A stretch of 50,380 bases of DNA. Origin: Brachyspira alvinipulli ATCC 51933. GTDB lineage: Bacteria > Spirochaetota > Brachyspiria > Brachyspirales > Brachyspiraceae. Of this stretch, positions 1 through 50,380 are shown in pieces; the stretch's first letter is position 1; every line of letters begins with the position of its first letter. The notes below the pieces were generated by a model. That model saw nothing but the letters and a program-made list of their open reading frames with translations, was not told where the DNA came from and did no database searches. The position numbers were made by a program, and so were the translations under genes. The stretch covers positions 1 through 50,380 of the forward strand of contig NZ_KI912407.1 of NCBI RefSeq assembly GCF_000518245.1, read 5' to 3'.

Positions 1-2036
1 TTTTCTTCATATATTTTTATAAGCTCTTCATAAATATGTATGCTTTTATCTGGTTTTGAAACTTTTTGATAGAAAAATGCTAAATATGATAAATCTTTCA
101 TATAAGAACTTATTTTATTTTTATCATCATTATCTGAAATCGATATTTTTTTATTTTCAAAACTTTTTATATTTTTAAGGCATACTTCTATAGCTTTATT
201 GTATGTTTCTAATGTACTTTCTTTATCATCAATTTTCAAATATAAATTAGCCTGTTTTTCAAAAAGCCCATAATTATTTTTATTTCTTGATATTTTTTTA
301 TTATAGTTTTTTATTAAGTCATTATATATTTCAAATGCTTTTTCTTTATTTCCTATTTTTATATAAATATCTGCTATTTCTTTTAAATATTCTTTTTTGT
401 TTCTCTTATCTTTTTTTATAAGTTCTCTGCATTTTTTTATGGCTTTTTCATAATATAAATTTCTATTTTCTATATCATTAAGTTTATCATATGAAGAAGC
501 AATCTTTTTTAATGTATCAAGTTTAATGCTGCCATTTGTATATATATCATATAAGAATAGTTTATCATCTATTTTTAAATATTCTTTATATGCTTCTATA
601 GAATTATTGTATTTTTCAAGACTTTCATAACATTCTGCTAATTTTTCATGATATTCGCATGGCTCATTTAAAATTTCTATAGCTTTATTATAATAATTAA
701 CAGCTTCTTCATAGTTTTCTAATTTTTTATAAATTTCAGCAATATTAATATAATAGTCTAAATTTCCACTGTCAATTTCTATAGCTTTATTGTAATAATC
801 AATAGCCTCATTATAATTTTCTGCATTTTCATAAGTACGGGCAATATCAATATAATAATTTAATATATCGTCAGGATACATCTTTATAAGCATCTTATAT
901 GTATTTATTGCCTTTTTATAATTTTTTGCTTTTATATATGTTTCAGCTATATTTTTATAATTCTCTTTAGATGTTTGATTATATAATTCTATAGCTTTAT
1001 CATATTCTCCGTATCTTTTATAAAAGTCTGCGAGCTCTTCACGGCATGCAGAAGCTGACTGTCTATGAAAACCATTGTCATCTATAATATCAGTATATGC
1101 CTGAACTATATCATTATAAGTTTCGCTTCCTTTAAAATCCTCATCACCAAAAGGTATAATCATAAATGGTGCTGATATATATTTTTCTATACTGACTTTC
1201 AAGGCGTACAAAGCATCATCATTTTTACCGAGTTTTTTATATAAATCATACAATGATTTTAATGCTTTTAAACAATCATAAAAATAATCATCTAACTCGC
1301 TTCTTACATCTATATCTAATGCCCTCTCATAACTTTTCAAAGCTTCATCATACTGTCCATTTTTTTCATAGCTTAATCCTAAATAATGCCAATAATCAGA
1401 TGCTTTATAAAAATCATTAAAACAATCTATTGAATCTTCTATAATCTTTTTAAAAGTTTCTATAGCCTCTTGGATTTTTCCTAAATATAAATTTATTTTC
1501 CCCAATGTATAATAATAATATTCTTTATGGTTACGAATTGTCTCTGTATAATTTATTTCAGCTGCTTTTTTATGAAACTCTATAGCTTTATCATAATCTT
1601 TTATAACAAAGAAATACACTGTTCCAAGTAAATACCAATATTCAGAATCTTTACCATTTAATTCAATAGCATTTTCTAATAATTCAATAATTTCTTTTTG
1701 TATTTTTTTATTATTATCATAATCGCTGTCATAATAATATGATGCTGCTAAATAGTATAATACTTTATCTTTTTTATAATTAAGATTTAAAAGTTTTTTT
1801 AATGTTATTCTTAATTTTTTATATTTATCATTAAAATATAAATGATCATACTGTACCAGAGCTAATAAAAATAATAATTCTTTATTATTAGGATCTTTTT
1901 TTAAATGCCTCTTTAATATTTCTTGAGCTTCTTCATAATAAAGCACATCGTCATCTTCAAGTTCTTCATTATTTATGCTTTTATTTATTAATTCTTTTAT
2001 TTCTTCTATTGTGTAATTTTTTTTATTATCTTGCAT
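1..2036 (-). CDS. TPR-repeat protein, partial (C-terminus beyond window)
   Basis: The reading frame is open from the ATG at 2036 down to base 1, about 678 codons, with no stop in the window, so the C-terminus lies outside. The protein begins MQDNKKNYTIEEI and consists of degenerate tetratricopeptide repeats of about 34 residues, with recurring 'Y-x-x-A-I-x-x-Y-x-K-A-I-E-I' cores. TPR arrays are protein-interaction scaffolds; no catalytic domain, signal peptide or membrane segment is visible, so it is probably cytosolic. A GGAG ribosome site precedes the ATG. It is a close paralogue of the next gene (2172-4448), with nearly identical N-terminal residues and the same repeat order. By alignment with that paralogue about 88 further codons are missing. 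Function is unknown. Confidence 0.85.
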   Translation of the reverse strand, partial: MQDNKKNYTIEEIKELINKSINNEELEDDDVLYYEEAQEILKRHLKKDPNNKELLFLLALVQYDHLYFNDKYKKLRITLKKLLNLNYKKDKVLYYLAASYYYDSDYDNNKKIQKEIIELLENAIELNGKDSEYWYLLGTVYFFVIKDYDKAIEFHKKAAEINYTETIRNHKEYYYYTLGKINLYLGKIQEAIETFKKIIEDSIDCFNDFYKASDYWHYLGLSYEKNGQYDEALKSYERALDIDVRSELDDYFYDCLKALKSLYDLYKKLGKNDDALYALKVSIEKYISAPFMIIPFGDEDFKGSETYNDIVQAYTDIIDDNGFHRQSASACREELADFYKRYGEYDKAIELYNQTSKENYKNIAETYIKAKNYKKAINTYKMLIKMYPDDILNYYIDIARTYENAENYNEAIDYYNKAIEIDSGNLDYYINIAEIYKKLENYEEAVNYYNKAIEILNEPCEYHEKLAECYESLEKYNNSIEAYKEYLKIDDKLFLYDIYTNGSIKLDTLKKIASSYDKLNDIENRNLYYEKAIKKCRELIKKDKRNKKEYLKEIADIYIKIGNKEKAFEIYNDLIKNYNKKISRNKNNYGLFEKQANLYLKIDDKESTLETYNKAIEVCLKNIKSFENKKISISDNDDKNKISSYMKDLSYLAFFYQKVSKPDKSIHIYEELIKIYEE

Positions 2037-2075
2037 TTTATTCTCCTATTTTTTCTAAAAAATTAATTAGCTAAT

Positions 2076-2111
2076 AAAGCCTAGTATGATAATAAAAACA
2101 TATTAGGCTTT
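2076..2111 (-). terminator. Hairpin terminator after the second TPR gene
   Basis: A 13-bp stem (2076-2088 with 2099-2111, one G-T pair) lies between the stop of the 2172-4448 gene and the start of the upstream-coordinate TPR gene. On the minus strand a T-rich stretch follows only after about 10 bases, so it is a moderate rather than an ideal intrinsic terminator. Confidence 0.5.
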
Positions 2112-2171
2112 TATTTTGTTTATATAATTCATTTTCAACAATATTTTTATAATTTAAATGCTATTGCTATT

Positions 2172-4448
2172 TTAGTACCTCCTACTTGATAATTCGAATA
2201 TACATGCTGTTTCTACTTCTTTCCATAATTCTATATCATTTATTCTTTTTTCTATTAATTTAATAGTTCTTTCTTTTTCGTCTTTAATATCTGGGCTTTT
2301 ATTTGTATATATTTCCAATACTCTTTTATATGTTTCTAAAGATTCATTTTTATTTTCTAACTTTATATATAATTCTGCAATAGAACTCAAATAAAATATA
2401 TTTGATAGATCATTTTTGTCAGTTATTAGGCTTTTATATATTTTTATAAGCTCTTCATAAATTGGAATACTTTTATCTGGTTTTGACACTTTTTGATACA
2501 ATAATGTCAAATATGATAAATCTTTCATATAACAATCTCTATATTTTTCAGTTGTATCTGATATATTTTCATTTTTTAAATCTTCTATTTTTTTAATGCA
2601 TAATTCTATTGATTTATTGTATGTTTTTAATGCATTTTCTTTATCATCAAATTTTAAATGTAAATCTCCTAAATGTTTTAGAAATTGATAATACTCTTTA
2701 TCTTCATCTATATTTTTTTCATAGCACTCTATTATAAAATTATATGTTTCTGCTGATTTTTCTTTATCACCAAATTTTAAATATAAATCCCTTAAATATT
2801 TTAGAAATTGATAGTAATCTTTATCTTCATCTGTATTTTTTTCATAGTACTCTATCATAGAATTATATATTTCTATTGCTTTTTGCCTATCTCCTAGTTT
2901 TACATAAACATCAATTATTTTTTTATAATAAATACTAATATTATCAAAAGAAATTAAATTCCTATTTTTTATAGTTTCTATTGCTTTTTGCTTATCTTCT
3001 AATTTCATATAACTATTCATTAATTCTTCATGCAATTTATCTGCTTTCTCAATACTATATTTTTCAATAAGCTCTATATGTTTATTATAAAATTTAATAG
3101 CCTCATCATATTTTTCTAACTTTTCATAGGCATAAGCAATCTCTTCAAAATAGTATATATGATCACAAATTTCTATGGCCTTATTATAATAATTAATAAC
3201 TTCTTCATAATTTTTTGCATCTTCATAAGTATGAGCAATATCAATATAATAATTTAATTTATTATCTGGATATATTTCTATAAGCATTTTATATATATCT
3301 ATTGCCTTATCATAATTTTTACATTCTCTATATGTTTCAGCAATATTTTTATAATTTTCAATAGATATTTTATTATATAATTCTATAGCTTTATCATATT
3401 CTCCATATCTTTTATATAAGTATGCTAACATTTTACAGTATGCATCTTCTTTATATAAGTCTGATAACTCATTACCAAATGTATATTTTGAATAATGACA
3501 ATATTTTATTATATCAGTGTATGCCTGAACTATATCATTATAAGTTTCACTTCCCTTAAAAATATTATATTTAGATGATATAAGCATTAAAGGAGATGAA
3601 ATATCTTTTTCTATACTTTTTATTAACATTTCTATAGCTTTATCATTTTTACCTAGTTTTTTATATAAATCATACAATGATTTTAATGCATTTAAAGAGT
3701 CATAAAAATTATCATCTAACTCACTTCTTACATTTATATCTAATGCATTTTTATAATTTTTTAAAGCTTCATCATACTGTCCGTTTTTTTCATAGCTTAA
3801 GCCTAAATAATGCCAATAATTAGACTTTTCATAAAAATTATTAAAACAATCTATTGAATCTTCTATAGCCTTTTTAAAATTTTCTATAGCCTCTTGGCTT
3901 TTTCCTAAATATAAATTTATTTGTCCTAATCTATAATAATAATATTCTTTATGGTTATGAATTGTCTCTGTATAATTTATTTCAGCTGCTTTTTTATGAA
4001 ACTCTATAGCTTTATTATAATCCTTTTTTATATTATAATGTATATTTCCTAATAAATACCAATACTCAGAATCTTTATTATTTAATTTAATAGTATTTTC
4101 TAATAATTGAATAATTTTTTCATAATCATTGTAATAGCAATCCCTATAATATGATGCTGCTAAATAGTATAAAACTTTATCTTTTTTATAATCAAGATTC
4201 AAAAGTTTTTTCAATGTTGTTATTACTTTTTTATATTTATCGCTAATATATGAATCGTCATACTGTACCTGTACTAATAAAAATAACAATTCTCTATTAT
4301 TAGAATCTTTTTTTAAATATTCCTCTAATATTTCTTGAGCTTTTTCATGGTAATCTGCATCCTTTTCTTCAAGTTCTTCATTATTTATTCTTTTATTTAT
4401 TATGGCTTCAATTTCTTCTATTGTGTAATTTTTTTTATTATCTTGCAT
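2172..4448 (-). CDS. TPR-repeat protein, 758 aa
   Basis: A 758-residue protein made almost entirely of tetratricopeptide repeats, with helical pairs such as 'YDEALKNYKNALDI', 'YDKAIELYNKI' and 'YEEVINYYNKAIEI'. It is rich in Tyr, Lys, Asn and Glu. There is no signal peptide or transmembrane segment, so a cytosolic scaffold role is likely, but partner and pathway are unknown. An AAGGGG ribosome site precedes the ATG at 4448. It lies immediately upstream of the partial paralogue at 1-2036 on the same strand; the two begin with the same MQDNKKNYTIEEI and share long blocks of the same repeats, indicating tandem duplication. Repeats near residues 490-600 include two nearly identical successive units ('YYQFLKYLRDLYLKFGDKE' and 'YYQFLKHLGDLHLKFDDKE'), a second level of duplication inside the gene. 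Confidence 0.88.
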   Translation of the reverse strand: MQDNKKNYTIEEIEAIINKRINNEELEEKDADYHEKAQEILEEYLKKDSNNRELLFLLVQVQYDDSYISDKYKKVITTLKKLLNLDYKKDKVLYYLAASYYRDCYYNDYEKIIQLLENTIKLNNKDSEYWYLLGNIHYNIKKDYNKAIEFHKKAAEINYTETIHNHKEYYYYRLGQINLYLGKSQEAIENFKKAIEDSIDCFNNFYEKSNYWHYLGLSYEKNGQYDEALKNYKNALDINVRSELDDNFYDSLNALKSLYDLYKKLGKNDKAIEMLIKSIEKDISSPLMLISSKYNIFKGSETYNDIVQAYTDIIKYCHYSKYTFGNELSDLYKEDAYCKMLAYLYKRYGEYDKAIELYNKISIENYKNIAETYRECKNYDKAIDIYKMLIEIYPDNKLNYYIDIAHTYEDAKNYEEVINYYNKAIEICDHIYYFEEIAYAYEKLEKYDEAIKFYNKHIELIEKYSIEKADKLHEELMNSYMKLEDKQKAIETIKNRNLISFDNISIYYKKIIDVYVKLGDRQKAIEIYNSMIEYYEKNTDEDKDYYQFLKYLRDLYLKFGDKEKSAETYNFIIECYEKNIDEDKEYYQFLKHLGDLHLKFDDKENALKTYNKSIELCIKKIEDLKNENISDTTEKYRDCYMKDLSYLTLLYQKVSKPDKSIPIYEELIKIYKSLITDKNDLSNIFYLSSIAELYIKLENKNESLETYKRVLEIYTNKSPDIKDEKERTIKLIEKRINDIELWKEVETACIFELSSRRY

Positions 4449-4500
4449 TTTATTCCCCTTAAAAACATTTCTAAACTATTAATATTATAAATAATTTAGA

Positions 4501-4515
4501 TGACAAAAAATGTCG
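4501..4515. promoter_or_regulatory. Small palindrome upstream of TPR gene
   Basis: TGACAAAAAATGTCG contains the inverted repeat GACA-N5-TGTC, about 55 bp upstream of the TPR start codon at 4448 and just past the ankyrin-gene terminator. It could be an operator in the TPR promoter region. No convincing -35/-10 pair was found with it. Confidence 0.25.
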
Positions 4516-4527
4516 CAAAATCATGGC

Positions 4528-4567
4528 AAAAAAAAAGAGGCTTAGAAATATTAATTCTAAGCCTCTT
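4528..4567 (-). terminator. Intrinsic terminator of the ankyrin gene
   Basis: A perfect 12-bp stem (4535-4546 with 4556-4567) with a 9-base loop, followed on the minus strand by a run of T (the A-run 4528-4536 on the plus strand). It sits 27 bp after the ankyrin gene stop. Confidence 0.9.
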
Positions 4568-4593
4568 AATCAATCACAATTATAATATAAAAC

Positions 4594-6576
4594 TTACCAC
4601 CATTTTTTACTTAAATCTGGTTTCTTGATATATTCAGGTAAGACTAATTTTGTATTATTTTCGGGTACATATTCAGTAGTTCCTCTTAAATAAGCAGCAA
4701 TATTTTGATAACCATTATCGGCAGCTAAATCAGCAGCAGTATATCCGTCACTGTCTTTTAATGTTTTATCAGCATTGCATTTCTCTACTAAAGCCATAAC
4801 AGCATCTATATTTCCATAAGCAGCAGCATAATGAAGTGCTGTAGCTTTATCAGCATCTGTTATATTAACATCAGCATTGCCTTTTTGAACTAAAACAACT
4901 AAAGCATCAACATTATTTTCCAAAGCAGCATAATGTATAGGATATATACCTTCTTTGTTAGCCATATTAACACTTGACTTATCAGCAGAAATTATATTTT
5001 CTATAACATCAGCAGAAGCATACATTGCCGCATAATGTAAAGCTGTATTTCCATCCGAATTCTTTATTTTACTATCAGCATTATATTTGAAAAGTACTTC
5101 AACTGTACTAGGTTTATTCTTCATAGCAGCCCAATGTAAAGGAGTATCTCCTCCATTATTATCAAGTTCATTAACTAAAGTTTTATCCTTCTCTAATAAT
5201 AGTATTACAGCATCATCATTTCCATTAGCAGCAGCAACATGTATAGGCATAGCTCCGTCTATATCATCTCTAGCTTTAATATTACATCCTGCATTGATAA
5301 GTGTATAAACTATATCAGCATTTCCTATATATGAAGCAACTATTAAAGGTGTAGCTCCTCCAAGATACCAATTATCCAAAGTAGCCTCATAAGGAAGTTT
5401 TACTTCTTTATCTATATCTTTATAAGAAAGCAAAGCCTCAACAGAATCAAGGCTATTATTAATAACTGCCAAATGTAAAGGTGAATAACCATTTTCATCA
5501 GCGAAGTTAGGATTAATTCCTTCTTTAATTAAATTATTCAATGCTATTATATCATTATTTTTTACAGCAACTAAAAGCTCAAGTTGTTTCACATTCAAGT
5601 CTGTATTATTAGTTTGATTTTCTTGTCTTTTTGCATAAGTGTCACCGCCTTCTAATACAGATTTGTCAGGTACATCTTCTTCAGCTTTTTCTTCTGCTTC
5701 TTTTTCTGCAGAAGCTTGTTCCTCATTATTATTATCTGCATTATTGTTATCAGCTAAAACAGTTTCTTCTTCCAAATCCTCTTTTTCAGGATCTTCTCTT
5801 TTTATATTATCATTTCCAGCCAAATAATTTTTAACATCATCGCGTCTTGCATAATCCATAGGATTACTTCCGTCTTTTGCTTTACTTTCCTTATTTGCTC
5901 CTAAATCAACAAGAGTTTGAACAGTATCTACCGAAGAAAATGCAGCTGCATAATGCAGAGGTGTCCATCCGTCAGCATCTTTAGCTTCTATATCTGCTCC
6001 ATTTTCCATAAGCAACTGAATAGTATCTTTCTTATCTTTCATAGCAGCCCAATGCAATGGAGTATTATCTCTATTATCCACAACATTTACTAATTCAGGA
6101 TCTCTAGCTAATAAAATTTTTATTACTTCATTTCTTCCATTAGCAGCAGCAAGGTGTATAGCCATAGCTCCATCAACGCCGTCTCTAGCTCTTATATTAG
6201 CTTTATTATCTAGTAATAAAGTAACTATATTGGCATCGCCCATAAAAGCAGCCAATATCATAGGAGTAGAACCGCCTAAAAACCAATTATCTATACTAAC
6301 TTTCATATCTAATTTGGAATCTATATTTATATTTTTTGCTTTTAAAAGCTCATTTATTGTATTTACATCTTTATTATAAACTGCTCTATGTAAAGGAGAA
6401 TATCCTTCATCATCTAATACATTAATATTTATATCATTAGAACTAGCTAAAATACTTGATACATCGCTGGTATTTTTAGCATTAATAGCCTTAAATAAAC
6501 TTTCTTCACCTGCAGTTAATGCAAATATAGAATAACTAAAAGTTAAAAATACCGCTAAAAATTTAATATGTTTCAC
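4594..6576 (-). CDS. Secreted ankyrin-repeat protein with duplicated halves
   Basis: A 660-residue protein with an N-terminal signal peptide (MKHIKF, hydrophobic core, then FALTAGEE), so it is likely periplasmic or surface exposed. It holds about 14 ankyrin repeats with hallmark 'TPLHWAAMK', 'SPLHLAV' and 'TALHYAA' motifs. Residues ~24-250 and ~330-560 are two copies of the same six-repeat block. Each contains an unusual insertion, DNWFLGG around W98 and DNWYLGG around W403, at the same place. The copies are joined by an acidic Glu/Asn/Ala-rich linker (~255-320), and the second half has extra repeats. Ankyrin arrays bind other proteins; the ligand is unknown. The ribosome site is AAAGGTG before ATG 6576. 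It has its own promoter and terminator, so it is monocistronic. Confidence 0.88.
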   Translation of the reverse strand: MKHIKFLAVFLTFSYSIFALTAGEESLFKAINAKNTSDVSSILASSNDININVLDDEGYSPLHRAVYNKDVNTINELLKAKNINIDSKLDMKVSIDNWFLGGSTPMILAAFMGDANIVTLLLDNKANIRARDGVDGAMAIHLAAANGRNEVIKILLARDPELVNVVDNRDNTPLHWAAMKDKKDTIQLLMENGADIEAKDADGWTPLHYAAAFSSVDTVQTLVDLGANKESKAKDGSNPMDYARRDDVKNYLAGNDNIKREDPEKEDLEEETVLADNNNADNNNEEQASAEKEAEEKAEEDVPDKSVLEGGDTYAKRQENQTNNTDLNVKQLELLVAVKNNDIIALNNLIKEGINPNFADENGYSPLHLAVINNSLDSVEALLSYKDIDKEVKLPYEATLDNWYLGGATPLIVASYIGNADIVYTLINAGCNIKARDDIDGAMPIHVAAANGNDDAVILLLEKDKTLVNELDNNGGDTPLHWAAMKNKPSTVEVLFKYNADSKIKNSDGNTALHYAAMYASADVIENIISADKSSVNMANKEGIYPIHYAALENNVDALVVLVQKGNADVNITDADKATALHYAAAYGNIDAVMALVEKCNADKTLKDSDGYTAADLAADNGYQNIAAYLRGTTEYVPENNTKLVLPEYIKKPDLSKKWW

Positions 6577-6614
6577 CTTTGGTACTCCAATATCAGAAAA
6601 TAATAATTTTTATA

Positions 6615-6642
6615 AGTATATTAGATAATAAATAAATATCAA
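6615..6642 (-). promoter_or_regulatory. Sigma-70-type promoter of the ankyrin gene
   Basis: On the minus strand TTGATA (6637-6642) and TATACT (6615-6620) are separated by 16 bp, about 39 bp upstream of the ankyrin start codon. Confidence 0.6.
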
Positions 6643-6684
6643 GTACATCAAAAAAATTTAATTTTCATACAAAATAAAATTATA

Positions 6685-7015
6685 TTCTAAAACCCCGCCC
6701 TTTATTCTATACTGTTTAAATAAATAATTTTACTTTTATCATATTTTCCGCCTTATTAGATTTTTAAGCACCCGCCCTAGTGTTATTTAAATTTATAATA
6801 TATTTACCGCACGCAGAATAAAACTAAAAATATAGGCTTCATTACTAATTCAAATTAAATTTATTATCAAAATGCATTTACCGTGCGTTAATTAAATTCT
6901 AAACCTAATTAAAATTTGGGCGGGTGTGCTTTTTCTTTATTAAGTTTTTAATATAAATAAAATTTTTAATTGAAACTTAGTTTTTAAATTTTAAAGGGCG
7001 GGGTAAAATGGATGT
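6685..7015. repeat. Non-coding region with nested GC-rich inverted words
   Basis: In otherwise very AT-rich non-coding DNA there are isolated GC-rich words. ACCCCGCCCTTT at 6692-6703 is matched by its exact reverse complement at 6993-7004. AGCACCCGCCC near 6767-6777 is matched by GGGCGGGTGTGCT at 6918-6930 (reverse complement with a 2-base insertion). TTTACCGCACGC near 6803-6814 resembles TTTACCGTGCGT near 6878-6889. The outer pairs are arranged symmetrically around the inner pair. No ORF fits here. It resembles a dispersed intergenic repeat cluster; function is unknown. Confidence 0.55.
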
Positions 7016-7061
7016 ATTTTACAACTCTGACAAACTCCAAAAAAGTTGGTATAACAATAAC

Positions 7062-7090
7062 TTGAAATAAAAAATATATTATGATAGAAT
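7062..7090 (+). promoter_or_regulatory. Sigma-70-type promoter of the antiporter gene
   Basis: TTGAAA (7062-7067) and TAGAAT (7085-7090) with 17 bp spacing. The predicted transcript start near 7097 would leave a leader of about 245 bases before the ATG at 7342. Confidence 0.5.
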
Positions 7091-7096
7091 GATTGC

Positions 7097-7341
7097 CAAT
7101 TAAATAAGGAATGAGGTCTCCTTAAATTATTTAATTATAGTTATTAATTAAATAATTAAACCGCTTGATATTTAATTCTTTTAAAATATAAAAGCTGATG
7201 ACTTCTGCAAATTTTATGATTTTTTAACTTAAATAATTTTAATTTAAGTAATTTATGAATTTGCAGATAATAGTTTTTATATTTCTTAAATCTCCAATTC
7301 ATAATAAAAAATCAAATACTAACAAAAAAGGATTATATATT
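7097..7341 (+). other. Long untranslated leader of the antiporter gene
   Basis: About 245 bases between the predicted transcription start and the preferred start codon. It has a small AAGGA/TCCTT stem at 7106-7123 and several AT-only inverted stretches (7125-7160). No known riboswitch family is recognised by eye. The frame stays open upstream of 7342 to an ATG at 7255, but that ATG has no ribosome site. Confidence 0.35.
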
Positions 7342-8532
7342 ATGCTTCTTAGTTTAGCCTTAATATTTTTATGCGGAATGCTTTTAGGTAAAATTTTCTC
7401 TCTTCTAAAACTTCCTTCTCTTCTAGGACTTATAATTACAGGTATAATATTAGGACCATATTGTTTGAATTTATTAGATGATTCAATACTTTCAATATCA
7501 GCAGATTTAAGAGAATTAGCTCTTATTATAATACTGACAAGAGCCGGACTTAATCTTGATATAGAAGATTTAAAAAAAGTAGGAAGACCTGCTGTACTTA
7601 TGTGTTTTGTACCTGCAACTTTTGAAATTGTAGGAATGATTTTAATAGCTCCTAAACTATTTAATATCAGTTTATTGGAAGCTGCATTAATGGGTTCTGT
7701 AGTAGCTGCCGTTTCTCCTGCTGTGCTTGTACCAAAAATGTTAAAATTAATAGATGAAAAATACGGCACCAATAAAAGCATACCGCAATTGTTAATGGCA
7801 GGTGCTTCTGTTGATGATATATTTGTAATAGTTCTTTTTGCATCTTTTACTTCGCTTGTTAAAGGAGGCAGTATTTCGGCATTAGATTTTGTAAAAATTC
7901 CTACATCTATTGTTTTCGGACTTTTATTAGGAGTAATAATAGGTTTAATATTATCAAAATTTTTTACTAGATTTCATATGAGAGACAGTGCTAAAGTTGT
8001 TATAATATTAAGCATATCATTTATATTAGTAACCATAGAAAATTCAATTTCAAAACTATTCAGCGGTATAATTGGTTTCTCAGGACTTTTGGCTGTTATG
8101 AGTATGGGAGCATATTTGAAAAAACAAAAAGAAGAATTATCAAAAAGACTTTCATTAAAATATTCCAAATTATGGGTAGCTGCCGAGATTATGCTTTTTG
8201 TACTTGTAGGGGCAGCAGTTAATATAAGCTATGCATTAAAAACGGGACTCACAGGAATTATATTAATATTCGGTGTTCTGATATTTAGAATGATTGGGGT
8301 TTTAGTATCATTAATAAAAACTAAACTCAATAAAAAAGAACGCATATTCTCTATGATAGCATATTGTCCTAAAGCTACAGTTCAGGCTGCTATAGGTTCT
8401 ATTCCATTGGCATTAGGATTTGCATCAGGAGAAATAATATTAACAATAGTTGTACTTGCAATATTAATCACAGCACCGCTTGGAGCTTTCGGAATAGAGT
8501 TTTTCTATAAAAGATTATTAACACATGAATAA
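7342..8532 (+). CDS. Cation:proton antiporter, Na_H_Exchanger (CPA) family
   Basis: A hydrophobic protein of about 396 residues with some 12 membrane helices, starting MLLSLALIFLCGMLLG, followed by 'KLPSLLGLIITGIILGPY' and the 'ILTRAGLNLDIEDLKK' segment typical of monovalent cation:proton antiporters of the Kef/CPA superfamily. A conserved membrane Asp pair ('GASVDDIFVIVLF') fits the ion-binding helix. It would exchange Na+ or K+ for H+ across the inner membrane. I place the start at the ATG at 7342 because AAGGA lies 9 bases before it and the hydrophobic helix begins there. The longer frame from 7255 adds 29 hydrophilic residues without a ribosome site. It is monocistronic and converges on the RND gene. 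Confidence 0.85.
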   Translation: MLLSLALIFLCGMLLGKIFSLLKLPSLLGLIITGIILGPYCLNLLDDSILSISADLRELALIIILTRAGLNLDIEDLKKVGRPAVLMCFVPATFEIVGMILIAPKLFNISLLEAALMGSVVAAVSPAVLVPKMLKLIDEKYGTNKSIPQLLMAGASVDDIFVIVLFASFTSLVKGGSISALDFVKIPTSIVFGLLLGVIIGLILSKFFTRFHMRDSAKVVIILSISFILVTIENSISKLFSGIIGFSGLLAVMSMGAYLKKQKEELSKRLSLKYSKLWVAAEIMLFVLVGAAVNISYALKTGLTGIILIFGVLIFRMIGVLVSLIKTKLNKKERIFSMIAYCPKATVQAAIGSIPLALGFASGEIILTIVVLAILITAPLGAFGIEFFYKRLLTHE

Positions 8533-8540
8533 ATTATATA

Positions 8541-8577
8541 AAAAAGGCTTTGCTATTTTTTATAGCAAAGCCGTAAA
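8541..8577. terminator. Bidirectional terminator between antiporter and RND genes
   Basis: A perfect 10-bp stem (8546-8555 with 8563-8572) with a 7-base loop. The minus strand continues in TTTTT, which suits the RND gene whose stop is at 8592. The plus strand tail is weaker but the hairpin can also serve the antiporter. Confidence 0.85.
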
Positions 8578-8591
8578 ATATATGAAGAAAA

Positions 8592-11500
8592 TCACTTGCC
8601 AGTAACATTTACAGTATCATAATTAGAAAAATCATCTCTGCTTTCTCTGTCTTTTTTCTCATAATCTTTAAGAGGTATTTTATTTCTTATAGCGGCATAA
8701 ACTGTAGGCACAATTACAAGAGTAAATGCTGTAGAAACTAAAAGCCCACCAAGTATAGCAAGAGATAATGGCTGGTACATTTCATTTCCGCTTCCTCCTG
8801 ATAAAGCCATAGGCAAAAGTCCTAGTATAGTAGTAAGCGTTGTCATAAGTACCGGTCTTAAACGTCTAGGTCCAGACTCCAATGCCGCCTCATCTCCATT
8901 AATATGTTTTTCATGCATAAGCTGATTCATATAATCTATTAATACAATACCATTATTAACTACAATACCAATTAATACTATAAAGCCTATTCCGCTGTAT
9001 ACGCTTAATGTTTGTCTTCCTATAAATAATGCTATTAAAGAACCAGCAAAACCGAATGGAATTGCCAATGCTATAACGAAAGGAGCTATAAAAGATTCAA
9101 ACTGACTTGCCATTATAGCATAAACTAAAACCAATGCCAATATTAAGGCCTGAAGAAGCTGTAAAAAAGCCTCGTTCATATCTTCAAAATCCCCTGTATA
9201 ATTAATATTAAAACCTGAAGGAATAAACACTTCTTTTGATATTTTATCCTGAACATCTGCCATTATTTCGCTTAATGCTCTGTTGTATCCAGATGCTTTT
9301 ATAGTTGTTATTCTTGTACTGTCTTTTCTTTCTATTTCTGTAGGACCGTAACTTTTCTCTACTGTAGCTATTGATGATATAGGAACGATTCCGCTTGTAG
9401 TAGGTATCATAAGTCTTGATATATCATCTATTTTTAATCTGTCAGGTTCTCCAAGCTGAACATTAACATCTATATCAGTAACATCTGAATTGGCAGGAGT
9501 CATTGTTGTTGCAGTAGTTCCTGCAAAACTTGTTTTAATAATATTTGCTATTGTATTTACATTAATTCCCATTTTAGCTGCTATTTGTCTATTAACATAT
9601 ATTTTTAATTCCGGATTAGAATCATCGCGGCTTAATCTAGGCTCTCTTATACCTTCTATATCAGATATGGCAGCTATTATATTATTTGCTATTTCTGTAG
9701 ATTTATCCAAATCATCACCTACTAATTCTATGTTTATTTCTTCTCCTCCCGTTCCTCCGCTTCTTCCGCTGCTGCCTATAGCAGAAGTTGTTATAGCAGA
9801 AATATTAATCTTTGCTGGATATGATACCAATGAATTTCTTGTAAGCTCTATATATTCATCTACAGACTTTTTCCTTCCATCTCTTTTTTCTCTTAACTGT
9901 ACTCTTATTTCAGCCTTATTTTCCTCAGCACCTGATTTTACCCTAGACTGCATTCTGTCAAAATCTTCTCCTATAACAGATTGTATATCACCTTCCATTC
10001 TAGTAACAAATGCTTGAGTTTGCTCTGATTTAGTACCTACAGGCATTTCTACATCTATTTTAAATTGTCCCTCATCAGAAGTTGGAAAACCCTCTTTTCC
10101 TATAATCATTAAACCCAATACTATTATAGCAAATATAACAGACATAGAAGAAATTAATACTTTCTTTTTATTTTTTATAGAATAATTAAGAACAGCTGAA
10201 TATAAATTATTAACTTTATCATGGAACTTTTTGTTAACAAAATTTTCTATAGGTATTAAAAATTTAGTCTTCTTATTGGTTACAAGTCTAGCACCAAGCA
10301 TAGGTACTATTGTAAGGGCAACAAATAAAGAACCTATCATGGAAACTGTTACTGTAATACATAAATCTCTAAATAATTGTCCAGTTTGTCCTTCAACAAA
10401 AAGGAAAGGTAAAAATACAGCTATTGTAGTAAGAGTAGAAGCAGATATCGCAAGTGCCACAGAAGAAGTACCGTTTATAGCTGATGAATATTTACCATAA
10501 CCACTATTTCTATAATAAAATATATTTTCTAATACTACAATCGAGTTATCAACCATCATACCAATACCTAAAACAAGTCCTGATAAAGAAATAATATTTA
10601 AAGTAATTCCAATGAAATACATCAATGTAAATGTAATAATTATTGATATAGGTATTGAAACAGCTATTACAGAAACAGTTTTTATATTCCATAAATAAAG
10701 CATTAATATTATGATGGCAAATAATCCACCCTGCCAAGCAGTATCCAAAACTCCTTTTATAGATTCATTAACATTATCAGCATTATTAAATAAAATTTCA
10801 TATTCCACACCTTCAGGAAGACTTAAATTTGCTAACTGTTTTTGAACAGCTTTAGATACATTAACAGCATTTCCTCCGGATTCTTTATTAACAGATACTG
10901 ATATTGCAGGCATTCCATTAATTTTTACTATTTCAGAATCATCACTGTATCCCTGATAAACTCTTCCAACATCTTTTAATTTTATAGGAGTATCATTTGT
11001 TTTTAATGTTACAACAGTATTTTCAATATCCTCTACAGTAGTAAATTCTCCCATAGTTCTTAAAGTGTATTTATAAACGCCTTCATAAGTTTCACCTCCG
11101 GATAAATTCTGATTCTCAGATGAAAGCAAAGAAACTATAGTATTAATATCTATTCCATAAGCATGAAGTCTATTTAAAACTAAATCAACCTTCATTTCTG
11201 TTTTAAGTCCGCCTCTTATCTCAGCCCTAGCAACTCCGGAAGCCTGTTCTATTTTATTTAATATTTGATTATCTATTAAAGTATACAATGCTCCTAAATT
11301 ATCTGTACCAAAAAATGCTATCTCCATAATAGGCATCATATCAGTAGAAAATTTTAATACTGTAGGACTTTCTGCATCATCTGGAAGCGAATTTTTAGCA
11401 GAGTCTATTGCTTCTCTAATATCTGCAGTAGCAACAGCTAAATCAGTACCCCAATTAAATTCTATAAAAACACTAGATTCACCTTCCTTAGAAGTTGATG

Positions 11501-11744
11501 TAATAGTATTAATATCGCTTACTGTAGCAACAGCATTTTCTATTACTCTAGTTACAGATTTTTCTACTTCTTCTGGTCCTGCATTCTCATACTCTGTACT
11601 TACTGTTATATAGGGCAATTCCATATCAGGCATAAAATCTACAGCCAATTTACTTAAACTTACAAATCCTAATATTAATACAGCTATCATGCACATAAAA
11701 ACCGCGACTGGTCTTTTTACTACTAATTCTATAAAATTTCTCAT
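8592..11744 (-). CDS. RND efflux transporter, AcrB/HAE1-like inner-membrane pump
   Basis: 1050 residues, the usual length of RND pumps. The N-terminus 'VVKRPVAVFMCMIAVLILG' is the first helix, followed by the periplasmic porter domain ('AGPEEVEKSVTRVIENAV'). Six helices from about residue 340 include 'GIGMMVDNSIVVLENI', with the proton-relay Asp at D399; the second Asp of AcrB is Asn here, as in many HAE1 relatives. A second porter/helix half follows, ending 'PTVYAAIRNKI'. It would use proton motive force to export amphiphilic drugs, lipids or detergents through an outer-membrane channel. No membrane-fusion protein or TolC is adjacent, so these must be encoded elsewhere. The start has a GGGGGTGG ribosome site. 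A possible ECF-type promoter lies about 54 bp upstream. Confidence 0.93.
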   Translation of the reverse strand: MRNFIELVVKRPVAVFMCMIAVLILGFVSLSKLAVDFMPDMELPYITVSTEYENAGPEEVEKSVTRVIENAVATVSDINTITSTSKEGESSVFIEFNWGTDLAVATADIREAIDSAKNSLPDDAESPTVLKFSTDMMPIMEIAFFGTDNLGALYTLIDNQILNKIEQASGVARAEIRGGLKTEMKVDLVLNRLHAYGIDINTIVSLLSSENQNLSGGETYEGVYKYTLRTMGEFTTVEDIENTVVTLKTNDTPIKLKDVGRVYQGYSDDSEIVKINGMPAISVSVNKESGGNAVNVSKAVQKQLANLSLPEGVEYEILFNNADNVNESIKGVLDTAWQGGLFAIIILMLYLWNIKTVSVIAVSIPISIIITFTLMYFIGITLNIISLSGLVLGIGMMVDNSIVVLENIFYYRNSGYGKYSSAINGTSSVALAISASTLTTIAVFLPFLFVEGQTGQLFRDLCITVTVSMIGSLFVALTIVPMLGARLVTNKKTKFLIPIENFVNKKFHDKVNNLYSAVLNYSIKNKKKVLISSMSVIFAIIVLGLMIIGKEGFPTSDEGQFKIDVEMPVGTKSEQTQAFVTRMEGDIQSVIGEDFDRMQSRVKSGAEENKAEIRVQLREKRDGRKKSVDEYIELTRNSLVSYPAKINISAITTSAIGSSGRSGGTGGEEINIELVGDDLDKSTEIANNIIAAISDIEGIREPRLSRDDSNPELKIYVNRQIAAKMGINVNTIANIIKTSFAGTTATTMTPANSDVTDIDVNVQLGEPDRLKIDDISRLMIPTTSGIVPISSIATVEKSYGPTEIERKDSTRITTIKASGYNRALSEIMADVQDKISKEVFIPSGFNINYTGDFEDMNEAFLQLLQALILALVLVYAIMASQFESFIAPFVIALAIPFGFAGSLIALFIGRQTLSVYSGIGFIVLIGIVVNNGIVLIDYMNQLMHEKHINGDEAALESGPRRLRPVLMTTLTTILGLLPMALSGGSGNEMYQPLSLAILGGLLVSTAFTLVIVPTVYAAIRNKIPLKDYEKKDRESRDDFSNYDTVNVTGK

Positions 11745-11797
11745 TTATCCACCCCCAACTTTATATAGCATACAACATACTCTAAAATCTAGTTATT

Positions 11798-11824
11798 TAG
11801 ACGAATAACTTTAAAAAAAGTTTT
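11798..11824 (-). promoter_or_regulatory. Possible ECF-sigma promoter of the RND pump
   Basis: On the minus strand CGTCTA (11798-11803) is preceded, after exactly 16 bp, by AAAAC followed by a T-run (AAAACTTTTTTT). The -10 box and spacing match the two promoters upstream of the ECF sigma operon (GGAACTTTTTT-CGTCTAA). The -35 differs in two bases (AAAAC rather than GGAAC). The distance to the start codon (54 bp) is also similar. Confidence 0.45.
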
Positions 11825-11904
11825 AAATAAAATTTTTGCAGTTATTTTGTTAAAACAATTATACACAATAAACAAATTATATAATATATTTTAATTATTA
11901 TATA

Positions 11905-11932
11905 TTGAAATTTTGTTATTATATAATATAAT
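11905..11932 (+). promoter_or_regulatory. Sigma-70-type promoter of the GTPase locus
   Basis: TTGAAA (11905-11910) and TATAAT (11927-11932) are 16 bp apart, about 30 bp upstream of the ATG at 11963, which has no evident Shine-Dalgarno sequence. Confidence 0.5.
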
Positions 11933-11962
11933 AAGCCAAAAATTTTATTTATATTATTTTTT

Positions 11963-12622
11963 ATGGATCAAATAACTAATTACTATAGTAAAATAAGGAA
12001 AGATATATCTGATATCTTATTAAATATAGAAGATTTTAAATCTAATGATAAAGAAATAAATGAAAGCATAAGTGAAATTAAGGAAAAATTATTAGAAAAT
12101 GATAAAAAATTTAAGAAAAGCTTAGAAGATCTTGAAAAAAATAGTGAATGGGATAAGTTTATAGTCGGATTTTTTGGGGAAACTAATGCTGGCAAAAGTT
12201 CTATTATAGAAGCATTAAGAATCATACATAATGAAAAAAAACGAAGAGAAAATATATCAAAAAACATAGATGAATATGTAAAATCATTAAAGGAATATGA
12301 TTCAGAATTTGATAAAGTATTAAATGATCTGGGAGAATTCATAAAAGCAATAGAGGAAGATGATATGAAAAGTACAGATAAATTACAAGAATTTGAAGAT
12401 AAACTTGCCAACATAGATGCTTCAATGATAGAGAAAGCGGCAGAAATAGAAAAAAAATTATCTGACTATAATGAAGATATGAATAGAAAAGAAGCTGAAA
12501 TAATAGAAAATATAAATAGAAAAGAAATTGGCATAATAGAAAATATGAATAAAAAAGAAACTGAAATAATAGAAGATAATAATAATTTAAAAGATAATAT
12601 AAAAAAATTGAAAGTTTATTAG
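11963..12622 (+). pseudogene. Dynamin-like GTPase 1, fragment with P-loop (frameshifted)
   Basis: 219 codons. After a helical N-terminus comes the P-loop 'GFFGETNAGKSSIIEALR' (G1 motif, about residues 70-87). A long charged coiled coil follows, with three near-repeats of 'NRKEAEIIEN'. The frame stops at 12620-12622. Shifting by one base at the A7 run 12601-12607 continues the coiled coil ('KKIESLLEDINKKLE') into a membrane-like helix ('IIFSGIISILISIIFKFLI') and a stop at 12744, so one A appears to have been lost. The remaining GTPase motifs lie in the next fragment. In the intact family, as I recall it, a coiled coil plus membrane helix is inserted between G1 and switch I. The protein is probably membrane associated; substrate unknown. 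Confidence 0.7.
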
Positions 12623-12755
12623 AAGATATAAATAAAAAATTAGAAAATAATGATAAAAAATTAAAAATAATACCTATAAAACTAATAATATTTTCTGGCA
12701 TTATTAGTATATTAATTTCCATAATATTTAAATTTTTAATTTAGAAATATAGCTT

Positions 12756-13247
12756 ATGAGTAATAATGGAAAATATTTTGTTATATATAAGAATAGAGAT
12801 TTTCTATATAAATTATCATTAACATTATTAGAGTATATAAAAAAAGAAAAAATATTATTAAAAAAATTTTTTGATATCATAGAAGCTGATGGAAGCATAA
12901 TAGGTACAGGTCAGTCAGATTATACAAAAGGTTCAACTGAATATAGTATTACAATAAATAATAAAGAGTTTATACTAATGGATATGCCTGGAATAGAAGG
13001 GCATGAAAAAAACTTCAAAGATGAGATAATGAAATCTGTAAAAAAATCTCATATGATATTCTATGTATGCAACAAACAGCCTGATGAAGCCACAATTTCA
13101 AAATTACGTGAGTATTTAAACTCTACATCGTATCTTGCAACTATTAATAATATAAAATCTTACAGCTCTCAGTATAATGACATAGATATTAAAGATTTAA
13201 CTTTAAATAAAACTAATAAAGATAAAATTGCTATAGGAAAAAAATAG
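12756..13247 (+). pseudogene. Dynamin-like GTPase 1, middle fragment (switch I and G3)
   Basis: 163 codons carrying the switch-I-like stretch 'DGSIIGTGQSDYTKGSTEY' and the G3 motif 'LMDMPGIEGHE' (DxPG), followed by 'SHMIFYVCNKQPDE'. It has no P-loop, so it cannot be a complete GTPase and belongs with the preceding fragment. Stops in all three frames separate the two pieces around 12742-12762, so this junction needs more than one change to repair. No ribosome site precedes the ATG at 12756. The frame ends at 13245-13247 directly after an A7 run. Adding one A restores 'GKKIEERVEQLFKEDCYKKDAY', which flows into the next fragment. Confidence 0.7.
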
Positions 13248-13300
13248 AAGAAAGAGTAGAACAATTATTTAAAGAAGACTGCTATAAGAAAGATGCCTAT

Positions 13301-14428
13301 GTGGGAAATTTAAATGTTCATGGATTAGCAGGATTTCTTTCTGCAGCACAAATAAATGGTATAACTACAATTATAAATGACTCCAAAAAAGGACTTAATA
13401 AAAATCAAGAAAAATTTTTAAATGTATTTAAAGATTATGATACAATGAGAAAGTTCAGCAATATAGACAATATATCAGATTTTATAAGTAAAAAAAGTGT
13501 GTCATATGAAAAAGATATTGAAGAAGCTAATAAAAATAATATATTAAAAGAAATAGATGATCTTATTAATAAATTAGAGCCTATGCTTGAATCACATTCT
13601 AAATTAATATCAAAATTTGATAAAGAAGTAGAATATGCATTAAAAGATATAGATGAAACTTTTGATTTTTTCTACAGTAAATTTAAAGAAAACTGTGAAT
13701 TAAGATTAGGAAGGTTTTTTAATGAATTAAATTGTGAATTTTTTAATGTAATAGATGAAATAATAAAGTCTAATTTTTTTGACAAATTTAAAGTTTTATT
13801 TTCAAAAAAGAAAACTGTAGATAATTATAATATGAGATTAAGAGAAAATATTAATCATAAATTAAATATATTAGAAAAAGATATAGAAGAAATATTCAAA
13901 AATGATTCTGAAGAATTTTCTAAACAATTAAAGAATAAACTTGATAAAGTTCATTATAATTTATCTATGATAAAAAAACTTTATGATTTTAAATTAAAAG
14001 ATAATTATATAAAAACTTTTGATACACAAACTATTTTAGAAAATATTTTTCCTAGCTTTTCTAAACTTTTAAAAAATCTTGGTAAAAATTTATTAAGTAA
14101 TATTTTCAATATCGCTTTTTTATTTAGAAGCGTATTTAATATAATATCTTTATCTATAAGTACATTATTTACTATAATAAAAACTATTTTTGATAAAGAG
14201 GCAGCAGATGATGCTAAAAAGAAGATTAAATCAAATATAGAAGAAATAAAAAATAAAACTATATATCAATTTAATTTAGAATTAAGTAAAAACAAACCCG
14301 AAATGACAAAAGAAATTGATAAAATAAAAAAATTCCTAAAAAAAGAAAATGAAAATAATAAAAAAAATTATGAAACTATACTATTAAAAATTAATAACAT
14401 AAAAAAGGTAAAAAAAGATTTAGTATAA
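13301..14428 (+). pseudogene. Dynamin-like GTPase 1, C-terminal fragment
   Basis: 375 codons from a GTG. The same frame is open back to about 13240, where it joins the previous fragment after a one-base shift in an A7 run. The piece starts 'NLNVHGLAGFLSAAQ', then has long helical, Lys/Glu/Asn-rich segments. Around residues 235-290 a hydrophobic pair ('LLSNIFNIAFLF', 'FNIISLSISTLFTIIKTIF') is probably a membrane-inserting paddle or helical hairpin, and a final coiled coil follows. This matches the stalk/membrane-tip layout of bacterial dynamin-like proteins. It is followed after 10 bp by the second GTPase gene, so the two were one operon; paired dynamin-like genes are common in bacteria. Confidence 0.65.
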
Positions 14429-14552
14429 GGAAATATTTATGGAGCAATTTAAAAGTTATAATTTAGAAAAAGATAAAATAAAACAAAAATTAAAAAGCTG
14501 CAGATAAGCGGTTTTAAAATTAAGAGAATATGATTTAGATGTTTCTGAGGCA

Positions 14553-16115
14553 TTGGAAAAAATAGATAATGCTTTAAAAACTGTAGATGAAGATGTTATA
14601 AGAATAGTATTGGTTGGAGCTTTTTCTGACGGAAAAACAAGCTGTTTGGCTGGCTGGCTTGGAAAGAAAATGGCTGATATGAATATTGATATAGCAGAAT
14701 CTTCTAATGAAATAGAAATATATAATCCTCAAAATTTAGATGAGCAATGTAAAATAGTTGATACTCCGGGACTTTTTGGAACTAAAAAAGATGAAGATAC
14801 TAATAAAAAATGGTCGGATAAAACTATTAAATATATATCCGAAGCTCATATAATTTTTTATGTTGTAGATGCTAATGATCCTCTTAAAGAAAGCCATAGT
14901 GAAATAGCAAGTTATATAATTAAAGAAAAATTAAACTTTACTGTATTTATAATAAATAAAATAGATGATGTTTGCGATATAGAAGATGAAGAAGATTTTG
15001 AAAGATTAAAAGAAATAAAAATAGAAAATTTACAGGGAAGATTGGAAGATTTCTTTAATTTGTCTAAAGATACAATAGAAAATATACCTATGGTTTGTAT
15101 ATCATCAGATCCTTATATGAAAAAACTTGATTATTGGCTTAAAGCAGAAAATATAGAAGAGTATAAAAAGAAATCAGGAATAGATTCTTTAAAAGAAGCT
15201 GCTGATGTTATTTTGGCAAGAGAAACAAAAAATAATCTTATAAATAAAACAATTATTATTGTTATAGCTGAAATAATTAATGAAAATATGCAGAAAGTTG
15301 AAGACTGGATTCGCGAAGAACAATATAATTATAATCAATTTAAGTGCGAAATAGAAAAAAAAGAAAATGATTTATCTGAAAATAAAAAAGAATTAAAACA
15401 TCAGGCTATAAATTTAGTTGAACTGTTTAGAAATATAGAAAATGAATTATTAAACAAATTAAGAAGTTTTTCTTCTTATGATGATGTTAATAATTTTTTA
15501 ACAGATGAAATTGGATATGATAGAGAAAATAATAAAATAGGATATAAACTTACCCAAGATATATCAAATAAAATAAATGAATTCACAGAAAAAACAATAG
15601 ATATTTCTAATAAATTTTTAAAAGATTTTACTAAATCATTTGAAAATAATTTAAATTTTATGAAAGAAGGTTTAAATGTAGGAATAAAAGGAAAAATAGG
15701 ACTTCTTAAAGTTAATGAAGATATGGTGAGAGTTGCAAGAGATTTGCTTTATAAAAATCAAAATGTGAAAAAATCATTTGTTGATATAATATTTCATAAA
15801 AGAGCAGCATTAAGAGAAGCTCAAAAAATAGCAGATATATCTAATGTTGCTAATAAATTAATACCAGTGCTTGGAATTGGAGTAGACTTTTTGATAGAGA
15901 GTGTTGGTATTGTTATGGATAATCAGCAGCAGCAAAAATTTAAAAAATATAAAGATAATATACAAAACATAATATCAGGTATTTTTAGAGATGTATATAA
16001 TCAAATTAATATAAATGATGAAGAACTATTATTTAAAAAGTTTTTACCTCATATAGAAGAAACTCAAAAAACTACAGATGATGGAAAAGATAAGATAAAA
16101 AAAATTAGAAGATAA
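14553..16115 (+). CDS. Dynamin-like GTPase 2, probably decaying
   Basis: 520 codons from TTG 14553. GTPase motifs are complete: G1 'GAFSDGKTS', G3 'DTPGLFG', G4 'INKIDD'. A helical region with 'LIPVLGIGVDFLIESVGIV' near residue 440, possibly membrane-touching, follows. The natural start is more likely ATG 14439, which has an AAGGA site, but an in-frame TAA at 14505-14507 interrupts codon 23. The frame then continues 'AVLKLREYDLDVSEALEK' into the present ORF. At the 3' end an A8 run (16097-16104) shifts the frame. The other frame reads 'LEDKISNLEKWKDKD' and on to a stop at 16190. So both ends are disrupted, though the GTPase core is intact and might still be made by reinitiation. It is the downstream partner of GTPase 1. 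Confidence 0.65.
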   Translation: MEKIDNALKTVDEDVIRIVLVGAFSDGKTSCLAGWLGKKMADMNIDIAESSNEIEIYNPQNLDEQCKIVDTPGLFGTKKDEDTNKKWSDKTIKYISEAHIIFYVVDANDPLKESHSEIASYIIKEKLNFTVFIINKIDDVCDIEDEEDFERLKEIKIENLQGRLEDFFNLSKDTIENIPMVCISSDPYMKKLDYWLKAENIEEYKKKSGIDSLKEAADVILARETKNNLINKTIIIVIAEIINENMQKVEDWIREEQYNYNQFKCEIEKKENDLSENKKELKHQAINLVELFRNIENELLNKLRSFSSYDDVNNFLTDEIGYDRENNKIGYKLTQDISNKINEFTEKTIDISNKFLKDFTKSFENNLNFMKEGLNVGIKGKIGLLKVNEDMVRVARDLLYKNQNVKKSFVDIIFHKRAALREAQKIADISNVANKLIPVLGIGVDFLIESVGIVMDNQQQQKFKKYKDNIQNIISGIFRDVYNQININDEELLFKKFLPHIEETQKTTDDGKDKIKKIRR

Positions 16116-16205
16116 AATATCAAATTTAGAAAAATGGAAAGATAAAGATATAGTTATTGAGTATTTAGAATCAGATTATTATATTGATTAATACATAATT
16201 AATAA

Positions 16206-16245
16206 AAAGGACTTATAATTTTTATTGTAAGTCCTTTAATTTTTA
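16206..16245. terminator. Bidirectional terminator, GTPase 2 / DUF445 gene
   Basis: A 13-bp stem with one G-T pair (16206-16218 with 16225-16237) followed by AATTTTTATTT on the plus strand. It overlaps the stop codon of the convergent DUF445 gene and ends both transcripts. Confidence 0.85.
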
Positions 16246-19200
16246 TTTAAAAAAGTATTTTTAATTATACTAATAATCATTGTTAAAGATAAAACGATAG
16301 TAGCTATTATAAGAAATATATTTAAAATATTTGATACACTTGGATTTACAGTATTTAAAGATTTTACTATAACTAGATAAACACCTACAACTCCTCCAAA
16401 CATACCATATAGTTTTAATCTATTTAAATACTCTTTAGCAAAAGAATTAAATACATCATGTATGTTTTTTGGATTCATATTATCTATTTCTTCTTTTGTA
16501 ATAGAAGAAAAATCTATTGAATCAATAATCAAATTAATATCATCTTTGGCTGAATCTATAATTAAATTCAAAAAATAATATTTCGTTTTATCATCTATAA
16601 TATCAGGAAGATCATTTCTTAATTTAGATAATACTTTTTTTAATTCTATAAATGTTAATTTATTTATTAGGTCATTTGATTCCAGCTTATTAAGTACATT
16701 AGTAAGTGATTTCATTAAATTATCTTTATCTATAAAATTATCATCTTTTACAGCATAAAGCAGAAAATTATCCAAATGCTCTTTAGAATATTTTAAAACA
16801 TCTTCAAATACATCATCAAAATATTTTTCTATATTTATAACATCTTTCATATTTCTAGGATATAAAATATTTCCTAAATAATTCTTAATCTCTATAGAAA
16901 TATTCCTGCTGTAATTATAAATATTAATAAATAAATCTCTTATAAATTTATGTAAATCATCATCGGTATTACATAAAAAAGAATCTATATACTTTTCCAT
17001 TATCTTATAATCTATATCATTTATAGCCAATATAAATACTTTATCTGCTACTTTATATATTAAATTTTGATTATTATCTATAACATCATCTAAATATTTC
17101 CTTAAACTGTTATATTCATATAATCTTTCATTTCCAAATATATATGAAATATTTTTAGATAAAATATTATCATCTAAAAATTTAAAAATAATATCCATAA
17201 AATCATTTCTTATATCATTAATAAAAATAGGAAGTTTATTATTTATTAAATTAAGTATTATTTTATCAGTTAAATCTATAACAAAATCATTTTTCAAAGG
17301 AACATTTTCTATAACCATATCCCTAATTTCATATCTATTATTATTCAAAGACTCATTCAATTTTCTATTCATCATAGAAAAAATAAATTCATTATTTGAT
17401 CTTATAAGATTAACTATTTCTCCGTCAAACATTTCCTTTATTTGTTTACTACTCTTTTTGGATATTTCATTATCAAGCAAATCTATTATTATACTAAATA
17501 TTCTATCTCTTACAGATTGAGAATTTACAGCCTTTATAACATTGGGAACAATTATATCTTTAAATCTATTTAAATCTTTAGAATTATTTCTTACTATATT
17601 TTGTATAAAAGTCTTTAAAGGGATAAAATTAATATTTTTTAAAATTGATTCCATCAGTATAATAAAAATATTATCTATATTGCCGTTTATATAAGATATC
17701 ATAGATTTCCTGTTATTTTTATTATTTTTTATAATATCCAAATAATTATTCTTTATTAAACTATTAACAAAATTATATTTTATAGAATTAATATTTCCTG
17801 ATATAATATTATTTATACTTGAAAATATATTTAATTTGTCTATTTTATCATCTTCAAGCATATAATTAAAAAATGTTTTATAATTATCTCTTATTAAATT
17901 ATTTTCTATATCTTCTTTATTACCAATAATTTCAAATATACCCTCTTTTTCCATTAATCTGTCATTAACGAAATTAGACATAGAAACAGCAAATCTGTTT
18001 TTCTCACATGCCACAGCACCCCAAAATACTTTTTTCTTTATTCCAAATAATGGTTCATAAGGCTGAAATATAGAATAAATAGCCAGCACATTCGTTATTA
18101 AACCTATCAATATATAAACTAATGGCTCTATTATATAATTTAATATTCCCAAAGAACTATTAAATGAATTAGTAGGTAAAAAATATGCTGTTGCTAATCC
18201 AAATAAAGCGCCTAATAAAGCCCCTAATATATTTATAGGCTCCAATTCTTTACCCATAAAATCATTGGCCATAGCTGCTATCTCATCTTTATTAAGCTTG
18301 CCCATATTGTTTTTGATAGTCTTTATTACAATGGAATCTATTATATTAGAAATAAAGTTTTTTTCTTTTTCTATAAAACTTACAACTGAATTATAAGAAT
18401 TATTATATAAAAAATCATCTATCTTGCTTTCTTTTTTTATAATCAATTCATTTATATTTAAATTGGAATATTTATCTATTAATTCTTCAAGTAAATTAAA
18501 TAATGATTCTATTATAGAATCAAAATCATTGATAAAGTCATATAAGGTATTATTCTTATACTTACAATAAATACCATATAAATATTTTTTTATACTTGAT
18601 TTATTTTGATTAATTATATTTATGATATTATCAATTTTAATTTCTTTTATATTAATAGAATCAATTTTTCCAAATAATGAACTCCTAGCCTTATTCACAG
18701 ATTCATCTAAATTTGATACTATATAATCAATAATCTCTTTTTCCAAAAAACTATATAGATTATCTATCATATTAGAATCAACAAAAATATTTATTTTTAA
18801 ATTGAAAAATTTTTCTATCCAAGAATCAGGAATTTCTTTTATATTAAATATTATAATATCTTTTGCTATGTTTTTTATATTATCTATATTATTTACATTT
18901 TTTAATATATCCGATATTTTTGTTTTATTCAAATAATTCATTATATCATTTGTAATTGCTTTTATTACCTCATCAACATTATCCTTGTATTTTTCTATAT
19001 ATTCAATAACTTTCTGTACAATTTTATATCTAGCTGATATATCCTGTAAAAATACATTTCTAATGATTTTAACTGTCATCTGAACAAACAATCCATCTAT
19101 CTTTTCTATCTCTTCATCAACAGCACTCTCTATAATAGAATCTAATCTTGATTTATTTTCATTTATTATAGGTATGATAATATCTATAAATTTAGGTAAA

Positions 19201-20096
19201 ATATCTGCAAGAATTAGCTTAAGCCTATTTGCTATATTATGATTTAATAATTCATATACGGTTTTATCAGTATTTTTTAATTTTATATAAAGCTCTTCTA
19301 TAATTTCATCAAGAAGATTTTGAAATTCATTATTTTCTGATAATTTATTAATAATAATTTTTATCTCTTCAGTTTCATATACTGGAAATAAATCTTTTAT
19401 TTTGTTATTAGATAATGATAATAAAAAACTGCAAAAACTTTTTTTTATATCTGAATACTTTATTATATATTTTATTAATGATATTGTTTCTCTTTCTATT
19501 TTATTTTTGTTATCATTATATTTATAAGCAAATATTATATTATCTAAAATTTCTTTTAATATTGTTTTGTATTTATCATCATTTTCATTATATGCTTTAT
19601 ATATTATCTCATTAATTGTTTTATTATCAGAAATATATACAATAAAACTATCAGCTAAATTATTAATAATATTATTGGCTTGATTATCATCTATTATTTC
19701 TGACAATTTTATATTTTGAGATAATTTTTCTAATATAAATGATATACTTTCATTTGTATTTGTTTTGCTCCAATTAATAATATTTTTCTTAGTTTCATTG
19801 AAGCCTATTATATTTTTTATCTTTATAGAAGTTTTTAATATTAATTTATCCTTTAATTTTTTAAAAAACTCTATTATATTATTTTTAAATTTGTCCTTTT
19901 TTATTTCAGCATATATTGAATTATAGTTTATAATTTTTTTAGAAACCATTTTACTGATTTCATCTATAAAACTATCTTTTTTCCTTGCTATTATTCCATT
20001 ATTAGAGAATAACTTTTTTAATGCGACAGTATTAGTATAATAACCAGATACAGCACCAAGAAAAGCACCAAATATTAACTGAAGCAATAAATCCAT
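16236..20096 (-). CDS. Double-length DUF445 membrane protein, 1286 aa
   Basis: The N-terminal helix 'GAFLGAVSGYYTNTVALKKLF' is the DUF445 signature (a glycine-rich helix ending in a TN-x-x-A-x-K-x-LF motif). A second copy occurs near residues 640-690: a helix pair 'ILGALLGALFGLATAYF' and 'YILIGLITNVLAIYSIF', followed by 'QPYEPLFGIKKKVFWGAV'. A final helix pair lies at the C-terminus. Between them are about 1000 residues of Asn/Ile/Lys-rich helices. Ordinary DUF445 proteins are about 400 residues, so this looks like two fused modules. The family is membrane anchored with a large soluble domain of unknown function. The ribosome site is AGGGG before ATG 20096. It is 17 bp from the gene at 20114-21193, probably one operon. 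Confidence 0.8.
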   Translation of the reverse strand: MDLLLQLIFGAFLGAVSGYYTNTVALKKLFSNNGIIARKKDSFIDEISKMVSKKIINYNSIYAEIKKDKFKNNIIEFFKKLKDKLILKTSIKIKNIIGFNETKKNIINWSKTNTNESISFILEKLSQNIKLSEIIDDNQANNIINNLADSFIVYISDNKTINEIIYKAYNENDDKYKTILKEILDNIIFAYKYNDNKNKIERETISLIKYIIKYSDIKKSFCSFLLSLSNNKIKDLFPVYETEEIKIIINKLSENNEFQNLLDEIIEELYIKLKNTDKTVYELLNHNIANRLKLILADILPKFIDIIIPIINENKSRLDSIIESAVDEEIEKIDGLFVQMTVKIIRNVFLQDISARYKIVQKVIEYIEKYKDNVDEVIKAITNDIMNYLNKTKISDILKNVNNIDNIKNIAKDIIIFNIKEIPDSWIEKFFNLKINIFVDSNMIDNLYSFLEKEIIDYIVSNLDESVNKARSSLFGKIDSINIKEIKIDNIINIINQNKSSIKKYLYGIYCKYKNNTLYDFINDFDSIIESLFNLLEELIDKYSNLNINELIIKKESKIDDFLYNNSYNSVVSFIEKEKNFISNIIDSIVIKTIKNNMGKLNKDEIAAMANDFMGKELEPINILGALLGALFGLATAYFLPTNSFNSSLGILNYIIEPLVYILIGLITNVLAIYSIFQPYEPLFGIKKKVFWGAVACEKNRFAVSMSNFVNDRLMEKEGIFEIIGNKEDIENNLIRDNYKTFFNYMLEDDKIDKLNIFSSINNIISGNINSIKYNFVNSLIKNNYLDIIKNNKNNRKSMISYINGNIDNIFIILMESILKNINFIPLKTFIQNIVRNNSKDLNRFKDIIVPNVIKAVNSQSVRDRIFSIIIDLLDNEISKKSSKQIKEMFDGEIVNLIRSNNEFIFSMMNRKLNESLNNNRYEIRDMVIENVPLKNDFVIDLTDKIILNLINNKLPIFINDIRNDFMDIIFKFLDDNILSKNISYIFGNERLYEYNSLRKYLDDVIDNNQNLIYKVADKVFILAINDIDYKIMEKYIDSFLCNTDDDLHKFIRDLFINIYNYSRNISIEIKNYLGNILYPRNMKDVINIEKYFDDVFEDVLKYSKEHLDNFLLYAVKDDNFIDKDNLMKSLTNVLNKLESNDLINKLTFIELKKVLSKLRNDLPDIIDDKTKYYFLNLIIDSAKDDINLIIDSIDFSSITKEEIDNMNPKNIHDVFNSFAKEYLNRLKLYGMFGGVVGVYLVIVKSLNTVNPSVSNILNIFLIIATIVLSLTMIISIIKNTFLNKN

Positions 20097-20113
20097 TTTC
20101 CCCTAAAAATTAA

Positions 20114-21193
20114 TTATTTCTCAAATGATTCCAATTCTTCACAAAGTTTTAAAAAATCTTCATAAACTGTTATAGATTGTAAAAATCTTAAATCAAGCAT
20201 GTATCCAGAATCAATATGTTTGAAAAATTCAGCATCCCAAAGCTCCGTTTGAATAAAACCTTTTTTGTAATCATATTTATAAGGTTCAAATTTGAATGGA
20301 TAAGCTCTGAAATATTTAACTTTAGCAAAACATAATTTATATATCCTAAATAATATTCCAATAGTATCATTTCTATTAAAAAATTTATCTGTAAATACTA
20401 AAGTTTTATGAGAATTCTCCTTTTCCTGATACCAAGCATTATTCTCCTTTTTAAGATCATATTTTTTTATTATATTCTCCTTATCTGATGAATAAAGTGA
20501 AGTAAAATCATAATCATATCTCACTTCTTCATTACTATACTCTATATTATCGCATGCTATATAAAAAAAGCTGTTTGTATCATCCGGCTTCATCTTTATC
20601 ATTATAGAATATTTATCATTTATTATATTTTTATAACTGCTATTAATATACTTTATATCATCATCATTACATACATAAAACACATCATACTCATTAGGAC
20701 ATGCATTAAAATATTTAGAACATTGAACAAAACTAGCATTCTTGAAAATGATTTCTATGCTATGATAACAGCTTAAATCATTGCTGCCTATAATATGCAG
20801 GTCTTTTTCATAGTTAGAAATCATAAAATCAAGCCACATATTATCCTTTATTGAATCATTTATACCTTTTATTTTGTTCGTTATATCCATAAAATTAATA
20901 TTCTCTATATAAGATTTAAACTCAGCCTCCATATATTTAAAATTTATAAAAGCAACCTTATCATCATGCTCCAAAACTTCTATATAAATAGCATCATTTT
21001 CTATAAAATAAAAAAGATATTTTCTGTTATCATTAAATAATAAATATCCGTTTTCTGTTTCTTTTATTTCAGCATTCAGATTAGATTTTATGTATTTCAT
21101 TAAAGAAAACATTGCTCTCTTATCATCAGCTGCATTGTTATAAAGTATTTTTAGTAATTTGTTTTTCTCATCTAAATATGCTATTTTATACAT
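20114..21193 (-). CDS. Unknown cytosolic protein, 359 aa
   Basis: Not recognised. The protein begins MYKIAYLDEKNKLLKILY and has no signal peptide or membrane helix. It is rich in Tyr, Asp, Asn and Lys, with alternating hydrophobic residues suggesting beta/alpha folds. Several Cys (for example in 'FVQCSKYFNACPNEYD' and 'FFYIACDN') are scattered without a metal-site pattern. A GGATG ribosome site precedes ATG 21193. The stop is 17 bp before the start of the DUF445 gene, so the two are probably co-transcribed and may act together. A palindromic TATACTATAATAGTATA stretch upstream (about 21222-21240) may hold its promoter. Confidence 0.6.
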   Translation of the reverse strand: MYKIAYLDEKNKLLKILYNNAADDKRAMFSLMKYIKSNLNAEIKETENGYLLFNDNRKYLFYFIENDAIYIEVLEHDDKVAFINFKYMEAEFKSYIENINFMDITNKIKGINDSIKDNMWLDFMISNYEKDLHIIGSNDLSCYHSIEIIFKNASFVQCSKYFNACPNEYDVFYVCNDDDIKYINSSYKNIINDKYSIMIKMKPDDTNSFFYIACDNIEYSNEEVRYDYDFTSLYSSDKENIIKKYDLKKENNAWYQEKENSHKTLVFTDKFFNRNDTIGILFRIYKLCFAKVKYFRAYPFKFEPYKYDYKKGFIQTELWDAEFFKHIDSGYMLDLRFLQSITVYEDFLKLCEELESFEK

Positions 21194-21273
21194 TTTTTAC
21201 ATCCGATTTTTTAATTTGTAATTATACTATTATAGTATAAAAATACTATTTTTTAAAGTAATAATTTATTTAA

Positions 21274-21300
21274 GGAACTTTTTTATTTTTTATTCGTCTA
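21274..21300 (+). promoter_or_regulatory. ECF-sigma promoter 1
   Basis: GGAAC (21274-21278, followed by a T-run) and CGTCTA (21295-21300) with a 16-bp spacer, 43 bp before the ATG at 21343. This is the classical ECF-type GGAAC/CGTC promoter. The same layout recurs at 21746-21772, and the operon encodes an ECF sigma factor. Confidence 0.8.
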
Positions 21301-21342
21301 AAAAGCTAAATAAGATATGTTATATGGAGGCATTAATGATTT

Positions 21343-21744
21343 ATGAAAAAAATTGTTATTATTTTGTTATTTGCTTTTTTTAATATGTATAATTTATATG
21401 CTGATGATAATTACAAAATAAATGATAATTCATTAAAAGTTTTAAAAGATGCTGGAATAACAATAACCAAAGAACAAAAAGAGAATATCATTACAATAGT
21501 AAAAAAATATTCTTCAGATGCTAAAAAGATTTTATATGAAATAAAAAATATAGACTCAAAACTTAATAATGAATATAAAAAAGTTGACGTTAATTTAGAA
21601 ATAATAAAAGAATTAATGTTTGAAAAGAAGAGAAAAGAAGCCGATTTTGATTATCTTATTATGTCATGTGATTTGGATATATTGGAATTATTTTCAGATA
21701 TTGATATAAAAAAGATTAAATATTACATTTTATTTAAAAAATAA
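21343..21744 (+). CDS. Secreted Spy/CpxP-like protein, 133 aa
   Basis: A small protein with a signal peptide (MKKIVIILLFAFFNMYNLYADD). The mature part is helical and charged: 'LKDAGITITKEQKENIITIVKKY', then 'LDSKLNNEYKKVDVN' style helices and 'LMFEKKRKEADFDYL'. The layout (a 'gI-x-LT-x-E-Q' start, two long helices, a helix ending in KKRKEA) matches that of the next gene, a better Spy/CpxP relative. Such periplasmic proteins act as chaperones or sensors of envelope damage, and are often made with ECF sigma factors. The 'LTPEQ' sequence of canonical family members is degenerate here (ITKEQ). GGAGG lies 12 bases before ATG 21343. It is driven by ECF promoter 1. Confidence 0.65.
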   Translation: MKKIVIILLFAFFNMYNLYADDNYKINDNSLKVLKDAGITITKEQKENIITIVKKYSSDAKKILYEIKNIDSKLNNEYKKVDVNLEIIKELMFEKKRKEADFDYLIMSCDLDILELFSDIDIKKIKYYILFKK

Positions 21745-21745
21745 G

Positions 21746-21772
21746 GGAACTTTTTTCGATTATTGTCGTCTA
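21746..21772 (+). promoter_or_regulatory. ECF-sigma promoter 2
   Basis: GGAAC (21746-21750, followed by a T-run) and CGTCTA (21767-21772), spacer 16 bp, about 55-60 bp before the start codon. The elements and spacing match promoter 1. It begins 2 bp after the stop codon of the preceding gene, and drives the second Spy-like gene with the sigma/anti-sigma pair, implying autoregulation. Confidence 0.8.
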
Positions 21773-21832
21773 ATATATAAAATACAATAAGATGATATGA
21801 GAGATGGGCGTATTTAAGGAGAAATCGTGTAT

Positions 21833-22279
21833 ATGAATAAATTGTTTTATAGTATATTTTTAATATTAGTACTGTCTTTATCGCTTTTTGGTCAGCCTGG
21901 TCCTAAAGGTCCTGGTCATCATGGTCCAAGACATAGAGGCGGTCCTCAATTTGAGAAAAGATTAGGACATGATCCTTTACAGTTTTTTAGAAAAATAGGT
22001 ATAGTACTTACAGATGAACAAGCTGATAAAATGTACGATATAGCCATTAATTTTATAACACAAGAAGAACCTATTAGATTGGAAATAGACAGAATAGAAA
22101 ATAGTATAAGAATGGAACTTATGAAAGAAAATGCTAATAGAAATGTATTAAAAGAATTAATAAGTAGAAAAAAAGAACAGGAGGCTTTGAGAGATTATTT
22201 GAGAATAGTCAGAGATTTGGATATAATAAACGTATTAACTCCGGAACAAAAAGCCCAATTTAATAGCAGGATGAGATAA
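21833..22279 (+). CDS. Secreted Spy/CpxP-family protein, Gly/His/Pro-rich N-terminus
   Basis: 148 residues. The signal peptide 'MNKLFYSIFLILVLSLSLFG' is followed by a Gly-Pro-His-rich stretch ('PGPKGPGHHGPRHRGGPQF'), a possible metal-binding tail. Helices follow with 'IGIVLTDEQADKMYDIA' and, near the end, 'VLTPEQKAQFNSRMR'. The LT-x-x-Q motifs and helical hairpin fit the Spy/CpxP/CnrX periplasmic family (chaperone or heavy-metal sensor). The ATG at 21833 has AAGGAG 11 bases upstream. A GTG at 21827 has the same site 5 bases upstream and would add two residues. It lies 8 bp before the ECF sigma gene and probably shares its transcript, making it a likely regulon member and stress reporter. Confidence 0.75.
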   Translation: MNKLFYSIFLILVLSLSLFGQPGPKGPGHHGPRHRGGPQFEKRLGHDPLQFFRKIGIVLTDEQADKMYDIAINFITQEEPIRLEIDRIENSIRMELMKENANRNVLKELISRKKEQEALRDYLRIVRDLDIINVLTPEQKAQFNSRMR

Positions 22280-22287
22280 TTATAAAT

Positions 22288-22839
22288 ATGAGCGGTGTAA
22301 ATATTATGGCTTATGAAGATAATATAGATGCATTTAAAATAGGCAATGAAGAAGCTTATAAAGAACTTATGGAAATGTATAAAAAACCATTATTTAATTT
22401 GGTTTATTCTATTATTTCCAATAAAGATGAGGCTGAAGAGATAGTGCAGGATGTTTTTGTAAGTTTCTATATAAAAAGAGAGAGTTTTGAAGGAAGATCA
22501 AAGATATACACTTGGCTGTACAGAGTATCTTTCAATAGAGCTGTTGACCATATAAGAAAAAAAGAAAGAGAAAAAAAATACAGACTAAAAGAATATAGGA
22601 CTTCTGAAGTTCAAGACTCTGATAATGATAATAGTATAAATAAAATTATACTTGCAGAAGCACTTGAAAAATTGGAGGATGATTTTCGTATACCGCTTGT
22701 TATGGCCGAATATGAAAATTATTCCTACAATGAAATCTCTGAGAAACTAGATTTGCCGGTTAATACCGTTAGAACTAGAATATTCAGAGCTAGAAAAAAA
22801 CTTTTATCTATTATGAAAAAAATGGGGGTGAGCTTATGA
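22288..22839 (+). CDS. ECF-type RNA polymerase sigma factor
   Basis: 183 residues. Region 2 is 'YKKPLFNLVYSIISNKDEAEEIVQDVF' and 'IYTWLYRVSFNRAVDHIRKKERE'. Region 4 is 'ALEKLEDDFRIPLVMAEYENYSYNEISEKL' then 'PVNTVRTRIFRARKKL', the helix-turn-helix that reads the -35 box. There is no region 1 or 3, as expected for the extracytoplasmic-function class. The frame starts at ATG 22288; an in-frame ATG at 22306 has a better-placed GGTG and may be the true start. The ATGA overlap with the anti-sigma gene couples their translation. The promoters at 21274 and 21746 are of the type such a factor uses, so I infer it controls its own operon and the Spy-like genes, and perhaps the RND pump. Confidence 0.93.
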   Translation: MSGVNIMAYEDNIDAFKIGNEEAYKELMEMYKKPLFNLVYSIISNKDEAEEIVQDVFVSFYIKRESFEGRSKIYTWLYRVSFNRAVDHIRKKEREKKYRLKEYRTSEVQDSDNDNSINKIILAEALEKLEDDFRIPLVMAEYENYSYNEISEKLDLPVNTVRTRIFRARKKLLSIMKKMGVSL

Positions 22840-23333
22840 AAAATAATCATGAATATTATGAAATGCTTATAAGCAGATATATGGACAATGATTTGGAAAG
22901 CGATGAAATTTTTGAAATGGAAAAACATTTATCTACTTGCAAATCATGCCAAAAATTTAGAGATGAACTCAATTCTATGTCATCAATACTATCAGGAAAA
23001 AAACCTATTGTAGTACATAAAAAGAGTATTTTTAATAAAAGCAAACTACCAGCATACATAGGTTCTATAGCAGCAGCATTATTATTGTTTGTAGGAATAT
23101 CTATTGTTTATAATAATCCAAATTCCAGTATAAATAATGATGATACAAAATTAATTGTTTCAGACTTGAATAATTCTGTAATCAATACAAGTATAGATAA
23201 TACTTTTACTGATGATGATTATACTCCATTATCAAGCTACTTTAGCTACAGCGATCAAAATGATGAAGGCGAAGAGGCAGCAACAGGTGAAATATCTATA
23301 ATGTCTGCATATATATACTATATGGGAAAATAA
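22836..23333 (+). CDS. Membrane anti-sigma factor with zinc-finger domain
   Basis: 165 residues. The N-terminal domain has the H-x3-C-x2-C motif of the ZAS/zf-HC2 fold (H31, C35, C38 in 'EKHLSTCKSCQKF'), which binds the cognate ECF sigma factor. One membrane helix lies at about residues 71-92, followed by a periplasmic Asn/Asp/Ser-rich tail ending 'MSAYIYYMGK'. It would hold the sigma factor at the inner membrane until an envelope signal triggers release. The start overlaps the sigma stop by 4 bases (ATGA) and has GGGGGTG upstream. It is the last gene of the operon; the stop is 6 bp from the convergent purN stop, with no clear hairpin between. Confidence 0.9.
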   Translation: MKNNHEYYEMLISRYMDNDLESDEIFEMEKHLSTCKSCQKFRDELNSMSSILSGKKPIVVHKKSIFNKSKLPAYIGSIAAALLLFVGISIVYNNPNSSINNDDTKLIVSDLNNSVINTSIDNTFTDDDYTPLSSYFSYSDQNDEGEEAATGEISIMSAYIYYMGK

Positions 23334-23339
23334 ATATTT

Positions 23340-23903
23340 TTAACTAGTTTTGGATAGTTTAATTACAGTTTGAGGAAGTATTTTATGTTCTTCTACTAGT
23401 ATTCTTTTTTGCAATATTTCAGGAGTATCACCCTCTTTTACTCCTACCCTAGCCTGCATTATAATATCGCCGCCATCTATAGTATCAGTAACATAATGTA
23501 CAGTACATCCTGACTCTTTCTCTCTATTTTTAATGACAGCCTCATGCACATGAATACCATACATTCCCTTTCCGCCATATTTTGGAAGCAATGAAGGATG
23601 AATATTTATTATCTTTCCTTCCCATTTTGATATAAAAGAACTATCAACTATAGATAAAAAACCAGCTAATACAATTAAATCTATATTTATTAATTGTTCG
23701 TCTATTTTTTTGAATAATTCAGTTTTATATAGTTTTCTATCTAATAAAACAGCCTTTATATTCGCATTTTCAGCAATATTCAATCCTCCGCATTCTCTAT
23801 CAGCTATTACAATATCTATTCTATAAAAATTACTATCCTGAGATTCTATTAAAGATTTTAAATTGCTTCCGCCTCCGGAAATTAAAACAGCTACTCTAAG
23901 CAT
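23340..23903 (-). CDS. purN: Phosphoribosylglycinamide formyltransferase
   Basis: 187 residues, normal for PurN. It transfers a formyl group from 10-formyl-tetrahydrofolate to GAR in de novo purine synthesis (cytosol). The N-terminal 'VLISGGGSNLKSLI' phosphate loop, the 'INIHPSLLP' motif (N100, H102) and 'VHYVTDTIDGGDI' (D140) correspond to the E. coli catalytic triad N106/H108/D144. The start overlaps the 3' end of purM by 13 bp, so the two are co-translated in the order purM-purN. Confidence 0.95.
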   Translation of the reverse strand: MLRVAVLISGGGSNLKSLIESQDSNFYRIDIVIADRECGGLNIAENANIKAVLLDRKLYKTELFKKIDEQLINIDLIVLAGFLSIVDSSFISKWEGKIINIHPSLLPKYGGKGMYGIHVHEAVIKNREKESGCTVHYVTDTIDGGDIIMQARVGVKEGDTPEILQKRILVEEHKILPQTVIKLSKTS

Positions 23904-24904
23904 ATTCCGCTCTTATCCTCATCATCATTTTTTGCTATATATCCTATTTCATAAGCATATTCATTCATAGCCTGCAAATCACTGATAATGTTATCCTTAT
24001 CCTCTTTAGAAGCTATTATAACAAAACCAATACCCATATTAAAAGTATTATACATCTCTTCTTCTTTTATATTACCAAGATATTGAATATAATTAAATAT
24101 TTTAGGAGTTTGAAAACTATCTTTTTTAATTACAGCCTTATATCCTTTAGCAACCGAACGAGGTACATTTTCTATTAATCCGCCTCCTGTAATATGTGCC
24201 ATTCCTTTTATATTATATTTTTCTAATAATGGTAAAACTTTTTTCACATATATCTTAGTAGGAGTTAAAAGAATCTCACCTATTTTTTCACCTTCAAAAA
24301 CAGCATTATAATCGCGTACTAATTTTCTTATGAGCGAAAAACCATTACTATGAAAACCAGAAGAAGAAATACCTATAATAACATCATTTTCAGAAACTTT
24401 TGAACCATCAATAATTTTATCCTTTTCTACAACACCCACACAAAATCCTGCTATATCATAATCTCCGTCTTTATAAAAACCAGGCATCTCAGCAGTTTCT
24501 CCTCCTATTAAAGCAGCTCCTGCCTCATAACATCCGTCTGCTATTCCTTTTACTATCAATGCGGCAACTTCTCCATTCAATTTTCCGCAAGCAAGATAAT
24601 CCAAAAAGAAAATAGGTTTAGCACCATGACAAAGAACATCATTAACACACATAGCAACAGCATCTATTCCAACAGTATCATACTTCTTCATAGAAAATGC
24701 TATCTCTAATTTCGTTCCTACACCATCAGTTCCGGAAACCAATACCGGATTATTATATTTTCCTAATTCATACATAGCACCAAAACTACCTATATTATTA
24801 AGAACATTAGTATGCATAGTTTTGGCTACAACTTCTTTCATAAGAGAAACGGCTTTATAACCCTCTTCTCTGCTTACTCCGCTGTCCTCATAAGAAATAC
24901 TCAT
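23891..24904 (-). CDS. purM: Phosphoribosylformylglycinamidine cyclo-ligase (AIR synthetase)
   Basis: 337 residues from ATG 24904. PurM closes FGAM to AIR with ATP, the step after PurL in purine synthesis. Signatures include 'SYEDSGVSREEGYKAV', 'LVSGTDGVGTKLEIAF', 'GIDAVAMCVNDVLCHGAKP', 'LIGGETAEMPGFY' and 'GISSSGFHSNGFSLIRK'. The frame can start at a TTG at 24919, but the GAGGG ribosome site lies inside that extension, 9 bases before ATG 24904, and MSISYEDSGV is the usual PurM beginning. It overlaps purN by 13 bp and has its own promoter. Confidence 0.95.
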   Translation of the reverse strand: MSISYEDSGVSREEGYKAVSLMKEVVAKTMHTNVLNNIGSFGAMYELGKYNNPVLVSGTDGVGTKLEIAFSMKKYDTVGIDAVAMCVNDVLCHGAKPIFFLDYLACGKLNGEVAALIVKGIADGCYEAGAALIGGETAEMPGFYKDGDYDIAGFCVGVVEKDKIIDGSKVSENDVIIGISSSGFHSNGFSLIRKLVRDYNAVFEGEKIGEILLTPTKIYVKKVLPLLEKYNIKGMAHITGGGLIENVPRSVAKGYKAVIKKDSFQTPKIFNYIQYLGNIKEEEMYNTFNMGIGFVIIASKEDKDNIISDLQAMNEYAYEIGYIAKNDDEDKSGICLE

Positions 24905-24935
24905 AAATAATTCCCTCAATTTTTAATTAGTAAAT

Positions 24936-24963
24936 AGTATACCAATATTTTTTATATTTACAA
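24936..24963 (-). promoter_or_regulatory. Promoter of purM-purN
   Basis: On the minus strand TTGTAA (24958-24963) and TATACT (24936-24941) are 16 bp apart, 31 bp upstream of the purM ATG and just after the infB terminator. Confidence 0.55.
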
Positions 24964-24969
24964 TATGAT

Positions 24970-25014
24970 TTTTAATTAAAAAAGCAATGAGTTTAAATTC
25001 ATAAACTCATTGCT
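24970..25014 (-). terminator. Intrinsic terminator of infB
   Basis: A perfect 13-bp stem (24983-24995 with 25002-25014), 6-base loop, followed on the minus strand by TTTTTTAATTAAAA. It lies 24 bp after the infB stop. Confidence 0.9.
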
Positions 25015-25037
25015 GTATATGCTAAAAAATATACAAA

Positions 25038-27353
25038 TTACAATTCCTGTACTATTTCTTCAATTTTGAATATTTCAAGTACATCACCTTTTTTAATATC
25101 ATTGAAATTTTCTATAGAAGCACCACATTCATAACCTGTTGCCACTTCTTTAACATCATCTTTAATACGTCTTAAACTAGATATCTTGCTTGTATACACA
25201 AGAACATTATCTCTCATCACTCTTACACCAGCATTTCTCTCTATTTTACCGCTAGTAACATAACATCCTGCAATAGTACCAACTTTAGGAACATGGAATA
25301 CATCCCTAACCTCAACAATTCCAATATCAACCTCTTTTTTAAGTCTTTCAAGAGAACCTTTCATAGCATTTTGTATTGATTCTATTGCTTCATAAATAAT
25401 ATCATATCTTTCTATAGGTATTCCAATTTTTTCAGCGAGTTCTCTAGCCTTAGCAGAAGGACGAACCCTATATGCTATAATAATGGCATTAGATGCATGT
25501 GCTAAGTTTACATCACTTTCAGTAACAGCACCTGATGCACTATATATTGAAACGAAACGTATTTTATCACTTTGTATTTTATTTAAAGCATCTCTCAAAG
25601 CCTCAGCACTACCCTGTACATCAGCTTTTATTATAACTTTAAACTCTTTCATAGATTCAGAAGCTATTTTCTCATAAAGGTTTTCTAAAGTAACCTTAAC
25701 ATTAGCCTTCAAAGCTTCCTGCTGTTTTAATTGAACTCTCTTATCAGCTATAGCCTTAGCTTCTTTTTCATCTGACATAACATTAAATGATTCACCGGCT
25801 TCAGGAGTCTTTTCAAAACCCAAAACTTCAACAGGAGTAGAAGGTAAAGCTTTTGTAACTCTCTGACCTAAATCATTAACCATAGCTCTAACTTTACCAA
25901 CAGAAAGTCCGCATACAAAATAATCACCTATTTTTAAAGTACCATTTTGAACTAAAACAGTACCTACAGGACCTCTTCCAGGATCAAGAGAAGCCTCTAA
26001 TACTATACCGATAGCCTCTCTGTTAGGATTAGCCTTTAATTCAAGCATTTCTGCCTGCAAAATAATAGCTTCCAATAAATCATTAATACCCTGCTTAGTT
26101 AAAGCACTTACACCTATATACTGCGTATCTCCTCCCCACTCTTCTGGAGTAAGACCATACTCAGATAAAGCAGCTTTTACCTTATCCATAGTAGCATTAG
26201 GTAAATCCATTTTATTAACAGCAACTATTATAGGAACATTAGCTTCTTTAGCATGATTGAGTGCTTCAACTGTTTGAGGCATAACACCATCATCAGAAGC
26301 AACAACAAGAATTACTATATCTGTACTTTTAGCTCCTCTTGCTCTCATCATAGTAAAAGCAGCATGTCCAGGAGTATCAATAAATGCTATTTCACCGCTA
26401 GGTATTTTTACTTTATATGCACCGATATTCTGAGTAATACCGCCACTTTCTTTTGCAGTAATATTACTATGTCTTATAGCATCAAGAAGAGAAGTTTTAC
26501 CATGGTCAACATGCCCCATAATTGTAACTACAGGAGGACGAGGCTTCAAATCTTCTTCTTTATCTTCTTTTATTTCAATTGTAGCTTCCTCCTGCAAAGA
26601 TACTACATTAACTTTACATCCGAAATCATCTGCAATGATTGTAGCGGTATCAGAATCAATTATATCATTTACTCTGGCCATAGTACCCATACCCATAAGT
26701 TTTGATATAATATCTGATGCTCTTAAATTCATCTTTTTAGCTAAATCGCCTACTGTTATAGTTTCCATTATGCTGATTTCTTTTTCAACACTTGCAAGTC
26801 TTTGTTCCTGCTGACGCTTTTTAGCCTGCATTTTATTAAAGATTTTATTTTCTTGTCTTTGTGCTGCTTCAGCTTTGGCATCTTTTTGAGAAGACTTTTT
26901 ATCATATTCTTTTTCTTTCTTCTCATAATCTCTTTTCTTATTATCTTTTTTATTGTCCTTCTTAAAAGAAGATACATCTTCCACTGGAGAAGATATAGGC
27001 AATTTATTTTCACGATTTTCTTTATGTTCTTTATTATTATTGTTGTTATTGTTATTATGAGAATAATTTTTATTTTTATTTTCTTTATTATTATCTCTAT
27101 TAAAATTCTTTGTATTTTCAGAATTATTATCTTGCTTTTGAGACTCTGTATTTTCTGATTTATTATGTATTATTATTTTCTTTTTAACTATAACTTTCTT
27201 AACTTTCTTAACAGCTGCAGCAGACTGACTGTCATCATTGTTATTATTATTATTATTGTTATTATTAGATTTTTTTATAATAACTTTGGGTTTGTCAGCC
27301 TGTGAGCCTTCTTGATTTACATTTTTTTCATTATTCTCATTTTTTTGAGACAT
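25038..27353 (-). CDS. infB: Translation initiation factor IF-2
   Basis: 771 residues. IF-2 is the GTPase that brings initiator tRNA to the 30S subunit and promotes subunit joining. The N-terminal ~190 residues are low complexity, with poly-Asn and Lys/Glu tracts (one Asn run near residues 31-39, another near 100-108). The IF-2 N-domain ('ITVGDLAKKMNLRASDIISKL') follows. The G domain comes next: 'GHVDHGKTSLLDAIR' (G1), 'FIDTPGHAAFT' (G3), 'AVNKMDLP' (G4). The C-terminal domains end 'KKGDVLEIFKIEEIVQEL'. The start has an AAAGGA site before ATG 27353. It lies 28 bp after the SurA-like lipoprotein gene on the same strand. Confidence 0.97.
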   Translation of the reverse strand: MSQKNENNEKNVNQEGSQADKPKVIIKKSNNNNNNNNNNDDSQSAAAVKKVKKVIVKKKIIIHNKSENTESQKQDNNSENTKNFNRDNNKENKNKNYSHNNNNNNNNKEHKENRENKLPISSPVEDVSSFKKDNKKDNKKRDYEKKEKEYDKKSSQKDAKAEAAQRQENKIFNKMQAKKRQQEQRLASVEKEISIMETITVGDLAKKMNLRASDIISKLMGMGTMARVNDIIDSDTATIIADDFGCKVNVVSLQEEATIEIKEDKEEDLKPRPPVVTIMGHVDHGKTSLLDAIRHSNITAKESGGITQNIGAYKVKIPSGEIAFIDTPGHAAFTMMRARGAKSTDIVILVVASDDGVMPQTVEALNHAKEANVPIIVAVNKMDLPNATMDKVKAALSEYGLTPEEWGGDTQYIGVSALTKQGINDLLEAIILQAEMLELKANPNREAIGIVLEASLDPGRGPVGTVLVQNGTLKIGDYFVCGLSVGKVRAMVNDLGQRVTKALPSTPVEVLGFEKTPEAGESFNVMSDEKEAKAIADKRVQLKQQEALKANVKVTLENLYEKIASESMKEFKVIIKADVQGSAEALRDALNKIQSDKIRFVSIYSASGAVTESDVNLAHASNAIIIAYRVRPSAKARELAEKIGIPIERYDIIYEAIESIQNAMKGSLERLKKEVDIGIVEVRDVFHVPKVGTIAGCYVTSGKIERNAGVRVMRDNVLVYTSKISSLRRIKDDVKEVATGYECGASIENFNDIKKGDVLEIFKIEEIVQEL

Positions 27354-27381
27354 TATTTTCCTTTCCCGTTAATATTAAATT

Positions 27382-28152
27382 TTAATTATTTGTTCTTGGC
27401 AATAAATTATTGTCTGCTCCCTGTTGAGGTAAAGCTGCTGGGTTATTTGTACCTTGCTGAGGTAAAGCTGCATTACTATCTCCAACTTGAGGAGGTAATA
27501 CACTTGCTTCTCCTAAAACTGCTGTATTTCTTTCTATTACTGCTTTATCTTTTAAATCTTGTATATCTCTTTGTACTAATTGTTCAGCATAAGCATTTTT
27601 ATATAACTGAGCAATATAAGGAGCTGTTTCTGTATTATATTCTGTTATTCCATACATTTGTGCTAATTGAGGTTTAGCCTGTTCAAAAAATGCCTGAGCT
27701 TGTTCTGCTGTAGGTTCAGGTATAGTTTTAGCAGCATCTGTCATAAGTTTTTGAAGATAGTATTGTGCTTTATAATTTCTTATAGCAACATCCATTACTG
27801 ATTTAGCTTCATCACTGTCGAAAAATTTTTCTTCATTAGCTTTCTTTAAAAGTAAAGCATCTCTTATAATTATTTCTGAATAATATTGTTTAAATTGATC
27901 ATTATTAAGATATAAAGCCATTTGTTCTTCTGTAGCAAATTGAGATAGTAAAGAAGCTTTTAAATCTTTATTAAAATTAGTTTGATTAATTGTAAGATCA
28001 TCTATTTTTAGAACCCACTCACCTTCTCCGCCTTTTAAATAGGCTAAAGCATCAGTTGATGAACTGCTTCCACTTTGTGTTTGCGAACATGCTATTACAG
28101 GCAGCGAAGTTAATATAACAAATAATAGTTTCTTCAAATTTTTTAAAGTCAT
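27382..28152 (-). CDS. SurA-N-like lipoprotein (periplasmic chaperone candidate)
   Basis: About 256 residues from ATG 28152. The signal peptide ends in a lipobox 'LPVIAC', so the protein is lipidated and periplasm-facing. The body resembles the SurA/PrsA N-domain: 'VLKIDDLTINQTNFNKDLK', then helices with 'YYSEIIIRDALLLKKANEEKFF' and 'AIRNYKAQYYLQKLM'. No parvulin isomerase domain is seen. The tail is Gln/Pro/Asn-rich with a repeated 'AALPQQG'. It probably assists outer-membrane or secreted protein folding. The frame extends upstream to 28224, but the AAGGAG 9 bases before 28152 and the signal peptide decide the start. infB follows after 28 bp. Confidence 0.75.
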   Translation of the reverse strand: MTLKNLKKLLFVILTSLPVIACSQTQSGSSSSTDALAYLKGGEGEWVLKIDDLTINQTNFNKDLKASLLSQFATEEQMALYLNNDQFKQYYSEIIIRDALLLKKANEEKFFDSDEAKSVMDVAIRNYKAQYYLQKLMTDAAKTIPEPTAEQAQAFFEQAKPQLAQMYGITEYNTETAPYIAQLYKNAYAEQLVQRDIQDLKDKAVIERNTAVLGEASVLPPQVGDSNAALPQQGTNNPAALPQQGADNNLLPRTNN

Positions 28153-28253
28153 AAAATTATACTCCTTATAAATAAAGAACAGTTTAATAGTTGTATAGTT
28201 TATCATATATAAATATTTCTGCAAGTAAAAACAAATAAAATTTTACTTTAATA

Positions 28254-29762
28254 TTATTTTTTACCGGAATACATATTAATTACTAAATTAGGCAACTCTT
28301 TTTCTATAATACCATACCATATAGATTTTCTTCTTTTTAATGTTTTACTGCTCATAGCGAAATTCATAAGTTTATTATATGTTTCATTAGCCTTTTGAAC
28401 ATTTTGAAATATAGGAATATGATTTGCTGGAAATATTTCTGATATATTGGATTCTATATCCTTCTTAATAACAATATCATATACTGGAAGAATTTTCTCA
28501 TAACCAGCACAAATACTTTCAGCATATTCCAAAACCATCTTATCAAAATCCGGTATAGTTTTTAATAATTTTATTATTAAAGCAAAAGTATCTATTGCCT
28601 CTTTATAGTTTTCTTTAACTACATAAGCTCCATTTGCTTTATCACATAAATCACATATTGTAGAGTTAGTATATCCTGATATGTAATCATTAACTTTTTC
28701 ATCTATTTGGAAAGGAGGCATTGATCTTGAAACTTTGGATATCAATTCTAAGACAGCAGTAAACATTCTCTGCTTCCATAAATTTCCTTTAACACTTTTT
28801 ACAAGCTCTTCCATTTCATTAAAGAAAGATTCCTTATACTTCTCATTAGGATTGAATATAGCTTCTACTATTGGAATTTCTGTACCTTTAAATGATATCA
28901 TTCCATTATCATAAAAAGATATAATATTCTTTTCAAATATCTCACTTTTTACTCTGCTGTTCTCTTTAAGAAAGTTAAACTGCAAATTTTTAGTTACTAT
29001 TACTTTATTTTCTTTTGGTGCTAAAGTATTCGCTCTAGCCTGCATCCTAGCAGCATTATTAATTAAAAATCCTGATAAATCCCCATCCTCTGTAATTATT
29101 AATGAACTATTTGTATTACCGCCAGATATTCCAGCACTGATTTTAAACTCAGGCAAACCTGCTGTATCAACACTAGGATAGTCATTCAATAATCTTTTTT
29201 TACTTAATACACCTATAATTGCAATGGTAGCACTTAAGGCATCCGTTGCTGTAGGGCATACCATTATTATTTCATCACCCTGTTTTCTATGAGATATAAC
29301 ATTATAAAATCTTGTAACTTCGCTCACTTTGTTTTGCATCAAATCATCTAAAGCATGCAGTTTAGATAAATTATTTTTATTCTCTTCGCAAAATTTTGTA
29401 TAACCATGTATATCAAGCATTGCTATATAAACATCTGCTATTGATAAGCTGAGTTTTAAATCTCCAGCAAAATTATATTTAGGATTTTCTACAACAAACT
29501 GCATCCATAATTTAGGATATAGTTCTTTATCCAAATTGTTAAAAAATCCCCAATTAATTTTACGAATTAAAGCAAATAAACTCTTTAGTATTGCTTTATG
29601 ATCATGAATCTTTTCAAAATTAACATTTTTAGCATAAGTAAAAAGATCTGAAAAAGCTTTTATTTCACCAGATACTATTTTGTCACTTAAATGAGCATAT
29701 AATTCATATTTAGAAGTAGATTGATTGTATTCCTCTATTTTATTCACTTTTATTCTTGCCAA
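28254..29762 (-). CDS. Class III nucleotidyl cyclase-like protein
   Basis: 502 residues, no membrane helix. Residues ~108-260 match a class III adenylate/guanylate cyclase homology domain: 'IAMLDIHGYTKF' with metal Asp D117, 'KQGDEIIMV' with the second metal Asp D163, 'FKISAGISGG', and 'GFLINNAARMQARA' with an Asn-x3-Arg pair (N235, R239) that stabilises the transition state. These residues are kept, so a second-messenger-producing enzyme is plausible, although substrate-specifying residues cannot be judged by eye. Residues 1-100 and 280-502 are helical domains not recognised; one Cys pair is 'CDLCDK'. The frame starts at TTG 29762 with AAAGG very close; GTG 29747 is an alternative. It lies upstream of the lipoprotein gene. 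Confidence 0.65.
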   Translation of the reverse strand: MARIKVNKIEEYNQSTSKYELYAHLSDKIVSGEIKAFSDLFTYAKNVNFEKIHDHKAILKSLFALIRKINWGFFNNLDKELYPKLWMQFVVENPKYNFAGDLKLSLSIADVYIAMLDIHGYTKFCEENKNNLSKLHALDDLMQNKVSEVTRFYNVISHRKQGDEIIMVCPTATDALSATIAIIGVLSKKRLLNDYPSVDTAGLPEFKISAGISGGNTNSSLIITEDGDLSGFLINNAARMQARANTLAPKENKVIVTKNLQFNFLKENSRVKSEIFEKNIISFYDNGMISFKGTEIPIVEAIFNPNEKYKESFFNEMEELVKSVKGNLWKQRMFTAVLELISKVSRSMPPFQIDEKVNDYISGYTNSTICDLCDKANGAYVVKENYKEAIDTFALIIKLLKTIPDFDKMVLEYAESICAGYEKILPVYDIVIKKDIESNISEIFPANHIPIFQNVQKANETYNKLMNFAMSSKTLKRRKSIWYGIIEKELPNLVINMYSGKK

Positions 29763-29908
29763 ACCTTTTATTAAATTACCCTTAATTATTACTTTAACTT
29801 ATAAATAAAAAAAATCAATACTTTAATAAATAAAATATAAAACTATGATATCTTGAAAAAAAATTAAACTATACTAAAATAAATAAAAATAATATAAATT
29901 AAATACTT

Positions 29909-30394
29909 ATGGAAAAAATAAATAATAATTTTAACATATCAATAGCTTTATACAGACCAGAAATACCAGCTAATACTGGAAATATTGGAAGATTATGTGT
30001 AGGGCTTAATATATCACTACATATAGTGTCAAAACCATCATTTATAATAAGTTCCAAAGAGGTAAAACGTGCTGGTTTAGATTATTGGGAACATTTAAAT
30101 ATAATAAAACATGAAAACGAAAAAACATTTTTAGAATACTGCATTAGTAATAATAAAAGAATAGTACCTATCACAAAATTTGGAAAAAACAGATACGATA
30201 AATTTAATTACTCCAATAATGATATACTTTTATTTGGAAGAGAAAGTACAGGTTTAAGAGAATCTTTATGGGAAAATGATTTAGAAAACTCTGTATATAT
30301 ACCTATGAGTGATAATGTACGTTCAATCAATTTATCTAATACTGCCGCTATTATTTCTTATGAGGCATACAGACATATTTGTCTTTCTATTTAA
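29909..30394 (+). CDS. trmL: tRNA (cytidine(34)-2'-O)-methyltransferase, SPOUT family
   Basis: 161 residues, the length of TrmL. It methylates the 2'-O of the wobble base C34/cmnm5U34 in tRNA-Leu isoacceptors using SAM. SPOUT motifs: 'IALYRPEIPANTGNIGRLC' (motif 1, with the conserved Asn-Thr-Gly-Asn), 'LLFGRESTGL' (motif 2) and 'IPMSDNVRSINLSNTAAI' (motif 3), which form the trefoil-knot SAM site. There is no visible ribosome site and the predicted leader is short (about 23 bases). It is a single gene converging on flaB. Confidence 0.9.
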   Translation: MEKINNNFNISIALYRPEIPANTGNIGRLCVGLNISLHIVSKPSFIISSKEVKRAGLDYWEHLNIIKHENEKTFLEYCISNNKRIVPITKFGKNRYDKFNYSNNDILLFGRESTGLRESLWENDLENSVYIPMSDNVRSINLSNTAAIISYEAYRHICLSI

Positions 30395-30424
30395 TTATTT
30401 TAATTATTAAAATTCAGAATATAT

Positions 30425-30465
30425 AAAAAAGCCCATCAGCATATTTTATACTGACAGGCTTTATA
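30425..30465. terminator. Terminator between trmL and flaB
   Basis: An imperfect hairpin: AAAGCC (30428-30433) pairs with GGCTTT (30457-30462), and TCAG (30436-30439) with CTGA (30451-30454), separated by a 2x2 mismatch. The minus strand continues as TTTTTTATAT, which suits flaB. Confidence 0.7.
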
Positions 30466-30496
30466 TCTACATTTGTAATAAGTCGCTTAGAAAAAA

Positions 30497-31333
30497 TTAT
30501 CCAATGATTCTCATTATAGATTGGTTTTTCATATTAGCGTTAGCTAACATAGCAGCACCTGTTTGTTGTAAGATTTGCTCACGAGTATAAGCAACCATAG
30601 CAGAAGCCATATCAGCATCACGTATAACACTTTCAGAAGCGATAGTGTTTTCAGTAGCTATCATTAAGCTTTTTACCATAGATTCCATTCTGTTTTGAAC
30701 AGCACCTAATTCAGCTCTTTGAGATACTACCATTTGTAAACCTTCATCAATTCTTCCTAAAGCTTGGTTAGCAGTTTCAACAGAAGAAATAGAAATAGGA
30801 GTGTCTCCACCAACTTGTAAGTTAGCAGCAGTCATAGCACCTATGTTTATTGATACTCTTTGATCCATGTTAGCACCAATATGGAAAGTCATAGGAGTTT
30901 GACTATCAGCAGCGAAACGTCCTGTTAACATGTTCATTTTGTTGAATTCAGCTTGAGAAGCAATTCTGTCAACTTCAGCTACTAATTGATTAACTTCTAC
31001 TTGAATTAAAGCTCTGTCGCTATCAGAATATATACCGTTAGCAGATTGAATAGCTAATTCTCTCATTCTTTGCATAATGTTAGTAGTTTCATTTAAATAA
31101 CCTTCAGTTGTTTGAATGAAAGAAATACCATTTTGAGCATTTCTAGTAGCTTGTTGTAAACCGCGGTATTGTGAACGCATTTTTTCTGATACTGCTAATC
31201 CAGAAGCATCATCACCAGCTGTATTGATTCTTTGACCACTAGAAAGCTGAGCAATTGTTTTAGTCATTGAACTTCCAGTTAAGTTCAATTGTCTGTTTGC
31301 ATTTAATGCAGAAATATTATTGTTGATAATCAT
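30497..31333 (-). CDS. flaB: Flagellin, periplasmic-flagellum core protein FlaB
   Basis: 278 residues. The N-terminus '[20 protein letters not shown]', then '[24 protein letters not shown]', is the conserved D0/D1 flagellin region. The C-terminus '[18 protein letters not shown]' and '[20 protein letters not shown]' is the matching C-terminal region. The short middle without D2/D3 domains is typical of spirochaete FlaB, which forms the core of periplasmic filaments. Which of the FlaB paralogues this is cannot be told here. Codon use is more GC-rich and uniform than in neighbours, consistent with high expression. GGAGG precedes ATG 31333. A promoter and a ~129-base structured leader lie upstream. 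Confidence 0.97.
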
Positions 31334-31410
31334 AACTACCCTCCATGAATAGCGCTTAAAATATTTTTGTAATTTTTATTTTCTAAAGCCATTTATATTA
31401 TGTTTTACCC

Positions 31411-31440
31411 TGCTATTTAGTCATCCCCTAAAAAATAGCA
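31411..31440 (-). promoter_or_regulatory. Leader hairpin of flaB with GGA in the loop
   Basis: On the minus strand this 30-mer folds as TGCTA pairing with TAGCA, a three-T bulge, then TTTAG pairing with CTAAA, leaving the loop GGGATGA. A GGA in a hairpin loop, together with the GGA in the Shine-Dalgarno (GGAGG), is the arrangement used by the translational repressor CsrA. Binding by CsrA is inferred. Confidence 0.45.
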
Positions 31441-31468
31441 ACATAATATTAACTTTTAATATGAGATA

Positions 31469-31497
31469 ATTATAATACCTTTTAAAAAAAAAGTAAA
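31469..31497 (-). promoter_or_regulatory. Promoter of flaB
   Basis: On the minus strand TTTACT (31492-31497) and TATAAT (31469-31474) with 17 bp spacing. The predicted leader is about 129 bases. No sigma-28 consensus was found nearer the gene. Confidence 0.5.
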
Positions 31498-31559
31498 GAC
31501 TAAATTTTTATAAAAAAATTCCGATAGCACAATTTTTACTATACAAACATACAATTATA

Positions 31560-31588
31560 TTGCTGTTTTAAGGCTTTTAACTTATACT
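31560..31588 (+). promoter_or_regulatory. Promoter of the M28 peptidase gene
   Basis: TTGCTG (31560-31565) and TATACT (31583-31588) with 17 bp spacing, 47 bp before ATG 31636. Confidence 0.5.
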
Positions 31589-31635
31589 ATATAAAACTTA
31601 GTTATATTTTTTATTCTAAAAGGAACTATAATCTT

Positions 31636-32625
31636 ATGAAATATATATCAATGTTTATTGTAATAGCAATGATATTTCTATATTCATGCAGTAATGCAAA
31701 AGCAAATACCTCTAAGGGAATCAATGATAAAAAAATAAATGAAAATTTCTATTTTGATGTAAATAATGCCTATGATTATATAAAAACACAAACTGATTTA
31801 GGACCTAGAAATTATGGAAGTGAAGCACATAAAAAAGTAAGAAGTTTTTTCAAACAAGAGATATCCAATATGGGATATGAAGTTTTTAGTCATAACTTTG
31901 AAGCTCCATACATAAAAGGAAGAAACGGAGAAAATATTTATGCCTTTTTAAAAGGAAAAACAGATAACTATATAATTATAACAAGCCATTTTGACAGCCG
32001 ATCTGTAGCAGAAAAAGACCCTATAGAAATTAACAGAAATAAACCAATAAGCGGGGCTAATGACGGAGCAAGCAGTAGCGGTGTTCTACTTGAGCTTATG
32101 AAAGCTTTAAAAAATTATAACGACTTGCCTTACAGTGTATGTTTTGTATTATTTGATTTGGAAGATGACGGAAATTTGTTTGATGTAGAAGGAAATTCTT
32201 TAGTAGAAACTGATTGGATACAGGGAAGCATTGCTTTTGTAAATGAAGTTATTTTAAGAGATAAAGTAATAGATAAACAAAAAATAAAATTTGGTATACT
32301 TCTTGATATGGTAGGAAGTAAAGATGCCAAATTTAAATATGAAAGTTTTGCTCATACATATTATTCATCTATATATAATAAAGTATGGCAGTATGCTGAT
32401 AATTTAGGATACGGAAAATATTTTTTTGATGAACATTATGGAACTATAACAGATGATCATACTCCTTTTTTAAACGAAAGAATACCATTTATCGATGTTA
32501 TAGATATGGGATACCCTTTTCATCATACAAGCCAAGATACTATAGACAAATTAGATAAAAAAACTTTGGACGCTGTAGGAAAAACAATAGAATACACAGT
32601 AAAGAACGCCGATAAAGTTTATTAA
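31636..32625 (+). CDS. M28-family zinc peptidase / glutaminyl cyclase-like lipoprotein
   Basis: 329 residues. The signal peptide ends in 'IFLYSCSN', a lipobox with Cys18. The catalytic domain has the M28 metal and catalytic pattern: 'IITSHFDSRS' (His, Asp), 'GANDGASSSGVLLELM' (bridging Asp), 'CFVLFDLEDDGN' (Glu/Asp), 'LDMVGSKDAKF', and 'DDHTPFLNERIPFIDVID' leading to 'YPFHHTSQDT' (His). The last segment is shared with secreted glutaminyl cyclases, so aminopeptidase and cyclase are both possible. Likely periplasmic or surface lipoprotein. GGAAC precedes ATG 31636. The last 35 bp of the gene are duplicated 110 bp downstream. Confidence 0.85.
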   Translation: MKYISMFIVIAMIFLYSCSNAKANTSKGINDKKINENFYFDVNNAYDYIKTQTDLGPRNYGSEAHKKVRSFFKQEISNMGYEVFSHNFEAPYIKGRNGENIYAFLKGKTDNYIIITSHFDSRSVAEKDPIEINRNKPISGANDGASSSGVLLELMKALKNYNDLPYSVCFVLFDLEDDGNLFDVEGNSLVETDWIQGSIAFVNEVILRDKVIDKQKIKFGILLDMVGSKDAKFKYESFAHTYYSSIYNKVWQYADNLGYGKYFFDEHYGTITDDHTPFLNERIPFIDVIDMGYPFHHTSQDTIDKLDKKTLDAVGKTIEYTVKNADKVY

Positions 32626-32735
32626 TTTTCAGTCATAAACGAGCAGCTGATAACTTTAGTTGTCAGCTACTATAAAGCGAGTTTATGACTAGCAATAATA
32701 AATACACAGTAAAAAACGCCGATAAAGTTTATTAA
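32591..32735 (+). repeat. 35-bp direct repeat flanking a palindrome
   Basis: The 3' end of the peptidase gene (32591-32625) is repeated at 32701-32735 with one mismatch (G32604/A32714), offset exactly 110 bp. Between the copies lies a palindrome: AGTCATAAAC (32631-32640) pairs with GTTTATGACT (32681-32690), enclosing a second stem (32645-32654 with 32659-32668). There is no T-run after it, so it is not a standard terminator. Confidence 0.85.
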
Positions 32736-32870
32736 AAGATAATAAATTTAATATAAAATTTATTTTTACATTAAAACTATTAACATAGTTATAGAAAAAT
32801 GTTATAATTATTACAATTAATTCATATATTTTATAAATGAAAAATACTAAAAAAATAGGAGGTTTTTTAT

Positions 32871-33581
32871 ATGTTTGGCGGATATTTTGAATATTATTTT
32901 GGATATATATGGATACTAATTCCGGGTATACTTCTTGGTTTCTGGGCACAGATGAAAGTAAAATCTACTTATGCTAAATACAGCAGAATGGAAAATAAAA
33001 GAGGCATTACAGGAGCACAAACTGCAAAATACATATTAGAAGGATACGGTATTAATATTCCTGTAGAAAGAATAAGCGGTACATTAACAGATCACTATGA
33101 CCCTTCTTCAAGAGTTTTGAGACTTTCTGAAGGTGTTTATGACGGAACAGATGTTGCTGCTTTGGGTGTTGCCGCACATGAAGTAGGACATGCTATACAG
33201 CATGACAGAGGATATGCTCCGCTTTCTATCAGAAATGGTTTTTATCCTTTATGTGCTATAGGCGATCAGTTCGGACCTTATTTAGTATTGATAGGCATTA
33301 TGATAGGAGGTATGGGAGGAATTTCATATTATGTAATGATGGCAGGTATTATACTATTTGCTTTTGCTGTATTTTTCTCTCTTGTCACTTTGCCTGTAGA
33401 ATTTGATGCTTCTAACAGAGCAATAAAGATATTAGACAAAGGCGGTTTTTTAGATCAAGAAGAGCTTTATGGTGCTAAAAAAGTTTTATCTGCTGCCGCT
33501 TTAACTTATGTTGCTGCTGCTGTGACTGCTATACTTACATTATTAAGACTTTTAATGTTAGCACAAAGAAGAAGAGATTAA
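32871..33581 (+). CDS. YugP-type zinc-dependent membrane protease
   Basis: 236 residues, the usual length of the YugP (Zn_peptidase_2) family. The N-terminal helix 'YIWILIPGILLGFWAQMKV' is followed by 'RGITGAQTAKYIL' and 'DHYDPSSRVLRLSEGVY'. The metalloprotease motif is 'AAHEVGHAIQH' with H103, E104 and H107. Three further helices follow (around 125-145, 150-175 and 205-228), with 'LPVEFDASNRAIKIL' carrying the third-ligand candidate. It is an inner-membrane protease of unknown substrate. AGGAGG lies 8 bases before ATG 32871. It is a single gene with a strong terminator. Confidence 0.9.
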   Translation: MFGGYFEYYFGYIWILIPGILLGFWAQMKVKSTYAKYSRMENKRGITGAQTAKYILEGYGINIPVERISGTLTDHYDPSSRVLRLSEGVYDGTDVAALGVAAHEVGHAIQHDRGYAPLSIRNGFYPLCAIGDQFGPYLVLIGIMIGGMGGISYYVMMAGIILFAFAVFFSLVTLPVEFDASNRAIKILDKGGFLDQEELYGAKKVLSAAALTYVAAAVTAILTLLRLLMLAQRRRD

Positions 33582-33603
33582 TTTTTTTATAAAACAAAAA
33601 TAT

Positions 33604-33638
33604 AAAGAGATGTTAAATAACATCTCTTTTTTATTTTT
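33604..33638 (+). terminator. Intrinsic terminator of the YugP-like gene
   Basis: AAAGAGATGTT (from 33604) pairs with AACATCTCTTT (to 33629) around a 4-base loop, followed by TTTTTTATTTTT. Confidence 0.9.
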
Positions 33639-33964
33639 ATATACTTAATATAATAATTAAAATATAAAGAAGATATTATAAATCTGTATAAAAAATAATA
33701 TCAAAATACTATTTACTGTATAATGAGTTTTCTAATAGATAAAATACTAACAATAAACACCTATAAGATATATAACTATTATGATAATTAGTTTTAATAA
33801 AGTTAAAAAAACAGTAATATTAATAAAATATTTATATTATCAAATACAATACATAAACTATATTTAATAATATAAATATTACAAATAAATTAAAATTGCA
33901 TCAAAACCAACAGTTTTAATAAACTAGCTATTGTAAAGCAATAAAAAATCATACTACAATTGTT
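33639..33964. other. AT-rich intergenic stretch, nothing recognised
   Basis: About 325 bases between the YugP-like terminator and the EIIA stop. No ORF, hairpin terminator, tRNA or repeat could be supported on either strand. Confidence 0.4.
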
Positions 33965-34399
33965 TTACTGCAGTATAATATCATATATTTCTAAGTCAGT
34001 TAAATCATCATACATTATTCTTTTAATCTTTTCACTTTCATTTAATAAGTCTGCTATCTCTTCAACTAATTCCTGATGATGATCATTATTTTCTGCAGCT
34101 AATGTAAACAATAAAAATATTTTATTATCATTATCAAAATCAACACCATCAACTATTTTTAACAAAGTAATACCATTTTTTAAAACACCATCTTCAGGTC
34201 TAGCATGAGACATAGCCATACCATCGCCAAGAATAACATAAGGGCCTGTTTCTTTAATATTTTTTATTATAGAATCTACATATCTAGGTTCTATACACTT
34301 ATTATCAAGCAATAATTGAGCACCCTTTCTTATGGCTTCTTCCCAATTAGAAACGCTTTTTACTATATCTATTTTGTTTCTTATTAATTCTTTAAACAT
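33965..34399 (-). CDS. PTS EIIA component (fructose/mannitol/ascorbate type)
   Basis: 144 residues, a single EIIA type-2 domain. The motif 'GPYVILGDGMAMSHARPEDGV' holds the phospho-accepting histidine H65; the Pro-Tyr-Val-Ile and HARPEDGV pattern is closest to the ascorbate (UlaC/SgaA) branch. 'HHQELVEEIADLL' is the conserved later helix. It accepts phosphate from HPr and passes it to an EIIB, or acts in regulation. No EIIB/EIIC is next to it, so transport partner and sugar are unknown. A GGGGG ribosome site lies 7 bases before ATG 34399, and a near-consensus promoter lies upstream. Confidence 0.88.
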   Translation of the reverse strand: MFKELIRNKIDIVKSVSNWEEAIRKGAQLLLDNKCIEPRYVDSIIKNIKETGPYVILGDGMAMSHARPEDGVLKNGITLLKIVDGVDFDNDNKIFLLFTLAAENNDHHQELVEEIADLLNESEKIKRIMYDDLTDLEIYDIILQ

Positions 34400-34439
34400 A
34401 CATATACCCCCAAATAATAAACTGTTATTATTTAATAAT

Positions 34440-34468
34440 AGTATAGTTTTATTTTATTTATTTGTCAA
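34440..34468 (-). promoter_or_regulatory. Near-consensus promoter of the EIIA gene
   Basis: On the minus strand TTGACA (34463-34468) and TATACT (34440-34445) with 17 bp spacing, 41 bp before the start codon. Confidence 0.75.
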
Positions 34469-34598
34469 ATTATATTGTTTATGTTACACAAAGTTCTAAA
34501 ATAAATTCTACTTATATGTTATATATAAATGAAAAAATTACGAAAATAAATAGGTTAAATATAACAATTTTTGTAAAAATAGGTTTTATTTATAACAC

Positions 34599-34626
34599 TT
34601 ACTATATTTAAATTATAGTATATAAT
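34599..34626 (+). promoter_or_regulatory. Promoter of the tamB-bamA operon
   Basis: TTACTA (34599-34604) and TATAAT (34621-34626) are 16 bp apart, with a predicted leader of about 29 bases before GTG 34662. Confidence 0.5.
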
Positions 34627-34661
34627 AAAGTTAAGAAACAAAAAGTAAAAGGATTTTGTGA

Positions 34662-37600
34662 GTGCGTAAAACTGAAAAGTACTCGCGATTTAGAATGTAT
34701 ATAGCTACAACCTTGATAGCTTTTATAATACCCGCTATATTTAGTATATCATTGGTATTATCTAATAAGCAAAGATATTTAGATAATATTATAACATACA
34801 TAAATAGAGTAAGTCCTATAGATATATCAATATCTGATATAAGCATCTCATACAAATTAGAATTAGTTTTAGATAATGTTAAACTATATTCAAAAAATAA
34901 ACCTGATGCTTTTTTCGATATAGACAGAGCATCTTTAAAATTTAATTTATTAAGAATATTTATAAAGAGAGACCCTCTGTATTTATTAAGTGATATAAAC
35001 GTAAATAATGCTCAAATATATCCTGCATTATTGGATACATCGATATTTCAAAATGGAAATACAAATAAAAATATATATGATAAAGTAAAAGATACAGTTA
35101 ATACTATAATTCCAATACTTATGGATAAAAATATAAACATAGCTAATTTTTCAGCAAAAATAATTGACGGTAATAACAATACAACAGAAATATCTCTTAA
35201 CTCACTAAATGGTAATTTTAGGTCATACGGATATTTTTTATCCTACAATATTAATCTTCCTGATAATACTTTGGTACATTTCTCATTTGAAAGTTCAACT
35301 AATTTATCAGAAGTAAGTTCAAGAATATATGCCAAAGATGAAAATGGAGACTTATTTAATTATACATTATTTGCGACTAATTATTCTGATAGATTAAATG
35401 CTGGATTACAAAACAATAATAAAAATGACTTTATAAATGCAAACTATGAATACAATACTCAAAAATTAGATTTTTCTATTACAAATATAAAATTAACCAA
35501 AGACACAATATATAAATTTATGAATATAGCTTTGGATACTCCAATAGTACATAGATTTGTAGAATTAGATAATAAAACAATAACAGCTATAAGCAATGGT
35601 ATATCTACTTTCAGAGATGCCGATATAAATGCTTACGGACATTACTCTCCAAATGAAGATTCCTATATAGATTTTAATTTAAAAGTAAGAGATAAATTAT
35701 TCAATGTAGCTGTAAATGCCGAACTTACAAATAATAATATAATACTTTCAAATGCAAATATAAATGCATTTGGAGGAAATATAATAGCAAGCGGAATAGT
35801 TCCATTAGATGATCCTATATCAAGTGTTGTTTCTGTAAGCGCATCTGATATAAAAGTTGGAACAAATAATTTATATGCTAAGGTTTATTTAAAGCCTACT
35901 AAAGTTGATGAAAAAGAAATAAAATCCAGATTTACAATTTCATCATTAACTTATGCCAATACTCTAGAAAATCCATTATCTTTTAATTTTACATACAATA
36001 GACCAGAAAAAAGAATATATGTTAATTTAGTTAAAAATAAATATGGACAGCCTTTTGATGCTACTTTTTCATTAGATGATACAACACCTATATTGGCATC
36101 TGCTAAAGGAGTCATACCTCAGGATATATTTGTTGTATTGTTGGGTCAAAATATAATAGATAATCTATCATCATTAAATATAGATTATACTATGAGTAAT
36201 GCAATGTACACTCAAGGAAAAGGAAATGTACATACATTAAAAGCATCTTCAAGAAAAATTTATACAGAAGAATATTTGATAAGAATAGGAATGTCAGCAT
36301 ATAAAAATATAATAGATATTGATGATATTTATTATAGACTTTCTGACAGCAGCGGTATAAATGCTAAGGCTCAAATAGAATATGACAAAAACTTCAACGT
36401 TAAGATAAAAGGAAATATAGATACACCAGCTGGAAATTATGGATTAAGCGGATTTACAACAACTTCTACAAATGGAAACAAAATAATATACGCCTCAACA
36501 GATAAATCAGAAATTATTGCTAATGGTTCTATATCTACAAACGGTGTGTTAGACTTAAATATAAATACTCCAAAAGAATTAAAAATAAAAGATATAAATA
36601 TTGATGTTGATGTATCTGTTAATAATTATACTCAGCAGCCAATATATATATATGGAAATGTCAAAGCAAAGAAAAATTTAGCACCTATATTTGCATTAAA
36701 TACTCAATTTGAATTATCCAATCAAAGTTTAATGTTTACAAATATAACTTTAGATTATGGAGAAAACAGAGTATCTGGAAACGGTATATTAAGTTCAAGC
36801 GATGGAATAAATAAATTTACAGCCTTATTAAAAGATATAGAAAATAATGGAATATTTGCTTTAGATTCTTCTATCAATAAAAATAATTTATATGGAAAAA
36901 TAACAGTAAGTCAGCTTCCTTTTGATATTAATGGAAAAGTATATGGAGTATTGACAGCAAATGCAACAGTAATAGGATTAATGAATGATCCTGTAATTTA
37001 TCTTGAAAAAATGGATATTAAAGACTTTCAAATTCCGGGAGAAAGATTTGATGTTTCTTTAACAGGATATTATAAATCAAGTGAATTAGAATTAAAAGAT
37101 GTATTAGTAACAAAAACAGGAAGCAGCGGAAATGTTCTTTCAAAAACTTTCAGTAAAAAACAGGAAGTAAAAATACCTTATGCATATTTCTCAAAAGATT
37201 TGCAAAATATGAAAGTTGAAGTAAATAATTTATTTATTTTGAGTTCATACTCTGGTACTATAGATTATAATATGAGAAGATTGGTTGATGGAAAACAAGA
37301 ATTTAGAATACAAACAACTCCTATAACAATAAACAAAAGAAAACTTCCTGAGTTTGGAACAACTGTTACTTATGACGGCACAAATATAACATTCACAAAT
37401 ACAAAAAATCATGGTATTAGCGGTACAATCACTAAAGAAGACAATTTAACTAGAACTGATTTAATTTATGTATATGATGACTATGATATGCTTAATATAG
37501 ATGGTGTAATAAAAAATACACAAAGAGATCAGGTGGATTTACTTATAACATCTGATATAATAAATGTAGAAGTATTTGAAATATTTAATGTATTATTTAC

Positions 37601-39104
37601 AGAAATAAACTCATCTCCCACAAATTTCCTTGTAGACGGAAAACCATATACATTATATGCACATGTTCATGGAGACAGTGATAATGTTGCTATAGATGGA
37701 AGATTTTTAGGACATGGAAAAAGAGTAAAAATAGCTTATTTCAATGATATATTTGATGATACTATAGTTGATTTTAATTTTGACGGACACATGTTTAATG
37801 TCAATAATTTAACATTTACTTCAAAGAAAAAGAAAAATTTAAGCATTACCGGAGAGGCAGAAATATTTAAAAATAGTATCAATTATATGGCTTTCGATTT
37901 GCTTTCTTCCGATGAGCAATTAGGATTGTTAGATGGAAATTTAAATTTGGGTATTGCAAAAGTGAGAGGCCCAGTACATGTTGATATTACAGTAGGAGGA
38001 AATATAGCTTCTCCTAGAATAGGCGGAATATTTACTTTGATGAAAAGTGATGTTCAGCTTACAATATCTCAGCAGAACACTTATAGAGAAAGAGCTTATG
38101 GAATGCTAAGTAAAATATATTGGGATTTTACAATAGAGGCATGGAAACAAGTTAGAGTAGCACATAACTTAGTAGGAGATGTTTATCTTGAAGAAGGCTC
38201 TCAAATGCGTGTATATAATAGCCTTATGGACGGTATAGAACTAGCTGGAACTGTAAATGTTGATAGAGGAAGTATTTATTATCTACAAAACATATATCAA
38301 TTAGAAAGAGGTTCTGTTACTTTTCCTCCTAATAACAGCTTAGACCCTATTATTGAAGCTACAGCATATACATATAAAAAATATTACCCAACTACAACAG
38401 CAAATACATCTTCTCAGTCATTTGAAAATGAAATAGCAGGAGAAAGTGTTACTTTATATATGGAAATGGATGCTAGATTATCACAATTAGTGTCTTCAAG
38501 TAATGCTAGAATATCTCCTGTAAGATTTTACACTATACCTGCATTGGGACAGTATCAAGTTAATCAATTAGCAGGAATACCTCAAGGAACATTTGGAAAC
38601 AGAGAAGATCAAATGTTTGCTGAAAGTACAACAACAAGAAGTACTATGAATAGTGATCAGCTGCAGCAGCTTACTATGAATTACAGCGATTTACTATTAA
38701 GAAGTACTGTTTTAAGACCTGTAGAAAGATGGATAAGACAGTTTTTAGGTATAGACTACATAAACTTAAGCCCTACAGTAGTTAACAATCTGCTATTTGT
38801 TACAAATAATAACAATTTAAGTCCGACATCTGTATGGGATAATACAAGTGTTGGTATAGGAAAATATGTATCTAAGTATTTATATTTAAAATATGACGTT
38901 ACATACAGGGTTAATGATACTACAAGACCTACTATTAATAATAAACCGGTAGATCCATACTATTTTGACCATCAATTTGGTTTTGAAGTATCATTGTTAA
39001 AAAATTATAAACTTGCAAATTTTGTTTTTGAGTATAAAATAAATCCTTTCGATATACAAGGAAAAGGACAAGATTTTAATATAGTTACACGGTGGAGATT
39101 TTAG
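34662..39104 (+). CDS. tamB: TamB-family translocation/assembly module protein
   Basis: 1480 residues, the size of TamB/AsmA-like bridge proteins. There is one N-terminal membrane anchor ('ATTLIAFIIPAIFSISLVL', about residues 15-33). A very long beta-rich body rich in Asn, Ile, Ser and Thr follows. The C-terminal TamB (DUF490) domain includes 'NLGIAKVRGPVHVDITVGG', 'RVYNSLMDGIELAGTVNV' and 'SIYYLQNIYQLERGSVTFP'. TamB spans the periplasm and is implicated in outer-membrane protein assembly and lipid transfer. The start is GTG 34662 with AAAGGA 8 bases upstream. The stop TAG overlaps the bamA GTG (TAGTG). No TamA is in the window, so BamA is the obvious partner, as in Borrelia. Confidence 0.92.
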   Translation: MRKTEKYSRFRMYIATTLIAFIIPAIFSISLVLSNKQRYLDNIITYINRVSPIDISISDISISYKLELVLDNVKLYSKNKPDAFFDIDRASLKFNLLRIFIKRDPLYLLSDINVNNAQIYPALLDTSIFQNGNTNKNIYDKVKDTVNTIIPILMDKNINIANFSAKIIDGNNNTTEISLNSLNGNFRSYGYFLSYNINLPDNTLVHFSFESSTNLSEVSSRIYAKDENGDLFNYTLFATNYSDRLNAGLQNNNKNDFINANYEYNTQKLDFSITNIKLTKDTIYKFMNIALDTPIVHRFVELDNKTITAISNGISTFRDADINAYGHYSPNEDSYIDFNLKVRDKLFNVAVNAELTNNNIILSNANINAFGGNIIASGIVPLDDPISSVVSVSASDIKVGTNNLYAKVYLKPTKVDEKEIKSRFTISSLTYANTLENPLSFNFTYNRPEKRIYVNLVKNKYGQPFDATFSLDDTTPILASAKGVIPQDIFVVLLGQNIIDNLSSLNIDYTMSNAMYTQGKGNVHTLKASSRKIYTEEYLIRIGMSAYKNIIDIDDIYYRLSDSSGINAKAQIEYDKNFNVKIKGNIDTPAGNYGLSGFTTTSTNGNKIIYASTDKSEIIANGSISTNGVLDLNINTPKELKIKDINIDVDVSVNNYTQQPIYIYGNVKAKKNLAPIFALNTQFELSNQSLMFTNITLDYGENRVSGNGILSSSDGINKFTALLKDIENNGIFALDSSINKNNLYGKITVSQLPFDINGKVYGVLTANATVIGLMNDPVIYLEKMDIKDFQIPGERFDVSLTGYYKSSELELKDVLVTKTGSSGNVLSKTFSKKQEVKIPYAYFSKDLQNMKVEVNNLFILSSYSGTIDYNMRRLVDGKQEFRIQTTPITINKRKLPEFGTTVTYDGTNITFTNTKNHGISGTITKEDNLTRTDLIYVYDDYDMLNIDGVIKNTQRDQVDLLITSDIINVEVFEIFNVLFTEINSSPTNFLVDGKPYTLYAHVHGDSDNVAIDGRFLGHGKRVKIAYFNDIFDDTIVDFNFDGHMFNVNNLTFTSKKKKNLSITGEAEIFKNSINYMAFDLLSSDEQLGLLDGNLNLGIAKVRGPVHVDITVGGNIASPRIGGIFTLMKSDVQLTISQQNTYRERAYGMLSKIYWDFTIEAWKQVRVAHNLVGDVYLEEGSQMRVYNSLMDGIELAGTVNVDRGSIYYLQNIYQLERGSVTFPPNNSLDPIIEATAYTYKKYYPTTTANTSSQSFENEIAGESVTLYMEMDARLSQLVSSSNARISPVRFYTIPALGQYQVNQLAGIPQGTFGNREDQMFAESTTTRSTMNSDQLQQLTMNYSDLLLRSTVLRPVERWIRQFLGIDYINLSPTVVNNLLFVTNNNNLSPTSVWDNTSVGIGKYVSKYLYLKYDVTYRVNDTTRPTINNKPVDPYYFDHQFGFEVSLLKNYKLANFVFEYKINPFDIQGKGQDFNIVTRWRF

Positions 39105-41731
39105 TGAATTTTATTAAGAAAAATTGTATTATTTTATTTTCATTTGTTGTTCTTGCTGCTGCTTTTGCAATATTAGTGGCAGCAGAAAGTGATTTTGCAA
39201 ATTTACAGAATGCTAGAAACATAGCTGTTTATGAGGGTTTGGTTATAAAATCTATAGATGTTACAGGAGAAGCCAGACTTACAAAAGATCAAATAAAAAA
39301 CAGCTTTCCTATAAAAGTTGGAAGTAAATTTCAAAGAGCAGAGATAAATGAGGCAATAAAAAAGCTATTTGATACTCAATTATTTGACAGAGTTGCTATC
39401 GATGCAAACAGAGAAGAAGACGGCGTATCATTAAATATTATAGTTGCTGAAAGATATATAATAAAGAATATAGAATATATCGGTAATAAACGTCTAAGCA
39501 GAACTGCCCTTAATGATGCTATAAAATCCATTATGAAAGCAGGAGACCCATATATACCTCAGAAACTTAATGATGCTGTAACTGCTATAATAACTAATTA
39601 TCAGGATAAGGGATATTTAAAAGCTTATGTTGAACCTAAAGTTATAGAGAATAAAGAATCTTCAGATGTTACAATAGAAATGAATATAGTTGAAGGAAAT
39701 GAAGTTAAAGTAGCAAATATAAGATTTCATGGTAATACTCATTTCTCTGATAATGAACTTAAAAGACAAATGTCTACTAAAGAAAATGGTTTTCTATCTC
39801 TTGGTAAATTTAATGAGTTTAAATTTGAAGATGATAAATCTAAGGTTGTTAAATATTATGCTGACAGGGGATACTATAGGGCCAAGGTAGATAATGTACA
39901 GTTTACGTATCAATGGCGGGATCCACAGATAAAAAATGAACAAGATTTAATAATAGATATATATATCACAGAAGGAGATAAATATTATTTTGGAGATATA
40001 GGATTTAAAGGAAACTTTATTATATCATCAGAAAATATACAAAAAGATATAAAATCAAAAAAAGGTGCTTTGTATAATTATACATATCATATGACAGACT
40101 ATCAAGGTATACAAAACAAATATTCTGAGAGAGGATATATTTTCAGACAAGTTATACCTGTAATTACTGTAAATGAAGAAAATAAAATAGTTAATATCAT
40201 GTATGATATTGTAGAAAACGATAAAGCTCATATAGAAAATATAACTATAGCAGGAAACACTAAAACTAAAGATTTTGTTATACAAAGATATGTTGATATC
40301 AAACCAGGTGAAGTATTTAATACTACAAAAATACAAAGAGTACAGGAGAGATTATATAATACTCAGTTCTTTGATAATATTAATGTTGGTGTAAAACCAG
40401 GTTCTGCAGAAGGCTTAATGGAATTATCTTTGAATGTAACTGAAGGAAAAACTGCTATGATATCCGGAGGAGGCGGTTTCTCTACTGGTTCTGGTTTTAA
40501 AGTATTTGCTTCTATAAGAGAGAATAACTTCTTAGGAAGAGGATTACAGTTGGGACTTAGCGGAGAATTCGGAGAGACTCAAAAAAGAATAGCTGTTAAT
40601 TTTGCTGAGCCTTATTTACTTAATTTGCCTATATATTTTGGTGTTGATTTATCATACTTTAATGAAGGTGTAAATACAGGATACACTATAGGTACAGGAG
40701 AATTTGGAATACCTAAATATTCATATTATACAAGACATGGTTTTGAAGGTATAGTAAGACTTGGTTATTATTTTGCAGATTATTACTCTACTTTCATAAC
40801 ATTCGATACAATAGTTCAGCAGTACCAGCAATGGCATGACCAAGGAGCAACTGCTGCAGGTCCTGATTATGTACTTAATGATATTAAAAAATATTTAATA
40901 CATAGAGTAAATAAAAAAGACGGTTCATTCCAAAGATGGGAAAGTGATTGGTTTACAACATTTATTGTATCATATTCATTGCTTAGAGACAGCAGAAACG
41001 ATTATTTAAACCCTACAAGAGGAAGTTTCTTAAGAGGTATAGTAGATTTGTATTTCGGACATACACAATTAACTAGATTAAACTTAACAGGATTCTTAGC
41101 TGTTCCTGCAACTGATTGGCTATCATTTGCATTCTATGGAGAATTGGGACAGATAATTGCAACTCCTGGACTTCCTTTACAAAATGATGCCGATGTTTTA
41201 TATTATCTTAACCCATTTGAAGATGTACGCGGATGGGATACTTCTAAATATACTATATTTAAGGCTAATAGAGGACTAGCAACTTATGACGTTGTAGGAG
41301 ATAATAATTCAATAGATTCTTGGAGTTACGGAAGAGCTAAAGTAAGATTCTTTGCCGAACTTCGTATACCTATAATACCAAAAACTATGGGATTTGTTAC
41401 ATTCCTTGATGCAGGACAATTATGGCTTCCTGCAAGTACAGGACTTAATAGAGATGGGGATGCTTATACTTATCCTTCTCAGTTTATGGATATTAAAGAT
41501 ATATTCGATCCTTCTCAGTATATATATTCTGTAGGTTTCGGTTTAAGACTTACTATACCAATATTTAATATAAGATTCTACGTTGCTAAAAGATTTGTAT
41601 ACAACAAAGAAGACTCTCAATATTATAAAAAAGGTCTTCAAGATTTTGAGGGAGATGGTTATACACCTCTAGGAAAATGGCTTGGTAAAGGATGGGGAAT
41701 TGCATTCACCATGAATCACCCATTCTATTAA
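39104..41731 (+). CDS. bamA: Outer-membrane protein assembly factor BamA
   Basis: About 875 residues. An N-terminal signal helix ('IILFSFVVLAAAFAILVAA') is followed by five POTRA repeats, for example 'LVIKSIDVTGEARLTKDQI', 'YIIKNIEYIGNKRLSRTAL', 'VKVANIRFHGNTHFSDNEL' and 'AHIENITIAGNTKTKDFVI'. The C-terminal 16-strand barrel runs from about residue 450, with 'LRGIVDLYFGHTQL', 'FEDVRGWD' and 'YSVGFGLRLTIPIFNIRF'. BamA inserts beta-barrel proteins into the outer membrane. GTG 39104 is preferred over the GTG at 39092 because GGTGGAG lies 6 bases before it and it overlaps the tamB stop by one base. It is followed by a Skp/OmpH gene. Confidence 0.95.
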   Translation: MNFIKKNCIILFSFVVLAAAFAILVAAESDFANLQNARNIAVYEGLVIKSIDVTGEARLTKDQIKNSFPIKVGSKFQRAEINEAIKKLFDTQLFDRVAIDANREEDGVSLNIIVAERYIIKNIEYIGNKRLSRTALNDAIKSIMKAGDPYIPQKLNDAVTAIITNYQDKGYLKAYVEPKVIENKESSDVTIEMNIVEGNEVKVANIRFHGNTHFSDNELKRQMSTKENGFLSLGKFNEFKFEDDKSKVVKYYADRGYYRAKVDNVQFTYQWRDPQIKNEQDLIIDIYITEGDKYYFGDIGFKGNFIISSENIQKDIKSKKGALYNYTYHMTDYQGIQNKYSERGYIFRQVIPVITVNEENKIVNIMYDIVENDKAHIENITIAGNTKTKDFVIQRYVDIKPGEVFNTTKIQRVQERLYNTQFFDNINVGVKPGSAEGLMELSLNVTEGKTAMISGGGGFSTGSGFKVFASIRENNFLGRGLQLGLSGEFGETQKRIAVNFAEPYLLNLPIYFGVDLSYFNEGVNTGYTIGTGEFGIPKYSYYTRHGFEGIVRLGYYFADYYSTFITFDTIVQQYQQWHDQGATAAGPDYVLNDIKKYLIHRVNKKDGSFQRWESDWFTTFIVSYSLLRDSRNDYLNPTRGSFLRGIVDLYFGHTQLTRLNLTGFLAVPATDWLSFAFYGELGQIIATPGLPLQNDADVLYYLNPFEDVRGWDTSKYTIFKANRGLATYDVVGDNNSIDSWSYGRAKVRFFAELRIPIIPKTMGFVTFLDAGQLWLPASTGLNRDGDAYTYPSQFMDIKDIFDPSQYIYSVGFGLRLTIPIFNIRFYVAKRFVYNKEDSQYYKKGLQDFEGDGYTPLGKWLGKGWGIAFTMNHPFY

Positions 41732-41765
41732 AAATATAATTTTTATAATAAAAAAGGAGTGAAAA

Positions 41766-42188
41766 ATGAAAAAGTATTATATTATAAGTTTATTATTTGT
41801 AGCAGTGCTTGCGGTTTCTATTATTAGCCCTAGAGTATTTACTCAATCTTACAGGCTTACTAAAGTAGGATATATAGATCTTGAAAGGGTAATAAAAGAA
41901 ATTACAGGCAATCAGGAACTTAATGAAAAATTAAAAGAAAAATTAGAGCAATATAAAAATCAAGATAATCAGGCAAACATGGAAGATACTTCTATAGCTC
42001 AAAACAGAGATTACTCATTAAGAGGAGAGGTAAAAAGACAAGTAGCTAGTTCTCTTATGGCTATAGTTAGAAAAGAGGGATATACTTTAATACTTGAAAG
42101 AACCGAACATTCTATTCTTTATGCTGATAGAAATTTCGATATCACAGACGCTGTAATAGCCAATGTTAAAAATTCTTTAATGAGATAA
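41766..42188 (+). CDS. OmpH/Skp-like periplasmic chaperone
   Basis: 140 residues. The signal peptide '[20 protein letters not shown]' is followed by '[18 protein letters not shown]', the usual OmpH start. A short charged coiled coil ('[19 protein letters not shown]') and the C-terminal strand region '[19 protein letters not shown]' typical of Skp complete it. Skp trimers hold unfolded outer-membrane proteins in the periplasm for BamA. The coiled-coil arms are shorter than in E. coli Skp. AGGAG precedes ATG 41766. Position directly after bamA and before lpxD is the classic order in diderm bacteria. Confidence 0.87.
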
Positions 42189-42232
42189 TTTTAATTTTAA
42201 TAAAAAAATATAATACGGAGGCAATTAGCATT

Positions 42233-43273
42233 ATGAAAGTTAAAGACATATCTAATTTTTTACAGGCAAAAAATATCATAGGAGATGAATCAAAAGAAAT
42301 AACAACTCTTTCTCCTATAAACGATATAATAGATGGCTCTATTGTATGCATTGATAATAATAAATATTTAGAAACAGCTTTAAATAGTAATGCTAATGCC
42401 TTAATTTTAAGAGAAGAAACATCAAATGAAATAAAAGATTTCAAAAATAAAACAGCTATTATATACAATAATCCTAAAGAGGCTTTTATCAAATTATTAT
42501 ACTTTATGTTTGAAGATAAAAAATACCCATTAGGAAAAGTTGAATCTTCTGCTGTTATAAAAGAGAATGCTGAAATATCTTCTAGCTGCTATATAGGAGA
42601 TAATGTACATATTGGAAAAAATTCAAAAATAGGAAATGGCAGTATTATAGAAGCAGGTGTTTTTATAGGAGATGATGTTATTGTAGGTGAAAACTGCACT
42701 ATATATTCAAATGTTTCTATACATGACAGATGCATAATAAAAAATAGAGTTATAATAGGTTCATCAACTGTTATAGGAAATGACGGATTTGGTTTTTTTG
42801 AAGTTAATGGAAAACAAATGAAAATACCTCAAAGAGGAAATGTTATTATAGAAGATGATGTAGAACTTGGAGCTAATGTTTGCATAGACAGGGCTACTTT
42901 AGGTTCTACTATAATTAGAGAAGGAGTAAAAGTTGATAATCTAGTACAAATAGCCCATAACTGCGATATAGGAGAACATTCAATAATAGTATCTCAAGTA
43001 GGAATAGCAGGAAGCTGTAAAATAGGACATCATTGTATATTAGGCGGACAGGCTGCCTTAGCTGATCATGTTACATTGGGAGATAGAGTAATATTCGGAG
43101 GAAGAACTGCTGTAATGTCTAATGTAAAAGTACCTTCAAATTCTATAATGTTAGGTGCTCCGGGACAAAATATAGAAAGAGAAAAATTAAAAATGATAGC
43201 AGAACAGAAACTTCCTGAACTTATAAATTTGGTAGAAGAGCGTTTTGGAGTAAAAATAAAAAGAGTAAAATAA
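42233..43273 (+). CDS. lpxD: UDP-3-O-(3-hydroxyacyl)glucosamine N-acyltransferase
   Basis: 346 residues. LpxD adds the second acyl chain in lipid A synthesis from acyl-ACP. The N-terminal uridine-binding domain (about 1-95) is followed by a left-handed beta helix of hexapeptide repeats ('[18 protein letters not shown]' style). The active-site His is H242 in 'QIAHNCDIG', next to '[14 protein letters not shown]'; E. coli uses H239. The final '[19 protein letters not shown]' is the usual tail. It shows the cell makes a lipid A-type anchor, consistent with Brachyspira lipo-oligosaccharide. GGAGG lies upstream of ATG 42233. Last gene of the operon; a strong terminator follows. Confidence 0.94.
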
Positions 43274-43280
43274 AATAAAA

Positions 43281-43318
43281 AATAAAGCTGCAGATATACA
43301 CTGCAGCTTTATTTTTTT
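43281..43318 (+). terminator. Intrinsic terminator of the tamB-lpxD operon
   Basis: A perfect 13-bp stem (43281-43293 with 43301-43313), 7-base loop, followed by TTTTTTT. Confidence 0.95.
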
Positions 43319-43422
43319 AAATAAAATATAGTATGAATATTATATTTTACTGTTGTTATTTTTTATAATTAAATATATATTTAAACGGAATGAAAAAAAT
43401 ATTAGATATTAAGGTTTAAATT

Positions 43423-45387
43423 ATGAATAATAAAAAATTAGGACTTCAATTTAAAATTTTTGTATTATTAACTGTATCAATATTAGTAATGTTCATTGCA
43501 ATAATAGGATATATGGTAACCCATAACATAAGCACTTCCAAAGAAAAAGGTTTTGCTTCTACAGAATATATGGTTACAACTTATGCCAAAGATATAGAAA
43601 AAGAAATTATGTCATATATAACAATGATTCAAACAATATCATATTCATTAAAAAATGATATATCAAGCGGTACTGTTACAAGAGAATCACATGCTCTTGT
43701 TTTGGGAGATATGTTAAAAAGTAAAGAAGGTTTATTTGCTATATATGAAATGTGGGAAAGCAATGCATTTGATGGAAGAGATAATGCATTTATTGATACT
43801 GATTATGGTTCTGAGAGAGATGGAAGATACGGACCTGCTTTTTTTTATGATGATAATGATGTTACTTATGATAAAGTTTATCAAGAAGAGTTTGATGCAA
43901 ATCCAAATTATTATACAATACCAAAAGACTCTAAGCAGCTTTATATAAGCGATGTTGAAATAGATGATACTTATGTAGGAGCAGATACTGTATTAACTGT
44001 AAGTGTGGTAGAGCCTATATTAGATAATGCAAATAATTTTTTGGGAATGATAGGGGTTGACTTTTCAGCAGATAATTTAGTAAAAATAGTTTCTGATATA
44101 TCAACTAATGAAGGAATGGCTGGATATTTAATAAATCAATATGGAGTAATACTTGCTTCTACAAATTCTCAAAACATTGGAAAAGAAATTTCATCAATAT
44201 ATTCTGATAAAGCTAATGAAATAATAAGCAGTATAAAAAATGATAAAAAATATTCCTTTATAAACAAAATAGATAATCATAAAATATTTAATACTTTAAT
44301 ACCATTATCATCATTGAAAGATAATAATAATGCTATAGGATTATTGGTAAGTGTTCCAGAAATTATCATAGTAAAAGAAAATATAAAAAATGCTATTGTA
44401 ACTTCTGTTTTAGCTATAATAATACTTATAGTATTTTTAATTCTTATAAACATTCTAATAAAGAAAAGTTTAATAGATCCTATATTAAAAGTATTATTTA
44501 TGTCTGAGAAATTAAGCAGCGGAGATTTAAGCTCTTATGATAACAAAATATTAAATAACAGAAAAGACGAAATAGGTATGATATTTCATTCTTTGCAAAA
44601 CACTCAAAACAGATTATCCAATATAATAAAACAGATACTAGATTCAGCAAATGCTATGGAAAATGCAAGCAAACATGTTACAGCAGGAAGCATTGATCTA
44701 TCAAATAGAACAGAAAAACAAAGAGATGATTTAAAACTTATAAATGAAACTATGTCAAATACTTTAAAAGTTATTGATAAAACAACAAATGATATAATAA
44801 AAACTAATGATAAAATACAAATATTAACTAATTCAAGCGAACATTGCTATAATCTATCTAAAGAATCTATGGATTTAATGGATGATATTACTAAAGCAAC
44901 TGCTGAAATTTCCAATATAACAAAAATGATAGATGATATAGCAATGCAAACGAATATACTTGCACTTAATGCTTCTGTTGAGGCAGCACGTGCTGGTGAA
45001 CAAGGAAAAGGATTCGCTGTTGTAGCTTCTGAAGTTAGAAATCTTGCACAAACTTCTCAGGAATCTGTAAAAAATATTACAAATATAGTTAATAATAGTA
45101 TAGAAAAGATAAAAGAAGGAAATTTAAAAATAAAAGAAACTATGGATGCTTTGGAAGATATCACTAATAAAGCTAAAGAAAGCAGTTATATAGTAAGTCA
45201 AATGGTTGAATCTTCTACACAACAGGATGCATCTGCACGTGAAGTTCAAAGTGCTGTAAGCAGTGTTGATATTAGTGCAGAACAAAATACTAATTTAGTA
45301 AAAACAAATGCTGATATAGTAATTGATATGGAAAAAGAAACTGAAAAACTTGCTGATTTAATGAAATTTTTTCATTTTGGAAAATAA
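43423..45387 (+). CDS. Methyl-accepting chemotaxis protein (dCache sensor)
   Basis: 654 residues. The first membrane helix is '[23 protein letters not shown]' split around residues 10-32. A periplasmic dCache ligand domain follows ('[14 protein letters not shown]', '[11 protein letters not shown]', '[12 protein letters not shown]'). The second helix is '[20 protein letters not shown]' near 325-345. HAMP follows, then the cytoplasmic signalling hairpin with the conserved tip '[20 protein letters not shown]', '[13 protein letters not shown]'. It would report a small ligand to CheA/CheW and the periplasmic flagella. AAGG lies 8 bases before ATG 43423. The ribokinase gene starts 6 bp after it, which hints at ribose or a related sugar as ligand (inference). 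Confidence 0.94.
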
Positions 45388-45392
45388 ATTTT

Positions 45393-45995
45393 ATGAGTAA
45401 GAAAATTTTAGTAATAGGAAGCATTAATAAAGATTTAGTAATAACAACTCCCCGTTTTGCCAAAGAAGGAGAAACAATACTTGGAAATGATTTTTCTACA
45501 AGCAATGGAGGAAAAGGAGCTAATCAGGCATCTGCTATAGGAAAACTTGGCGGAGATGTAAGCATTTTAGGTGCTGTTGGAAATGATAGTTTCGGAAAAG
45601 ATTTATCTCAAGCACTATCTTCAAACAATGTAAATACAGATAACTTAATAATTAAAGATAATGTATCAACAGGAATAGCAGTTATTACAGTAACAGAAAG
45701 CGGAGCTAATCATATTATAGTGGCACAAGGGGCTAATGCTTTAATAACTAAAGATGACATAAAAGAAGATTTATTAAAACATTATGATATTATTGTTATG
45801 CAGCTTGAAATACCTTTAGAAATTGCCAAATATGCTGTCGGCATTGCCAAAAAATTAGGTAAAACTGTAGTATTAAATCCTTCGCCTGCTGTTAAACTTG
45901 AAAAAGATTTTTTAAATTGTATTGATATATTAATAGCTAATGAAACAGAAATAGATATTATAGGCGGTATAAATATCTTTTTGAATGCGGAGTAA
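45393..45995 (+). pseudogene. rbsK: Ribokinase, N-terminal part (frameshifted)
   Basis: 200 codons of a PfkB-family ribokinase. 'VIGSINKDLVITTPRF', 'NGGKGANQASAIGKLGGDV' (ribose-binding GGKGANQA) and 'VLNPSPA', 'ANETEIDIIGG' are all present. The frame then runs out at a stop near 45993. In the -1 frame the protein continues 'FECGVKNIILTLGSNGCDF', the expected next ribokinase segment. A single T lost from the T5 run 45978-45982 explains the shift. Without the C-terminal catalytic Asp this fragment cannot phosphorylate ribose. It starts 6 bp after the chemoreceptor stop, so the two form an operon. Confidence 0.85.
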
Positions 45996-46012
45996 AAAAT
46001 ATAATATTAACT

Positions 46013-46276
46013 TTGGGATCTAATGGATGTGATTTCATTATAAAAAATAATAATCAAATTGAAAGCAAACATTTTGATGCTTATAAAGTTAATGTTGTTG
46101 ATACTACTGCTGCGGGCGACAGTTTTTTAGGAGGCGTTGTAAGGATGGCAGCAGACAATAAAACAATGGAAGAAGCTATTGATTTTGCTACAAAAGTTGC
46201 TAGTATAACGGTTACTAGAAAAGGAGCAATAGATTCCATACCTTTTTATGATGAAGTTATTAATAAAAAATGCTAA
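46013..46276 (+). pseudogene. rbsK: Ribokinase, C-terminal part (frameshifted)
   Basis: 87 codons from TTG 46013; the frame is open from about 45971. It contains the ATP/anion-hole motif 'NVVDTTAAGDSFLGGVV' with the catalytic Asp of the PfkB signature, and the final 'VTRKGAIDSIPFYDEV'. Joined to the preceding 200 codons it makes a normal ribokinase of about 295 residues. The lesion is a single-base indel, so it is either a recent mutation, a sequencing error, or repaired by slippage. Confidence 0.85.
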
Positions 46277-46292
46277 AAAATTAATTAAGCAC

Positions 46293-46321
46293 TTGACTTT
46301 TTTTTATGATTATAGTATGAT
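46293..46321 (+). promoter_or_regulatory. Promoter of tRNA-Thr
   Basis: TTGACT (46293-46298) and TATGAT (46316-46321) with 17 bp spacing. The predicted start is about 6 bases before the tRNA. Confidence 0.8.
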
Positions 46322-46333
46322 AATAATCACTTC

Positions 46334-46406
46334 GCTGGTGTAGCTCAATTGGCAGAGCAGCTGATTTGTAATCAGCCGGTTGCGGGTTCAAGTCCCATCA
46401 CCAGCT
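46334..46406 (+). tRNA. tRNA-Thr (anticodon TGT)
   Basis: 73 bases. The acceptor stem GCTGGTG pairs with CACCAGC (46399-46405). The D-arm is GCTC/GAGC, and the anticodon stem GCTGA/TCAGC encloses TTTGTAA with anticodon TGT at 46367-46369. The T-arm contains GTTCAAGTC. CCA is not encoded. It reads ACA (and by wobble other ACN) threonine codons. A T-rich stretch follows (TTTCTTTTT). Confidence 0.96.
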
Positions 46407-46486
46407 CATTTCTTTTTATAACCCCAATCAACTTATACTAATGATTAATTCCATTTGTTCGATAATATATTTATAGGATATAGAAT

Positions 46487-47524
46487 ATGGTCAAATTGAA
46501 AGATTTAATTAACAAAAAAGGTTATTTTGTAATAGCTGAAGCAGGCTGTAACCATGAAGGCGATTTAAATATGGCAATAAAAATGGTTAATGAAGCAGCT
46601 AAAGCCGGAGCTGACGCTATTAAATTTCAAAGCTTTACACAAAAAACTTTATTCGCTTCAAAAGAATACACTAAAATTTTAAAATTGGATGAAAATGCCC
46701 TTGAAGGTGTTGATAATATAATATTCAAAAAAGAATGGTACGAAATATTAATAAAAGAAGCACAAAAAAATAATATAATGTTTATCACAACTCCTTTTTC
46801 TATTGAAGCTGTTAATGATATTAATAATTATAATATTACAATAATAAAAATAGCATCATGCGATATTGATAATTATCCGCTTTTAAATGCTGTAGCAAAA
46901 ACAAAAAAACCTGTGATACTTTCAACAGGATTGGCTTTAAATAAAGATATAAGAGAAGCTTTAAAAATACTGCATAATAATGAAGTTGCACTTTTACATT
47001 GTTCAGTAGAATATCCTACACCTATAAAAAATGCCAGATTAAACAGAATAAATGTAATGAAAAATTTATTCAAAAAAAATATAATAGGATATTCCGATCA
47101 CACTATAGGAATAGAAGCACCTATTATTGCAGTTAGTTTAGGAGCAAAAATCATAGAAAAACATTTTACAGTTACCCCTGAAAAAACAACAGGAGATCAT
47201 GTTATCAGTTTAGATATGATTGGAATGAGTAATTTAATAAAATCTCTTAATGATACAGTTCTTATGCTTGGAGGAAATGAAGCCTCAAAAAAAGAACATA
47301 TATTAAGCAAGCAGGAAAAAAAAGAACTTGTATATGCCAAAAGAGGAATATATCTTAATCATTCAATGCTTAAAGGCGAAATCATAAAAGAAAAAGATTT
47401 AATAGCATTAAGACCTTGTGTAGGAATACCTGCCAAAAATTATAAAAAAATTATAGGCAAAGTTTTAAAAGTTGATAAAAAATCATATACTGCTTTAAGT
47501 ATGAAAGATTTAAAAAATAAATGA
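46487..47524 (+). CDS. NeuB-type N-acetylneuraminate/legionaminate synthase
   Basis: 345 residues, the full NeuB length. It condenses phosphoenolpyruvate with a 6-carbon amino sugar to make a nonulosonic acid. TIM-barrel motifs: 'FVIAEAGCNHEGDL', 'ADAIKFQSFTQ', 'FITTPFSIEAV', 'IKIASCDIDNYPLL', 'VILSTGLAL', 'LLHCSVEYPTP', 'IIGYSDHTIGIEA', 'IIEKHFTV'. The C-terminal antifreeze-like SAF domain covers about 285-345 ('EKDLIALRPCVGIPA'). Whether the product is sialic, legionaminic or pseudaminic acid cannot be decided by eye. No other nonulosonate genes are in the window. AGGA lies 8 bases before ATG 46487. Confidence 0.9.
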   Translation: MVKLKDLINKKGYFVIAEAGCNHEGDLNMAIKMVNEAAKAGADAIKFQSFTQKTLFASKEYTKILKLDENALEGVDNIIFKKEWYEILIKEAQKNNIMFITTPFSIEAVNDINNYNITIIKIASCDIDNYPLLNAVAKTKKPVILSTGLALNKDIREALKILHNNEVALLHCSVEYPTPIKNARLNRINVMKNLFKKNIIGYSDHTIGIEAPIIAVSLGAKIIEKHFTVTPEKTTGDHVISLDMIGMSNLIKSLNDTVLMLGGNEASKKEHILSKQEKKELVYAKRGIYLNHSMLKGEIIKEKDLIALRPCVGIPAKNYKKIIGKVLKVDKKSYTALSMKDLKNK

Positions 47525-47632
47525 TATATTTACCTTTCATAAAAGATATATATTTTTTGATGACATTACTTGTATTATAAATAGAAAAAAATTATAATAT
47601 TTATCATTAAATAATCTGAGAGGTAAAACTAT

Positions 47633-48808
47633 ATGCAAAGTTTTATATTTAACTGTCCAACAAAAGTAATATTTGGAAAAGATACCGAAAAAAAAATTGC
47701 TGAAGAAATAAAAAATTATAATGGTAAAAGAGTATTTATAGTATACGGTTCTAAAAGTGTAAAAGAAAGCGGGCTATTAGAAAAGATAGAAAATATAATA
47801 AAAGATGAAAAAATAGAATATGAATTATTCGGCGGAGTTCGTGCCAACCCTACCCTATCTTATGCTAGAGAAGGTGTAAAAAAAGCAATAGATTTTAAAG
47901 CAGATTTTGTAATCGGTGTAGGCGGAGGAAGTGTTATTGATACTGCCAAAGCTATAGCACATGGAGCCGGCAATGCTGGTACTGATATATGGGATTTTTG
48001 GACTGGAGTAAAAAAGCTGGAAAAAAGTCTTCCTATAGGATGCATACTTACAATATCTGCAGCAGGAAGTGAAACAAGTGCAGCTTCTGTACTTACAAAT
48101 GAAGATACACTTGATAAAAGAGGTTTTCATTCAGATTTTAACCGTCCTAAATTTGCTATAATGGATCCATGCCTTACATTTAGTCTTCCTTATTATCAAG
48201 TAGGATGCGGTATAGTAGATATGATTATGCATACATTAGACAGATATTTCGGCGATAGTGAAGGCGGTAATAATGAAACAACCGATGCTATTGCTGAGGC
48301 TATTTTAAGAACTATAATAAAGAATGGTTTAATAGCTATGAAAGATAAAACTAATTATGATGCTATGAGCGAGCTTATGTGGTGCGGAAGTTTATCACAT
48401 AACACATTAACAGGATTGGGACTTACCTCTGATTTTATAACTCATAAATTCGGACATGAATTAAGTGCAAAATTTGATTGTGCCCATGGAGCAAGTTTAT
48501 CTGTAATGTGGGGTTCTTGGGCTAAACATTGCTATAAAGATAGAAAAGAAAGATTCATTCAATATTCAAAAAATGTTTGGGGTATTGATGATGATACTGG
48601 CTTAAAAGGGATAGAAAAAACTATAGAATATTTTAAGCAAATAAATATGCCTACTAATTTTACAGAATTAGGAATAGGAGTTCAAAGCGAAGAAGTTTTA
48701 CAAGATTTAACTAGAAGATGCATAAAAGACGGTAAGCTAGAGTTTAAACATTTCCGAGCTTTAAATAAAGAAGATGTTTATAATATTTTTAAGATGTCTA
48801 ATGTTTAA
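47633..48808 (+). CDS. Iron-containing alcohol dehydrogenase, butanol dehydrogenase-like
   Basis: 391 residues, typical of group III iron alcohol dehydrogenases (YqhD/BdhA). N-terminal 'FNCPTKVIFGKDTEKKI' and the dinucleotide-binding 'GVGGGSVIDTAKAIAHGA' are present. Metal ligands are D and H in 'GIVDMIMHTLDRYF' and two His in 'THKFGHELSAKFDCAHGA'. It reduces aldehydes (for example butyraldehyde or acetaldehyde) to alcohols with NAD(P)H in fermentation. GAGAGG precedes ATG 47633. Its stop TAA overlaps the ATG of cas1 (TAATG), an unusual pairing with CRISPR genes. Confidence 0.93.
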   Translation: MQSFIFNCPTKVIFGKDTEKKIAEEIKNYNGKRVFIVYGSKSVKESGLLEKIENIIKDEKIEYELFGGVRANPTLSYAREGVKKAIDFKADFVIGVGGGSVIDTAKAIAHGAGNAGTDIWDFWTGVKKLEKSLPIGCILTISAAGSETSAASVLTNEDTLDKRGFHSDFNRPKFAIMDPCLTFSLPYYQVGCGIVDMIMHTLDRYFGDSEGGNNETTDAIAEAILRTIIKNGLIAMKDKTNYDAMSELMWCGSLSHNTLTGLGLTSDFITHKFGHELSAKFDCAHGASLSVMWGSWAKHCYKDRKERFIQYSKNVWGIDDDTGLKGIEKTIEYFKQINMPTNFTELGIGVQSEEVLQDLTRRCIKDGKLEFKHFRALNKEDVYNIFKMSNV

Positions 48809-49791
48809 TGATTTTATATATAACAAATAAAGATTATAAATTAGCTAAAAAATATAATACTTTAGAAATAAAAGATAAAGAAAATAATATAAAAACCATA
48901 CCTATAGAAAAAATTAATAAAATCATTGTTTATGGAAAAAAAGCTATAAGCTCTCAGCTAATATTCCAACTTCTCAAAAAAAATATTTCTATGGTATGGT
49001 TTTCTAAATATGGCAATTTTTTAGGAGTATTAAATTCTAATAAAAAAGTAAAAATAAATTTATTAAAAAAACAATTTATCTTAAATAAAGATTATAATTT
49101 TTGTCTGCATATTTCAAAAATCTTTATCACATCTAAAATAAAAAATTGCAGAATGTTGCTTTATAAATATAATAGAAAAAATAATAATGAATTTGTTGAA
49201 AAAAGTATAAAAGTATTAAATTCATATATAAATAAGATTAATATTTCAGATAATATCGAAAGTATAATGGGATATGAAGGCAATAGTGCAAAAATATATT
49301 TTAAATGTCTTAATTATTTTTTGCCTGAAGATTTTAACTTTCAAAATAGAAATAAAAAACCACCTAAAGATCCTTTTAATTCTCTTCTTAGTTTCGGCTA
49401 TACACTTTTATTTTATGAAATATATAATAATTTAGAATATTTTGCCCTTAATACTCATATAGGATTTATGCATAAATTAAGAAATGATCATCCTTCTTTA
49501 GTAAGTGATTTAATGGAAGAATTTAGAAGTCCGATTATAGATAGTATTATCATTGCAGCAGTAAGAAAAAAAATTTTTATAAAAGATGATTTTGAATATT
49601 CTTCTAAAAATCATGGTGTATATTTAAAAAATAAATCTGTACGAAAATTAATAAAAATTTTTGAAGATAAAATGAACAGCAGATATAATAAAAAAACATT
49701 CAGAGAAATATTATTACATCAGTCTTACTCTTTGTATAAATCAATAAAAGAAAAAAATCCTGAACTTTATAAAGGTTTTATAATAAGGTAG
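48808..49791 (+). CDS. cas1: CRISPR-associated endonuclease Cas1
   Basis: 327 residues, the usual Cas1 length. Cas1 integrates new spacers with Cas2. The N-terminal beta domain (about 1-75) contains 'IIVYGKKAISSQLIFQLLKK'. The helical catalytic domain has the metal triad: E157 in 'MGYEGNSAKIYF', H222 in 'HIGFMHKLRNDHPSL' and an acidic residue (E237/E238) in 'SDLMEEFRSPIID'. The HPSLVSDLMEEFR pattern resembles Cas1 found with type III and some type V systems rather than I-B or II. The ATG overlaps the stop of the dehydrogenase gene by one base and has no Shine-Dalgarno of its own, so translation is probably coupled. cas2 follows after 7 bp. Confidence 0.95.
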   Translation: MILYITNKDYKLAKKYNTLEIKDKENNIKTIPIEKINKIIVYGKKAISSQLIFQLLKKNISMVWFSKYGNFLGVLNSNKKVKINLLKKQFILNKDYNFCLHISKIFITSKIKNCRMLLYKYNRKNNNEFVEKSIKVLNSYINKINISDNIESIMGYEGNSAKIYFKCLNYFLPEDFNFQNRNKKPPKDPFNSLLSFGYTLLFYEIYNNLEYFALNTHIGFMHKLRNDHPSLVSDLMEEFRSPIIDSIIIAAVRKKIFIKDDFEYSSKNHGVYLKNKSVRKLIKIFEDKMNSRYNKKTFREILLHQSYSLYKSIKEKNPELYKGFIIR

Positions 49792-49798
49792 TAAAATT

Positions 49799-50077
49799 AT
49801 GAAAAAAGAATATAATATTTTGGTAATATATGATATATCAAATGACAAAATTAGAAATAAAATTTTTCATATATTATCAGGCTATGGACATAATATACAA
49901 AAATCTTCATTTTTATGCCTATTAAATAACAGACTTTATAAAAAGATGCTTTTTGATTTATCCAAAATAAAAATAGATGAAAATGATTCAATTATAAGTT
50001 ACAAGATGTATAATTTTAAAAGAAATGTAATAGGTAAAAAACATGATATACTTGATAGAAATTATTTAATTTTATGA
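49799..50077 (+). CDS. cas2: CRISPR-associated protein Cas2
   Basis: 92 residues, normal for Cas2. The ferredoxin-like beginning is 'YNILVIYDISNDKIRNKIF' with the conserved Asp D12 after strand 1. Next come 'ILSGYGHNIQKSSFLCLL' and 'ISYKMYNFKRNVIG' for later strands. Cas2 dimers bridge two Cas1 dimers in the spacer-integration complex. It is 7 bp after cas1 with no other genes between it and the leader. Cas4, Cas6, Cas9, Cas10 or other effectors are not seen in the window. Confidence 0.93.
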   Translation: MKKEYNILVIYDISNDKIRNKIFHILSGYGHNIQKSSFLCLLNNRLYKKMLFDLSKIKIDENDSIISYKMYNFKRNVIGKKHDILDRNYLIL

Positions 50078-50344
50078 AATAGTTGAAAAGTAGTGTAAAA
50101 TGTACTATAATATATGCATCAGTTCTTTGACATATCTATTTCGCACGAGAGGGCAATTTTTTGTAAATTACATAGAAAATAGCTTGATAATTACATATAC
50201 GGGCGAAAGTAAAACAGATTTACAAATAGAATTGATAATTACATAATGAGTTTAAAAACATATGAAGGAAGAAACTAGTTTAAAAATCTCGTATTGTAAA
50301 TAAAAATTACTAATTTTTTACAAAAATTTTAAGAAAAAATTACG
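50078..50344 (+). promoter_or_regulatory. CRISPR leader
   Basis: 267 bases of non-coding AT-rich DNA between cas2 and the repeat. It contains GTTCTTTGACA (50122-50132), a motif I recall from other CRISPR leaders and promoter-like, then CGCACGAGAGGGC. A 14-bp direct repeat TTGATAATTACATA occurs at 50184-50197 and 50232-50245. An exact reverse complement of the first 15 bases of the repeat sits at 50245-50259, with a weaker 10-base copy at 50277-50286. Confidence 0.7.
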
Positions 50345-50345
50345 G

Positions 50346-50380
50346 GTTTTTAAACTCATTCCCCGTAAGGGGACGAAAAC
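50346..50380 (+). CRISPR. First CRISPR repeat (array continues beyond window)
   Basis: GTTTTTAAACTCATT, then CCCCGTAAGGGG, then ACGAAAAC: 35 bases with an internal CCCC/GGGG hairpin, followed by an 8-base tag. The layout parallels the type III-A repeat of Staphylococcus epidermidis (CCCC/GGGG hairpin, then ACGAGAAC), so the tag ACGAAAAC would be the crRNA 5' handle. Only one copy is visible, so the exact ends (35 or 36 bases) and the spacer content cannot be confirmed. Confidence 0.8.

Follow-up and report, generated by a model that had tools for sequence, protein, structure and literature searches.

In Brachyspira alvinipulli ATCC 51933, the unit analyzed here is in all probability (roughly 0.87) an autoregulated switch composed of an extracytoplasmic function (ECF) sigma factor and a zinc-finger anti-sigma factor, which would control a regulon of envelope genes. 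The unit lies in a window of 50,380 nucleotides (contig NZ_KI912407.1, positions 1 to 50,380), a term used here for the whole stretch of DNA analyzed, within a genome of 3.42 Mb. The evidence comes from two promoter-like boxes in the window, the recurrence of the same box across this genome and the genus, the genes following it, and the conservation of the sigma operon.

Two predicted ECF-type promoters were located on the plus strand: P1 (21274..21301), with GGAAC as the -35 element (21274-21278), a spacer of 16 bases, and CGTCTAA as the -10 element (21295-21301), and P2 (21746..21773), built identically (GGAAC, 21746-21750; N16; CGTCTAA, 21767-21773). They are the only two exact copies of GGAAC-N16-CGTCTAA in the whole window, and both coordinates and sequence bear out the pair of boxes proposed in an earlier sequence-only reading, with the T-run counted inside the 16-base spacer. 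P1 and P2 were also the only matches in the window to the looser pattern GGAAC-N(14-19)-CGTC, as compared with 0.03 ± 0.17 matches in dinucleotide shuffles, none of which (0/100) contained two or more; the earlier argument that both copies are unlikely to have arisen by chance in such AT-rich DNA (GC content 26.3%) therefore holds. P2 starts one base past the stop codon of gene 1, the gene following P1. Since no terminator-like site was found between positions 20900 and 23500 of the window, transcripts from P1 could read through into the operon behind P2. Upstream of the unit, the minus strand encodes an unusually long DUF445-type protein of 1286 aa (window 16236-20096).

The genome-wide search for GGAAC-N16-CGTCTA that had been proposed as a check returned eight exact sites, against about 0.24 expected from base composition and two matches to the reversed pattern, and it succeeded in 25 sister species as well. 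Although the pattern demanded GGAAC alone, all eight sites carried GGAACTTTT. Allowing a variable spacer added two N17 sites and one N18 site; the latter (C4:306296) lacked a plausible promoter context and was dropped. Sites with one mismatch are not claimed, because the five extra matches were outnumbered by 14 reversed controls. Two of the ten N16/N17 sites are P1 and P2, which precede the window genes. Of the remaining eight, four lie before Spy-like genes (C1:405917 and C5:91978; C4:118137, with a Pro-rich product; and C12:18355, which is frameshifted). The other four lead to a Metal_resist cluster rich in Gly, Tyr, and Arg (C2:400170), a gene for a secreted rhodanese (C5:77704), a small lipoprotein gene with that of a 1041-aa RND pump behind it (C6:139613), and a gene for a DUF4405 membrane protein adjoining a P-type ATPase (C12:63170). 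At C12:18355, as at G022:C9:80029 in another genome, the Spy-like gene runs out of frame past its signal peptide behind an intact promoter.

Across 26 Brachyspira species, GGAACTT-N14-CGTCTA matched 130 times and its reversed control never. With the spacing freed to N(9-19), 198 matches and one control were obtained, distributed over N14 (130), N15 (62), and the other nine spacings together (6). Counted from GGAAC, N14 and N15 correspond to N16 and N17, and 192 of the 198 matches thus use one of these two spacings. About 120 sites were retrieved, and 124 distinct N16/N17 sites were analyzed. An open reading frame (ORF) follows 118 of them, in 113 cases with its start no more than 150 nt away (median 49 nt). 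Bases that the pattern left free were nearly invariant: A after CGTCTA at 123/124 sites, and T at positions 8 and 9 at 121/124 and 116/124, respectively, then mostly TAA. Because the species are related, these sites do not count as independent observations, and the case leans more on the spacing rule and the reversed control. Outside the Brachyspiraceae, six matches against 25 controls in 102 genomes amount to background. The full box is wider than first described, reading GGAACTTTT ... CGTCTAATA. The promoter model put forward from the window is usable, as the matches in the genome and the genus attest, but it needed revision: the box had been drawn too narrowly, the spacer is 16 or 17 bases, and the regulon is larger.

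As predicted from the genes following these promoters, the regulon extends beyond this locus to a scattered family of Spy-like proteins, efflux systems, and other envelope genes, and is unusually weighted to Spy-like proteins. Among the 118 first genes, about 68-74 are Spy-like, 14 encode small lipoproteins, 12 secreted rhodaneses, and four TolC-like proteins, the latter leading TolC-MFP-RND operons at those sites for which a longer stretch was read; single genes or small groups encode PepSY_like, DUF305, and DUF4405 proteins, a chemoreceptor-like protein, and an RND pump. A crude hydrophobicity test classified 113 of the 118 products as exported or membrane-inserted. In HHalign comparisons with the Spy family of the operon, the Pro-rich, gene-1, and MFK families reached probabilities of 95-99%, and the Gly/Tyr/Arg and FIYN families 93% and 81%, respectively; for the YYY family (three members), HHalign gave no support for joining it to the operon Spy family. 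Counterparts of the C5:91978 site in three other genomes (L245, L246, and L247 in G009, G015, and G018) keep the promoter and a leader rich in repeats resembling GGAGGTTTATG, with no long ORF within the next 400 nt; they may be remnants of a Spy gene or encode an RNA that has been kept.

Behind P2, the genes follow in the order operon Spy, ECF sigma factor, anti-sigma factor, all on the plus strand. The sigma factor (22288..22839; 183 aa) contains sigma-70 regions 2 and 4 only (PF04542, PF08281) and matches TIGR02937 above its cut-off, while its top NCBIfam matches include SigW and RpoE models, all under their cut-offs. A cognate anti-sigma gene adjoins it, and the predicted self-directed promoter before its operon is seen as a sequence feature. 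The anti-sigma gene (22836..23333) and the sigma gene share 4 bp at the sigma stop, as they do in the aligned species. The anti-sigma product belongs to the zinc-finger (ZAS) type: it matches PF13490 (zf-HC2) above the cut-off, carries HX3CX2C in its N-terminal domain (H31-X3-C35-X2-C38, residues 31-38), a motif retained in 25/25 aligned orthologues, and has a single hydrophobic span peaking at residues 73-91 on the Kyte-Doolittle scale. The sigma factor and zinc-finger anti-sigma factor that had been proposed behind the second box are thus borne out by domain matches.

The earlier description of the proteins behind both boxes as Spy/CpxP-like stands for both in profile and modeled fold, but gene 1 is not classed with the LTXXQ family. 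The operon Spy (21833..22279; 148 aa; ATG start at 21833, with GTG at 21827 also possible) is a predicted periplasmic LTXXQ protein, matching PF07813 with 25.2 bits against a cut-off of 24.3 (E 2.7e-5) and the NCBIfam Spy model at 5e-6, under that model's cut-off. Gene 1 (21343..21744, plus strand) encodes a predicted secreted protein of 133 aa for which the Pfam search gave no LTXXQ match; it is therefore named Spy-like here, in view of its related profile and modeled fold. Its family aligned with the operon Spy family at an HHalign probability of 98.5% (E 3e-15), whereas rhodanese and lipoprotein controls did not exceed 0.2%. The two models show one and the same helical-hairpin fold, and among solved structures Spy, CpxP, ZraP, and CnrX were the top matches to both, that of gene 1 resembling ZraP, CpxP, and CnrX/NccX, and that of the operon protein Spy, CpxP, ZraP, and CnrX. 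Since the Foldseek E-values were weak (0.02-1) and unrelated helical hairpins reach Z 8-9, the fold backs the family assignment and does not imply function.

The resemblance to CnrX, a protein of the CnrYXH nickel/cobalt response of Cupriavidus metallidurans, raises another reading, in which the unit is a CnrYXH-type metal sensor, the operon Spy acts on the anti-sigma factor as CnrX does, and metal instead of misfolding is the signal. We consider this unlikely, though less so than the other alternatives weighed below; it is a matter of the signal and does not conflict with the promoter model. As in CnrYXH, an ECF sigma factor, a membrane anti-sigma factor, and a periplasmic helical-hairpin protein are encoded together, and the operon Spy model fits CnrX about as well as Spy or CpxP (Z 10.0, 10.4, and 10.2, which are tied; CnrX chains, Z 9-10). 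Several regulon proteins match Metal_resist (PF13801), one target adjoins a P-type ATPase, a DUF305 protein is among the targets, and His-rich members occur among the Spy proteins; however, the Bae and Cpx systems respond to metals too, so these metal-linked targets do not discriminate. Against the metal-sensor reading, sequence searches placed CpxP and Spy above CnrX, and the anti-sigma factor is a zf-HC2 protein with HX3CX2C, whereas CnrY is not known to carry a zinc finger. A further difference from CnrYXH is the predicted output, which consists mainly of Spy-like proteins. From this analysis, the operon Spy may be a chaperone only, a CpxP-like brake, or a CnrX-like sensor.

The autoregulation proposed for the unit is supported by its conservation. 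The Spy-sigma-anti-sigma order together with P2 was found in 26/26 Brachyspira species, each with an orthologue of the ECF sigma factor, the box being exact in 25 and a GAAAC variant in one (G019). In the sister genera, the same gene order occurs with an exact box in both genomes of one genus (g2) and with an N17 box in another (g3). A related family (f2, two genomes) keeps the gene order; the box is poorer in one genome, and in the second no box was found before the Spy-sigma-anti-sigma operon. In one single-contig genome (G003:C1:2136395-2136930; L047/L048), the reading frame of the sigma gene is interrupted within an A-run and the promoters are kept, reflecting either a sequencing error or a real loss. 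In a member of candidate division WOR-1 (L223, ~2059-3700), a distant sigma homologue is followed in one row by genes for a single-span and a Spy-like protein and by a TolC-like frame, which suggests that the association predates Brachyspira and extends beyond it.

The genome encodes one other ECF sigma factor (C2:535426-535899), and the motif could be a genuine ECF promoter read by that factor, alone or shared, the Spy-linked sigma factor being one of its targets instead of the principal reader. Its distribution would fit, as a search of the class found it in each of 31 genomes, and assignment of the motif by phylogenetic co-occurrence fails because both ECF sigma factors are universal in the class. 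What separates them is the neighborhood: GGAAC-N(15-18)-CGTC was found near the other sigma factor in none of 30 genomes (0/30), whereas the Spy-linked operon carries the box in 26/26 species, and ECF sigma factors are usually autoregulated (PMC3107203). We therefore regard the other factor as an improbable reader and, given the conservation of P2, the boxless neighborhood of the other sigma gene, and the background level outside the Brachyspiraceae, infer that the motif is read by the Spy-linked sigma factor.

Still less credible is a reading of the box as a conserved leader element, or as the target of a repressor or activator, instead of a sequence recognized by a sigma factor. Its blocks are of the ECF -35/-10 type, held at a fixed distance of 16-17 bp by an AT-rich spacer without evident dyad symmetry, and it is linked to an ECF sigma gene and lies, at the median given above, shortly before start codons. 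P1 with gene 1 is limited to 17/26 Brachyspira species; in the 16 of them that were measured, P2 starts 0-2 nt past the gene-1 stop. In view of this limited occurrence and of the homology between gene 1 and the adjacent operon Spy, P1 may well have originated by local duplication of a promoter-plus-Spy segment. That the two boxes are alike for this reason only and otherwise functionless is practically dismissed by further copies of the box elsewhere in this genome, unlinked to the window, and before unrelated genes across the genus; the box is maintained by selection.

Two further genomes contain motif copies of another kind. In G001 (G001:C1:1631481 and 1631650; L244/L287) and G002 (G002:C14:429 and 586; L286), two tandem exact copies lie on the minus strand, and within ~100 nt of each comes a strong terminator hairpin, with no ORF. 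TTTTTTCATATKAGACTC is common to these stretches in both genomes, the first stretch is 93% identical between them, and two of the stretches gave folding z-scores of -3.0 and -4.5. A genus-wide search yielded convincing copies in G001 and G002 only, the rest being weak AT-rich matches. The stretches look like candidate sigma-dependent small RNAs and are offered as a lead, not as a result.

We propose that, under the ECF/zinc-finger switch, the membrane-anchored anti-sigma factor would hold the sigma factor in the resting state, as in established ECF/ZAS biology. Envelope stress, a signal suggested by the nature of the targets (misfolding of periplasmic protein, a toxic metal or amphiphile, or both), would free the sigma factor, which would direct RNA polymerase to GGAACTTTT-N12/13-CGTCTAATA. 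P2, probably with read-through from P1, would then yield more Spy, sigma factor, and anti-sigma factor, and the approximately ten promoters of this genome would supply secreted Spy/CpxP-fold proteins, the RND efflux pump, a periplasmic rhodanese, a small lipoprotein, and the DUF4405 membrane protein. A bolder version, in which this single ECF sigma factor runs a combined Bae/Cpx/sigma-E-like response with an expanded Spy-like family, RND efflux, small RNAs in one lineage, and the operon Spy as a feedback sensor acting on the anti-sigma factor, is conceivable but less likely than not.

Several known systems share parts of this arrangement. The E. coli BaeR regulon combines a Spy-type periplasmic chaperone with RND/TolC efflux (PMC2731931), and the output of BaeSR/Cpx (spy, mdtABCD, acrD, tolC, cpxP) is of the same kind as that predicted here; in E. 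coli, however, control is exerted by two-component systems, whereas in Brachyspira it would lie with an ECF sigma factor and a zinc-finger anti-sigma factor, and the Spy-like genes form a scattered multi-member family. E. coli sigma-E (RpoE) and the Bacillus SigW/SigM-type regulons resemble the Brachyspira system in their GGAAC/GAAC-type -35 element, 16-17 bp spacer, and autoregulation, but by curated cut-offs the Brachyspira sigma factor is not an RpoE or SigW orthologue, and both the regulated genes and the type of anti-sigma factor are different. Caulobacter SigF-NrsF likewise governs a small dispersed ECF regulon, in response to heavy metals, from one conserved promoter before every target; there, the negative regulator NrsF is of a different, cysteine-based type, and under metal stress SigF shows no strong autoregulation (PMC3511200). 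In the literature searched, we found neither a published regulon of a Brachyspira ECF sigma factor or Brachyspira transcription starts, nor a publication joining Spy/CpxP with an ECF sigma factor and its anti-sigma factor.

The strict promoter allows approximately ten target promoters to be listed for this genome and makes a prediction that can be tested in each Brachyspira species. It would place RND efflux and periplasmic proteins resembling chaperones under a single sigma factor, a Bae-like output attained through another kind of regulator, and may thereby bear on the tolerance of gut spirochaetes to bile, metals, and antimicrobials.

Follow-up and report, generated by a model that had tools for sequence, protein, structure and literature searches.

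The end of an M28 family peptidase gene is present twice in the window (by which we mean the whole 50,380-bp stretch of DNA that was analysed), and the two copies enclose a long hairpin that we call E. The copy belonging to the intact gene is referred to as X and the one behind the hairpin as X′; the features of the locus are as follows.

31636..32625, + strand: M28 family peptidase gene with the duplicated end, 329 aa (open reading frame; Pfam PF04389, E 3.1e-35)
32623-32625, + strand: TAA stop codon of the M28 peptidase
32591..32625, + strand: X, the gene-end copy belonging to the intact gene, 35 nt with the stop codon (direct repeat D1)
32626..32630, + strand: T-rich left flank TTTTC, from the stop codon to the hairpin (sequence)
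32631..32690, + strand: E hairpin (sequence, fold, and conservation and covariation in 60 copies)
32631-32640 / 32681-32690, + strand: outer arms of E
32641-32642 / 32679-32680, + strand: tandem GA of E
32643-32644 with 32677-32678, + strand: GC pairs of E
32645-32668, + strand: inner hairpin of E
32669-32676, + strand: 8-nt bulge of E
32691..32701, + strand: E tail AGCAATAATAA (alignment; sequences of other hairpin families), its last A being also the first base of X′ (overlap at 32701)
32701..32735, + strand: X′, the second, untranslated gene-end copy, 34/35 identical (direct repeat D1)
32871..33581, + strand: next gene, a putative neutral zinc metallopeptidase (open reading frame; Pfam PF04298), flanking context outside the element

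The two gene-end copies (32591-32625 and 32701-32735) are 35 nt long, include the stop codon and agree at 34 of 35 positions with a spacing of 110, exactly as a preliminary description of this DNA had claimed. The 60-nt palindrome with outer and inner stems that it placed between them, AGTCATAAAC...GTTTATGACT, was likewise confirmed at 32631-32690 and folds better than shuffled sequence: the 141-nt peptidase-end region reached -31.6 kcal/mol as RNA (z -4.84, none of 200 shuffles being as good) and a z of -3.33 when folded as DNA. Scanning the window for 35-mers that recur no more than 600 bp apart with at most two mismatches returned two sites only, the peptidase end and a site at about 2695 inside a coding repeat; the gene-end repeat is not a product of chance. 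The coding repeat (2690-2860, a direct repeat with 123-bp spacing within a 758-aa minus-strand frame at 2172-4448) is an internal protein repeat unrelated to E. When the 35 open frames in the window that reach 150 codons were compared, the peptidase alone had a downstream gene-end copy clearly above the null, scoring 34.0 where the next frame scored 17.5 and mismatched pairs gave a 99th percentile of 17.0 and a maximum of 21.5.

The palindrome at the peptidase belongs to a hairpin element that is dispersed in Brachyspira and specific to this genus. BLAST with the 75-bp interval between the gene-end copies hit 12 places in the source genome and was positive in 19 of 26 genus genomes, and a covariance model built on 60 copies found 18 matches in the source genome and matches in 20 of the 26; the genome search that had been proposed for the palindrome thus revealed it to be dispersed. 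Across 149 genomes of the phylum, the model matched genus members only, plus one marginal match (E 0.0093), and a gapped DNA pattern for E occurred in 39 stretches of an 84,980-species collection (genome_contigs), all of them in Brachyspira records. High copy numbers are confined to a single crown clade; the genomes outside it have 0-1. No Rfam family matched over its gathering score, the only sub-threshold match being Hsp90_CRE (25.1 bits vs 50, E 0.055), no description of E was found among the listed titles and opening lines of abstracts, which came largely from searches on Brachyspira, and the available parts of Brachyspira genome papers do not mention such repeats.

In order, E consists of a 10-bp outer stem, a tandem GA/GA, two GC pairs, an 11-bp inner hairpin, an 8-nt 3′ bulge and the tail, with a total length of about 71-78 nt. 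This structure is real and its outer stem covaries: across 60 aligned copies the tandem GA/GA is exact in 49, 96.3% of pair cells are paired, double-change cells number 55 against 16.1 in shuffles (0 of 500 shuffles reached 55), and one outer-stem pair is found in all four Watson-Crick forms (GC 25, UA 12, AU 10, CG 9; n=60). Stems read on the E strand (+) contain G-U and A-C cells at 69:10, or 26:10 without pair 35-54, a count inflated by shared ancestry; as far as sequence can tell, this excess leans towards a transcribed form of E, and E is probably carried in transcripts. A function as a general intrinsic terminator was rejected, as a clear T-run behind the inner hairpin was seen by eye only in the enolase version. 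Strict orientation relative to genes was rejected as well, with both neighbour orientations occurring at 57 loci (left neighbour forward at 31, reverse at 15 and unclear at 11; right neighbour forward at 30, reverse at 15 and unclear at 12). At L057, L078, L079, L092, L097, and L107, E ends in AATAGGAG or a similar sequence immediately 5′ of a start codon, and its tail therefore merges with the ribosome-binding site.

Other hairpin families occur in the same loci. By eye, those at L010, L163, L215, L234, and L235 are built from the same parts in the same order, with an identical or similar tail; at L163, L215, L234, L235, and L236, sister families are mixed into E arrays, as happens behind enolase, where the tails of the other hairpin families, too, are followed by gene-end copies. 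At L015, L262, and L084, hairpins are nested within or adjoin E, and one family appears inserted into another.

Gene-end copying behind E is recurrent and not peculiar to the peptidase. With E masked, the 230 bp upstream were aligned with the 230 bp downstream, mismatched pairs serving as the null, and a flanking direct repeat above the 99th percentile was detected in 38 of 170 unique E contexts where 1.7 were expected, leaving 132 with no detectable flanking repeat (the rows behind this count and the tail and frame counts below, 170, 167 and 54, include orthologous loci and arrays and are not independent). Most of these repeats begin immediately at the tail. Flanking duplications, for which the preliminary description had suggested a genome search, are thus present at other copies. 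A copy of the upstream sequence begins 0-3 nt from the tail at 54 of 167 tails, compared with 18 of 740 at AATAATAA and 20 of 600 at random positions, controls that were drawn from the same loci and include some E or array copies; the right-hand junction has a constant position, the E tail. A long frame enters only the left copy in 28 of the 54 cases, only the right in 6, both in 2 and neither in 18. Copies with gene end and stop codon, the intact gene lying on the left, were found for the M28 peptidase, rsgA, enolase, a MoxR-like ATPase, argC (our reading of a semialdehyde-dehydrogenase-like gene from its Pfam family), a nucleosidase (named from Pfam family PNP_UDP_1) and others, and the loci distinguished also include a PDDEXK_2 gene and an unnamed gene ending KINIRVGFDN; at L091/L098 the start of a gene is copied, antisense. 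Repeat lengths are variable, about 16-130 bp. The rsgA locus of G006 consists of four units of 156 bp, and further gene-end plus hairpin arrays lie at L060, L090, and L121.

The peptidase gene is present in 26 of 26 genus genomes, and the sequence behind it takes several forms. In G020, the sister of the source genome (G000) in a three-gene tree, the locus reads gene end, E, gene end, E, gene end, with two E and three gene ends. G008, G023, and G024 have a full E, a shorter gene-end copy and a terminal half hairpin, with two full E in G008; G006 and G014 have E and a short gene-end copy; degenerate hairpins occur in G021, with a gene-end copy, and in G017, without one; and G022 and G025 have a half hairpin only. 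No hairpin was seen at this locus in G003, G004, G005, and G018, which diverge too far after the peptidase stop for a clean empty site, or in the remaining genus genomes, where the absence in G001, G011, G016, and G019 rests on BLAST and covariance-model matches. The preliminary description would have given up its reading for a palindrome confined to this site and a duplication unchanged in distant relatives; what the relatives hold is a near-unchanged duplication only in the sister species G020, a degenerate form in G021, and a different arrangement or none in most others.

Two histories had been offered for the locus, a hairpin element that duplicated its target or a tandem duplication of gene end plus hairpin with one hairpin lost. 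We consider it likely that E is a dispersed, non-autonomous element that inserts behind a gene, and that the left flank is thereby duplicated directly behind its tail. E would enter T-rich sequence just 3′ of the gene, insertion would leave a left-flank copy (about 16-130 bp; here 35 bp with the stop codon) directly after the tail, and the outcome would be the order X-E-X′ and an undamaged gene; subsequent exchange among X copies may have led to arrays (G020) or to unit loss (G022/G025). The dispersal of E and the recurrence of E with a copy of the preceding gene end at other genes support the first history well, and it is favoured over tandem duplication and loss because what surrounds the downstream copy at rsgA is the native context seen in empty relatives. 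There, X′ and its downstream sequence in G024 match the gene end and downstream sequence of the empty sites at 178/186 positions in G025, 176/186 in G021 and 161/185 in G022; the comparison with G013, which has no E matches and belongs to a clade almost free of E, gave 133/190, the first 14 nt past the stop being identical. Enolase resembles rsgA in this respect, with native downstream context behind X′ in G009 vs G007. The proposed check of empty sites thus yielded none that is clean at the peptidase, but at rsgA it placed the extra copy in its native context with no second hairpin. E is present at rsgA in distant relatives too and is old there, and some of the empty relatives may therefore represent secondary loss by X/X′ recombination.

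In the second history, a single E stood behind the gene, slippage or unequal exchange doubled the unit of gene end and E, and decay or deletion then removed the last hairpin. Tandem units do exist (the G020 peptidase, the four units at rsgA of G006, L060, L090, and L121), in G008, G023, and G024 and at the source genome's own rsgA a half or degenerate hairpin lies past the final gene-end copy, and at the peptidase the old half hairpins of these three genomes fit tandem duplication and count against insertion. We nonetheless find this history unlikely: it is not needed at rsgA, G024 rsgA and G009 eno have native sequence right behind X′ with no hairpin remnant, and the last hairpin would have to disappear cleanly every time.

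As for how insertion with a left-flank copy might proceed, we give about even chances to E being copied in during replication or repair by a template switch to an E elsewhere, where a return upstream at an A-run matching the A-rich tail would close the copying-in. At all eight loci picked by hand the first two bases of the copied stretch are AA (background 0.154), and at seven of them a G precedes it (background 0.261 among non-A), both tested after seeing the data; among species variants, the G008 peptidase and the nucleosidase at L217 do not fit an A-run start. Most first-event junctions show no microhomology on the left side of the tail end, and simple slippage via tail microhomology was rejected as having no support beyond the A-run. 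The main alternative, a dedicated enzyme making a widely staggered cut in the target, seems possible but clearly less probable, and we know of no transposase family that fits the variable repeat length. Searches in the 26 genus genomes covered Y1_Tnp, RVT_1, the integron integrase and PDDEXK_2, and these enzymes do not explain the movement of E. In retroposition, E would be transcribed into a structured RNA, and its A-rich 3′ tail would serve as the primer for copying at a nick in the target, with a fixed 3′ end, target duplications of variable length and A-run junctions as the result. Such a route would suit the right end fixed at the tail, the AA start (8/8) and preceding G (7/8) at the picked loci and the + strand excess of G-U over A-C (69:10 cells; 26:10 without one pair); we think it improbable, however, as RVT_1 (PF00078) is found in just 7 of 26 genomes, was not found in the E-rich G000, G003, G004, G005, G008, G014, and G024, and no class of 5′-truncated E copies has been demonstrated. 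Movement of REP/REPIN-type elements by an IS200/IS605-like (RAYT) Y1 transposase is very improbable and close to refuted as a present-day system: E does form short intergenic imperfect hairpins in many copies, but Y1_Tnp (PF01797) matched 0 of 26 genus genomes vs 5 of 14 control genomes. Even less credible is an attC-like folded integron site with gene plus hairpin acting as a cassette, which the hairpins directly after stop codons and the tandem gene-end plus hairpin units might suggest, whereas TIGR02249 was over its curated cut-off in 0 of 26 genomes (sub-threshold matches also occurred in 14 of 14 controls) and the outer stems of other hairpin families are without the AAC/GTT ends of attC sites. 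PDDEXK_2, with 0-40 matches per genus genome, is not convincing as the mover of E, as G001 has 25 but no E match and G017 has one and six E; across genomes the two counts correlate with a Spearman coefficient of 0.59, ancestry ignored. A PDDEXK_2 (putative transposase family nuclease) gene precedes E in L005, and by eye a similar gene lies behind E in L062.

Mobile hairpins for which no enzyme is known occur in mitochondria and bacteria, and how they move is mostly guesswork; with both filled and empty sites, a fixed right junction and directional gene-end copies, these 26 genomes open the mechanism to testing. They also show how an essential gene such as enolase can tolerate an insertion at its end: the left copy retains the reading frame and the stop codon. 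More speculatively, and against our expectation, E and its sister families could form a single class of mobile hairpins recognised by structure, with undescribed machinery that always appends the upstream copy behind the tail, in transposon-poor spirochaetes; if this were true, insertion into a gene end would keep the gene intact.

Known bacterial palindromic repeat families include REP, RUP, ERIC, SPRITE and the Rickettsia palindromic elements (in part after PMC10969869). Like these repeats and MITEs, E is short, non-coding, multicopy, hairpin-forming and intergenic, and without its own enzyme; it differs in the long, variable left-flank copy on the 3′ side only, in its several families with a common tail and architecture, and in a genus where no Y1 transposase was found, the Y1 (HUH) enzyme of REP/RAYT systems being matched in 0 of 26 genomes (PF01797). 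REP hairpins adjoin a GTAG-type foot, and none was seen by eye in the consensus of E alignment A1. E shares with MITEs the terminal inverted repeats, non-coding nature and multiple copies, but its repeats vary from about 16 to more than 100 nt instead of forming a target duplication of fixed length. LINE/SINE-type retroposons have a fixed A-rich 3′ end and a variable target duplication; E has a fixed 3′ end and a variable duplication too, although reverse transcriptase is missing from most E-rich genomes, the source genome included (RVT_1 7/26). Integron attC sites are structure-conserved hairpins behind genes, as E is, but no integron integrase scored over the cut-off here (TIGR02249, 0/26). 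Similarly, mitochondrial double-hairpin elements and GC clusters are mobile hairpins in intergenic DNA with no known enzyme. GC clusters have AG or ACT repeats on their flanks (PMC4478555) and the Allomyces elements are reported, in the available part of PMC2800124, to lack flanking duplications; going by these accounts, E is set apart by flank copies of 16-130 bp that hold gene ends. Overall, E is a genuine dispersed hairpin, specific to Brachyspira, that is accompanied by unusual, directional copies of gene ends.
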